A stretch of DNA of 43,359 nucleotides from Myxococcales bacterium (GTDB taxonomy: Bacteria > Myxococcota_A > Polyangia > Polyangiales > Polyangiaceae): NCBI GenBank assembly GCA_012514535.1, contig JAAZAA010000384.1, positions 1 through 43,359 of the forward strand, given 5' to 3'. The position numbers and the translations under genes were made by a program. Positions 1-43,359 of this stretch are shown piece after piece. The notes under the pieces were generated by a model. That model did not search any database. It had not been told where the DNA came from and saw only the letters and a list, made by a program, of their open reading frames with translations. How positions within the stretch are numbered: the first letter of the stretch is position 1; each line of letters begins with the position of its first letter.

Positions 1-1145
1 ATCTGGTGGTCGTGTCCCCCGGCGTGCCGAGCTTTCCGGCTCTGGAAGCCGCCGAGGCGGCAGGCGTGCCGGTGATCGGAGAGGTCGAGCTTGCCAGCCG
101 CTTCCTGACCGCCCCGATCGTCGCGATCGGCGGGACGAACGGGAAGAGCACGGCGACGACCCTGGTCGGGCACCTGGTGGAGGCGAGCGGGCGCACCAGC
201 TTCGTGGGGGGCAACCTCGGAGACCCGGCCTGCGACGCCGTCGGGCAAGACCCGCAGGTGGTGGTCTACGAGGTGTCGAGCTTCCAGATGGAGCGGGTCC
301 CCACCTTCAAGCCGCGGGTCGCTGTCCTGCTGAACCTCACGGAGGACCACCTCGACCGGTACCCGGGCTTCGCAGCCTACGCTGCCGCGAAAGGAAACGC
401 CTTCGCCCAGCAGGATGCGGACGACGTCGCCATCGTCCCCGCGGACGATCCCCTGTGCATCGCTCAGGCGCGTCGCGGTCGCGGGCGACTGGTGACCTTC
501 GGCTCCGGCGGCGACTACGATCTCGAGGGGCTCGACGTGGTGGAGGCGAGCACGGGGCATCGCTTTCGCCTCGACGAGACGGATCTCTACGGCCGCCACA
601 ACCACCTGAACGCCGCCGCCGCCATCGCCGCGGCGCGCGCCCTCGGGATCGACGCCGAGGCCATCGAGGAGGGGCTCAAGTGGTTTCGCGCCTTGCCTCA
701 CCGGATGGGCCTCGTGGGGCGCTTGCACGGGGTCAATTTCTACGACGACTCGAAGGCGACGAACGTCGGGGCCACGGTGACCGCTCTGCTCGGGCTCACG
801 GAGCCGAAGGCGGTCCTGATCGCCGGCGGGCGTGACAAGCTCGGGAGCTTCGAGCCCCTCGTCGCCGCGATCGAGCAGAAGGCACGCGCCGTGGTCGTGC
901 TCGGCGAGGCCGCCGAGCGGATCGCGCGGGCGGTCGGCAAGCGCGTGCGCGTGGAGCGAGCGCGGACCATGGGGGAGGCCGTCGAGGCCGCCTACGGTCT
1001 GGCGCGCCCGGGGGACGCCGTCCTGCTGAGCCCGGCCTGTGCCAGCCTGGACATGTTCCGCAGCTACGCCGAGCGAGGAGATCAGTTCGCCATCGCGGTG
1101 CAGCGGCTGGTGACCCGCCTGACCGCCGGGGAGGAGACGCCATGA
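1..1145 (+). CDS. murD: UDP-N-acetylmuramoylalanine--D-glutamate ligase MurD (5' partial)
   Basis: This cytoplasmic ligase adds D-glutamate to UDP-MurNAc-L-Ala using ATP, the second amino-acid step of peptidoglycan precursor synthesis. The reading frame is open from the first base (codons begin at position 3, LVVVSPGVP), so roughly the first 60-70 residues of the usual ~440-residue protein lie outside the window. Visible marks are the Mur-ligase P-loop [12 protein letters not shown], the central-domain motif [18 protein letters not shown], and the DDSKATN motif that opens the C-terminal substrate domain. The C-terminus is complete. Its stop overlaps the ftsW start by four bases, which implies translational coupling inside the division/cell-wall operon. 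The identification is secure; only the start is missing. Confidence 0.97.
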
Positions 1146-2371
1146 AGATGTTGAGGTCCCTGTTCGCGCCGGGCGCCCGCGTCGGGGCGATGGACGTGGT
1201 GCTCGCGGCGGTGGTGGTGGCGCTGATCGGCTTCGGCCTGGTCATGGTCTACAGCGCCAGCGTCGTCGAGGCGACGGCGGATTTCGGCAACCCCCACTAC
1301 TTCCTGCAACGCCACGGGGTGTTTGCGCTGCTGGCCCTCGCCGTCATGTTCGTGGCCTCGCGCTTCGACTACCACAAGCTGCGGCCGCTCACGTATCCGG
1401 TGCTGGGCCTGGTGACGCTGCTCATGGTGCTCAGCGTGGCGGGGTTCGGGCACACGGGTGGTGGAGCCGCGCGCTGGCTCCGTATCGGTCCGATCCACGT
1501 GCAGCCCTCCGAGGCCGCGAAGGTCGCCCTGGTGCTGTGGCTCGGCTACTCCTTGGACCGCAAGCGGGAGCGGGTGAAGACCTTCTCCATCGGCATGCTG
1601 CCGCACCTGCTCATGGCGGGCGTCCTGGTGCTCCTGTGCATGAAGCAGCCGGACTTCGGCGGCGCCGCCGTGTTGCTGTTCTTGACCTTCGCCATGCTGT
1701 TCGTGGCGGGCGCGCGGCTCGGGTATCTGCTGGGGGCGCTGATGCTGGGCGCGCTGTTCGCCACCTGGGCGATCCGCTTCACCCCCTATCGGTGGGAACG
1801 CATGCTGGCCTGGTCCAACATGGCGGAGCACCGGCAGGACCTCGCCTATCAGCCCTTCCAATCCGTGATGAGCTTCGGCTCCGGGGAGATCACCGGCCTC
1901 GGGCTGGGCAAGGGGCTGCAGGTCCTCTACCTCCCGGAGAGCCACACGGACTTCATCTCGGCGATCATCGGCGAGGAGCTCGGCTTCATCGGGATCTTGG
2001 GGTTGTGCGCCGTGTACCTGGTCATCGTGGCCCGCGGCGTCCGGGTCGCCCTGAGCGCCGAGGACGAGTACGGCTCCTACGTCGCCTTCGGGCTCTCCGT
2101 GTTGTTCGGAGTCCAGGCGCTCGTGAACATGTCCGTGGCGATGGCGGTGCTCCCGACGAAAGGCCTCACGCTCCCCTTCGTCAGCTACGGCGGATCGTCC
2201 CTGCTCGTGTCCGCGGCCGCCATGGGGATCCTCCTGAACATCTCACGCCCGCGCCTCGGCCCCGCGCCGCTGGCGGCGCCGTACACGGCCGCTCCCGAGG
2301 CCTCGGCCACGGTCCTGACCGAGTCGACCTTCGGCGACGGCGCCGATCCCGCGGAGGGGGCCCGAGCATGA
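1142..2371 (+). CDS. ftsW: Peptidoglycan glycosyltransferase FtsW (SEDS family)
   Basis: FtsW is the multi-pass inner-membrane SEDS protein that polymerises lipid II glycan strands at the division septum with a class B penicillin-binding protein. The 409 residues give about ten hydrophobic segments. SEDS signatures are visible: the ARWLRIG...QPSE loop near residue 112-123, [20 protein letters not shown] in the large extracytoplasmic loop, and [16 protein letters not shown] near the C-terminus. Its place between murD and murG is the classical dcw location of ftsW and favours it over its paralogue RodA. The ATG lies in a four-base ATGA overlap with murD, and its own stop overlaps the murG start the same way. 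The last ~40 residues are a low-complexity Ala/Pro tail. Confidence 0.96.
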
Positions 2372-3516
2372 GCGCGACCCTCGTCCTGGCTGGCGGCGGT
2401 ACCGGCGGGCACGTCTACCCGATGGTGGCCGTGGCCCACGCCTTGCGGCGGCTGCGGCCCGACGTGCGCCTCGTCTTCGTTGGCACCCAGCGCGGTATGG
2501 AGACCCGGGTCGTGCCCGAAGAGGGCTTCGAGCTCGAGCTCCTCGAGGTGCTCCCCATCCGCGGGGGCGGCCTCGCCGGAGTCGTGAAGGGCGTGGCCCG
2601 TGCCGCCCTCAGCTTGCCCGAGTCACGGGCGCTGCTGCGCCGGCTCGAGGCGCGGGCGGTGTTCTCGATCGGCGGCTACGCCGCCGGGCCCGTGTCTCTG
2701 GCGGCGCGCACGCTGGGCATCCCGCTGGCGTTGATGGAGCCGAACAGCATCATCGGGCTGGCGAATCAGCTGATCGCTCCCTTCGTGCAGCGCGCGTACA
2801 CCGCGTTCCGCATCACCGAGAGCCGCTTCGCGCCCGCGGTGGTCCTCGCCACCGGCGTGCCGCTGCGAGACGGCTTCGAGCCCCGGCCCTATCCGCCGCG
2901 GCGCGGACCGCTGCGGATCCTGGTCCTCGGGGGGAGCCAGGGGGCCAAGACGTTGAACGAGACGATCCCGGCGGCTTTGAGTCGCGTGCGCAGCCCCTTG
3001 CGGGTGGTGCACCAGTGCGGGCGCGCGCACGCCGATGCCGTCCGGGCCCGTTACGCGGAGCTCGGGGTGGATTTCGCAGAGGTCGTGCCCTTCATCGACG
3101 ACATGCCCGCAGCCCTCGCCGACGCGCAGCTGGTGGTGAGCCGCTCGGGGGCGGGCGCCGTGAGCGAGATCTGCGCCGTGGGGCGCCCGAGCCTGCTGGT
3201 GCCCTATCCGTTCGCCGCGGGTGACCACCAATGGGTGAACGCCGAGGCGCTCCAACAGGGGGGCGCCGCGGTCTGCCTGCGCGCGGAGGCGGCGACGGTG
3301 GAGCGCCTCACGGCGACGCTCGAAGGGATGCTCGAAGATCCCGCGACTCTCCCGCGCATGGCGGCGGCGGCGCGGCGGCTGGGCCGCCCCCACGCCGCAG
3401 AGACCATCGCCCGCGATTTCCTCGACCTGGCCGGCCTGGCGACGTCGAGCACACCAGGGGCCGGTTCGCCGCGGGAGCAGGGCGGAAGCGGCCAGCAGCC
3501 AGAGGAGATGACGTGA
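2368..3516 (+). CDS. murG: UDP-GlcNAc:lipid I N-acetylglucosaminyltransferase MurG
   Basis: MurG transfers GlcNAc from UDP-GlcNAc to lipid I on the cytoplasmic face of the membrane, making lipid II. The 382-residue protein starts [18 protein letters not shown], the hallmark glycine-rich MurG N-terminus. Later marks are [21 protein letters not shown], the second Rossmann glycine loop [14 protein letters not shown], and [11 protein letters not shown] with [10 protein letters not shown] in the nucleotide-sugar pocket. I chose the ATG at 2368 because it overlaps the ftsW stop as ATGA and begins exactly at the family N-terminus; the frame is open far upstream, but that part reads only as a shadow of ftsW. 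About 25 residues at the C-terminus are Gly/Ser/Gln-rich and unlikely to be structured. Confidence 0.97.
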
Positions 3517-4937
3517 TGTTCCGTGGGCGAGTTCGGCAGGTGCATTTCATCGGGGTCGGGGGGGTCGGCATGAGCGGTCTGGCGGAGATCCTCCGCACCC
3601 TCCAGTTCGACGTCTCCGGCTCCGACCTGCGCGACGGCGAGAACACCCGCAACCTGCGTCGCCTCGGGGTGCGTATCGACCTCGGGCACCGCGCGGACAA
3701 CGTCCACGGCGCCGACGTGGTCGTGTACTCGAGCGCGATTCAGTCCGAAAACCCGGAGATCCAGGAGGCGCGCGCCCTCGGCATCCCCGTGATCTCCCGA
3801 GCCGAAATGCTCGCGGAGCTGATGCGCCTGAAGTACGGCGTCGCCATCGCCGGTTCCCACGGGAAGACGACGACCACCTCCCTCGTGGCCACCGTGCTCC
3901 GGGCGGCGGGCTTCGATCCGACCGTGGTGGTGGGCGGTCGCATGGCGGCCCTCGGCAGCACCGCGCGGCTCGGCGCGGGCGACCTGCTGGTGGCCGAAGC
4001 GGACGAGAGCGACGGCTCGTTCCTCCGCCTCTCGCCCACGATCGCCGTGGTCACGAACATCGATCCCGAGCACCTCGATTTCTACGGGACCCACGAGCAG
4101 CTGAAGTCTGCGTTCGTCGAGTTCATCGAGAAGGTCCCGTTCTACGGGCTCGCCGTGCTCTGTCTGGACCACCCCGACGTGCAGGAGCTCCTGCCGCGGG
4201 TGCAGCGGCGTCACGTCACCTACGGGATCAGCCCCCAGGCGGACTACTCCGCCCGCGGCGTCCAGGTGCAGGGGGTGTCGACCAGCTTCGACGCGTTCCG
4301 CCGCGGGGAACCCCTGGGGCAGTTCACCGTGCGCATGCCGGGGCACCACAACGTGCTTAACACGTTGGCGGCCATCGCGGTGGCGGACGAGCTGGAGGTC
4401 CCCCTCGACGTCATGAAGACGGCGCTGGCGACGTTCCACGGCGTCGCGCGGCGCTTCTCCGTGGTCGACGTGGCCGAGGGGGTCGCCCTGGTCGACGACT
4501 ACGGCCACCACCCTGCGGAGATCCGGGCGACGCTCGCCGCCGCTCGGAGCGCCTACCAAAACAAGGTCCTGGTCGCCTTTCAGCCGCACCGGTACACGCG
4601 CACCCAGCACCTGTTCGACGACTTCGCGCGGGCGTTCAACGACGCGGACCTCGTGCTCCTCACGGACATCTACTCCGCGGGCGAGGCGCCGATCGAGGGC
4701 GTCGATTCGGAGCGCCTGGCAGAGGCCCTGCGCGCCCACGGTCACCACGGCGCGCGCTACGTGCCGGATCGGGACGAGCTGGTGCGGCAGCTGGGGGCGG
4801 CGGCGAGCGCCGGGGACGTGGTGATCGCCCTGGGCGCGGGAGACATCAACCGCATCCTCGGCACGGTGGGCGCGGACATTCGCAACCGCGCGCTGCAGCA
4901 AGGGGGCGAGAAACAGGGGGGAGGGCAGGGATCGTGA
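3516..4937 (+). CDS. murC: UDP-N-acetylmuramate--L-alanine ligase MurC
   Basis: MurC joins L-alanine to UDP-MurNAc with ATP, the first amino-acid step of the peptidoglycan stem peptide. The 473 residues carry the N-terminal UDP-binding loop [17 protein letters not shown], the P-loop [30 protein letters not shown], and the C-terminal [11 protein letters not shown] and FQPHRYTRT motifs typical of MurC rather than MurD/E/F. The ATG at 3516 shares one base with the murG stop (TGATG); a GTG one codon upstream is also possible. An AGAGGAGATG purine stretch inside the end of murG may serve as its ribosome binding site. It is followed directly by ftsQ with a GTGA overlap, leaving no room for murB or ddl. 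Confidence 0.97.
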
Positions 4938-5812
4938 GCAACCGCCGGACGCGCACGCGGGCCCGCGCGAAGGGGAAGCCCGAGGTCGCGGCTCCCGACG
5001 AGAGGGCCTTCACGCCCCCGGAAGATCCGACGGAGAGCTCACCGCCGAGCGGGTGGGCCCAGCGCCTCTGGTCCGTGACGCGGGTGCTCTTCGGCGCCGC
5101 GCTGGTGCTCGGGGTGGCGGGGATCGTCGGGTGGGGAGCGCACCGCTACGCCCTCACCACCCCCCGCTTCGCGATCCAGAGCGTCGAGGTCGAAGGCGCG
5201 CGCCGCCTGGGAGCGGATCAGGTGAAGGAGCTGGCGGGCGTGGAGGTGGGGGCCAACGTGTTCGCGCTCGACGTCGCGGGGGCGCAGGAGCGGCTGCTCG
5301 AGAGCCCCTGGGTCGCCGAGGCGCGCATCACCCGGCGCCTCCCCGGTCACGTGCGCATCGCAGTCGAGGAGCGTGAGGCGGGGGCGCTGGTCCTCGTGGG
5401 GGAGCGCCTGTTCCTGGCGACCCGGTCCGGCGAGGTCTTCAAGCCCTTCGAGGAGGGGGATCCCTACGATCTGCCCACGGTCACGGGCGTCGATCTGGAC
5501 GCGCTGGTCCGAGACGAGGCCCGGGAGCTGGAGCGCGTGCAAGAGGCCCTCGAGCTCCTGCGGCAGTACGAGAAGGTCCCGCTGGCCCACGTCTTCCCGG
5601 CTCAGGAGGTCCACATGGGACCAGGGGGCGGCGCCACGCTGACGGTCGGGCGTCAGGGGTTGACTCTCCACCTCGGCGCCGGGCCCTGGAAGCAGAAGCT
5701 GCTGCGGGCGACCCGCGTCGTGGAGCGGGCCCAGGCGCGCGGACAGCTGCCCGGGATCGTGTTCCTCGACAACGAGGCGCACCCGGAGCGGGTGGTCGTG
5801 AGAATGCGATGA
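4934..5812 (+). CDS. ftsQ: Cell division protein FtsQ/DivIB
   Basis: FtsQ is a bitopic inner-membrane divisome protein that links FtsL/FtsB to the rest of the septal machinery. The 292 residues show a basic N-terminal tail ([12 protein letters not shown]), one transmembrane helix at about residues 48-70, and then a POTRA domain ([22 protein letters not shown] through [18 protein letters not shown]). A beta domain of the FtsQ type follows ([21 protein letters not shown]) and ends with a short basic segment. The GTG start overlaps the murC stop as GTGA. Sequence conservation in this family is low, so the call rests on the topology, the POTRA pattern and the position between murC and ftsA. About 185 bases separate it from ftsA. 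Confidence 0.92.
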
Positions 5813-5997
5813 GGGGGCGCGAGCAAAACTTGGCCAGCCTCGAGGGTGCGTGGCAGCGTCGGCCAGCCATCGCGCCTCTCCTGCCGGGCGCCGGTGGCGG
5901 CCTCGACGCCGGGCTCCCCCTCGGCGGGCCGCTCACTCGGCGAGGGCGGCGACGGGCGTCGGCATCCGGCCACAGGCAACCGAGCAGCTGAACAATC

Positions 5998-7260
5998 ATG
6001 ACGACTGGGCTTGTTTCTCCCGAGATCATCGTTGGCCTCGACCTAGGCTCGACCAAGGTGTCCGCCGTGGTCGGGGAGGTCGACGCCGATGGCATCACCG
6101 TGCTGGGCGTCGGCAGCGTCCCGTGCCGCGGGCTTCGTAAGGGCGTTGTCAGCAACATCGAGTGGACCGTCCGCGCCATCCGCGAGGCCGTCGACGCGGC
6201 CCAGACGATGGCGGGGGTCGAGATCGACACGGTGTACGCCGGGGTTGCGGGGAGCCACATCCGGAGCCTCTCGTCGGACGGCGTGTGCGCCATCGCCGGG
6301 CGCGAGGTGACCCGCGCGGACGTGGAGCGGGTGCTCGAGGGCGCGCGGGCCATCCCGGTGGACGCGGATCGCATGATCCTGCACGTGCTGCCCCGGGAGT
6401 ACGTGGTCGACAACCAGGACGGGATCCGTGACCCGATCGGCATGAGCGGCGTGCGCCTGCAGGCCCGCGTGAACCTCGTGACGGCGGCGACATCCTGCGT
6501 GCAGAACGTGGTCCGCTGCGTGGAGCGCTGCGGCCTCGACGTCGCGGACGTCGTGCTCGAGCCCCTGGCCAGCGCGGACGCGGTGGTGAGCGAGGACGAG
6601 AAGGAGATCGGCGTCGCGGTGGTGGACATCGGCGGCGGCACGACGGACCTGCTCATCTACGCAGACGGTGGCATCGCGCACACCAGCGTGATCCCGGCCG
6701 GGGGCAACAACATCACCAGCGACGTGGCCGCCGGGCTGCGCACGCCGATGGCCGAGGCCGAGCGGCTGAAGCGCAACTACGGCTGCGCCCTGGGCCGCAT
6801 GATCGGTGATGACGAGGAGATCGAGGTGCCGGGCGTCGGCGGCCACGCGCCGCGCCGCGCCGCGCGTCGGCTGCTGAGCGACATCATCGAGCCCCGCTGC
6901 GAGGAGATCTTCCACGAGATCCGCCGGCGGATGGAGGAGACGGGCTTGCTCGAGCGCGTGAGCGCCGGCGCCGTGCTGACCGGCGGTGCGAACCTGATGG
7001 AAGGCATGGCGGAGTGCGGCGAGGAGATCCTCGGCATGCCGGTCCGGATGGGCTTCCCGGTGGAGATCCGCGGTCTGGTCCAGCTGGTGCAGGGGCCTCA
7101 GTACGCCACGGGCGTCGGCCTGGTGCGCTACGGCGCCTGGCAGCTCGAGGAGGCCCGGGCGCGCGCGGCGGAGACGACCGGCGAGCGCCCCCGCGAAACC
7201 CAGGCTCGCCCCGCGCGCACGCGCGGCGGCTTCATCGATTGGTTCAGGGCGGCCTTCTGA
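5998..7260 (+). CDS. ftsA: Cell division protein FtsA (actin-like)
   Basis: FtsA is the actin-fold ATPase that tethers FtsZ polymers to the inner membrane. The 420 residues show the phosphate-1 loop IVGLDLGSTKVSAVVGE near the N-terminus, VVDIGGGTTDLLIY (phosphate 2) at about residue 210, and LTGGANLMEGM (adenosine motif) at about 325. The final segment, RGGFIDWFRAAF, has the amphipathic pattern of the FtsA membrane-targeting helix. Upstream lies a 185-base spacer after ftsQ with no recognisable gene; it contains a 60-codon frame (5809-5991) that I do not believe codes. There is no strong Shine-Dalgarno before the ATG. ftsZ follows after 135 bases. Confidence 0.96.
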   Translation: MTTGLVSPEIIVGLDLGSTKVSAVVGEVDADGITVLGVGSVPCRGLRKGVVSNIEWTVRAIREAVDAAQTMAGVEIDTVYAGVAGSHIRSLSSDGVCAIAGREVTRADVERVLEGARAIPVDADRMILHVLPREYVVDNQDGIRDPIGMSGVRLQARVNLVTAATSCVQNVVRCVERCGLDVADVVLEPLASADAVVSEDEKEIGVAVVDIGGGTTDLLIYADGGIAHTSVIPAGGNNITSDVAAGLRTPMAEAERLKRNYGCALGRMIGDDEEIEVPGVGGHAPRRAARRLLSDIIEPRCEEIFHEIRRRMEETGLLERVSAGAVLTGGANLMEGMAECGEEILGMPVRMGFPVEIRGLVQLVQGPQYATGVGLVRYGAWQLEEARARAAETTGERPRETQARPARTRGGFIDWFRAAF

Positions 7261-7395
7261 TCGCCCAGTTCGAGCGCAGTCCCCAACGTCCGATCCCTAC
7301 ACACCACAGAGAGAGCGAAGCGAGCCAGTCACACACCGGGGGAGGCAGACCCCGTGGCGCCGGCTCAGCGGCAGAGACCGCACCGGGAGGATCCA

Positions 7396-8643
7396 ATGAG
7401 TTTTTCGATCGAGTTTGCAGACGATTCAGAGCAGTACCGAGCTCGCATCAAGGTGGTGGGGGTCGGGGGATCCGGCAACAACGCCATCAACACCATGATC
7501 CACTTCGGGCTGGAGGGTGTTGAGTTCCTGAGCGTGAACACCGACGTGCAGGCGCTGAACGCCAACGCGGCGGCGGAGCGCATCCACATCGGCGCGGCCG
7601 TCACCCGCGGGCTGGGCGCTGGCGCCGATCCGGAGCGAGGGCGCAAGGCCGCGCTCGAGGACGTGAATCGCCTCAAGGAGGCCCTCGAGGGCGCCGACAT
7701 GGTGTTCGTCACGGCGGGCATGGGCGGCGGCACGGGGACGGGCGCGGCTCCGGTGATCGCGCAGATCGCTCGGGAGGCGGGCGCCCTGACCGTCGGTGTG
7801 GTCACCAAGCCGTTCGCCTTCGAGGGGCGTCAGCGCGCGCGGCGCGCGGAGATGGGTCTCGGCATGCTGAGCGAGCATGTGGACACCCTGATCACGATCC
7901 CCAACGAGAAGCTCATGACCCTCGCGGACGAGGATCTGACCTTCGTCGAGGCGTTCCGGAAGGCTGACGAGGTCCTCTATCAGGCGGTGCGCGGCATCAG
8001 CGATCTGATCACCCTCGACGGGATCGTGAACGTGGACTTCGCGGACGTCACGACGGTCATGCGCGGCATGGGACGCTCGCTGATGGGCACCGGCTGCGCC
8101 AAGGGCGAGGGGCGTGCGCGCATCGCGGCCGAGCAGGCCGTCACTTCGCCGCTGCTCGACAACATCTCCGTGCAGGGCGCGACGGGCGTGCTCATCAACG
8201 TGGTGGGTGGTCCCGACATGCGGATGCGCGAGATCCAGGAGGCGGCCTCTCTGATCCAGGAGCAGGCGCACGAGGACGCCAACATCATCTTCGGCGCCAG
8301 CATCGACGAGAGCATGGGAGAGACCCTCAAGGTGACGGTGATCGCCACCGGCTTCGACCGGGTCCCCTCCGAGGACGGGCTGATGACCGAGGCGGCGCGG
8401 GGCTCCACGCGGCCCGCCACGCGGGAGTCGAGCCTGCCCGTTGGACGCGAACTCCCGGCGCGAGCGCCCTCGGAGGTGCCGGCGTACTCCACCCGGCGTC
8501 CCCAGAGCTCGCCTGCGCTGGCCCCCGGGCAGCTGGGCGGACCCCTGACCAGCCCCGCCGTCCGCGACCGCATCACGTTTCCGTCGCAGATCGACACGGA
8601 CTGGGACACGCCTGCCTATCAGCGGCGCCAATCGAACAGCTGA
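7396..8643 (+). CDS. ftsZ: Cell division GTPase FtsZ
   Basis: FtsZ is the tubulin-like GTPase that forms the cytokinetic ring. The 415 residues start MSFSIEFADDSEQYRARIKVVGVGGSGNNAIN; the tubulin signature GMGGGTGTGAAPV lies at residues 108-120 and the catalytic T7-loop motif NVDFADV near residue 216. After the globular core (to about residue 330) comes a Pro/Ser-rich linker of ~70 residues. The protein ends with a conserved C-terminal peptide, DWDTPAYQRRQSNS, the docking site for FtsA and other partners. The ATG at 7396 has a GGGAGG Shine-Dalgarno about six bases upstream, which is why the longer in-frame extension (to 7354) is rejected. It is the last gene of the + strand dcw block. Confidence 0.98.
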   Translation: MSFSIEFADDSEQYRARIKVVGVGGSGNNAINTMIHFGLEGVEFLSVNTDVQALNANAAAERIHIGAAVTRGLGAGADPERGRKAALEDVNRLKEALEGADMVFVTAGMGGGTGTGAAPVIAQIAREAGALTVGVVTKPFAFEGRQRARRAEMGLGMLSEHVDTLITIPNEKLMTLADEDLTFVEAFRKADEVLYQAVRGISDLITLDGIVNVDFADVTTVMRGMGRSLMGTGCAKGEGRARIAAEQAVTSPLLDNISVQGATGVLINVVGGPDMRMREIQEAASLIQEQAHEDANIIFGASIDESMGETLKVTVIATGFDRVPSEDGLMTEAARGSTRPATRESSLPVGRELPARAPSEVPAYSTRRPQSSPALAPGQLGGPLTSPAVRDRITFPSQIDTDWDTPAYQRRQSNS

Positions 8644-8656
8644 GTCTGACGGCTAG

Positions 8657-8699
8657 CGGACGGCTAGCTGAACCCCAACGGCTGACGTCCAGCTGTCCG
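8657..8699. terminator. Possible hairpin between convergent ftsZ and kinase genes
   Basis: In the 57-base gap after ftsZ, CGGACGGCT (8657-8665) can pair with AGCTGTCCG (8691-8699) with one G-U pair, enclosing a 25-base loop. The same gap has the direct repeat GACGGCTAGC at 8648-8657 and 8659-8668. There is no U-tract, so an intrinsic terminator is only a guess from the convergent context. Confidence 0.3.
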
Positions 8700-8700
8700 C

Positions 8701-9759
8701 TCAGGTGAGGAACTCGTCCGACCACTTCTGCCGCGCGGAACTCCCCGCGTAGCAGAGGAGGTCGCGTCCGAGATCGCTCGCCTGGGCGTAGCGGTCCGCG
8801 GGGATCGGAGCGAGCGCGCGGGCGACGATCCGATCGAGCTCCGGCGGCAGCGCGCGCACGCGGCTGGGTGGCAGGTAGTCCAGGTTGGTCGCGGCTGTCG
8901 CCGCCTCCGAGAGCCTGGTACAATGGGAGAAGGGCCCGCGTCCGGTCAGGCACTCGTACAGCACACAGCCGAGCGAGAAGCAGTCCAACCGCTCGTCGAT
9001 GTCGTGCTGGGTGAGCCACTCGGGGGCGAGGTAGCCAGGGGTGCCCGCCACACGGTGGCGTGTCGGATCGAGGCCGGGGTCGATTGCCGCGAAGAAGCTC
9101 ACCCCGAAGTCGAGCACCTTGGGCACGGCGCGCCCGGCGTAGTCCGTGTCGAGCACGATGTTCGTCGGCTTGAGGTCGCCGTGGACGACGCCGTGGGCGT
9201 GCGCGTAGGCGACGGCCGACACGACCGGGAGCAGGACGTCGACGGCGTCTTCGGGAGAGAGGTGTCCATCCGTGCGCAGGCGACTCGCGAGGGTGACCCC
9301 CTCGACGAACTCGAAGGTCATGAACGCGATGCCCTGTTCGAGGCCGGCGTCGAGGAGCTTGATCACGTTGGGGTGCGTGAGGCGCGCCACGATCTCCGCC
9401 TCCCGGAGGAAGCGCAGGCCGGCCGCTGGATCCCGGTGGAAGTAGTCCGGCAGCATCACCTTGAGGGCGACGCTGCGCTGGAGGAGCTCGTCGCGGGCCC
9501 GGTAGACCGCGCCCATGCCGCCGAGCCCGATGCGTCCCTCGATCAGGTACCGGTCGAAGCGAGCGCCGGGCACGAGGGAAGGGGGTGGGGTCGGGTCGAT
9601 GACTCCGTCGACGGCGACCTCGGTCATCGAGGAGGCGCCCCGCACGTCGAGAGCCCCCACGTGACCAGGCCCCACATCGCCAGGGAGCGCCGCGGGGGCC
9701 TCTCCCCCCTCCGCGTCGAAGTTGATCAGCGTTCTCGTCGTTGCCTCGTCGTGCGCCAT
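8701..9759 (-). CDS. Serine/threonine protein kinase (Hanks type, HGD variant)
   Basis: This is a eukaryotic-like Ser/Thr kinase of 352 residues with no transmembrane segment, so probably cytoplasmic. After a ~65-residue acidic, Pro-rich leader come the Gly loop GRIGLGGMGAVY (residues 76-87), the VALK lysine (K100), the catalytic loop VVHGDLKPTNI, the metal-binding DFG and the GTPGYLAPE activation-segment end. The usual HRD is HGD, which makes it a non-RD kinase; the catalytic Asp and Lys are kept. No PASTA or other sensor domain follows, and the protein ends soon after the kinase fold. The ATG at 9759 is chosen because the frame upstream runs into the phosphatase gene. It lies downstream of the STAS and phosphatase genes on the same strand and could phosphorylate partners there or in the divisome; the target is unknown. 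Confidence 0.9.
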   Translation of the reverse strand: MAHDEATTRTLINFDAEGGEAPAALPGDVGPGHVGALDVRGASSMTEVAVDGVIDPTPPPSLVPGARFDRYLIEGRIGLGGMGAVYRARDELLQRSVALKVMLPDYFHRDPAAGLRFLREAEIVARLTHPNVIKLLDAGLEQGIAFMTFEFVEGVTLASRLRTDGHLSPEDAVDVLLPVVSAVAYAHAHGVVHGDLKPTNIVLDTDYAGRAVPKVLDFGVSFFAAIDPGLDPTRHRVAGTPGYLAPEWLTQHDIDERLDCFSLGCVLYECLTGRGPFSHCTRLSEAATAATNLDYLPPSRVRALPPELDRIVARALAPIPADRYAQASDLGRDLLCYAGSSARQKWSDEFLT

Positions 9760-9899
9760 TGGCCCACGATGGGATGCTGGTGCGTCCCCCCGTATGGCAG
9801 ATCGACGGCACGGCAGGCGCCTACTTGAGCGAGGGGCGCGACATACGACACTGCGAGGAAATTGCCGCGCGCGGTAACGCTTCCATGTCCCGGAGGAGA

Positions 9900-11522
9900 T
9901 CAGCGGGGACGCGTCGTCGCGCCCCCTCGCGTCAGCCAGAGCTCCACGCTGCGTCCATCCTCGGACCAGCGCACGTGGCTGAACAGCGCGTGGATGATCG
10001 TCATCCCCATGCCCGACTCCTGCAGGGGGCCCAGCTCGGGGGGGGGCAGCCGCGCGCCGCTGGGACAGGGCGCGCCGTCCCAGCGGATCCGAACGCCGAA
10101 CGCTTCGGGCTCGTGCAGGACCGCCAGCTCGATCGAGCGGTGACGGCGCGCATCGGACTCGGCGAGGGACAGCGCGTCGCGCACGTAGCCGTCGTAGTCG
10201 CCGGCGCGGCGGGCGCCGGACACGAGCTCCAGAGCGCCGTGAAGCACGGCGTTCGTCAGCGCCTCCGTGACGCCACTGTCGAGACTGCTGCGGTCCACCC
10301 AGGGCGGGCATTGGCCGAGCACCCAGCGCACCGCGCTCCCGACCGCCTCCGGCCGTGGGGGGAGGCGCAGAGCGCCCGCCGTCCCGTCCCGATCGAGCAC
10401 GAGCGCCGTCGCGTCGTCGATGAGCTCCGTCGTCGACTCTCGTGTCATGCGGAGGATGTCCTCGCGGAGCTCCTCGGGGCTGGGCTGCGCGTCCCCGCGA
10501 GGGAGCAAGCCCAGTCTCTGCAGTGCGCCGTCGACGTCGTCGATGTTGCCGAAGGGCTCCGTGATCCCGTCGCTGACGAGGACCAGGCGGTCACCGGGTT
10601 GGGTGTGTAGCTCGGTCACGTCGTAGCCTCTCGAGCCGAACATCCCGATGGGCAGACCGCTGCCGACGACCCGCTCCAGGATCGTGTCCGCGCGCAGCAA
10701 GATCACCGGCGGGAGCCCCGCGTTCAGGACGCGCGCGACGTCTCCTTGGAGCTCGACGGCCGCGACGCACGAGTAGCGCCCCGTCTCGCGCCGGGCGACG
10801 TGATCGTTCAGGCGCGCGATCGACTCCTCCAAGGAGCGGCTTTGGAGGAGGTGACGCAGCTCGGCGCGGGTCTCCGCGGCGACGAGCGCGGACGCGGTGC
10901 CGTGCCCCGTGACGTCGATGAGGACGGCCACCAGGCGCCCGTCGTCGGTCTGCACCAGGTCGAAGACGTCGCCGCCGACGCGGCCGCACGGGGCGACCGC
11001 GCCGACGATGCTCCAGTCCGACCAGCGCGACGGCATCGCCGGGAGCTGCGACTGCTGGACGCTCTGCGCCTCCTCGAGCTCGCGGCGCAGGGACTCCGCC
11101 TCACGGCTCATGCTCGCGTGCTCGCGGTCCTGATCCGCCTGGATGAGCGAGCGGACACGAGTCACCAAGAGGCGCCCGTTGACGGGCTTGGTGATGTAGT
11201 CGTTGGCCCCGGCTTCGAGGGCCTCGTCGATGTCGTCCGGCGCCGAGCTCGACGTCAGCATGACGACGGGGATACGCGCGGTCTCCGGGCGCGCCCGCAT
11301 CTCGTGCAAGACGCCGACGCCGTCGAGGCGGGGCATCCAGAAGTCGAGGAGCACCAGGGAGGGGCGGCTCCGTTCCAGCACCGCGAGCGCGTCGACGCCG
11401 TCCGTCGCGGTGCAGACCCGAAACCCCGCCTTGCCGAGGAGCCAGCTGTAGAGGCGGCGGTTCGCGGAGGCGTCGTCGACGACGAGGATGACATGGGCGT
11501 CGGGGATGACCTCGTCGGGCAC
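9900..11522 (-). CDS. Receiver - PP2C (RsbU/SpoIIE) phosphatase - HATPase fusion regulator
   Basis: This 540-residue soluble protein has three modules. Residues ~10-125 are a CheY-like receiver (acidic D16/D17, phosphoacceptor D60, T90, K112). A coiled linker (~130-160) leads to a PP2C/SpoIIE phosphatase with its metal motifs GGDVFD (183-188), IDVTGHG (202-208), SDGITE (317-322) and DDAT (369-372). Residues ~385-530 are an RsbW-type HATPase with EALTNAV (420-426) and ESGMGM (502-507). In partner-switching systems, phosphatase and anti-sigma kinase act oppositely on a STAS protein; here both lie in one chain, under a phosphorylatable receiver. The STAS gene is ~100 bases upstream and a Ser/Thr kinase is downstream, so one operon is likely. 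The start is a GTG without a clear Shine-Dalgarno. Whether the HATPase part kinases or simply binds a target is not visible. Confidence 0.9.
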   Translation of the reverse strand: MPDEVIPDAHVILVVDDASANRRLYSWLLGKAGFRVCTATDGVDALAVLERSRPSLVLLDFWMPRLDGVGVLHEMRARPETARIPVVMLTSSSAPDDIDEALEAGANDYITKPVNGRLLVTRVRSLIQADQDREHASMSREAESLRRELEEAQSVQQSQLPAMPSRWSDWSIVGAVAPCGRVGGDVFDLVQTDDGRLVAVLIDVTGHGTASALVAAETRAELRHLLQSRSLEESIARLNDHVARRETGRYSCVAAVELQGDVARVLNAGLPPVILLRADTILERVVGSGLPIGMFGSRGYDVTELHTQPGDRLVLVSDGITEPFGNIDDVDGALQRLGLLPRGDAQPSPEELREDILRMTRESTTELIDDATALVLDRDGTAGALRLPPRPEAVGSAVRWVLGQCPPWVDRSSLDSGVTEALTNAVLHGALELVSGARRAGDYDGYVRDALSLAESDARRHRSIELAVLHEPEAFGVRIRWDGAPCPSGARLPPPELGPLQESGMGMTIIHALFSHVRWSEDGRSVELWLTRGGATTRPR

Positions 11523-11621
11523 TGGGTTGGTTCCGGAGCGGCGCGGCGCGTGGGCGACCAGAATGAGCGGTTGGTGTGAGCGACTGGGGGCAGCGACTCG
11601 TGTCCGTGCTGCCGTCAGTGG

Positions 11622-11960
11622 CTAGGAGGCCTGCTTTCCAGCGGCGAGCGCCTCTTCCGTCGTCTGGAAGATGTCGAACACCCGATCGAGGCGAGTGATC
11701 TCGAACACGCGCCTCACCGACTCCGAGAGGGCGGCGAGTCGAAGGTCGCGCTCCTCCAAGCGGAGGAGCTTGTAGAGCTGGACGATCGCGCCCAGGGCGG
11801 TCGAGTCGATCGACTCGGTGCAGGAAAAGTCGAGCACCACGAGACCCTGGCTCCGCTGGCGCACGGCGTCGACGAAGGCTTGGGTGTTGTTGACGTCCAC
11901 CCGCCGGGGCATGCGCACCGTGCTGACGTCTCCGACGTACGCGACCGAAATCTCCGTCAT
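11622..11960 (-). CDS. STAS-domain anti-sigma factor antagonist
   Basis: This is a 112-residue single STAS domain of the RsbV/SpoIIAA type. The conserved phosphoacceptor loop reads SIDSTALGAIVQ, with Ser53 in the position phosphorylated in RsbV. Such proteins bind and sequester an RsbW-like kinase when unphosphorylated and are reset by a PP2C phosphatase. The fused phosphatase/HATPase protein encoded immediately downstream is the obvious partner. The start at 11960 is preceded by a GGGGGAC purine run, favouring it over an in-frame codon nine residues upstream (11987). An alternative use as a chemoreceptor-array or scaffold component cannot be excluded. Confidence 0.9.
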   Translation of the reverse strand: MTEISVAYVGDVSTVRMPRRVDVNNTQAFVDAVRQRSQGLVVLDFSCTESIDSTALGAIVQLYKLLRLEERDLRLAALSESVRRVFEITRLDRVFDIFQTTEEALAAGKQAS

Positions 11961-12124
11961 ATCCGTCCCCCGCGACACGATTCCCAAGCGTTCAGAACGG
12001 CTGGTAGGGGAGGACGTTTATGCTTCGAACCCGTGGAGCGACGCCTCCCGCCCTGCAGCCTCGAACTGGCTGGGGCAGCCGATCGGGGGTGGTCGTTTGC
12101 GCCTCGACGCGGAGCACCGAACAC

Positions 12125-13144
12125 TCAGCGGCGGCGCAGCGCCTCCAGGAGGCTGGCGTTCTGGGCGACGAGGCGGCTCCCGAGCCCGCCGCCCGGGACG
12201 GCGATGCCCATCGCGCCGAGCAAGTTGCGGGCGATGCGGGTTCGTCGAGCCCGCTTGGCCCGCTTCCAGCCGCCGTCGGTGCCGGTCCACTCCGGCATGG
12301 GCTCGTAGAGGTTCCCCAGCGTCGGCGGGGTGGAGTGATCGTCGAAGCGATCCCGCTCCAGCTGGCGGGCCATCTGGCGCTCGTTGCGCGCGGGCCGGAG
12401 GCTCTGCAGGAGCGCCAGCGGGCGGCTGGACAACCCGACGAAGACCTCGCTGCGTGGGTTCTCCAGGCAGCTCACGATGGCGCGCGCGACGCGCGCCGGG
12501 TGGAGCATCGGGGTGCCCGGCTTCACCTCGCGGCCCGTGTAGTTCGCCGCGTGCTGGAACAGGGGCGTGTCCACGGAGCCGGGGAGGACCGTGCACACGT
12601 GGATGTCGTCCTCGTCGAGCAGCTCCTCTCGGAGACACGCGCCGAGGCCGTTGATGGCGAACTTGCTGGCGCAGTAGGCGCTCGTGGCAGGCTGACCAAC
12701 GCGTCCCGCCACCGACGACACGTTCACGAGGACGCCGTGACCCTGCTCCCGAAAGCGCGGCAACGCGGCGCGTGCGCCGTGCACGTAGCCGAAGAAGTTG
12801 GTCTCGATGACCCGCCGGAAGGCCTCGAGGGGGACCTCCTCGAAGCGCCCGAAGAGGGACACACCAGCGTTGTTGACCCAACCATCGAGCCGCCCGTGGT
12901 GCTCCCAGGCGGTGTCGGCCAGGCGCTGCACGGCGCCGGCGTCGGTGACGTCCGTGGGGACGACCTGCGCTCGCCCTCCTACGTGGGCACATTCCTGCGC
13001 GAGCTCCCGCAGGGGCATCTCCCGACGTGCCGCCAGGAGTACGGTGGCGCCGCTCCGGGCGAGGGAGAGGGCGGTGGCTCGGCCGATGCCGCTGGAGGCA
13101 CCCGTGACGACGATGACGGAGTCGCTGAGCTTGGGTCGAGGCAT
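12125..13144 (-). CDS. Short-chain dehydrogenase/reductase (SDR family)
   Basis: This NAD(P)-dependent oxidoreductase has 339 residues. It shows the SDR cofactor motif VTGASSGIGRA near residues 13-23, the NNAGV motif near residue 90, and the catalytic set Ser (VNVSSVAG) plus YCASK (Tyr-x3-Lys). The classical fold ends near residue 250; the last ~90 residues form an Arg-rich extension that ends LLEALRRR, longer than a minimal SDR. The substrate is not evident. It is followed by ~165 bases before the STAS gene and preceded by ~45 bases of weak sequence without a Shine-Dalgarno. Similar extended SDRs are often annotated as generic reductases; I do not assign a pathway. Confidence 0.9.
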   Translation of the reverse strand: MPRPKLSDSVIVVTGASSGIGRATALSLARSGATVLLAARREMPLRELAQECAHVGGRAQVVPTDVTDAGAVQRLADTAWEHHGRLDGWVNNAGVSLFGRFEEVPLEAFRRVIETNFFGYVHGARAALPRFREQGHGVLVNVSSVAGRVGQPATSAYCASKFAINGLGACLREELLDEDDIHVCTVLPGSVDTPLFQHAANYTGREVKPGTPMLHPARVARAIVSCLENPRSEVFVGLSSRPLALLQSLRPARNERQMARQLERDRFDDHSTPPTLGNLYEPMPEWTGTDGGWKRAKRARRTRIARNLLGAMGIAVPGGGLGSRLVAQNASLLEALRRR

Positions 13145-13263
13145 GGCGGTGTCGTTTCTCGGAGCCGCGCTCGGAGCGCGGCAGCGCTCGGCGTTGGGTG
13201 GACGCGGCGGTCACCAGAGCGGCCGCCGGCCGGCGCCCTTTAGGGGCGGCGGCGGGCGTCGCG

Positions 13264-14190
13264 TCAGTGGTGCCAGGTGAAGCCGAGCGCCGGAGCGATG
13301 AACGAGACCCGCCGGGTGAAGGTGTCCGGGGCGAATACGGTGCCGCGCTCCACCCAGAACTCCAGGGCGAGGGACGGCTCGGGTTTGTAGACGAAGCCGA
13401 GCTGGGGCTTCACGGCCCACCCCATCTTCCAGTCCTGGCGCCGATAACACCGCCAAGCGTCCGGATAGAACGCGTCCTGGCAGAAATCGGTGGTGTCGGC
13501 GGTGAAGCTCCAGGTCGAGAGCTCGCCGGCGATCCCGACGAAGGGGAAGATGCGCGGAGACGTCGGGATTTCGAGGCGGAGCCCCACGGTCGCGTGCCAC
13601 GCTTCGAGCTTCTTTCGTCGGGCGTGGTCGGGCACCTGGGCAGGATCCAGGCGCGCCTGGCGGAAGCCTCCGGAGATCGAAGGCACGAGCCACCAGAACT
13701 TTCGGCCGTACCGGACGTCGACGGTCATGTCCCCGTGGATGATGCTGTCGTCGTAGAACGGGACGCCGACGGCGATCCCCAGCTGGCCGCGACGGGACGT
13801 GAAGGGATCCTCTTCGTCGCCGGGGAGGGGGCCGGCGATGGGGGGGGAATCGACGCTCACCTCGGCGGGCTCCTCCAGGGTGCCATGCACCCGAGGTGAC
13901 CGGGCCTCCGCGTCGTCCTGGTGCGTCTCGGGGGACGTCCGGTCCGGGGACGAGGCAGCCTCGGGGGCGCGCGCGGGGGGCAGGCCCCAGCCCGCGTCGT
14001 CACTGGCGTCGTCCGTGGCGCTTTCGTCAGCTTCGTTCGGAGCGGCCGGGTGCCCGTCGGAGTCGCCCTCGGCGGACGAATTGGCACTCGGATCGAGGCG
14101 AGGGGACGGAGTGTCGGGATCGGCGCCCCAGGAGAGGGAGGGGAGCAGGAGCCCTCCCAGCGCGAGGAGAGAGGAGAGAGAAGACTTCAT
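13264..14190 (-). CDS. Secreted, probable outer-membrane protein of unknown function
   Basis: I do not recognise the family. The 308-residue product starts with a good signal peptide (MKSSLSSLLALGGLLLPSLSWGA, cleavage likely near residue 23). A ~110-residue acidic, Ser/Pro/Asp-rich, probably disordered stretch follows, and then a C-terminal ~170 residues with alternating polar and aromatic strands (DMTVDVRYGRKFWWLVPSISGG, FPFVGIAGELSTWSF, SLALEFWVERGTVF) that suggest a small beta-barrel. Two Cys (DFCQ, WRCY) could form a disulfide. The ATG at 14190 overlaps the stop of the CDP-alcohol phosphatidyltransferase gene as ATGA, so the two are translated together. That start also places the signal peptide correctly; an upstream start at 14265 would not. 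Confidence 0.75.
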   Translation of the reverse strand: MKSSLSSLLALGGLLLPSLSWGADPDTPSPRLDPSANSSAEGDSDGHPAAPNEADESATDDASDDAGWGLPPARAPEAASSPDRTSPETHQDDAEARSPRVHGTLEEPAEVSVDSPPIAGPLPGDEEDPFTSRRGQLGIAVGVPFYDDSIIHGDMTVDVRYGRKFWWLVPSISGGFRQARLDPAQVPDHARRKKLEAWHATVGLRLEIPTSPRIFPFVGIAGELSTWSFTADTTDFCQDAFYPDAWRCYRRQDWKMGWAVKPQLGFVYKPEPSLALEFWVERGTVFAPDTFTRRVSFIAPALGFTWHH

Positions 14191-15140
14191 CCGGTTGCGG
14201 ATTCCATCGGGCGCGAGCCGCTCGCTCGCTCCCGTTCGAAGCGCTCGATGAGTGAGCGTCGCCACCAGGAGAGGCCGAACGCCCCGAGGGTCATCGGCAC
14301 GATGAAGATGCCCCAGGCCACCAACGGCGCGCGCGGATCGAAGATCGCGCCCACCGTCGCCAGGGTGAGCAGGAACAGGTGGGTGCCGAGCCCGTTGAAG
14401 GTCCAGAGCCGCATGTAGAGCCGGAAGATCGACCGATACGTGCGCCGCTCGTCGTCCGTGCGGGCGCGTCGCTCGTCCGCCTGCGCGCCCGTCGACTTCC
14501 GCTGATTGATGGTGAAGGAGACGAAGCTCTTGGCCATGAGGGCGGAGAGGCGTCGCCCCGCGGCGCGATGTTCCTGGTACTCGCGCTCGATGGCCTCGAT
14601 GCTCGGGTACGCCTCGGCGCCCTTCTCTTCGGGCTGCGTGTTCAGGAGATAGACGTTCTTGACGTGGTCATAGTGGTGCGCGTGCCACTTGAGGGCGTAG
14701 CCGGCGCCCCAGCCCGCACAGAACGGCAACCAGAACCCGACGTCGTGACGCACCATGTAAATCAAGTGCGCGACGAAGATCGACGTGCTCGAGACGACGT
14801 CGATCCAGCCGTCGAGGGCGCGCCCGGCGAAGGTGCTGGTGCCGCGGAGGCGCGCCAGCTGCCCGTCGCTGCAATCGAGGACGATCGAGCCGAAGAAGAG
14901 GACCGCGCCGAGGATCAGCTGCCAGGGCGCGTTGGCCGTGGCGATCACCGCCCCCGCGACGAGGGCCGTGATCCCGGAGGAGAAGGTGACCTGATCGGGT
15001 TGTACGTTGGTGCGCGCCAACAGGCGCACGACCCAGTTGGCCACCCGGCGATGTAGGTAGAAGTCGATGAGCTCCTCGACGTCGCGGGCCTTGAACGTGG
15101 CGCTGCTCCGGGGCGGACTGGGGAGGGCCTGAGCGGTCAT
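14187..15140 (-). CDS. CDP-alcohol phosphatidyltransferase family protein
   Basis: This integral-membrane enzyme transfers a phosphatidyl (or other phospho-) group from a CDP-activated donor to an alcohol. The full family motif D-G-x2-A-R-x8-G-x3-D-x3-D is present: D92, G93, A96, R97, G106, D110 and D114 in SDGQLARLRG...GRALDGWID. Hydrophobic helices flank the motif, two more lie near the C-terminus, and a ~90-residue hydrophilic insertion (about 165-255) sits between. At 317 residues it is longer than typical PgsA or PssA, so the acceptor alcohol cannot be named. The ATG overlaps nothing upstream, but the stop overlaps the start of the outer-membrane-like gene, suggesting a joint envelope role. 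Confidence 0.88.
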   Translation of the reverse strand: MTAQALPSPPRSSATFKARDVEELIDFYLHRRVANWVVRLLARTNVQPDQVTFSSGITALVAGAVIATANAPWQLILGAVLFFGSIVLDCSDGQLARLRGTSTFAGRALDGWIDVVSSTSIFVAHLIYMVRHDVGFWLPFCAGWGAGYALKWHAHHYDHVKNVYLLNTQPEEKGAEAYPSIEAIEREYQEHRAAGRRLSALMAKSFVSFTINQRKSTGAQADERRARTDDERRTYRSIFRLYMRLWTFNGLGTHLFLLTLATVGAIFDPRAPLVAWGIFIVPMTLGAFGLSWWRRSLIERFERERASGSRPMESATG

Positions 15141-15206
15141 GGCAGGCAGCCCAATAGCACAGGTCGACGAGTGGACCCCCTGCGCGAAGACAGGTCCGCG
15201 CTCTCT

Positions 15207-16919
15207 TCAGCGCGCTCGCGCAAACCACACCCCCGCGCGCTCCCCCTCGGGGACGGCGTACAGCAAACCCGCGGACGGCCAGGGGAGCTCTCGGTATTCC
15301 GAGACCCCGTCCGAGACGCGGACGTTCAGCTCCGACTGCAGGAGCCAGGCGCGCAGGGTGGCCGTCCGCCCGCTGCCGTCGTGGGCCAGATAGGCCAAGG
15401 CGGAGGGGTCCTCGAGGAAGCGGAGCGTGTTCGGTAGCGCGCGTTCGCCCACGGGCCGCGCGTCGGCGCCGGCCACGAGGTAGGCGGTCCCTCCCTCGGG
15501 CCCGTAGTCTCCGACGAACGCGAACCCCGCGTTTCCGGTGTGGGTCACTTGGTTCTGGATCGGGACGCCCGACGCGAGCTCCACGCGCTCGAATTCGCCG
15601 CTGCTCGAGCGCGTGAAGCGCGCGAGCGTGCCGACGGAGCCGTCGAAGTCGACGAGGACCCCGCGCCCGGAGGTGGCGTCGCCCCCCGGCAGCTGAGCGA
15701 CCCGCGACGCGACGAGATCGAGCCCCTCGAAGACGCTCCGCCCTTCCCGCGTGGTGTACCGCGGGGCCATCAGGGTGCCGCTGGTGCCGTCCCAGTCCGT
15801 GTAGATCTGCGCGCGGCGTACCCGGGTGTCGGGGAGAACGCTTCGATCGGCGTCCTCACGGTCTTCGGGGTCGTAGCCGAGGCGCTCGGCGAGGCGGAGC
15901 TCACCCGTAGGTTCGTTGCCGCTCGTCGGGTTCACCTGGTAGAGGACGAAGCTGTCCTTCCCCTGCCAATGGAGGATCACCTCTGCGGGGGCCATCACGT
16001 TCGGCCCGATGTCGACGGTGACGCGGTCCTCGTCCCGCTCGAGCAGGTGACCGGGGACGGAGAGCTGCAGGCGTCGGTCGGCGCAGGGCGCGTAGTAGGC
16101 GAGCACCTGATTGCTCAAGGCGACCGGGTGGCAGCCGTCTCCGTCGATGAGCTCCTTCGTGCCATCGGCGACGTTCACGAAATGGAGCCCCGCCTCGTCG
16201 CGGATCACGCCGCCGTGCTCGGCCCAGCCGAGCACCGCGAACTCCGCGATCCCGGACCAGCGCGCCGTCTCCTCGAGCGAGGCGTCATAGACGACGACCT
16301 CGTTGGCGCCGTCCACGTCCCGCAGCAACCAGAGCCGGTCGCCCTCGGAGCTTCCGGAGCGCACCTGGGTGGCGATCTCCTCCAGGGCGGGTTGGACGGC
16401 GTCGACGAGGAGCAGCCGGCCGTCTCGAGTGAGCATGAGCAGCCCCCGCGGCGTCGAGCGGGGGAAAGGCACGGACGGCAAGGCGCTCGCCGGGACGGGC
16501 TCGAGGCGGCTCTCACAATCGAAGCCGATGAACTCCACCGTGTCGGGGCCCTCCGGGCCCTCCTCGTGCTGCACGGCGATGAGCCCGGGCAGCGCCACGT
16601 CGACGCGGCTCGAGACGCGCTGGAAGTCCTTGGCGCCGACGATGTCGCACTGGCCGTCCCCCGTGAAGGAGATCACGGAGACGGCGGGCTCGGCGAGATC
16701 GTGCCGGTGGGCGACGATCCAACCGCCGGACTCCAGAGAACCGTCGAGCTCGAGGCGGGTGTAGTGGCCGGAGGCCAGCTGTCGCCCCGGAATCTCGAGG
16801 AGCTCCGTGTCCGGGTTCAGGAGCGAACCGCCGAGATCGCCGAGGTTCTGCTGCAGGTCGCAGGCCGTCGTGCAGATCCCCCAGAGAACGGCGCAAGCGA
16901 AAAGTCGATGGGAGCTCAT
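15207..16919 (-). CDS. Probable lipoprotein, beta-propeller-like, function unknown
   Basis: I do not recognise the family. The 570-residue product begins MSSHRLFACAVLWGICTTACDLQQN: a hydrophobic signal and a cysteine at residue 20 in a TTAC context, a slightly atypical lipobox. The rest is rich in short beta segments in roughly repeated blocks (for example ESGGWIVAHR, GLLMLTRDGRLLLVDA, SFVLYQVNP, GTAYLVAGADARPVGERALP), which would fit a WD40/YncE-like propeller. Many Asp/Glu/Arg pairs and few Lys fit an exported protein of a high-GC host. The start at 16919 is picked for the signal peptide; a -10-like TATACT lies only seven bases before it. It is 66 bases upstream of the phosphatidyltransferase gene on the same strand. 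Confidence 0.7.
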   Translation of the reverse strand: MSSHRLFACAVLWGICTTACDLQQNLGDLGGSLLNPDTELLEIPGRQLASGHYTRLELDGSLESGGWIVAHRHDLAEPAVSVISFTGDGQCDIVGAKDFQRVSSRVDVALPGLIAVQHEEGPEGPDTVEFIGFDCESRLEPVPASALPSVPFPRSTPRGLLMLTRDGRLLLVDAVQPALEEIATQVRSGSSEGDRLWLLRDVDGANEVVVYDASLEETARWSGIAEFAVLGWAEHGGVIRDEAGLHFVNVADGTKELIDGDGCHPVALSNQVLAYYAPCADRRLQLSVPGHLLERDEDRVTVDIGPNVMAPAEVILHWQGKDSFVLYQVNPTSGNEPTGELRLAERLGYDPEDREDADRSVLPDTRVRRAQIYTDWDGTSGTLMAPRYTTREGRSVFEGLDLVASRVAQLPGGDATSGRGVLVDFDGSVGTLARFTRSSSGEFERVELASGVPIQNQVTHTGNAGFAFVGDYGPEGGTAYLVAGADARPVGERALPNTLRFLEDPSALAYLAHDGSGRTATLRAWLLQSELNVRVSDGVSEYRELPWPSAGLLYAVPEGERAGVWFARAR

Positions 16920-16926
16920 CGGCGCG

Positions 16927-16932
16927 AGTATA
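16927..16932 (-). promoter_or_regulatory. -10-like TATACT seven bases before the lipoprotein start
   Basis: On the minus strand TATACT ends seven bases before the ATG at 16919 (intervening CGCGCCG). No TTGACA-like -35 is seen at the usual distance and no Shine-Dalgarno lies between. If used, transcription would start at or next to the ATG, giving a leaderless mRNA. Confidence 0.45.
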
Positions 16933-17063
16933 CAGCGGGACCCAGGGGGCGGGAGCGGCGTCGGCGCGTCACCCCCGAAGGGGGAGGGGCGCACGGGGGA
17001 TTTGACCTGGTTGCGGTAGCTCTTCGCTCGGATTGTTCTCCGACCGTTGGCCCGGCGGGCTCG

Positions 17064-18068
17064 TCAGAGTTTGTACACTGCGTCGAAAGGATCGATGACG
17101 ACGTAGAGGATTTTGTTGAGCGTCCCCACGGGTTTGCCCGTCGAGGGGTTCTCCAGGGCCTTCTTCACCTGCCAGCGGAGCTCACCGAACACGGTGCCTG
17201 CCACCGGTGTGATCCAGATATCCTGCCAACTCGCCTGCTCGTAGGCGCTCTCGATCAGGAACTCGAACGCCGTGCTCAGCGCGGCGGAGTAGGCCGCGCT
17301 CTGCCACCAGTTCAGGCCGCGGTTTCGACCGATCAGATAGTATTCCGAGCCCGCGAGGGGGTGGGCGACGTAGTTGAAGAGGAACCGATCGTTGTCGACG
17401 CGGGGGCCCACCGTGAAGTTTTTCTTGAGCCCGTTGAAGCGTGGTTCGCCCCAGCCGGTGACGTCGCTGGGCAGGAAGGTGAACCCGATGACCATGACCA
17501 CGTCGAACGTCAGCACCGTGGCGGTCACGCCCCAGAGGCTCGCGTTCCAGCGGGCCCAGCCGGAGCGATCGTCGAGCGCTGGCGCCTGCGACGAGGCGGA
17601 GCTCGACGCGAGGGGGACCGGCGGCGGGACGTAGCCGTCCAGCGGGGAGAGGGGGCTCAGATGCGGGCCGGGCTGAGGATCCCAGGACACGTTCCCGTCC
17701 CAGGGGCGGGGTCCCTGTCGTGGGGGTGCCGTCGAATCCGACTCGCGGGGCAGCCACGACGGATGCAGCGCCGTCAGGGGCGTCCCGACCGCTTCGATTT
17801 CGGCCCGGGGTGGCGGCGTGAGCGGGTCATCGAGCTCGAAGCGGGGCACCGGCGCCGGCGGCACGTTCACCGTGGAAGCCTCCAGACCTTGCCCGGGGGG
17901 CAGAGGTGTCCCGGCCGGAGTGGCGGCCGGATACCCCGCGCTCTCCGAACGGAGCGCGAGGGTCGGGAGCTCGACGGGATCACCCCAAGCGGGGCCGGTC
18001 CAGGCGCAGGCGGCAAGCAAACACGCCGCCAACGGGCGGGGAAGCTCTGGACGTCGATCCCACGGCAT
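17064..18068 (-). CDS. DUF3943 domain protein, exported
   Basis: The 334-residue product has an N-terminal signal peptide (PLAACLLAACAWTGPAWG, cleavage near residue 29) followed by a ~140-residue Pro/Ser-rich linker. The C-terminal part, from about residue 190, carries the pattern of the uncharacterised DUF3943 family: NYVAHPLAGSEYYLIGRNRG, WWQSAAYSAALSTAFEF, then DIWITPVAGTVFGE. Hydrophobic stretches within it (VTATVLTFDVVMVIGFTFL) suggest membrane insertion. The biochemical role of DUF3943 is not known to me. The start at 18068 gives the best signal peptide; the frame also opens at 18113. It is divergent from the Hsp70-like gene with a 150-base shared upstream region. Confidence 0.8.
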   Translation of the reverse strand: MPWDRRPELPRPLAACLLAACAWTGPAWGDPVELPTLALRSESAGYPAATPAGTPLPPGQGLEASTVNVPPAPVPRFELDDPLTPPPRAEIEAVGTPLTALHPSWLPRESDSTAPPRQGPRPWDGNVSWDPQPGPHLSPLSPLDGYVPPPVPLASSSASSQAPALDDRSGWARWNASLWGVTATVLTFDVVMVIGFTFLPSDVTGWGEPRFNGLKKNFTVGPRVDNDRFLFNYVAHPLAGSEYYLIGRNRGLNWWQSAAYSAALSTAFEFLIESAYEQASWQDIWITPVAGTVFGELRWQVKKALENPSTGKPVGTLNKILYVVIDPFDAVYKL

Positions 18069-18218
18069 GGTTCGTGGTCGCGATAACCCCAAACTCGCCG
18101 CGGTCGCAACCATCCCGGGTGGGGTGCCCCGGGTTTTCGGTTACACTGCAATGACCGCCGCGCGCCGCCTAGAAAAAATGACGCGCCTCGGTGGACGGCC
18201 TACCATCGCCTCGGGGTC

Positions 18219-19763
18219 ATGCGTTTAGGCATCGATTTCGGCACGACGCGCACCGTGGTGGCAGCCGTGCACCGCGGACGTTACCCGGTGGTGAGCTTCG
18301 AATCTCCGGATGGATTTTCGGACTACCTCCCCGGCATGGCGAGCCTGCATCCAGGGGGCATTCGCTTCGGGGCGGAAGCCTCACGCGATCCATCCGTGCC
18401 GATCCTGCGGTCCGTGAAGGCTGCCATCACCGGGGTGGCGCCCGACGAGCCCGTGCGTGGTTGGCCGGCCGTCGACATGTCCGCGCTCCAGCTGACGACG
18501 GAGTACCTGCGCTTCGTTCGGCAGATGTTGGTCGAGCGGAGCAACCTCGAGGTGTCTCCTCTCGATCCCCTGGAGGTCATGGTGGCCGTGCCAGCGAACG
18601 CGAGCACCCGTCAGCGTTACCTCACCATCGAGGCGTTCCAGCGCGCGGGATTCCAGGTCCTCGGGCTGTTGAACGAGCCCACGGCCGCGGCGATCGAGTA
18701 CGCGAAGAACTCCCTGGGTGTGCTCAGTCGCCGGAGCCCCAAGCGCTACGTGGTCGTCTACGACATGGGCGGCGGGACCTTCGACACCGCGGCCGTGTCC
18801 CTGGTCGACCGGCGCTTCGAGCTCCTGGCCTCGGAGGGCATCGCTCGGTTGGGAGGAAACGACTTCGACGCGTTGATCGCCGACCTCACCCTCGAGGCCG
18901 CTGGCGTCGCGCGCCCGGAGCTCTCGGACAACGCGTGGGCCCACCTGCTCGAGCGGTGTCGCTTGGCCAAGGAGACCCTCACCCCTGCTTCCCGCAAGCT
19001 CTTCGTCGACGTGGCCGATCTGCTGCCCTGCGGCTCGGTCGTGATCGAGGCGGCGCGGCTCTACGACATCGCCACGCCCCTCGTCGAGCAGACCATCGAG
19101 CTCATGGACCGGCTCTTCGGGGAGCTGGTTCATCACGGCGTCGATCCCGGCAACTCCCGGGAGCTCGGGGCCGTCTACCTCGTCGGCGGGAGCGTCCAGT
19201 TCCCCGCGGTGACTCGCCTGTTGAAGCAGCGCTTCAAGCGGAAGCTGCTCCTGGCGCCCCAGCCGCACGCGGCCACTGCGGTCGGGCTCGCGATCGCGGC
19301 GGACGCGGACGCGGGCGTGTACGTGCGCGAGGCGCCGACGCGGCACTTCGGCGTCTGGCGCGAGGCCGAAGCCGGGCGAGAGAAGATCTTCGATCCCATC
19401 ATCCAGAAACGGCTCGGGGCTTCCCTGGAGGGCTCGGTCATCGCTCAACGCACCTATCGACCGGTGCACTCCGTGGGGCGCTTGCGCTTCGTCGAGTGTG
19501 GAGGCCTCGACGACGCCGCGCAGCCGACCGGCGATCTGACCCCCTGGGGCAATGTGCTCTTCCCCTACGATCCGGCTTTGCTGGACTGCTCGGAGCTCGA
19601 GCGACACTGTCCGGAGCGCAACGAAGGGCTGGCCAGCGAAGAGATCGTGGAGACCTATGAGTACGGCGTGACCGGCGTCATCCGGGTGCACATCGAGAAC
19701 CGCACCAGCGGATACTCGCGATCCTACGTGCTGGGCGAGTGTGTGGGGGAGGGGGTCGCCTGA
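18219..19763 (+). CDS. Hsp70/DnaK-like ATPase, shortened C-terminus
   Basis: This 514-residue protein has the Hsp70 nucleotide-binding domain: IDFGTTRTVVA at residues 5-15, NEPTAAAIEYAKN at ~152-164, YDMGGGTFDTAAV at ~181-193 and VYLVGGSVQFPAVTRL near 320. After about residue 370 come ~145 residues rather than the ~250 of DnaK; the alpha-helical lid is missing, and a beta-rich remnant with Cys residues (FVECGG, LLDCSELERHCPE) ends the protein. It stands alone, with no grpE or dnaJ nearby, so a specialised chaperone or regulatory ATPase is more likely than the housekeeping DnaK. A TACCAT hexamer lies 12 bases before the ATG and no Shine-Dalgarno is visible. Confidence 0.88.
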   Translation: MRLGIDFGTTRTVVAAVHRGRYPVVSFESPDGFSDYLPGMASLHPGGIRFGAEASRDPSVPILRSVKAAITGVAPDEPVRGWPAVDMSALQLTTEYLRFVRQMLVERSNLEVSPLDPLEVMVAVPANASTRQRYLTIEAFQRAGFQVLGLLNEPTAAAIEYAKNSLGVLSRRSPKRYVVVYDMGGGTFDTAAVSLVDRRFELLASEGIARLGGNDFDALIADLTLEAAGVARPELSDNAWAHLLERCRLAKETLTPASRKLFVDVADLLPCGSVVIEAARLYDIATPLVEQTIELMDRLFGELVHHGVDPGNSRELGAVYLVGGSVQFPAVTRLLKQRFKRKLLLAPQPHAATAVGLAIAADADAGVYVREAPTRHFGVWREAEAGREKIFDPIIQKRLGASLEGSVIAQRTYRPVHSVGRLRFVECGGLDDAAQPTGDLTPWGNVLFPYDPALLDCSELERHCPERNEGLASEEIVETYEYGVTGVIRVHIENRTSGYSRSYVLGECVGEGVA

Positions 19764-19768
19764 GGCGA
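19754..19768. terminator. Short perfect hairpin around the Hsp70-like stop codon
   Basis: GTCGCC (19754-19759) and GGCGAC (19763-19768) form a six-base-pair stem whose three-base loop is the TGA stop codon. The convergent histidine kinase gene ends 15 bases further on. There is no U-tract, so a role in ending transcription is uncertain. Confidence 0.3.
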
Positions 19769-19783
19769 CAGGTCACGGCGCGG

Positions 19784-22039
19784 TCACAGCGTCGTGGTGA
19801 GGCGGGGCTCCTGGCGCGACGGCAACCAGGCCGAGGCGATGAGCCCGCCGCCCTCCCGGTTCGCCAGGGTGAGCCGCCCGCGGTGGGCTTCGACGATCTC
19901 CCGGGCCAGGGCCAGGCCGACTCCGGTCCCGGTGCGTTTGGTAGAGTAGAACGGCAGCGTCGCTTGCTCGAGCACGGCGCTGCTCATGCCCGTGCCGCGA
20001 TCCATCACGTCCACGCGCGTGCCATCCCCTTCGTCGACGACGCGCAAGCGCACCTCCCGCGCCGGACCACCCGCCTCGTGGGCGTTCTTGAGCAGGTTGA
20101 GGAGGACCCGCTCCATCTGCGCCGGATCGAAGTAACCCGGGCGCGTCGGGAGCTCCCCCTCGAGCTGGACCTCGATCTGCGCGCGGATCCCCTCGATGAA
20201 GTGCCCCCAATCGACGTCCTGACGTGTGGGGCGCGGCAGGCGCGCGACGCTCCGGTAGCTCTCGAGGAAGGTGAGCAGGTGTTGGGTCCGCTCGGAGATC
20301 GTCGTGAAGATCCTGTCGAGCTGCTCCCGGCGATCGGTGCTCGCCGCCAAGGTGCGCGCGGAGGAGACGAGGGAGGTGATCGGCGCCAAGGAGTTGTTCA
20401 GCTCGTGGCTCAGCACGCGGATCAGCTTCTTCCAGTGCTCGACCTCTTGTCGACGCAGCTCCTGGGTGACGGGGCGCAGCATGTAGAGCGCGTGCAGGCG
20501 GCCCTCGATGGTGAGCTCGCGCATGCTGACGAGCAGGGTGTCGCCGACCCCGTCTTCGCCCTGCGCCACGACCGTGTCCTGGCCGTCGATGAGGGCCTCG
20601 CGGAGCTCGGGCGACAGCTCGGCGAAGACGTCCGTGACGTGGGCGCCCTCGAGGGAGCGAGAGGTCTTGAGGAGGCGCGCGGCGGCGGGGTTGGCGTAGA
20701 CGACCCGCAGACGATCGTTGACGAAGAGAACGGCGGCCGGGTCCGTCTCCATCGCCGCCGAGAGGGGCTGCAGCGAGCGCGCGAGGCGGTCCAGTCTGCG
20801 TGAGACGAGCAGCGACTGGCGACGCAGGCGCAGCGTCCACTGGCCGAGGAGCGCGAAGCCGATGGTGGCGATGAGCATCAACGCCACGAGGAGGAGCGCG
20901 GCCTTGCGCACCATCAACGTGGAGGCGAAGGCGTCCGAGGCGGACACCTCGGCGGCCACCCCGATGTCGTAGTCTTCCAGCCACGTCCAGGCGCCGACCA
21001 CCTCACGACCCAGGTAGTTGCGGTAGCCCTCCACGTTCGACCCCGAACGGCCCGAGGTGGCCTCCCGGGCCATCAGGGTCAGCGGTCGATCGGCGGGCGG
21101 CCGCGCTCCGCCGTCGCGGGCGTCGGCGGGCCCACCGGGATCGACGAGCCGCAGCTGCAGGGCGGTGTGGTCGATCCCCTCGGGGAGCAGACCGGCGCGG
21201 ACCACGTCCGCGGTGAAGCGACTCTCCGTGAGCATGAGCCCATCGCGGTTGAACGCGTACACCTCGCCGGTCTCACCCCAGGTTCCCTCCCCGAACTGCC
21301 GGGCGAGCCGGCGGGGATCGAAGGACAGTAAGAGCGCGGAGCCGGGGCGCGTGGGCAGGCGCGCCGCCGCGAGCACGTAGCGCCGGAGGGGAGCTTCCTC
21401 CGGGACCGCGAAGACGGGGGGGACGGGGCCTGTGCTCGTGCTCTCGGCGTGCGCGAGCCCCTCGATCGCCGGGTGTGTGCTCAGGTCACGTCCCAGGGTG
21501 GAGGGAGCCGAGCTCTCCAAGACGATGCCATCGGCGCTGACCAGGAAGTAGTGCTCGAAGGCCCCCGCCTGGCGCAGGGCGCTCATCCGCGCGGCGAAGG
21601 CGCTCTCCTGGTCAGCGGCGCCGTCGGCCCGGAGCACCATCGTGGCGGCCTCCACGATGGGCGCGGAATCCGCCAGATCCCGCGCCATCGTCTGACGTCC
21701 TTGGAGCCACGTGCGCGCCACGCGCACGTTCGCGTCGAGGATGGCCTCGAGTTGCTCGTGCATGCCGAGGCGCAGGCGCTGATCGACGGCGTCGTAGGTG
21801 AGCCAGCTGATGACGGCGAAGGTCGTCAGCAGCGTCACCGCGAGGGCCGCTCGCGCGCGCCGAACGCGCCGAGGCTCTCCCGTCGGGCCCTGGGGCCCGT
21901 AGGAGCCGATCAGGGTGTCGTAGCCGTACTCCGGTGGGCCTGGCCCCCCCCGTGGCGCCCCCGTCGGCGCTCCCCGCGGCATGTCCCCCCCGCGATCGCC
22001 GTCGTGATCCGCGCGCGCAGGCCCTGGCGTCGTGGTCAT
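19784..22039 (-). CDS. Membrane sensor histidine kinase (PAS, NtrY-like)
   Basis: This 751-residue sensor autophosphorylates and would pass phosphate to the response regulator encoded just upstream. A Gly/Pro-rich cytoplasmic leader (~60 residues) precedes a transmembrane helix at ~63-82. A ~290-residue periplasmic sensor region of the Cache kind follows, then a second transmembrane helix near 385-402 and a PAS domain (AVLFVNDRLRVVYANPAAARLL). The HisKA box is LSHELNNSLAPI, as in NtrY-like kinases. The ATPase domain has NLLKNAHEAGG, DRGTGM and YSTKRTGTGVGLALA. The start codon overlaps the regulator stop as ATGA, so the pair is translationally coupled. The long leader is unusual. The sensed signal cannot be read from sequence. 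Confidence 0.93.
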   Translation of the reverse strand: MTTTPGPARADHDGDRGGDMPRGAPTGAPRGGPGPPEYGYDTLIGSYGPQGPTGEPRRVRRARAALAVTLLTTFAVISWLTYDAVDQRLRLGMHEQLEAILDANVRVARTWLQGRQTMARDLADSAPIVEAATMVLRADGAADQESAFAARMSALRQAGAFEHYFLVSADGIVLESSAPSTLGRDLSTHPAIEGLAHAESTSTGPVPPVFAVPEEAPLRRYVLAAARLPTRPGSALLLSFDPRRLARQFGEGTWGETGEVYAFNRDGLMLTESRFTADVVRAGLLPEGIDHTALQLRLVDPGGPADARDGGARPPADRPLTLMAREATSGRSGSNVEGYRNYLGREVVGAWTWLEDYDIGVAAEVSASDAFASTLMVRKAALLLVALMLIATIGFALLGQWTLRLRRQSLLVSRRLDRLARSLQPLSAAMETDPAAVLFVNDRLRVVYANPAAARLLKTSRSLEGAHVTDVFAELSPELREALIDGQDTVVAQGEDGVGDTLLVSMRELTIEGRLHALYMLRPVTQELRRQEVEHWKKLIRVLSHELNNSLAPITSLVSSARTLAASTDRREQLDRIFTTISERTQHLLTFLESYRSVARLPRPTRQDVDWGHFIEGIRAQIEVQLEGELPTRPGYFDPAQMERVLLNLLKNAHEAGGPAREVRLRVVDEGDGTRVDVMDRGTGMSSAVLEQATLPFYSTKRTGTGVGLALAREIVEAHRGRLTLANREGGGLIASAWLPSRQEPRLTTTL

Positions 22040-23466
22040 CCGCGGGAGGTCATCCGTCGTTCCACCGCGATGCCCAGGCGGCTCATCCGGCGGTACAGGG
22101 CTTGCCGGCTGAGCCCCAGCTCCGCGGCGGCCCGGCTGATCACCCCGCGCGCTGCGGCGAGGGCCTCCTCGATCTCGCGCTTCTCGGGATCGGAGCTCTC
22201 CTGGGCGGAGTCGCTGCCCGCTGGCGCGGGAACGTAGCGCTCGGGCCGATGCGGGGCGGCGGCTTCGTCGAGGCCGAGGTCATGGGCGCTGATGAGGGGG
22301 CCGGGGCCGATCAACGAGGCGCGCTGCATGCGGTTCTGCAGCTCGCGCACGTTGCCGGGCCACTCGTGGGCCATGAGGGCGTCCCGCGCTTCCTCGCTCA
22401 GCTGCTTGACGCGACCGTCAGGCCCCGGGAAGCGAGGCAGCATCCACTCGGCGAGGGGGAGGATGTCGTCCGGGCGATCCTTCAGCGGGGGCACGTGGAT
22501 CTCGATGACCGCGAGCCGGAAATAGAGGTCTTCTCGGAAGGTCCCCTGGCGGATGTCCGCCTTCAAATCGGCGTTGGTCGCGCTGATGATGCGGACGTCG
22601 CTCTGCTGGGTACGGTTGCTGCCCAGGCGCTCGAATTCCCCCGTCTGGAGGACTCGCAGCAGCTTCATCTGCCCCTTGGCGCTCAGGTTGCCGATCTCGT
22701 CGAGGAACAGCGTGCCCCCGTTCGCTTCTTCGAAGCGGCCCGCCCTCCGCGTCTTCGCGCCTGTATAAGCGCCGGGCTCCGCCCCGAAGAGCTCCGCCTC
22801 GAGGAGCTCGTCCGGCAGGCCTCCCGCGTTCACCGTGAGGAACGGTCGATCCCTCCGCCGGGAGTTCGCCTGGATGACCTGCGCGATCTTCTCCTTCCCC
22901 GCGCCGTTCGGGCCCGTGATCAGGATCGCCGCGTCGCTGGCGGCCACGTTCGTCGCCAGCGTCAACACCTGGTGCATCTGCGGGCTTGCGTAGACGATGC
23001 CGCACAGATCGTACGTCTCCGCCAGGCGACGTCGCGACCGATCGTCCTGGGCGCGGAGGCGTTTGTTCTCGAGGCGCAGTTGGCGCACGCGGAGGAGGCG
23101 TCGCACGCTGTTCACGAGCTTTTCGTCATCCCAGGGCTTGCCGAAGTAGTCCTCCGCGCCCTCCTTGACGAGCTGGACGGCGGACTCCAGGGACGTCCAG
23201 GCGGTCATCACCAGGACGGGCAGATCGGGGTCGTGCTCGTGGATGCGGCGGAACAGGTCGACCCCCTCCTGGCCGCTCGTGGTGTCCGCCGTGAAGTTCA
23301 TGTCCTGCAGAACCACACCGATGTTGTCGGTGCGGATCGCCGCGAGCGCCGCGCCGGGGCTGTGCACCGCGCGGGCAGGGATGCCGTGAACCTCGAACAA
23401 CACGCTCAGAGCGGTGCACACGGGCACCTGATCATCGACGATGAGGACCTTTGCCTGGTCCGCCAT
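22036..23466 (-). CDS. NtrC-family sigma-54-dependent response regulator
   Basis: This is a transcription activator of 476 residues. The N-terminal receiver has D11/D12, phosphoacceptor D55, T88 and K110. The AAA+ domain has Walker A GPNGAGKE (185-192), the sigma-54 contact loop GAYTGA (232-237, Tyr for the usual Phe), Walker B GTLFLDE (251-257) and REDLYFRL. The C-terminus is a Fis-type helix-turn-helix (ISRAAAELGLSRQALYRRM). A GGAGGAGG Shine-Dalgarno at 23471-23478 sets the ATG at 23466. It is coupled by ATGA overlap to the histidine kinase, forming an NtrX/NtrY-like pair, and lies 80 bases downstream of the M48 peptidase gene. Its targets are unknown; no -24/-12 site was seen just upstream. 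Confidence 0.95.
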   Translation of the reverse strand: MADQAKVLIVDDQVPVCTALSVLFEVHGIPARAVHSPGAALAAIRTDNIGVVLQDMNFTADTTSGQEGVDLFRRIHEHDPDLPVLVMTAWTSLESAVQLVKEGAEDYFGKPWDDEKLVNSVRRLLRVRQLRLENKRLRAQDDRSRRRLAETYDLCGIVYASPQMHQVLTLATNVAASDAAILITGPNGAGKEKIAQVIQANSRRRDRPFLTVNAGGLPDELLEAELFGAEPGAYTGAKTRRAGRFEEANGGTLFLDEIGNLSAKGQMKLLRVLQTGEFERLGSNRTQQSDVRIISATNADLKADIRQGTFREDLYFRLAVIEIHVPPLKDRPDDILPLAEWMLPRFPGPDGRVKQLSEEARDALMAHEWPGNVRELQNRMQRASLIGPGPLISAHDLGLDEAAAPHRPERYVPAPAGSDSAQESSDPEKREIEEALAAARGVISRAAAELGLSRQALYRRMSRLGIAVERRMTSRG

Positions 23467-23546
23467 GAAGCCTCCTCCGAGACCACTATGCAGCCTCCCG
23501 CCGCGGCGAGCCAGCCTGGGGGAGCCGACGTGGCGTCGCCGCGCGA

Positions 23547-25538
23547 TCAGGCGAGCGGGCGGGCCACCGGAGGGGCGGCAGGTTCGTCCACCTGGAGCCG
23601 CAGGGGGAGGGGAGTCCCCAGGGCATCGGCGATGGCACGGATGAGCTCGGCTTCCTGACTCAGGACCTGCCCGTCTGCGAGCACCACCCGAGAGCAGGCG
23701 TCGATCAGGGCGCGTTTGAGGAGGGGCCCGGCTTCTTCGAGGCGGTCCAGGGCGGCCCCGACGGCCCCGAGCCCGCAGTGCGCCTCCGAGCGCAGGGTGA
23801 GGCGCAGCCCGGGCTCCTGCGCCTGGAGCGCCGCAGCGCCCGCGCCGAAGGCCACCGTCAGCGCCGCCGCGTCTCCGCGCGAGCCCACGCGCGCGAGGGC
23901 CGAGAGCAGGATCTCTGCCGCGTCGCTCACGTCCCGTAGGCGCGTGAAGCGCACCTGAGGCCGCGGCCGGCGTCGGAAGTAGATGTCGAGGTGCCGGGCG
24001 AGGATCTTCTCGAGGGTGAACTCGAACAGATCGATTCGATGGTCGCTCTCCACGACGGCGCGCATCCGCTCCCGAAACGTGTCGTACTCGCGGGGGCTCA
24101 GGCGTCGCAGGGCGGGCATCGCCAGGTCGATGAGGACGAGCTTCTTCTGCGAGGAGAGCTCCCCCATCTGCTCCTGTCGGACCGAGGCGGCCTTGGCGGT
24201 GCCGTCATCCTCGATGCCCTCCAGGAGGCGCACCTGCTCGTCGCGCAGCGCAGGATCCCGGGACAACAGGAGCGCGAGCAGCGTCGCCTGAGCGCCCGCC
24301 GGCCGTCGCACGCCCTCGACCCAGGCCTCCGGGAGCTCCGCGTGGAGCCGGGCGGCGTCGGCGATTTGGGTGTCCGTGGGTTCGCGGAAGGCGGGGATGG
24401 CGGAGACCGGGGCGCTCGCGGCCCCGGGGGCGAAGCCGGCGACCGCCGCCGCGGCGGAGCTCCGCCCGACGGCGGGGCCTCGGCTCGGTTCACGGCGCCG
24501 GCGTGAGGGCCCTTCGTCTTCCTCGTCGGGGGCCAGATAGCGACCGTCCCAGTGCGGATCGATGGCGCGGATGCGGGCTGGCAGGGGCGGATGAGTCGCC
24601 ATGGCGGAGCCCAGGGCGCGCACCATGCCGTCGGCGAAGAACATGTGGCTCGCCTCTTCCGCGTGGGGATCCTGGATGCGGCTGCCCTCGGTGAGCCCGC
24701 CGATCTTCTTCAGGGCTCCAGCGATCCCGTCCGGCATGCGCGTGAACTGGACCGCCGAGGCGTCCGCGAGGAACTCCCGCTGTCGCGACACGGCCGCCTG
24801 GATCAGACGCGCGAAGAAGGCCCCGATGCTCCCAATCACGAGCAGCCCCACGCCGAACAGCACGACCGCCGTGCCCGCGTCCTTGCGGTTGCTCGAGGAG
24901 TAGGCTCCCGAGCGCAGGATGATCCGCCCGAGGATGGTCAGCATGACGATGCCGAAGAGCAGCCCCATCAGGCGGATGTTGAGGCGCATGTCGCCGTTCA
25001 ACACGTGGCTGAACTCGTGGGCGATCACCCCTTGGAGCTCGTCACGGGACAGGCGGCGCATGCAGCCACGGGTCACGCCGATGACGGCGTCGCTGGGGGA
25101 ATACCCGGCGGCGAAGGCGTTGATGCCCTCCTCGTGCTCGAGCAGGTAGACGTCCGGGACGGGGGTGCCCGACGCGATCGCCATCTCTTCGACGACGTTC
25201 AGCAGGCGCCGCTCCTCCGGATCCGTGGTGTCGGTGCTGATCCGCCGCCCGCCGAGCTCCTGGGCCACCCGCGCCCCCCCCGAGGCGAGCTGGAGCACCT
25301 TGAAGCCGCTCCCGAGGAGGATCACCGCCAGGGAGCCCACCGCCGCGATCAGCAGCAGGGTGGGCTGCCAGGGATTGAAGACCACGACCCCCTCGGGCGA
25401 GGGCTCACCGGCGAACGTCGTGATGGCGAGGAGCAGCCCGTAGACGGCGACGACGATGCCCAGGATCGCCAGGACGAAATAGAACACCAGGAGCTTGGTT
25501 CGCTTGCGAGCGACCTCCTGAGCTTCGAAGAAATCCAT
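23547..25538 (-). CDS. M48 family zinc metallopeptidase (HtpX-like) with long C-terminal extension
   Basis: This is a membrane metalloprotease of 663 residues, against about 290 for HtpX. Two N-terminal transmembrane helices (~15-41, ~60-78) precede the catalytic motif AHEFSHVLNGD (zinc ligands H174 and H178, catalytic E175); further hydrophobic segments follow, with the third-ligand motif QREFLADASAVQF. After about residue 330 comes a ~330-residue cytosolic extension. Its last part (LIDACSRVVLADGQVLSQEAELIRAIADALG) has the helical ADG-x-E-x-L pattern of TerB-like domains. LemA is encoded 57 bases upstream; LemA/M48 pairs are common in bacteria and are thought to work in envelope quality control. 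The two-component genes follow 80 bases downstream. The peptidase call is firm, the TerB resemblance is by eye. Confidence 0.92.
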   Translation of the reverse strand: MDFFEAQEVARKRTKLLVFYFVLAILGIVVAVYGLLLAITTFAGEPSPEGVVVFNPWQPTLLLIAAVGSLAVILLGSGFKVLQLASGGARVAQELGGRRISTDTTDPEERRLLNVVEEMAIASGTPVPDVYLLEHEEGINAFAAGYSPSDAVIGVTRGCMRRLSRDELQGVIAHEFSHVLNGDMRLNIRLMGLLFGIVMLTILGRIILRSGAYSSSNRKDAGTAVVLFGVGLLVIGSIGAFFARLIQAAVSRQREFLADASAVQFTRMPDGIAGALKKIGGLTEGSRIQDPHAEEASHMFFADGMVRALGSAMATHPPLPARIRAIDPHWDGRYLAPDEEDEGPSRRRREPSRGPAVGRSSAAAAVAGFAPGAASAPVSAIPAFREPTDTQIADAARLHAELPEAWVEGVRRPAGAQATLLALLLSRDPALRDEQVRLLEGIEDDGTAKAASVRQEQMGELSSQKKLVLIDLAMPALRRLSPREYDTFRERMRAVVESDHRIDLFEFTLEKILARHLDIYFRRRPRPQVRFTRLRDVSDAAEILLSALARVGSRGDAAALTVAFGAGAAALQAQEPGLRLTLRSEAHCGLGAVGAALDRLEEAGPLLKRALIDACSRVVLADGQVLSQEAELIRAIADALGTPLPLRLQVDEPAAPPVARPLA

Positions 25539-25595
25539 CGAGGACGGCCTTGTCAGCGACGCCGAGGGCTCCCCAGGCGCGCGAGCTCCTGACGA

Positions 25596-26198
25596 TCAGC
25601 TGAAGCTGACCTTGACGTTCTGGCGCTCCTGCTCCGACTGAACCTCGAACAGCGCCGCCTCCGCGAAGTTGAACATCCCCGCGATGATGCTGGACGGGAA
25701 GACCTCCCGCTTGTTGTTGTAGTGCATCACGGCGTCGTTGTAGGCCTGTCGGGCGAACGCGATCTTGTTCTCGGTCGACGTCAGTTCCTCGGTGAGCTGC
25801 ATCATGTTCTGGTTGGCCTTGAGGTCGGGATAGCCCTCCTGCAGGGCGAAGAGTCGACCCAAGGTGCCCGTGAGGCCCGCCTCAGCGCTCATGAGGCTCT
25901 GCATTGCGCCGACGTCCCCGGGGTTCGAGGCCGCCCGCTGCCGGGCGTCCGCGGCCTGGCTGCGCGCAGCGATGACCGCTTCGAGGGTCTCGCGCTCGTG
26001 CTTCATGTAGCCCTTCGCCGTCTCCACGAGGTTCGGGATGAGGTCGTAGCGACGCTTGAGCTGCACGTCGATCTGCGAGAACGCGTTCTTGTAGCGGTTC
26101 CGGAGCCGCACGAGGGAGTTGTACAGACCCACCACCCATCCGACGACGAGCAGCGCCAGGACGAGGAGGACGACGAGGGCGATGAGGAGTGTTGTCAT
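25596..26198 (-). CDS. lemA: LemA family protein
   Basis: This is a 200-residue protein with one N-terminal membrane anchor (LLIALVVLLVLALLVVGWVV, residues ~4-24) followed by the helical LemA domain. Family marks are YNSLVRLRNRYKNAFSQIDVQLKRRYDLIPNLVE, VIAARS and AYNDAVMHYNNKREVFPSSIIAG. LemA proteins are anchored, with most of the chain outside the cytoplasmic membrane or facing it; their molecular role is poorly understood. The gene is immediately upstream of the M48 peptidase on the same strand, the usual arrangement. A purine-rich GGAAGG lies about 14 bases before the ATG. The 291-base region upstream has a hairpin but no gene. Confidence 0.95.
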   Translation of the reverse strand: MTTLLIALVVLLVLALLVVGWVVGLYNSLVRLRNRYKNAFSQIDVQLKRRYDLIPNLVETAKGYMKHERETLEAVIAARSQAADARQRAASNPGDVGAMQSLMSAEAGLTGTLGRLFALQEGYPDLKANQNMMQLTEELTSTENKIAFARQAYNDAVMHYNNKREVFPSSIIAGMFNFAEAALFEVQSEQERQNVKVSFS

Positions 26199-26242
26199 GG
26201 ATTTCTTTGCACCACCTTCCCCCTTGCAAACCAGGAGTTCTG

Positions 26243-26267
26243 GGGGGCGTCAAGGTTCATCGCCCCC
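26243..26267. terminator. GC-rich hairpin between methyltransferase and lemA
   Basis: GGGGGCG (26243-26249) and CGCCCCC (26261-26267) form a perfect seven-base-pair stem with an 11-base loop, about 45 bases before the lemA start. On the minus strand it is not followed by a U-tract. It could end the methyltransferase transcript or form part of the lemA leader. The rest of 26199-26489 shows nothing I can name. Confidence 0.3.
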
Positions 26268-26489
26268 GAAAATGGGCTTCGAGCAAGGGGCGCGTCGCTG
26301 ATACGGCAGCCGAGCCGGTCGACCTTCCTCGGGGGCGGCTGCGCGCGACGGAGCTCCGGTCGGTGGGACGCCCCGGGAGCGCCTCCCTGGCGACGTCGCC
26401 GGTTGCATCGATCGTGGCCGGAGTGGCCTCGCTGGTGACCGCCGGCGTCGACCGACGCGAGCTTGGGTCAGCGCGGTCGGGGCGTCGCT

Positions 26490-27344
26490 TCAAGAGTGAC
26501 GCCGAGCGCCGAGCACGAAGAGCTCGGCGTCGTCGTCGTAGGGCTCGCCCGCGAACCCACCGTTGCAGCGGACGACCTCGAAGCCCGCCTCGTCGAGGAG
26601 GAGCACGATTTCCGGGATGAGCAGATAGTCGTGCACCACCTCCTGACGCGCCGCCTCCCGCCCGTGTTCGTCGAGGAAGCGGTAGCTCACCACCAGGCGC
26701 TGCTCGTCCCGTGACCAGCGGCTGTCTTCGAACACGCGCAGGAGGCGTCCGGCCACCTCGAGCTCGGCTACCGGCTCGTCTTGCGCGTCTGGATTCGGAT
26801 CGGGCGGGGCGTGCGCGTCGTCCCCGCCCGCGAGCTCGTCGTCCCCGCCCGCGAGCTCGTCGTCCCCGCCCGCGAGCTCGTCGTCGAGCGGCGCTTCGTC
26901 GTGAAAGGCATCGGCGACGTAGACATCCAGCCAGAGCTCTCCTCCGGGGTTCAGATGCTCCGCCGCCCGCTCGAAGCACGCGAGCGCGCCCCGCATGCCG
27001 CCGAGGCAATAGAGCCCATTGTACGGCAGCAGGATGCGATCGAACGTGCGTCGCAGATCCATGTGCCGCATGTCTCCGGAGCACCAGGTGAGGCGCCGCT
27101 GCAGCTCCGCGGGCTCACGCTGGGTCCTGCTCCGGGCGAGGGCCGCCAAGCTCTCGCTCAGCTCCAGCCCCGTCACCTCGAGGCCGCACGCGGCGAGGGC
27201 CATCGCGATGCGCCCCGCGCCGCTCCCCAGCTCGAGGACGGACGTCGCGCCCGCGCAGACATCCACGTAATGGGCGACGTCCCCCGGGTTGCCGCGGTGG
27301 AGCTGCGAGTAAAGGAGGGCGGGATCGAGAGGCGCAGGGGGCAT
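26490..27344 (-). CDS. SAM-dependent methyltransferase (class I)
   Basis: This is a 284-residue class I methyltransferase. Motif I, VLELGSGAGRIAMALA, is at residues 36-51, followed by the acidic loop LELSES, and the WCSGDMRHMDL/FDRILLPYNGLYCL region; NPGGELWLDVYV is the motif III-like strand. Between this and the C-terminal beta region sits an acidic insert, residues ~150-190, that includes three perfect DDELAGG heptapeptides (154-174) encoded by a 21-bp tandem repeat. The substrate is not evident; the fold resembles small-molecule methyltransferases of the Methyltransf_25 kind. The ATG is preceded by TATAGT six bases upstream and by no Shine-Dalgarno. Confidence 0.88.
   Translation of the reverse strand: MPPAPLDPALLYSQLHRGNPGDVAHYVDVCAGATSVLELGSGAGRIAMALAACGLEVTGLELSESLAALARSRTQREPAELQRRLTWCSGDMRHMDLRRTFDRILLPYNGLYCLGGMRGALACFERAAEHLNPGGELWLDVYVADAFHDEAPLDDELAGGDDELAGGDDELAGGDDAHAPPDPNPDAQDEPVAELEVAGRLLRVFEDSRWSRDEQRLVVSYRFLDEHGREAARQEVVHDYLLIPEIVLLLDEAGFEVVRCNGGFAGEPYDDDAELFVLGARRHS
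26821..26883. repeat. Three perfect copies of a 21-bp tandem repeat inside the methyltransferase
   Basis: Units at 26821-26841, 26842-26862 and 26863-26883 are identical. The unit starts TCCCCGCCCGCGAG and ends CTCGTCG. Being 21 bp it keeps frame and encodes three DDELAGG heptads on the minus strand. Confidence 0.95.
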
Positions 27345-27350
27345 GGCCCC

Positions 27351-27356
27351 ACTATA
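27351..27356 (-). promoter_or_regulatory. -10-like TATAGT six bases before the methyltransferase start
   Basis: On the minus strand TATAGT is followed by GGGGCC and then the ATG at 27344. No Shine-Dalgarno fits in the space and no clear -35 is seen. The spacing predicts a leaderless transcript. The rest of the 251-base gap to 27595 contains a short CCGCGC/GCGCGG hairpin (27375-27392) and no gene. Confidence 0.5.
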
Positions 27357-27595
27357 CTCACGACCGCGCCGGCCCCGCGCGCAAAGGCGCGGCGGGAGAG
27401 AACCGCCGTGGGTATCGCCTTCCTTCGCACGTCACCGTCGATTCATCGAGGAGGACGTCGGTTGGCCCAGGGCGTCCGTCGTGCTCGGGTCTCGGCGTCG
27501 TCTCGCTGCGCCGTGATGCACGCAGCTGCAGGCTCGCCGGGACTGGAGCTCGACGGACGCCCTCGAGGATGGAGCGCCTCCACGGACGCGGTCGC

Positions 27596-28444
27596 TCAGA
27601 AGTAGAGCGACATGCCCGCGCGGACCATGCCACCGCCGCCATCCCGACGCAGGTCGGCCGTGGACTCGCCGTACTGCGGCAGCTCGTTGCGTTGCCGCGT
27701 GTACCCCAAGATGTCGGCGTGAAACCCGAGCGCCGGATCCACGCGGAGCTCGATGCCCGCACCGATCTGCGCGCCGACGTAACTGTAGCGTCCCGGGTTG
27801 GAGCGCATCAGTGGCCCGGGATCGACCCCCTTCACCTCGGCGGTCGTGGTGAACACGCCCACCAGCCCGTAGACCTGGATCGGATCGTTCGGGTTCAGGG
27901 TGATGATCGAGTTGAAGCTCAGGGTCGTCTCCGTGCGCTCGCGACCGTAGTAGTCATGACCGGCGAAGCCATCGATCCCCGGCTCGAGCGTGAGGAAGGA
28001 GACCGGGATGAAGCGGAAACCCACGCCGAAGCCGGTCATGCCTGCATCGGGGTGAGTGTACTGGTCGTGTTCTTGGAGCCTGCTCGACAGCCGCAAGTTG
28101 AAGCCGAAGTGACGGAGCCGGTCGTCGTCGTTGTCGGAGCTGGTCGATAGTTCGTCCTCGCTGGTGCGGCGCGCGCTGGAAGCGCTCGACGCGTAGATGA
28201 CGCGCGGGCTCCCGGTGGCGCTGGGTCGAGTCGTGTCTCGGCTGTCGATCACCACTGGAGCAGGCGGCTCGTCCGCGGAGTCCGAGGACCCCGAGTCGTC
28301 TGCGTCCGTCGCCTGGGGCGCCGTCGAAGCGTCGGCCTCGTCTGCGCAGAACCAGTCGTTGTCGTCGCAATCCTGGGCGGCGCTCGCGGGGAGAGCCACC
28401 AGCAGAGTTGGCAAGATGGTGAGAGTCAGAGTGCGTGTCTTCAT
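27596..28444 (-). CDS. Probable outer-membrane beta-barrel protein, function unknown
   Basis: I do not recognise a named family. The 282-residue product starts with a signal peptide (MKTRTLTLTILPTLLVALPASAA, cleavage after ASA near residue 22). A ~80-residue acidic Ser/Asp-rich stretch follows, then alternating amphipathic strands (FGFNLRLSSRLQEHD, GFGVGFRFIPVSFLTLEPG, TTLSFNSIITLNP, GAQIGAGIELRVDPALGFHADILGY). The chain ends MVRAGMSLYF; a terminal aromatic after alternating residues is the classical outer-membrane barrel assembly signal. The ATG at 28444 is chosen over a GTG three codons upstream because it gives the standard signal. The gene is divergent from the beta-glucosidase across a 363-base gap, so the two might share regulation. 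Confidence 0.78.
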   Translation of the reverse strand: MKTRTLTLTILPTLLVALPASAAQDCDDNDWFCADEADASTAPQATDADDSGSSDSADEPPAPVVIDSRDTTRPSATGSPRVIYASSASSARRTSEDELSTSSDNDDDRLRHFGFNLRLSSRLQEHDQYTHPDAGMTGFGVGFRFIPVSFLTLEPGIDGFAGHDYYGRERTETTLSFNSIITLNPNDPIQVYGLVGVFTTTAEVKGVDPGPLMRSNPGRYSYVGAQIGAGIELRVDPALGFHADILGYTRQRNELPQYGESTADLRRDGGGGMVRAGMSLYF

Positions 28445-28807
28445 GACGAGCACCTGGTCTGCAACCCGTGTGCCGACGCCCAGGTCTCAAAGGACTCACA
28501 GCCCTGATGACGGCCGAGCACGAACAAACAGGCCCGAATCGCGGGCTTGTCGGCCGAGGGCCGCGTGAGGCGGGCGCGACCGGCCAGCTGCCGGGGGGCG
28601 CCGCCTGCCCCGAAGCGAGAACCCATCGACAACTGGTGTCTCCCGCCGGGACTCGATCCGCGCTAGCGTCCCGCCGCCGCCCCGACTCGGCGGCGCGAAG
28701 GCCGGACCGCAAGAAAGAACGAAGCAATTCGGCCCGCCGGGTCATGTAGACGCAACCACGGGATTCCCCCGTCCAGCTTGCCGCGCCCGGCCCCACGAGG
28801 ACCATCG
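28445..28807. other. Divergent 363-base upstream region
   Basis: This gap lies between the barrel protein (-) and the beta-glucosidase (+). It contains an inverted repeat ACAGGCCCG-5 bases-CGGGCTTGT at 28528-28550 (one G-U pair), flanked on both sides by CGGCCGAG. Such a site could be an operator or a leader hairpin; neither is proven. A CGAGGA Shine-Dalgarno (28796-28801) precedes the beta-glucosidase ATG. I see no gene and no confident -35/-10 pair. Confidence 0.4.
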
Positions 28808-30214
28808 ATGAGCGAACGCCCCCACTCCAGCCCCCAGAGCTTCCCCACGGACTTCGTCTGGGGAGCCGCCGCTGCCTCGTACCAGATCGAAGGAGCCGTG
28901 ACCGAGGACGGGAAGGGCCCGAGCGTCTGGGACATGTTCACCGAGAAACCCGACGCGATCTGGCAAGGGCACGACGGCGCCGTCGCCTGTGACCACTACC
29001 ACCGGTACCCGGAAGACGTGGCCCTCATGGGGCAGCTGGGGCTGCACGCCTACCGGCTGAGCATTTGCTGGCCGCGCGTCCTCCCCGAGGGGGTTGGCCG
29101 GATGAACCCCCGGGGCCTCGACTTCTACTCCCGCCTGGTCGACGCGCTCCTCGAGGCGAAAATTACGCCCTGGGTCACCCTTTTCCACTGGGACTACCCG
29201 CTAGCGCTGTACCATCGAGGTGGCTGGCTCAACCGGGACAGCGCGGATTGGTTCGCCGAGTACGCGCAGGTGATCGCCGAACACCTGTCGGACCGCGTGC
29301 GGCACTTCTTCACCCTCAACGAGCCCCAGGTCTACATCGGCTTTGGCCACCTCGAGGGGAGGCACGCTCCGGGAGACACCCTCCCCCTTTCCCAGGTGCT
29401 CCTGGCGGGGCACCACACGCTGTTGGCCCATGGCAAGGCCGTCCAGGCGCTCCGCGCCGCAGCGCGGCAACCGCTGCGCCTGGGCTTCGCGCCCGTGGGG
29501 ATGCCCTGGCATCCGGTGACGGACTCCGCGGAGGACGTGGCTGCGGCCCGCGAGGCCACGTTCACCATCCGGGAGAAGAACTCCTGGAACAACGCCTGGT
29601 GGATGGATCCGGTCTTTCGCGGCGAGTACCCCGCCCAGGGGCTGGAGTTCTACGGGCGCGACGCGCCGGCGGTGCGCTCCGGGGACATGGAGACCATCGC
29701 CCAGCCGCTGGATTTCTTCGGGGTGAACATCTACCAGAGCACTCCTTGCCGGGCGTCGTCGCGCCCCCCGGGGTTCGAGCGCGTGGAGCTGCCCACGGGC
29801 TATCCCATCACGGCGTTCAATTGGCCGATTACGCCCCAGGCGCTCCAGTGGGGGCCGCGCTTCTTCCATGAGCGCTATGGCAAGCCCATCATCATCACGG
29901 AGAACGGGCTGTCGTGTCGTGACTCCGTGAGCCTGGACGGCAAGGTGCACGACCCGGCGCGCATCGACTTCACCTCACGCTACCTCCGTGAGCTCCATCG
30001 CGCGATCTCCGCGGGGGTCCCGGTGGAGGGCTACTTCCACTGGTCGATCCTCGACAACTTCGAGTGGGCCGCCGGGTACCGCGAGCGCTTCGGTCTGATC
30101 CACGTCGACTACGAGACGCAGGTCCGTACGCCCAAGGAGTCCGCGGCCTGGTACCGCGAGGTCATCGCGTCGAACGGGGCCGTCCTGTTCGACGGCGCGG
30201 GGGGCCGGGGCTGA
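28808..30214 (+). CDS. Beta-glucosidase, glycoside hydrolase family 1
   Basis: This enzyme cleaves terminal beta-glucosyl residues from cellobiose and related disaccharides. The 468-residue protein has the GH1 N-terminal signature FPTDFVWGAAAASYQIEGA, the acid/base motif TLNEP (E172) and the nucleophile motif IITENG (E365), and FHWSILDNFEWAAGYRERFGLIHVDY near the end, all in the standard order and length for the family. There is no signal peptide, so it should act in the cytoplasm on imported sugars. The ATG at 28808 follows a CGAGGA ribosome binding site. The GH6 cellulase-like lipoprotein lies 176 bases downstream, which fits a cellulose-utilisation pair: outside cleavage, inside hydrolysis. 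Substrate preference within GH1 (gluco-, galacto-, fuco-) is not fixed by these motifs. Confidence 0.95.
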   Translation: MSERPHSSPQSFPTDFVWGAAAASYQIEGAVTEDGKGPSVWDMFTEKPDAIWQGHDGAVACDHYHRYPEDVALMGQLGLHAYRLSICWPRVLPEGVGRMNPRGLDFYSRLVDALLEAKITPWVTLFHWDYPLALYHRGGWLNRDSADWFAEYAQVIAEHLSDRVRHFFTLNEPQVYIGFGHLEGRHAPGDTLPLSQVLLAGHHTLLAHGKAVQALRAAARQPLRLGFAPVGMPWHPVTDSAEDVAAAREATFTIREKNSWNNAWWMDPVFRGEYPAQGLEFYGRDAPAVRSGDMETIAQPLDFFGVNIYQSTPCRASSRPPGFERVELPTGYPITAFNWPITPQALQWGPRFFHERYGKPIIITENGLSCRDSVSLDGKVHDPARIDFTSRYLRELHRAISAGVPVEGYFHWSILDNFEWAAGYRERFGLIHVDYETQVRTPKESAAWYREVIASNGAVLFDGAGGRG

Positions 30215-30379
30215 GCCGGTCGTCGAGGTTCGAGGCGATTGGGCACCAGGATTCCGCACATCCACTCTGTAAAGATTCAGCTTCTCGATAGTTTCCAAAG
30301 AGGGCGTCAGGCTCTCTCTCGTTTTCGGCGGGAGGTCTTGCGCTCCACATCAGGCAAAGCCAGAAAAGCCCCATGACTC

Positions 30380-30384
30380 GGAGG
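30380..30384 (+). promoter_or_regulatory. Shine-Dalgarno that decides the GH6 start
   Basis: GGAGG at 30380-30384 lies six bases before a GTG at 30391. It falls inside the frame that would begin at an ATG at 30373, which has no good Shine-Dalgarno of its own. Confidence 0.6.
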
Positions 30385-30390
30385 TCTAGC

Positions 30391-31470
30391 GTGCGTTCTC
30401 GTTCCAAAAAGTGGTTGACCCTCACCGGTGCGGCGATCTTCGCCTTCACGGCGCTGGGCTGTAAGAAGAAGTCCGATGGCGCGGAGGCCGCGGTGCCCCA
30501 GTCGCAGGCCGCTCAGGCCAGCGGCAAGCAGCCGTTCCCCGACGACGCTCCCATCACCGATCCCGGGACGCCTCCGCCCGCCGCTGGCAATCCCCTGCGC
30601 GGCGCCAAGCTGTTCGTGGACCCGGAGTCGCTGGCGATGCTCCAGGCGAACAAGATTCGCCGCACGGATCCGGCGAAGGCGGCGATCCTCGATCGCATCG
30701 CGCAGCAGCCCCAGGCGCTGTGGATGGGTGAGTGGAACTCGAACATCTTCCGTGCCGTGGAGCACTTCGTGGCTCGCGCCAAGGCGGACGGCGCGGTGCC
30801 GGTGATGATCGCCTACAACATCCCCCACCGCGACTGCGGGCAGTACTCGCAGGGCGGTATGTCGTCGAAGGAAGCCTACCAGCGCTGGATCCGCAACATC
30901 GCCGCCGGCATCGGCAGCGACGCGGCGGTCGTGGTGCTCGAGCCCGACGCCCTCGGTCACTTCCAGGAGTGCCTCAGCGAGGAGCAGAAGGCGGAGCGTA
31001 TGTTCCTCCTCAACGACGCGGTGCGCGTCCTGCGCCAGAACCCGGCGACGGCGGTCTACATCGACGCCGGTCACGCCCGCTGGGTGCCCGTCGAGGAGAT
31101 GGCAGAGCGCCTCAAGGCGGCCGGCGTGGAGCACGCCCATGGCTTCGCCCTCAACACGTCGAACTACGTGTCGACGGAAGAGAACACGGAGTACGGCCAC
31201 AAGCTGTCGGAGGCCGTCGGCGGGGCTCGCTTCGTGATCGACACGAGCCGCAACGGCGCTGGCCCCTACGAGGAGGCCAAGACCGAAGAGGAGAAGTGGT
31301 GCAACCCGCCCGGGCGCAAGATCGGCAAGCCGCCGACGACGGAGACCGGCGACCCGCTCATCGACGGGTACCTCTGGCTGAAGCGGCCCGGGGAGTCCGA
31401 TGGCGAGTGCAACGGCGGCCCGAAGGCTGGTGTCTTCTGGCTCGAGATGGCGCTCAGCCAGGCGCAGTGA
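30391..31470 (+). CDS. Glycoside hydrolase family 6 (cellulase-like) lipoprotein
   Basis: The 359-residue product is predicted to be an exported beta-1,4-glucanase or cellobiohydrolase anchored as a lipoprotein. The N-terminus is basic, then hydrophobic, with lipobox TALGC (Cys24). After a Pro/Ala linker the GH6 fold shows AYNIPHRDCGQYSQGG, VVLEPDALG (D186, position of the family's catalytic acid), YIDAGHARW, NTSNYVST, VIDTSRNG and WLKRPGESDGEC (D337, candidate base). No carbohydrate-binding module is present. I start at the GTG (30391) because of its Shine-Dalgarno; an ATG at 30373 adds six residues. An inverted repeat terminator follows. The beta-glucosidase gene upstream is on the same strand. 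Whether it attacks crystalline cellulose or soluble glucan is not shown. Confidence 0.92.
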   Translation: MRSRSKKWLTLTGAAIFAFTALGCKKKSDGAEAAVPQSQAAQASGKQPFPDDAPITDPGTPPPAAGNPLRGAKLFVDPESLAMLQANKIRRTDPAKAAILDRIAQQPQALWMGEWNSNIFRAVEHFVARAKADGAVPVMIAYNIPHRDCGQYSQGGMSSKEAYQRWIRNIAAGIGSDAAVVVLEPDALGHFQECLSEEQKAERMFLLNDAVRVLRQNPATAVYIDAGHARWVPVEEMAERLKAAGVEHAHGFALNTSNYVSTEENTEYGHKLSEAVGGARFVIDTSRNGAGPYEEAKTEEEKWCNPPGRKIGKPPTTETGDPLIDGYLWLKRPGESDGECNGGPKAGVFWLEMALSQAQ

Positions 31471-31479
31471 GTAGCGACG

Positions 31480-31505
31480 GAGGGCTCACAGACCGCTGAG
31501 CCCTC
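31480..31505. terminator. Rho-independent-like terminator between convergent genes
   Basis: GAGGGCTCA (31480-31488) and TGAGCCCTC (31497-31505) form a perfect nine-base-pair stem with an eight-base loop, followed by GTTGCTT. It lies just after the GH6 stop and before the end of the convergent radical-SAM gene, so it may serve both strands. Confidence 0.75.
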
Positions 31506-31553
31506 GTTGCTTCGAGTCGGAGCCGTCGGTGGGTCGTCCACCGGCGGCTCTCG

Positions 31554-33710
31554 TCATTTGCGGGGCGCGCTCCGGCGCGTGGGTGAGCGGCGGCGACCGG
31601 AGCGGCCTGCCTCGACTCCCGTGTGCTGGGTGCGAAAGGCGCCGCCGGAGCGCCCGCGGGCGCGCATGTACATCGGGGGCTGTTTCGCGGGGATGAGCTG
31701 TTGTGCCCCGCTGCCGATCAGATCGGCGCGTCCCATCCGCCGCAACGCCGCGCGGAGCATGGGCCAGTTGTCGGGATCGTGATAGCGGAGGAAGGCCTTG
31801 TGCAGTTTGCGCTGTTCGGCGCTCTTCGGCACGTACACCTCTTCGGAGGTCCGCCGGACGCCGCGGAGAGGGTTCCTCCCGGAGTGGTACATGGTCGTCG
31901 CCGAGGCCATCGGGGAGGGCAAGAAGGCCTGCACCTGATCCGCCTTGAACCCACGCTGCTTGAGCCACAGAGCGAGCTCGAGCATGTCTTCGTCCCGGGT
32001 GCCGGGGTGGGCGGCGATGAAGTAGGGGATCAGGAACTGCTTCTTGCCGGCCTGGGCCGAGAACCGCTCGAACAGCTCCCGGAACCGCTCGTAGGTGCCG
32101 ACGCCGGGCTTCATCATCTTGGAGAGCGGGCCTTCGGCGACGTGCTCGGGCGCGATCTTGAGGTAACCGCCGACGTGGTGGCTGACCAGCTCCTGCACGT
32201 ACTCCGGTGACTCGACGGCGAGGTCGTAGCGCACGCCCGAGGCGATCAAGACCTTCTTGATGCCCTTCAGGGCGCGCGCCTTGCGATAGAGGCGGACCAA
32301 AGGTGAGTGATCGGTGTTCAGGTTCTCGCAGACGCGAGGATAGACGCAGGACAGCCGCCGACACTTCTCCTCGATGGCTGGGCTCCTGCAAGCCAGGCGA
32401 TACATGTTCGCCGTCGGCCCCCCGAGATCGCTGATCACGCCGGTGAAGCCGGGGACGCGATCACGGATCGTCTCGATCTCCTTCAGAATGGAGCCCTCCG
32501 ACCGGCTCTGGATGACGCGGCCTTCGTGCTCGGTGATGGAGCAGAAGGAGCAGCCCCCGAAGCAGCCGCGCTGGATCGTGACCGAGAAGCGGATCATCTG
32601 GTACGCCGGGATCGGCGAGTCGCCGTAGCGGGGGTGGGGGCGGCGCGCGTAGGGGAGCTCGTAGAGGCGATCCATCTCCTCGGTGGTCAGAGGGAGAGGA
32701 GGCGGATTGAGCCACACGTCGTGATCGCCGTTCTTCTGCACCAGGCAGCGGGCGTTGCCGGGGTTCGTCTCGAGGTGCAGCGTGCGGGACGCGTGGGCGT
32801 AGAGGACGGGATCGGCGCGGACGGCATCCCACGACGGGAGCCGCACCACCGTCTTGTCGCGTGGTGGCGGCGGGCGACGGGGCCCGCGGGTGCGACGCAG
32901 GGAGTCGACGGGCACGAGCCCCGCGGGGGCGTCGGTGGCAGGGAGCGTCGTGGTCGTCGGGTGGGCCTGGTAGGGATCCGCGGGCGCCGCGAGGGGGCCG
33001 GGGAGATCGACGGTCTCGGAGGAGATCTCGGTGAAGCCCTCGGGCAGCCCGCGCCGGCGGAAAGCGGTCCCGCGCACGTCGTCGATGGCGGAGATGGGCT
33101 CCCCCGCGGCGAGGCGCTCCGCGATGGTCACCACGGCGCGTTCCCCGTTCCCGAAGACGAGGAGATCGGCGCCCGAGTCCACGAGGAGGGAGCGACGCAC
33201 GTTCCCCGACCAGTAGTCGAAGTGGGCGATGCGGCGCAGGCTGGCCTCGATGCCGCCGATCACCTGGGGCGTGTCCCGGAAGAGCTCCCGGCAGCGCTGG
33301 GCATAGACGAGCACGGCGCGATCCGGGCGCGCACCCGCGCGGGCGTCGGGCGTGTAGGCGTCGTCACGCCTGGGTTTCTTGTCGCTGGTGTAGTGGTTCA
33401 CCAGCGAGTCCATGTTGCCCGCGGTGATCCCGAAGAACAGCCGTGGGGCACCGAGCTCGCCGAACGCCTCGAGGCGCCGCCAATCGGGTTGGGGCAGGAT
33501 CCCGACGCGAAAGCCTCGGGCTTCGAGGAGCCGCCCGATGAGCGCCATGCCGAAGCTCGGGTGATCGACGTAGGCGTCGCCGGTCACGAGGACGACGTCG
33601 CAGCGGTCCCAGCCCAGGGCCCGCATCTCCGCGCGGGTCGTGGGCAAGAACGGCGCAGGCCGGCGCCGGGGGAGCTCGTTACTGCCGAAGAGGTGGGGCG
33701 CCGCGATCAT
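31554..33710 (-). CDS. ygiQ: YgiQ family radical SAM protein
   Basis: This 718-residue protein is a radical-SAM enzyme of the YgiQ (UPF0313) family. The conserved N-terminal half ([50 protein letters not shown]) precedes the cluster-binding CxxxCxx[11 protein letters not shown] (C383, C387, C390), with its [12 protein letters not shown] strand after. C-terminal marks are [36 protein letters not shown] and [16 protein letters not shown]. The reaction and substrate of YgiQ are unknown. An extra Pro/Thr-rich insert lies around residues 250-285. The final ~45 residues are Arg/Gly-rich. A TATGTT hexamer eight bases before the ATG suggests a near-leaderless transcript. Confidence 0.95.
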
Positions 33711-33718
33711 GGGCGGCG

Positions 33719-33724
33719 AACATA
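33719..33724 (-). promoter_or_regulatory. -10-like TATGTT eight bases before the ygiQ start
   Basis: On the minus strand TATGTT is followed by CGCCGCCC and the ATG at 33710. No Shine-Dalgarno is present. This matches the TANNNT-to-start spacing of leaderless genes. Confidence 0.42.
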
Positions 33725-33758
33725 ACCCATGGCCCGAGGGAGGGCAGCTCCGGGGCGT

Positions 33759-34391
33759 TCACCCCTCGCTGACCGCCAGCTCTCGGGGACGGGGCGCCTC
33801 GACTCGCACGACGGCCATGCCCGCGCTCCGGGCGGCTCGGATGCCCATCTCCCCGTCCTCGAAGACGACGCAGCGCTCCGGGGCGACCCCCATGAGGCGG
33901 GCCGCGAGGAGGAACATGTCCGGCGCCGGCTTGCCCCGGGGCACGTCCTCCGGCGTGACGATGATCGGGAAGAGGTCGCTGATCCCGAGCTGACGGAGCG
34001 TGCGGTCCACCGTCGCCCGTTGGCTGCCCGACGCGACGCTCACGGGGGCGCTCCTGGCGGCGGATCGCGCGTAGCTGATGACGTCGGCGATGGGCTCCAT
34101 GGTGGGCTCGAGCTCGGCGTAGAAGTGCCGTTGGGAGCGCGCGACCGCGGTGGGATCCAGAGGGACCCGGAACTGCGCGGCGAGCTCGACGACCGTCTGC
34201 TCGAGGGTCATGCCCGCTCGGCTCACGAAGAGCTCCCAGTGAAAATCGAACTCCGCCCCGTGCTCCGCCAAGGCACGCTGCCACGCGAGATGGTGGAGCG
34301 GCATGGTGTCGGCAAGGGTGCCGTCGCAGTCGAAGATGTAGCCGGCGAAGACTTCGGTGGGAGGAGTGAAGCTCGAGGGCGCGGTCCGCAT
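33759..34391 (-). CDS. HAD-superfamily hydrolase (beta-phosphoglucomutase-like)
   Basis: This is a 210-residue HAD hydrolase. Motif I, IFDCDGTLADTMPLHHLAW, gives the nucleophile Asp and the general acid two residues later; a helical cap follows (residues ~30-90). Motif II is SVASGSQ, motif III the lysine of RGKPAPDMFLLAA, and motif IV FEDGEMGIRAA. The PxPD sequence and cap type place it with beta-phosphoglucomutase and phosphatase-like members (subfamily IA), so it acts on a small phosphorylated molecule, unidentified. It starts 17 bases after the stop of the AAA+ regulator on the same strand and could be co-transcribed with it. A TAGACT at 34401-34406 also lies nine bases before the ATG. Confidence 0.92.
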   Translation of the reverse strand: MRTAPSSFTPPTEVFAGYIFDCDGTLADTMPLHHLAWQRALAEHGAEFDFHWELFVSRAGMTLEQTVVELAAQFRVPLDPTAVARSQRHFYAELEPTMEPIADVISYARSAARSAPVSVASGSQRATVDRTLRQLGISDLFPIIVTPEDVPRGKPAPDMFLLAARLMGVAPERCVVFEDGEMGIRAARSAGMAVVRVEAPRPRELAVSEG

Positions 34392-34408
34392 GGGGGCGGG
34401 AGTCTAGA

Positions 34409-35491
34409 TCAGTCCTGCGCCGCGGGGCGACGGAGTCTCTTCCTCTTGAGCATCTCCACGAGGGTGGTCCGATTGAGCCCGAGCAGGCGCGCGGCCTGCT
34501 GCTTGTTCCAGCTGGTGCGGTCCAGGGCCTCCTGAAGGAAGCGGCTCTCCAGGGCGTCGAGCGTCCGGCGAAGATCCATCCCCTCCAGGGGGAGCTCCAG
34601 GGAGAGGTGGGGTGGAGCCGTGAGCGCGCGCAGGTGGTTCGGGAGATCGGCGGGACGGATGGTCCTGCCTCGCGCGAGGGCGGCGGCGTGCTCCACGGCG
34701 TTGCGGAGCTCCGCGACGTTCCCGGGCCAAGGGTAGGAGAGCATCAGCTGCTCCGCTGCCGGGCTGAAGGGGCGGGCCCTGCCCGTGCGGGGCCGTGGGG
34801 CCGCGTCGACGGAGACGGCCGGGCGCGGGGTGGCGTGGAGGAACTCGCGGGCGAGCTCGAGGATGTCGTCGCCTCGCTCACGCAAGGGCGGGACGGCGCA
34901 GGACAGCACGCTCACCCGATAGAAGAAGTCCTGGCGCACGGACGGGTGGGCGCGCAGCTGCTCCACGCTCAGCTCCGAGGCGACGATCAGCCGGCAGGCG
35001 TCCGGGCGTTGGAATGCTTGGCCGAGCGCCTCTCCCAGCACGAGCTGCGCGGAGGGCGGCAGGCGGGTGAGCTCGCTGACGAACAAGGTCCCTGAGCCCG
35101 CGAGTTCGAGCCAACGCTCCGGTGAGGAGTCGATGGCCACGCGGTGCGCCCTCGCGTCGCCCGAACGCAGGGCGCTCGCCGCCACGTCGACGACGACGAA
35201 AGGTTGGTCGGGCGCGCCGCTCCGGTGCAGCGCGCGGGCGCAGGTGTGCTTCCCCGAGCCGTGGGGCCCCGTCAGGAGGACCGGGCAGGGGATGTCGACG
35301 ACGCGATCGAGCTCGCGGAAGACACGCAGCCAGACGTCGGCCGCCCCGACGACGCCCTGCATCGTTCGCGGACGCGCGGGGAGCGTCGAGGTGGCGTCGT
35401 CAGGGGCGCGGATCGATGTGGGCCGTCGGGTGGAGGTCGTGTCGTTCGACGGAGGGACCACCTCCGCAATCTGCTCGAGCTTCCCTGTCAT
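34409..35491 (-). CDS. AAA+ Fis-type transcription regulator lacking the GAFTGA loop
   Basis: This 360-residue protein is related to NtrC-type enhancer-binding proteins but diverged. A ~45-residue leader with no receiver precedes an AAA+ domain: Walker A GPHGSGKHT (75-83), Walker B position GTLFVSEL (135-142, the usual DE is SE), VRQDFFYRVSVLSC, and sensor II YPWPGNVAELRNAVEHA. The GAFTGA sigma-54 contact loop is absent: between Walker A and B only a short Arg/Asp stretch is present. The C-terminal Fis-HTH reads NKQQAARLLGLNRTTLVEMLKRKRL, very like FleQ/FlrC-type regulators. It is unlikely to activate sigma-54 polymerase and may instead repress or bind DNA as an ATP-sensing regulator. The start at 35491 is uncertain; the frame is open upstream to 35974 without recognisable sequence. 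Confidence 0.85.
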   Translation of the reverse strand: MTGKLEQIAEVVPPSNDTTSTRRPTSIRAPDDATSTLPARPRTMQGVVGAADVWLRVFRELDRVVDIPCPVLLTGPHGSGKHTCARALHRSGAPDQPFVVVDVAASALRSGDARAHRVAIDSSPERWLELAGSGTLFVSELTRLPPSAQLVLGEALGQAFQRPDACRLIVASELSVEQLRAHPSVRQDFFYRVSVLSCAVPPLRERGDDILELAREFLHATPRPAVSVDAAPRPRTGRARPFSPAAEQLMLSYPWPGNVAELRNAVEHAAALARGRTIRPADLPNHLRALTAPPHLSLELPLEGMDLRRTLDALESRFLQEALDRTSWNKQQAARLLGLNRTTLVEMLKRKRLRRPAAQD

Positions 35492-35972
35492 GACCCATCC
35501 ACGAGCCGACGTGCCTTCGCCGCCGCTGCCCGCCCGTCGCGGTGGAACGGTGCTCACGGGGGCGCGCGCGGGCTCGCGTTTCGAATCGAGAAGGAGTGCT
35601 GAATCGGAGGACGACGTTCTCGGGTGCTTCACCCTGAGCGCAGGGCAGCCGGCGTCCCCCGACGGCACAGGTGCAACCGTCACCGTCTCGACCTGAGAGC
35701 CGACGCAGCGGGCGACGGGGTGGTCGAGAGCTCGCAACGAGTTGATTTCGTAGGATACCGGCGGGAAGCGGAGCCCCGCGTGAGCCACGTCGTGTTTGGC
35801 ACTGCCCGTGCAGGTTGCCCAGGCGTCGAACGAGGAGCGGCGCACGTCTTCGCCGCCGCGCCAGGGAGGGAACGACTCACGGGACCGCGGGATGATCCGC
35901 AGTCTCGGTCGGGGATCCCATCCGAGAGGGGCCAGGGCGCGCGGGGGAGAACGGGGTGCCGATAAGGAGACC
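35492..35972. other. 481-base divergent region between AAA+ regulator and sigma factor
   Basis: Divergent genes flank this gap. It holds a strong -24/-12 element for the sigma factor at 35797-35812 and the AAGGAGA Shine-Dalgarno at 35964-35970. Open frames cross it on both strands, but none has a domain or signal I can recognise. The regulator encoded on the left may bind here to control both genes; no obvious inverted operator was found by eye. Confidence 0.5.
35797..35812 (+). promoter_or_regulatory. Sigma-54 (-24/-12) promoter candidate upstream of the sigma factor gene
   Basis: The sequence TGGCACTGCCCGTGCA matches the sigma-54 consensus TGGCAC-N5-TTGCA at all but one position, with GG (35798-35799) and GC (35810-35811) separated by ten bases as required. 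It lies 160 bases before the sigma-factor ATG and points toward it, so a ~150-base leader would be produced. The promoter call is from sequence alone. Confidence 0.6.
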
Positions 35973-37061
35973 ATGACGACACTTGCATGTCCTCAATCGC
36001 AGCGTTCCCCCGTCGAGCTTCGATCCACGCGAGGGACCGAAGCCCCGGCCCTGCCGGGACCCGATCCAAGAAGCTCGATTCCCGGCGGGACTGCTCCTGA
36101 CGCAGCGGTTCCCGGTCCGTCCGTTCCTGGTGCGGCCGTGTCCGAGGGGACCGTCTCGCGTGAACCCGTCTCCGGTGGACAGGGTCCGGTCGAGCGAGGT
36201 CCCGCAGGTGCGCTTCGGGAGGAGGTGACGAACGAGGCGGTCCCTGCCCCCTCGGGGCGTGCGATCACGACTGCCACGATCGGGGCAGAGCACGACGCCG
36301 CGAAGCCCGTCGAGCCGCCGAAGGCCGAGCGCCCGGAGCGCCTCGACTCGATGCGAGCCGATCGAGACACCTTCGCGCGCTATAGCCCGCTCGTCCGTCG
36401 AATCGCCCTGAGGAGCGTGCGCACCCTGCCTCGCACCTTGACGGTGGACGACATCGTCTCGGCCGGCTGGGTCGGCATGGCGGAAGCCATTCGGCGGCGG
36501 CCCGAGGGCATGCCGGAGGAACAGTTCGAGGCCTACGCTTCGTACCGGATCCGGGGCGCCATCCTCGATTACTTGCGGGCTCTCGATCCCTTGTCGCGGA
36601 AGCTCCGCAACGCAGCGCGGCGCATCACCGCGGCCACGCGGGCCCTGACGCAGGAGCTCGGCCGAACCCCGCGGGACGAGGAGATCGCGCGCAAGCTGGA
36701 GATGCCGATGGCGGAGTATCAGCAGACCCTCCTCGACATCCAGGACGCCGGCTTCGATCGCGTCGACGGAGCGGGCCCCCTCGAGCCGCAGGCGACGAGC
36801 CCGTCTCCCGAGGCGCTGGCGACGAAGAGCGAGCTCGTGGGGAACGTGGCGGGTGCGGTCGAGGAGCTCCCCGAGCGCCTGCAGATCGTGCTGGGGCTCC
36901 ATTACCAGCAGGAGTGCAGCCTCCGGGAGATCGGGGAAATCCTGGGGGTGACCGAGTCGCGTGTCTGTCAGCTCCACGCGGAGGCGCTCCAGCGGCTGCG
37001 CACGCGCCTGGACGGCAAGACGCTGCCGAGCGGCCGCCGGCGCCGCTCGACGTCGAGCTGA
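35973..37061 (+). CDS. FliA/WhiG-family RNA polymerase sigma factor (sigma-28 type)
   Basis: This is a 362-residue sigma factor of the flagellar/sporulation FliA/WhiG group. Residues ~1-125 are a disordered, Pro/Gly/Val-rich leader with repeated PG-x-x-V units, which the usual ~240-residue family lacks. Sigma region 2 starts at FARYSPLVRRIALRS (135-149), with DDIVSAGWVGMAEAI and YASYRIRGAILDYLRALDP; region 3 is around 210-260 (LGRTPRDEEIARKL) and region 4 at 300-345 (LPERLQIVLGLHYQQECSLREIGEILGVTESRVCQL). The ATG is set by an AAGGAGA Shine-Dalgarno (35964-35970), two bases before it. No flagellar genes are in the window, so the regulon is unknown. Divergent from the GAFTGA-less AAA+ regulator and preceded by a sigma-54 promoter match. 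Confidence 0.9.
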   Translation: MTTLACPQSQRSPVELRSTRGTEAPALPGPDPRSSIPGGTAPDAAVPGPSVPGAAVSEGTVSREPVSGGQGPVERGPAGALREEVTNEAVPAPSGRAITTATIGAEHDAAKPVEPPKAERPERLDSMRADRDTFARYSPLVRRIALRSVRTLPRTLTVDDIVSAGWVGMAEAIRRRPEGMPEEQFEAYASYRIRGAILDYLRALDPLSRKLRNAARRITAATRALTQELGRTPRDEEIARKLEMPMAEYQQTLLDIQDAGFDRVDGAGPLEPQATSPSPEALATKSELVGNVAGAVEELPERLQIVLGLHYQQECSLREIGEILGVTESRVCQLHAEALQRLRTRLDGKTLPSGRRRRSTSS

Positions 37062-37085
37062 CCCGAGCTCTGACCTGGCTGCGCG

Positions 37086-38987
37086 CTACTTGCTGGCGCG
37101 ACGCTGGCGGGGCGGGTGGGCTGCGGCAGCTCGCCCGCCCTCTCGAGGATCCGAGTAGGCGAAGGCTTCGCCCCCCGAGAGGAGGATGTTGTTGGCGTCG
37201 CCGATGACGGCGCGCTTCGAGGTCACCTGGTGCCCCCGGGCTCGGAGCGCCCGCTGCACCTCTGCGGAGAGCGGGCGGGTGCGCTCGAAGCCGATCTCGT
37301 CCGGAACGAACCCGTGATGGATTCGTGGGCGATCGATCGCCTCGTCGAGGGGCAAGCCATAGTCGACCAGGTTGGTGAACACCTGCGCGATCGTGTTCGG
37401 GATGGTGTCGCCGCCGGGGCTCCCGAGCACGAGGGCGGGGCGGCCGGAGTCGAGCACCAGGGTGGGGGCCATCGAGCTCGTGGTGCGCTGGCCCCCTCGG
37501 ACGACGTTCTCACCGACGCTGGCGAAGGACGCGGCGGAGTTGTTCAACGGGATCCCGGTCTCGCGGGTGAACACCTTGGCCCCGAAGCTCGCCGAGAGCG
37601 TCATCGTGCAGCTCACGACTCCCCCTGAGGCGTCGGCGACGGAGAAGTGCGTGGTGTGCTCGAGCTCGCGCGTGGCGGCCTCGTACAGGGAGTGCAGGTC
37701 GCGGGACGGGCTGGCCCGTGTGGCGTCGATGGGGTGGGGAGTGAGCCAGGTGGCGGCGTCCAGCCAGCGCTGGCGCTTGCGCTCGAGAGCCTCGGAGGCC
37801 AGGGCGTCGGGATCGAGGACGTGGAAGCGGCGCTCGGCATGGGCGCGGCGCGCGCTCTCGGCCAACAAGTGGAGGGCATCCGGAGAGCCCAGGGGGTGTC
37901 GCCACGCTTGCTGTTCCTGGAGCATGAGCAAGGTCTGAGCGAGGGCGACGCCGCCGGCCGAGGGCGGCGGCATCGTCTCCACGACCCAGCCGCGGTACGG
38001 GAAGCGCAGGGGGCGGCGCACCTTGGCTTCGTAGCTGCTCAGGTCGTCGAGGGTCATGACGCCGTGGGGGCCCAAGGAGTCGACCAAGTCCTTCGCGGTC
38101 GGGCCGCGATAGAAGCCCGCGGGGCCCTCCTTGGCGATCCGCTCCAGGGCGAGGGCCATGCCCGGCAACTGGACGGTCGCGCCCGCCTTCACCGGCCCGT
38201 TCGTGCGAGGGTCGCCGAAGGCTTTGCGGGCGACCTCGTCCTTGCTCAGGTGGGCCCAGGACCAGCCGATCGTCTTGGCTTGGCGCGCACCGATGCGGTG
38301 ACCGTCCCGGGCGAGGCGGAGGGCGGGCTCCACGACGGCGCTCCAGGGCAAGACACCGTGACGTTGGTGGGCGAGGTGGAGTCCGGCGACGCTGCCCGGG
38401 ACTCCGACCGCGGCGCCGTCCCGAGCCCGGCGCGCGATCATCGCGTCGAAGCGCTCGCGGGTGAGGCCGCGCGGGGCGGTCTCGCGGAAATCGATCGCCT
38501 CCGTCGGTCCGTCGAGGCGCAGGAGCATGAAGCCTCCGCCGCCGATGTTTCCGGCGCTCGGGTGGGTGACCGCCAGCGCGAACCCCACCGCGACGGCCGC
38601 GTCGACCGCGTTCCCGCCCAGCTCCAACATGCGGACGCCTGCCTGCGTCGCCTGGTCCTCCACGGAGGTGACGACCCCGTGCTTGCCGGAGACGACGCGC
38701 TTGCCGCCGGGCGACAGCCGTGTCTCGGGCACCAGGGCGTCCAGCGCGGCGTCCACCCCGTCGGTGACGGGGACGTCGATCTCGGAGGATCCCGAGGACG
38801 AGGTGTCCTTGGCTCGAGGGGGCGCGGCGGCCTCCGGGGGGACGGTGGGAGCCTCCGCCGGACGGCTGCAGGCGCAAAGCAATCCCAGCAGTCCCAGCCA
38901 GCTCCGCGCGCGGAGGCCGCGGCGGCCCTCGAGGGGCCGAAGGGAAGGGGACTCGACGGTTGGGTAGGCTGCGATCCGACTCTTCAC
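37086..38987 (-). CDS. ggt: Gamma-glutamyltranspeptidase (lipoprotein)
   Basis: This enzyme hydrolyses or transfers the gamma-glutamyl group of glutathione in the periplasm after self-cleavage. The 633-residue precursor starts with a GTG preceded by the Shine-Dalgarno GGAGAGGAG. A signal with lipobox LLCAC (Cys40) follows, so the mature protein may be membrane-anchored rather than freely periplasmic. GGT marks are GVVTSVEDQATQAGVRMLELGGNAVDAAVA, HPSAGNIGGGGFML, FRETAP, MPPPSAGGVAL, the autocleavage site EHTTHFSVAD (Thr445 becomes the nucleophile), PLNNSAASF and SSMAPTLVL/LGSPGGDTIPN. The gene is convergent with the sigma factor, only 24 bases away, and divergent from moaB. Confidence 0.95.
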   Translation of the reverse strand: MKSRIAAYPTVESPSLRPLEGRRGLRARSWLGLLGLLCACSRPAEAPTVPPEAAAPPRAKDTSSSGSSEIDVPVTDGVDAALDALVPETRLSPGGKRVVSGKHGVVTSVEDQATQAGVRMLELGGNAVDAAVAVGFALAVTHPSAGNIGGGGFMLLRLDGPTEAIDFRETAPRGLTRERFDAMIARRARDGAAVGVPGSVAGLHLAHQRHGVLPWSAVVEPALRLARDGHRIGARQAKTIGWSWAHLSKDEVARKAFGDPRTNGPVKAGATVQLPGMALALERIAKEGPAGFYRGPTAKDLVDSLGPHGVMTLDDLSSYEAKVRRPLRFPYRGWVVETMPPPSAGGVALAQTLLMLQEQQAWRHPLGSPDALHLLAESARRAHAERRFHVLDPDALASEALERKRQRWLDAATWLTPHPIDATRASPSRDLHSLYEAATRELEHTTHFSVADASGGVVSCTMTLSASFGAKVFTRETGIPLNNSAASFASVGENVVRGGQRTTSSMAPTLVLDSGRPALVLGSPGGDTIPNTIAQVFTNLVDYGLPLDEAIDRPRIHHGFVPDEIGFERTRPLSAEVQRALRARGHQVTSKRAVIGDANNILLSGGEAFAYSDPREGGRAAAAHPPRQRRASK

Positions 38988-39031
38988 TAGACTCCTCTCC
39001 TGTGGACGGCTTCAGGCGATCGGGTGAGCAC

Positions 39032-39121
39032 GTCCCGTGCGAACGGGTCCCGTGCGAGCAGGTTCCGCGTTGGAGTGACCAGGCGCTCTGGTGGAGCGCT
39101 TCGTGCCGAGAGCAGGTTCCG
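39032..39121. repeat. Short direct repeats in the ggt-moaB intergenic region
   Basis: GTCCCGTGCGA occurs at 39032-39042 and 39047-39057, and GAGCAGGTTCCG at 39056-39067 and 39110-39121. They lie upstream of both divergent genes, so could be a repeated regulator site, or simple slippage. Confidence 0.5.
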
Positions 39122-39123
39122 TG

Positions 39124-39693
39124 ATGAAACGAGCGAGTAGCGCATCAGATCCCGAGGTGGGGGGCAACGCCGAGACGCCCGAGAGCCTCGGCGTCGCGGT
39201 GTTGACGGTGAGCGACACCCGCACCCTCGAGACGGATCGGAGCGGCGTGGCCATCTGTGAGCTGCTGGAGGCGGCGGGCCATCGGGTCCTGGATCGACGG
39301 ATCGTCACGGACGACGTCGAGGCCATCCGGGGGGTGCTCCGTCGCTGGATGGACGACGACGGGATCCAGGCCATGCTGGTGACGGGGGGGACCGGCATCA
39401 CGGAGCGTGATGTCACACCGGAGGCGATCGCGCCGCTCGTGACGAAGCCCATCCCGGGCTTCGGAGAGCTTTTCCGTTGGCTCAGCTACGCGGACATCGG
39501 GGCTGCCACGATCCAGTCACGAGCCGACGCGGGGCTCTGCGGGCGCACGCTTCTGTTCTCCCTGCCTGGCTCGCCGGGCGCGGTGCGGCTCGCCCTCGAG
39601 AAGATCATCCTCCCCCAGCTCGATTCGCGGACGCGCCCCTGCAACTTCCCGCGGCTGTTCCCTCGGCTCGGAAAAGCAGGGGAGTCCCAGTAG
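39124..39693 (+). CDS. moaB: Molybdenum cofactor biosynthesis protein MoaB/MogA family
   Basis: This is a 189-residue protein of the MoaB/MogA fold, which adenylylates molybdopterin or helps insert molybdenum. The MoaB marks are [36 protein letters not shown] (the binding loop), [33 protein letters not shown], and the C-terminal [12 protein letters not shown] that matches the E. coli MoaB end. Start is the ATG at 39124 with GAGAGCAGG about eight bases upstream; a GTG 33 bases earlier is in frame. No other molybdopterin genes are nearby. Confidence 0.92.
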
Positions 39694-39729
39694 GGCACCC
39701 ATCGCCGAGCAGCCGACGCGAGGCGGCCG

Positions 39730-39768
39730 CAGGACCCAGTCGCAGGACCCAGTCGCAGGACCCAGTCG
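39730..39768. repeat. Three tandem copies of a 13-bp unit
   Basis: CAGGACCCAGTCG is repeated exactly three times (39730-39742, 39743-39755, 39756-39768) in the 190-base gap between moaB and the convergent glycosyltransferase. Further on, ATCGCCTTCGCA also occurs twice near 39799-39823. The gap contains no gene. Confidence 0.9.
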
Positions 39769-39883
39769 CGGAGCGCGATTCTGCAGCGATCCGGGCATCG
39801 CCTTCGCAATCGCCTTCGCATCGGCCTCGTTTCGAGCCGCGGCAGCCCCACCGGATCGATGGGCGAGTCCGATCGAGACTCCG

Positions 39884-40936
39884 TCACCCGGAGGTTCCCG
39901 TCAGCCACAGATCGGCGTCGCTCCGGGCCCACTCCGCGAGGTCGCCGCAGGGCGCGGCCACGACGGGTATCCCGAGCGCACGCGCCTCGCGGATGACCGT
40001 CGGGGCGCCCTCCAGGCGCGACGCAGAGACCACCACGTCCGCAGCGCGCATCCACGTGAGTGCCTCCGGGCGAGGAAGCTGTCCGGGAAACTCGACTTCC
40101 GGGAAGCGGGCGACCAGCTCGTCGAGCTCCGGACCTGTGCCGAGGACGACGGCTCGCGCGCGCGGGACGAGGAGAGCTCCGCCGAGCGCCACGTCCACGC
40201 GCTTGCCTCGGACGAGCCGCCCGACGATCACGATCAGCCGATCGGTGTCTCGTACGCCGAGCTGTCCCCGCGCCGCCAAGCGAGACGGTAACGCTGGCAG
40301 CTCGATGGCGGCGGGACGGATGCTGCTGTGTGCCTCGATGGCCTGGCGCAGGGCGCTCGTCATCCCTGCGGCGCCGAGCAGCTCGTCGCGGAGCGCGCGA
40401 GACACGAAGCGCAGGTGCAGGGGCGGCCGACAGAGCTGCGCCAGGAGCCGATTGCGGAGGAGCGCGGGCGCCCGGAGCAGGAGGCGTACGTCGCTGCCGT
40501 GGGCCACGACCTCTGCCGTCCCCTGCGCGCCTAGCAACCTTCGCAGGCGCCGTTCGCTGCCGGGACCGCCGCTCAAGATGGGCCAGCCGCTCGGGACCAC
40601 CCAGTGAGCGAAGACGCGATCCAGCGGCGCCAGGCGGTCGAGCTCCGCCCGTGCTCGCGTCACCGTCGGCAGCAGCTCGACGCCCCGGCGCGGATCCTCG
40701 CGCAGGCGCGTCAACGCTCCAGGCCACCCGAAGAGCCGCTCGCCCCCCAACGCGATCACGGAGCAGCCTGCGGGTCGATGCAAGGTGCGCCCGGGCGCAA
40801 GGACGGTGACGTCCCAGCCGTCTCGCAGGAGCTCCTGGACCTCGGCGGCCACGAAATGGCCGGCGCCGTCCTCGGCGTGGCTCGGCCAGGACGTCGTGAT
40901 CACCGCTGCCCGACGGCGGGGGGGGCGAGCGGTCAT
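39884..40936 (-). CDS. Glycosyltransferase family 4-like protein
   Basis: This 350-residue protein has a GT-B fold and probably transfers a sugar to a lipid or polysaccharide acceptor. The N-terminal half shows VITTSWPSHAEDGAGHFVAAEVQEL, LRDGWDVTVLAPG, and the acceptor-binding HGSDV. The C-terminal half has VIVGRLVRGKRVDVAL, AVVLGTGPELDEL, PRPEALTWMRAADVVVSASRLEG and the donor-binding motif [22 protein letters not shown], as in GT4 enzymes. The donor sugar is not indicated. The start at 40936 lies six bases after the DUF971 stop, so the two are in one transcription unit. Confidence 0.9.
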   Translation of the reverse strand: MTARPPRRRAAVITTSWPSHAEDGAGHFVAAEVQELLRDGWDVTVLAPGRTLHRPAGCSVIALGGERLFGWPGALTRLREDPRRGVELLPTVTRARAELDRLAPLDRVFAHWVVPSGWPILSGGPGSERRLRRLLGAQGTAEVVAHGSDVRLLLRAPALLRNRLLAQLCRPPLHLRFVSRALRDELLGAAGMTSALRQAIEAHSSIRPAAIELPALPSRLAARGQLGVRDTDRLIVIVGRLVRGKRVDVALGGALLVPRARAVVLGTGPELDELVARFPEVEFPGQLPRPEALTWMRAADVVVSASRLEGAPTVIREARALGIPVVAAPCGDLAEWARSDADLWLTGTSG

Positions 40937-40942
40937 GCCGGG

Positions 40943-41299
40943 TCAGCCGATGCGGGGCAGGACGTTCCGCGCCCGAACCGCCTCTTCGCCTTCCGCTTCG
41001 ATGAGGTCGCCGAGGCCGCGGAGGTAGGTGAAGGTGTAGATGCCGGTGCTATGGCCGTCGCCCCAACTCAGCCCGAGGGCGTAGTTCCCGACTCGGCTGA
41101 TTTCACGGAGTTCCAGGTTCCTGCCCTCCTGGAAGCGGAGCTCCCCCGAGTGGCCCTGACAGCCCGCGCAGGGGCAATAGCCACGGAGTAGCTCGTGGGG
41201 GAGGCGGGTGCGGTGGCCGTCTGCCCAGGAGACGGTGAGCTCGCGAGCTCCGTAGGGGGCCTGGACACCAACGGGGCGGTACCGGGGATCGTCGGTCAT
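40943..41299 (-). CDS. DUF971 domain protein
   Basis: This is a small 118-residue protein of the DUF971 (gamma-butyrobetaine hydroxylase N-terminal-like) family. Typical marks are LTVSWADGHRTRLPHELLRGYCPCAGCQGH, with a C-x-C-x2-C metal-like cluster, and ISRVGNYALGLSWGDGHSTGIYTFTYLR. These proteins often accompany iron-sulfur or metal trafficking genes, but the role here is unknown. The start at 41299 is used because the longer frame to 41494 overlaps the opposite-strand rpsU and lacks a family match. It is divergent from rpsU and co-directional with the glycosyltransferase. Confidence 0.85.
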   Translation of the reverse strand: MTDDPRYRPVGVQAPYGARELTVSWADGHRTRLPHELLRGYCPCAGCQGHSGELRFQEGRNLELREISRVGNYALGLSWGDGHSTGIYTFTYLRGLGDLIEAEGEEAVRARNVLPRIG

Positions 41300-41353
41300 G
41301 AGGGGGGCTTTCCAGTTGCGTCGGCCCGTGGTGTCTGGCATATCCACGCGCCC

Positions 41354-41587
41354 GTGGCGAATCCTAGCGAAGCAGTTCAGTGCAAACCCCTCGAAGTCCA
41401 GGTCGGAGACAAGGGCATCGAGCGAGCGATCAAGCATCTCAAGCGCAAGATGGCCGGTGAAGGCATCCTGCGCGAGCTCAAGCGCCGACGTCATTTCATG
41501 AAGCCGTCGGTCAAGCGCCGCAAGAAGATGAGCGAAGCCGCTCGTCGGCGTCGCAAGCGCGCGCGCATGGAAATCGAGCGCATTTGA
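41354..41587 (+). CDS. rpsU: 30S ribosomal protein bS21 (start uncertain)
   Basis: bS21 is a small, basic 30S subunit protein that helps initiation at weak Shine-Dalgarno sites. The recognisable core is KPLEVQVGDKGIERAIKHLKRKMAGEGILRELKRRRHF, followed by a basic tail (MKPSVKRRKKMSEAARRRRKRARMEIERI). From the GTG at 41354 the protein is 77 residues; the family core begins at about residue 11 and no ATG or other start codon is available nearer. No Shine-Dalgarno precedes this GTG. A TATAAT-poor CATATC hexamer lies nine bases upstream, so a leaderless or unusual start is possible. It is divergent from the DUF971 gene, 54 bases away. Confidence 0.9.
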   Translation: MANPSEAVQCKPLEVQVGDKGIERAIKHLKRKMAGEGILRELKRRRHFMKPSVKRRKKMSEAARRRRKRARMEIERI

Positions 41588-41898
41588 GCGCAGCGCTCGG
41601 GAGCTGGTCCCGGATGCCCGCGGCGCGGGTGCGCCCGTCGAGCTCCGCGGGCAGCCTGGGCTCTTGAACCACCAACGGTGCCGGGAGGCCCGCTGCGTCG
41701 CGGCGGGCCCCGAGCGGGTGGAGGCGCGTCGATCCGAGGACGACGCGTCGCCCGTTTCATCGTGTTCAGGGTTCGTCGATGACTCGTGATTCGTCCTGGG
41801 CTCGTGGTGCGGCGAGGACGTCCGGCACCTCGGCGCAGCGGCGCCCCAGGGGCGCGGAAACTTGGCCGCGCGGAGCGCGAGTCCCTACTAGGGAGAGC
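41588..41898. other. 311-base region after rpsU
   Basis: Two hairpins lie here: GGCCCGC/GCGGGCC (41687-41709) and CGCGTCG/CGACGCG (41725-41747), the second followed by CCCGTTTC. Either could terminate rpsU weakly. GGGAGA at 41891-41896 is the ribosome binding site of the next gene. No gene is visible. Confidence 0.4.
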
Positions 41899-43212
41899 AT
41901 GCCCGCAGCGACGGCTCCAGTTGACGCTGAAGCTCTCCGCCCGCCCGTCCGCCTCCGGACCATCCTGGCCGTCCTCGTGCTCGCCGCCGTCGGGTTCTGG
42001 GTCCACCCCAGGGCCACCGCGGCGTGGCAGCTGCATCACCTGGCGAACAGCTACGCCGACTACGCCGCCTGCATGGTGGGTCCGACGGGCCCGACGCTGC
42101 TGCGGGACAATCCGTCGGAGTTCGCGCGGCTCATCGAGCGCCGCCTGGTGGGGGCTCGCCCCACGGACGCGCCGTTCCGAGCCTGCGCGAAGCTCGCGGA
42201 GCGCAGCGGCGCCGATCACGAGACCCTGCGCGCCCACGAGCTGACCGCGGAGAGCTTCGTCGAGTATGGCGGCATCGCCGCGGACGTCGCAGCGAACGGG
42301 GGAGCGGCGCCGTCGAGCTCCCGGCTGGCGCTGAAGACGGAGACGCTCGCCCGCCTCGCGAGCGGAGCGTGGCCCTTCGTGCGATCGGGCTACACGCGCC
42401 TGGTCAAACCCTCGAGTCACGCCAAGGAGGCCGTGCATCCCGTGGCGCCCCCGAGCCCGGGGGTGGGATCGGGCCTCCCCGCGGGGCGCACGGGGAGCCG
42501 CGCGGCGGCGCTACGCGGCAAGACCTGGATCGCGGCCTTCGGGACGGGGGCCAACCTGACCGCCTACGCGTCCACCGACAAGGGGGTGACCTGGCAGGTG
42601 ACGCGAGCGAGCGAGGCCTCGGAGTTCGCGGACGGGTGCCCCGTCGACGAACACGGTCGTGCCTTCAGCTTCTCCGTCGACGGCGCTACCGGGCGCACGG
42701 TGGTGGTGTCCCTCGGCCCCGAGACGGCGCCCTACGCGGCGGAGCTTGCCGAAGGGGACGAGCGCATCCTCGCCGCCACCTGCGACAGCCGCGCCCTCGT
42801 GGTGGCGCTCCAGAAGGAAGCCCAGACGGCGACGCCGGTGCCCCCTGCCGCTCACCTGCGGCTCTGCCCCTACCGCAAACCGTGCCGCGACATGGCCCTC
42901 CCCGAGTGGGGACAACGCGGGCTCCGTCAGCCCTTCGACGTGGCGCGGGTCGGGGGCACGACCGTCGTCGCCGCCGCCGCCCACGGGATCACGCGGGTGA
43001 GCTCCACCCGGGACGATGGCCGCACCTGGACGCCTCCGGCGGTGGCCTTCGATCGCCATAGCGGACTGGAGGAGGGACTCGAGATGCCTCCACCTCACCG
43101 TTTGCTCACGGTGGGCGAGCGCGTCCTGCTCTACGGCGGCGGACGGACCCAGGACGAAGCGTACTGGCTGCTCGTGTCGGACGATCACGGCGCCAGCTTC
43201 CGGACCCCGTGA
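41899..43212 (+). CDS. Membrane-anchored protein with Asp-box (BNR) repeats
   Basis: I do not recognise the family name. The 437-residue product has a Pro-rich cytoplasmic start, one transmembrane helix at residues ~24-40 (ILAVLVLAAVGFWV), then a helical section (~45-190) and a beta-rich C-terminal region. The latter holds Asp-box-like units, STDKGVTW, TRDDGRTW and SDDHGASF, as found in sialidase-type beta-propellers; here they are too few to prove enzymatic function. The ATG at 41899 is preceded by GGGAG; a longer frame to 41779 has no signal or Shine-Dalgarno. The protein is probably anchored with its C-terminus outside. A 20-bp tandem repeat begins 28 bases after its stop. Confidence 0.72.
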   Translation: MPAATAPVDAEALRPPVRLRTILAVLVLAAVGFWVHPRATAAWQLHHLANSYADYAACMVGPTGPTLLRDNPSEFARLIERRLVGARPTDAPFRACAKLAERSGADHETLRAHELTAESFVEYGGIAADVAANGGAAPSSSRLALKTETLARLASGAWPFVRSGYTRLVKPSSHAKEAVHPVAPPSPGVGSGLPAGRTGSRAAALRGKTWIAAFGTGANLTAYASTDKGVTWQVTRASEASEFADGCPVDEHGRAFSFSVDGATGRTVVVSLGPETAPYAAELAEGDERILAATCDSRALVVALQKEAQTATPVPPAAHLRLCPYRKPCRDMALPEWGQRGLRQPFDVARVGGTTVVAAAAHGITRVSSTRDDGRTWTPPAVAFDRHSGLEEGLEMPPPHRLLTVGERVLLYGGGRTQDEAYWLLVSDDHGASFRTP

Positions 43213-43240
43213 AGCACCGAGCTTCGTGAACGGCAGCGGC

Positions 43241-43359
43241 GCCGCGTCGCGTTTCGTTCTGTGGCGTCGCGTTTCGTTCTGTGGCGTCGCGTTTCGTTCT
43301 GTGGCGTCGCGTTTCGTTCTGTGGCGTCGCGTTTCGTTCTGTGGCGTCGCGTTTCGTTC
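43241..43359. repeat. 20-bp tandem repeat running to the window end
   Basis: The unit GTGGCGTCGCGTTTCGTTCT is present in four perfect copies at 43261-43340 and a fifth cut after 19 bases at the window end (43341-43359). A variant copy at 43241-43260 differs at two bases. The repeat is non-coding in length (20 is not a multiple of three) and continues beyond the window. It could be a natural minisatellite or a place where assembly stopped. Confidence 0.93.

Follow-up and report, generated by a model that had tools for sequence, protein, structure and literature searches.

The 43,359-nucleotide stretch of DNA analysed here (the window) encodes a regulator of the NtrC/FleQ type that carries no GAFTGA motif, and the locus raises the question of where such a protein came from and what it can still do. 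The reading frame is intact and was taken to start with the ATG at position 35491, because the upstream stretch added by a longer frame running up to 35974 displays a weaker and mixed codon-position bias; third-position GC of the ORF is normal. Four Pfam families match above their cut-offs, i.e. Sigma54_activ_2, AAA_lid_14, Sigma54_activat (weakly, 56 bits) and HTH_8, and no receiver domain was matched in the protein. Both an AAA+ fold and a Fis-type HTH are thus present according to Pfam, an AlphaFold model and fold matches (Table 1).

Table 1. Positions of the features discussed, in window coordinates (residue numbers refer to the regulator)
Feature	Position	Strand	Basis
GAFTGA-less, receiver-less NtrC/FleQ-like AAA+ regulator, 360 aa	34409..35491	-	ORF, codon-position GC, Pfam, clade, model
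Fis-type HTH, residues 311-354	34430..34561	-	Pfam, alignment
Sensor II WPGNVAEL, residues 255-262, Arg to Ala	34706..34729	-	Alignment
Arginine-finger motif RQDFFYR, residues 186-192, both Arg kept	34916..34936	-	Alignment
Sensor I, residues 171-173, ATN to ASE	34973..34981	-	Alignment
Place of loop L2, around residues 162-167	34991..35008	-	About 7-8 residues shorter than family
Walker B LFVSE, residues 136-140, Asp to Ser	35072..35086	-	Alignment
Place of loop L1, residues 103-120	35132..35185	-	GAFTGA and six other invariant family residues absent
Walker A GPHGSGKH, residues 75-82, kept	35246..35269	-	Alignment
Divergent intergenic region, 481 bp	35492..35972	.	No family-type upstream site above 7/10
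Sigma-54-type -24/-12 element TGGCACTGCCCGTGCA upstream of sigma gene	35797..35812	+	Motif score
FliA/WhiG-family sigma factor	35973..37061	+	Above two NCBIfam cut-offs; clade with syntenic G001 and G002 copies

The protein contains no GAFTGA-like string, and neither does any of the three minus-strand frames when read across the interval from Walker A to Walker B; a motif hidden by misalignment or by a compensated frameshift is thus excluded. The absence originally reported is thereby confirmed, and the region is 7 residues shorter: the Walker A lysine and the Walker B glutamate are separated by 59 residues, as compared to 66 in all 30 canonical relatives. Likewise, the distance from Walker B to the arginine-finger motif is 45 residues against a family mode of 52. 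Since both spacings are shorter, two loops have been shortened, L1 with its GAFTGA motif and L2, the pre-sensor I loop that takes part in sigma-54 contact. A shortened loop was seen in none of the 84 relatives to which the window protein was aligned (85 loci were given, one of which was not recovered). Similarly, no second GAFTGA-less orthologue was seen among 108 genomes of the family at E ≤ 1e-45, the loop being read in aligned loci and not in every match, nor in 40 GTDB loci; the degenerate form was observed in one genome only. Two other proteins deserve mention. In a relative from the same order (L033, G057:C72) the L1 region is of full length, without a GAFTGA-like sequence and with Walker B intact, and a bEBP-like protein of the window genome (L245, G000:C249, ORF 1838-4612 +) has GGSSDA in place of GAFTGA and an intact LFLDE.

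The nucleotide site is altered as well. In the alignment with 30 relatives the Walker A sequence GPHGSGKHT is found as first described, with its glycine and lysine kept, as are R186 and R192 (the arginine-finger and sensor II residues are those that we assign by analogy with PspF). The SE reported in place of DE in Walker B is also genuine, the motif reading FVSE. Sensor II, listed as present in the initial annotation, keeps WPGNV, but its arginine, invariant in 30/30 relatives, is an alanine (R260A); this change and that of sensor I from TN to SE, with glutamate for asparagine, had been overlooked. Overall, 47 of the 115 columns that are invariant in the 30 canonical relatives are altered. 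Judging from the residues concerned, ATP hydrolysis is predicted to have been lost, and the retained Walker A and arginine-finger motifs are consistent with the nucleotide sensing proposed earlier. The AlphaFold model, built from 28 sequences, has a mean pLDDT of 80.4 with a well-predicted AAA+ core and HTH, and values below 50 at residues 106-111, the expected position of L1. It matches NtrC1 (Z 21.6, rmsd 2.6, 218 aligned) and VpsR (7v2b; Z 20.6, rmsd 2.7, 219 aligned); the fold matches, all with Z of about 20-22, comprise VpsR and activators of sigma-54. Their ranks are nearly tied, and the structure comparison excludes no family. Alignment with relatives and structure modelling, two of the checks originally proposed, gave a lost sigma-54 interface and a kept AAA+ fold, respectively.

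Among the genomes compared, the nearest relatives of the window protein are receiver-less regulators with 38-44% identity, and those whose surroundings were inspected sit in flagellar clusters, beside fliG, flagellin and rod genes; in the same-genus genome G001 the regulator shares one contig with fliG, rod, flagellin and FliA genes. The window protein resembles these family regulators (G001:C70, G034:C70, G024:C54 and others) in clade, in size (about 340-480 aa) and in the HTH sequence NKxxAARLLGLNRTTLVEMLKRKR, common to it and to the receiver-less flagellar regulators of the family. Unlike the window protein, they carry GAFTGA or GSFTGA in L1, as well as L2, FLDE, ATN and the sensor II arginine, and the examined ones lie in flagellar clusters. 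In a tree calculated without both loop regions, the window protein falls inside a clade of flagellar-cluster regulators (35 rows, support 99/93), with a terminal branch of 4.17, the median being 0.26; a quick tree gave 2.48 against 0.31. The placement is unsure because this branch is very long, and in the AU test neither a grouping with the regulators of the two congeners (p 0.296) nor one with the core set (p 0.302) was rejected. At the level of sequence, the comparison indicates descent from a receiver-less FleQ/FlrC/FlbD-type sigma-54 activator of the family's flagellar cluster, and the FleQ/FlrC-like ancestry put forward before is borne out by the flagellar setting of the relatives.

The window genome itself (G000, 98.8% complete) gave no match to FliG_C, Flagellin_N or Flg_bb_rod, and its flagellar genes appear to have been lost; it has one RpoN and 28 other strong bEBPs. 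Across the 108 genomes of the family, FliG_C was found in 52 (weakly in G080), the regulator in 38 (E ≤ 1e-45, window query) and the sigma factor in 50 (E ≤ 1e-55). FliG is present in 33 of the 38 genomes with the regulator; the others are G000, G002, G008, G023 and G075, and completeness is no more than 88-89% in G002, G023 and G075. Flagellin and rod matches occur in G002 despite the missing FliG; in G008 there are two rod matches, along with fragments of flagellin of which some contain stops. The flagellar cluster of G008 (L044 and L123, G008:C108) is apparently decaying, yet keeps a regulator with GAFTGA and a FliA gene.

With flagella lost and selection relaxed, the window protein could be a dying remnant without function, whose HTH survives by chance or because the loss is recent. 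The missing flagellar markers, the very long branch, the damage to several functional motifs, the restriction to one genome and the parallel of G008, with its decaying cluster and a flagellin containing a stop, all lend themselves to this explanation, which nevertheless appears rather unlikely in view of an intact 360-codon ORF of normal third-position GC and AAA+ and HTH folds that are still well predicted. More specifically, the recognition segment (residues 331-354) is 88% identical to the family consensus, equal to the family median of 88% and hence as conserved as in canonical members, whereas the AAA+ segments from Walker A to the arginine finger reach only 24-55% identity against family medians of 83-95%. 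The protein matches 18/20 core positions of the family recognition helix; the 28 other strong bEBP-like proteins encoded in the genome reach 12/20 at best (29 compared including the window protein, one being truncated at the end of a contig). When the gene of a relative was allowed to decay neutrally to 47% identity in simulations that left out indels, the ORF stayed free of stops in just 6 of 200 runs. Fast evolution together with a recognition helix at the family level makes neutral decay unlikely. In combination, the retained HTH match, predicted fold and ORF point to selection on DNA binding and on the fold, without sigma-54 remodelling.

The observation is real and coherent, and the regulator is probably functional. 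The reading that we prefer, and to which we assign a probability of roughly one half, is that a flagellar regulator has turned into a DNA- and ATP-binding regulator outside sigma-54, likely a repressor or antagonist or a regulator of sigma-70-type promoters. From the parts lost and kept, we infer its oligomeric form, DNA target and sign of regulation as follows. The flagellar genes would have gone from the lineage and the regulator remained. Missing from it are the two loops that contact sigma-54 (L2, and L1 with its GAFTGA motif), as well as the side chains on which ATP hydrolysis depends, namely the aspartate of Walker B, the asparagine of sensor I and the arginine of sensor II. Its P-loop and arginine-finger motif are still in place, as are the recognition helix and the fold of the AAA+ domain. 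Such a protein could bind ATP to assemble, and could bind its old operator. Unable to remodel the sigma-54 polymerase, it would sit on DNA as a repressor or antagonist, or else regulate promoters of the sigma-70 type as TyrR, VpsR and Caulobacter NtrC do.

A DNA target was sought in the upstream regions of canonical regulators. Sigma-54-type elements scoring at least 10/12 occur in 27 of 29 such regions, on the regulator's own strand in 20 and on the divergent strand in 23. Dyad counting retrieved GGTC-N6-GACC in 11 of 22 regions, with 0.3 expected and 7-9 for the top dyad in ten shuffled sets; the 22 are the 29 regions minus six near-duplicate or listed ones and minus those of ≤ 400 bp. The resulting palindrome, GGGTC-N6-GACCC (the family-associated site), is present at 9/10 or better in 17/29 regions. 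The exact full palindrome is absent from the window genome and occurs at least once in 37/108 family genomes, but with an estimated background of about one per genome this count carries no weight. An enriched word, CTCGACTACC, was discarded as a regulatory site, as it resembles coding sequence of a divergent flagellar gene, which we take to be flgB. Searches with the E. coli-type sigma-28 consensus, allowing ≤ 2 mismatches, found no promoter in the window, nor did they at the flagellin loci of relatives, of which four were scanned; matching nowhere tried, this consensus is unusable for regulon prediction. Just before the sigma start codon, GCCGATAA (35949-35972) resembles the -10 part of a sigma-28 promoter; no matching -35 part was found, and the sequence overlaps a plausible ribosome-binding site.

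The neighbouring gene, divergent from the regulator as first noted, scores above two NCBIfam cut-offs for a FliA/WhiG-type sigma factor and falls into one clade with its syntenic counterparts in the same-genus genomes G001 and G002 (SH-aLRT 99). That the window protein is a local, dedicated repressor of this gene is suggested by the divergent arrangement of the two genes, 481 bp apart, and by the sigma-54-type elements upstream of the canonical copies on one or both strands. The sigma gene itself has evolved normally (end branch 0.44, median 0.46) and is preceded by a -24/-12 element at 10/12 positions in the window, 10/12 in G001 and 9/12 in G002, scores reached by 6/200, 3/200 and 26/200 shuffles, respectively. 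Moreover, three family-associated sites precede the equivalent gene of G001 (0/2000 shuffles). We nevertheless consider dedicated repression unlikely, given that the regulator adjoins a sigma gene in one of 33 sigma loci (1.5-kb flanks), the window itself, and that the best family-site score in the window's intergenic region is 7/10, reached by all 500 shuffles; upstream of the G002 sigma gene no such site scores 8/10 or better. No sigma-54 element of at least 9/12 faces the regulator in the intergenic region of the window. The order GGT-sigma-HAD is common to the window and both same-genus genomes, where the sigma-HAD gap (598 bp in G001 and 582 bp in G002) contains neither a regulator nor a remnant of one (E ≥ 1.4); in G008, G024 and G011 a regulator lies within about 3-8 kb of the sigma gene. 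Thus, of the proposal that the protein acts independently of sigma-54 on its neighbour, the first part agrees with the lost interface, and the second finds no backing in the empty congener gap and the background-level site. The window protein may still control the adjacent gene. Elsewhere in the window, a response-regulator bEBP with GAYTGA (22039-23466, -) and a histidine kinase (19787-22039, -) are syntenic in G001 (72% and 55% identity), the former being found in G002 also. This GAYTGA protein could be what activates the sigma-54-type promoter conserved upstream of the sigma gene.

The window genome holds a second FliA/WhiG-like sigma gene on contig C300 (L071/L252, G000:C300, about 624-1448). 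Upstream of it are family-associated sites of 10/10 and 9/10 with an 11/12 sigma-54 element close by, and no other 10/10 site turned up in the 184 kb scanned from this genome (some overlapping loci counted). All 16 examined loci of this type of sigma gene have a site of at least 9/10, and 9/16 a sigma-54 element of at least 10/12, with the provision that 11 of the 16 were fetched by exact-site search and the other five alone are unbiased. In G073 and G108-G114 the site precedes the C300-type sigma gene, and neither FliG nor the regulator (E ≤ 1e-45) was found; another protein can therefore read the site. The window protein as the only reader of GGGTC-N6-GACCC was dropped for this reason, and the palindrome is kept as a candidate operator, without a claim that this is proven.

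A role within sigma-54 activation, albeit indirect, would be to tether mixed rings to DNA, the other subunits being supplied by a bEBP from this genome that does bear GAFTGA. Mixed rings are formed by HrpR and HrpS. The retained P-loop and arginine-finger motif would permit such an arrangement, the C300 sigma gene keeps its sites and sigma-54 element, and no other strong bEBP of the genome has the family helix. Still, this possibility seems very improbable, as the C300-type site in genomes without the regulator implies a different reader and no partner was identified. One candidate, the bEBP of C142, was considered as an HTH-less partner and turned out to carry an HTH; another bEBP of the window genome, C100, has no clear HTH. 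HrpR and HrpS are described as two activators of one promoter system, and both keep the motif, as GAFTGA and GAYTGA (PMC8657755). A broader scenario, in which the flagellar master activator has outlived the flagellum and, having lost both sigma-54-contact loops together with ATP hydrolysis, now serves as a DNA-bound brake or tether on a leftover sigma-54/sigma-28 circuit, made up of two FliA-like sigma genes with sigma-54-type promoters in a genome devoid of flagellar markers, is speculative and in our estimate improbable.

By functional analogy, the window protein may correspond to a sigma-70 regulator of the TyrR or VpsR kind, acting at sigma-70-type promoters without ATP hydrolysis. VpsR, TyrR, DhaR and HupR have N-terminal domains and ligands other than those of the window protein, and VpsR is far from it in sequence (E 4.6e-18). 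TyrR, DhaR and HupR have lost the link to sigma-54, and VpsR and YplP probably so (PMC3162934). Among these bEBP paralogues, VpsR has an AAA+ fold comparable to that of the window protein. A parallel in the loop is Caulobacter crescentus NtrC, in which eight residues of L1 including GAFTGA are deleted and whose authors conclude that it regulates sigma-70-dependent promoters by activation and repression; the paper also names a V. cholerae regulator and the NtrC of Rhodobacter capsulatus as comparable cases (PMC10274813). The Caulobacter and R. capsulatus proteins share the deletion of L1 with the window protein, but differ in having a phosphorylated receiver and in being nitrogen regulators, not flagellar in origin. 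Pseudomonas aeruginosa FleQ is, like the window protein, a flagellar bEBP with a Fis-type HTH, although it keeps the GAFTGA loops that the window protein does not; its binding sequence is GTCAAT-N2-ATTGAC, and its action at sigma-70 promoters requires no hydrolysis of ATP (PMC10723142). Compared with the GTCAAT/ATTGAC arms of that site, those of the family-linked site GGGTCA-N4-TGACCC are closer together. In a Lysobacter that has no flagella, an introduced FleQ binds the promoter of a biosynthesis locus and reduces the production of an antifungal, so that a flagellar regulator can matter without flagella (PMC9927559).

A partial survey of the literature yielded no description of a GAFTGA-less flagellar-type regulator. 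The transition from an activator to a GAFTGA-less form is rarely visible, and here a single genus allows the altered protein to be set against its likely ancestor state, represented by the GAFTGA copies of the congeners with their candidate site and promoters, and against the apparent loss of the regulated organelle. The system could also show what role a FliA-type sigma factor and a sigma-54-type promoter have after the loss of flagella. Set beside the regulators above, GAFTGA-less bEBPs are known in kind, and it is the lineage and the context that are new.
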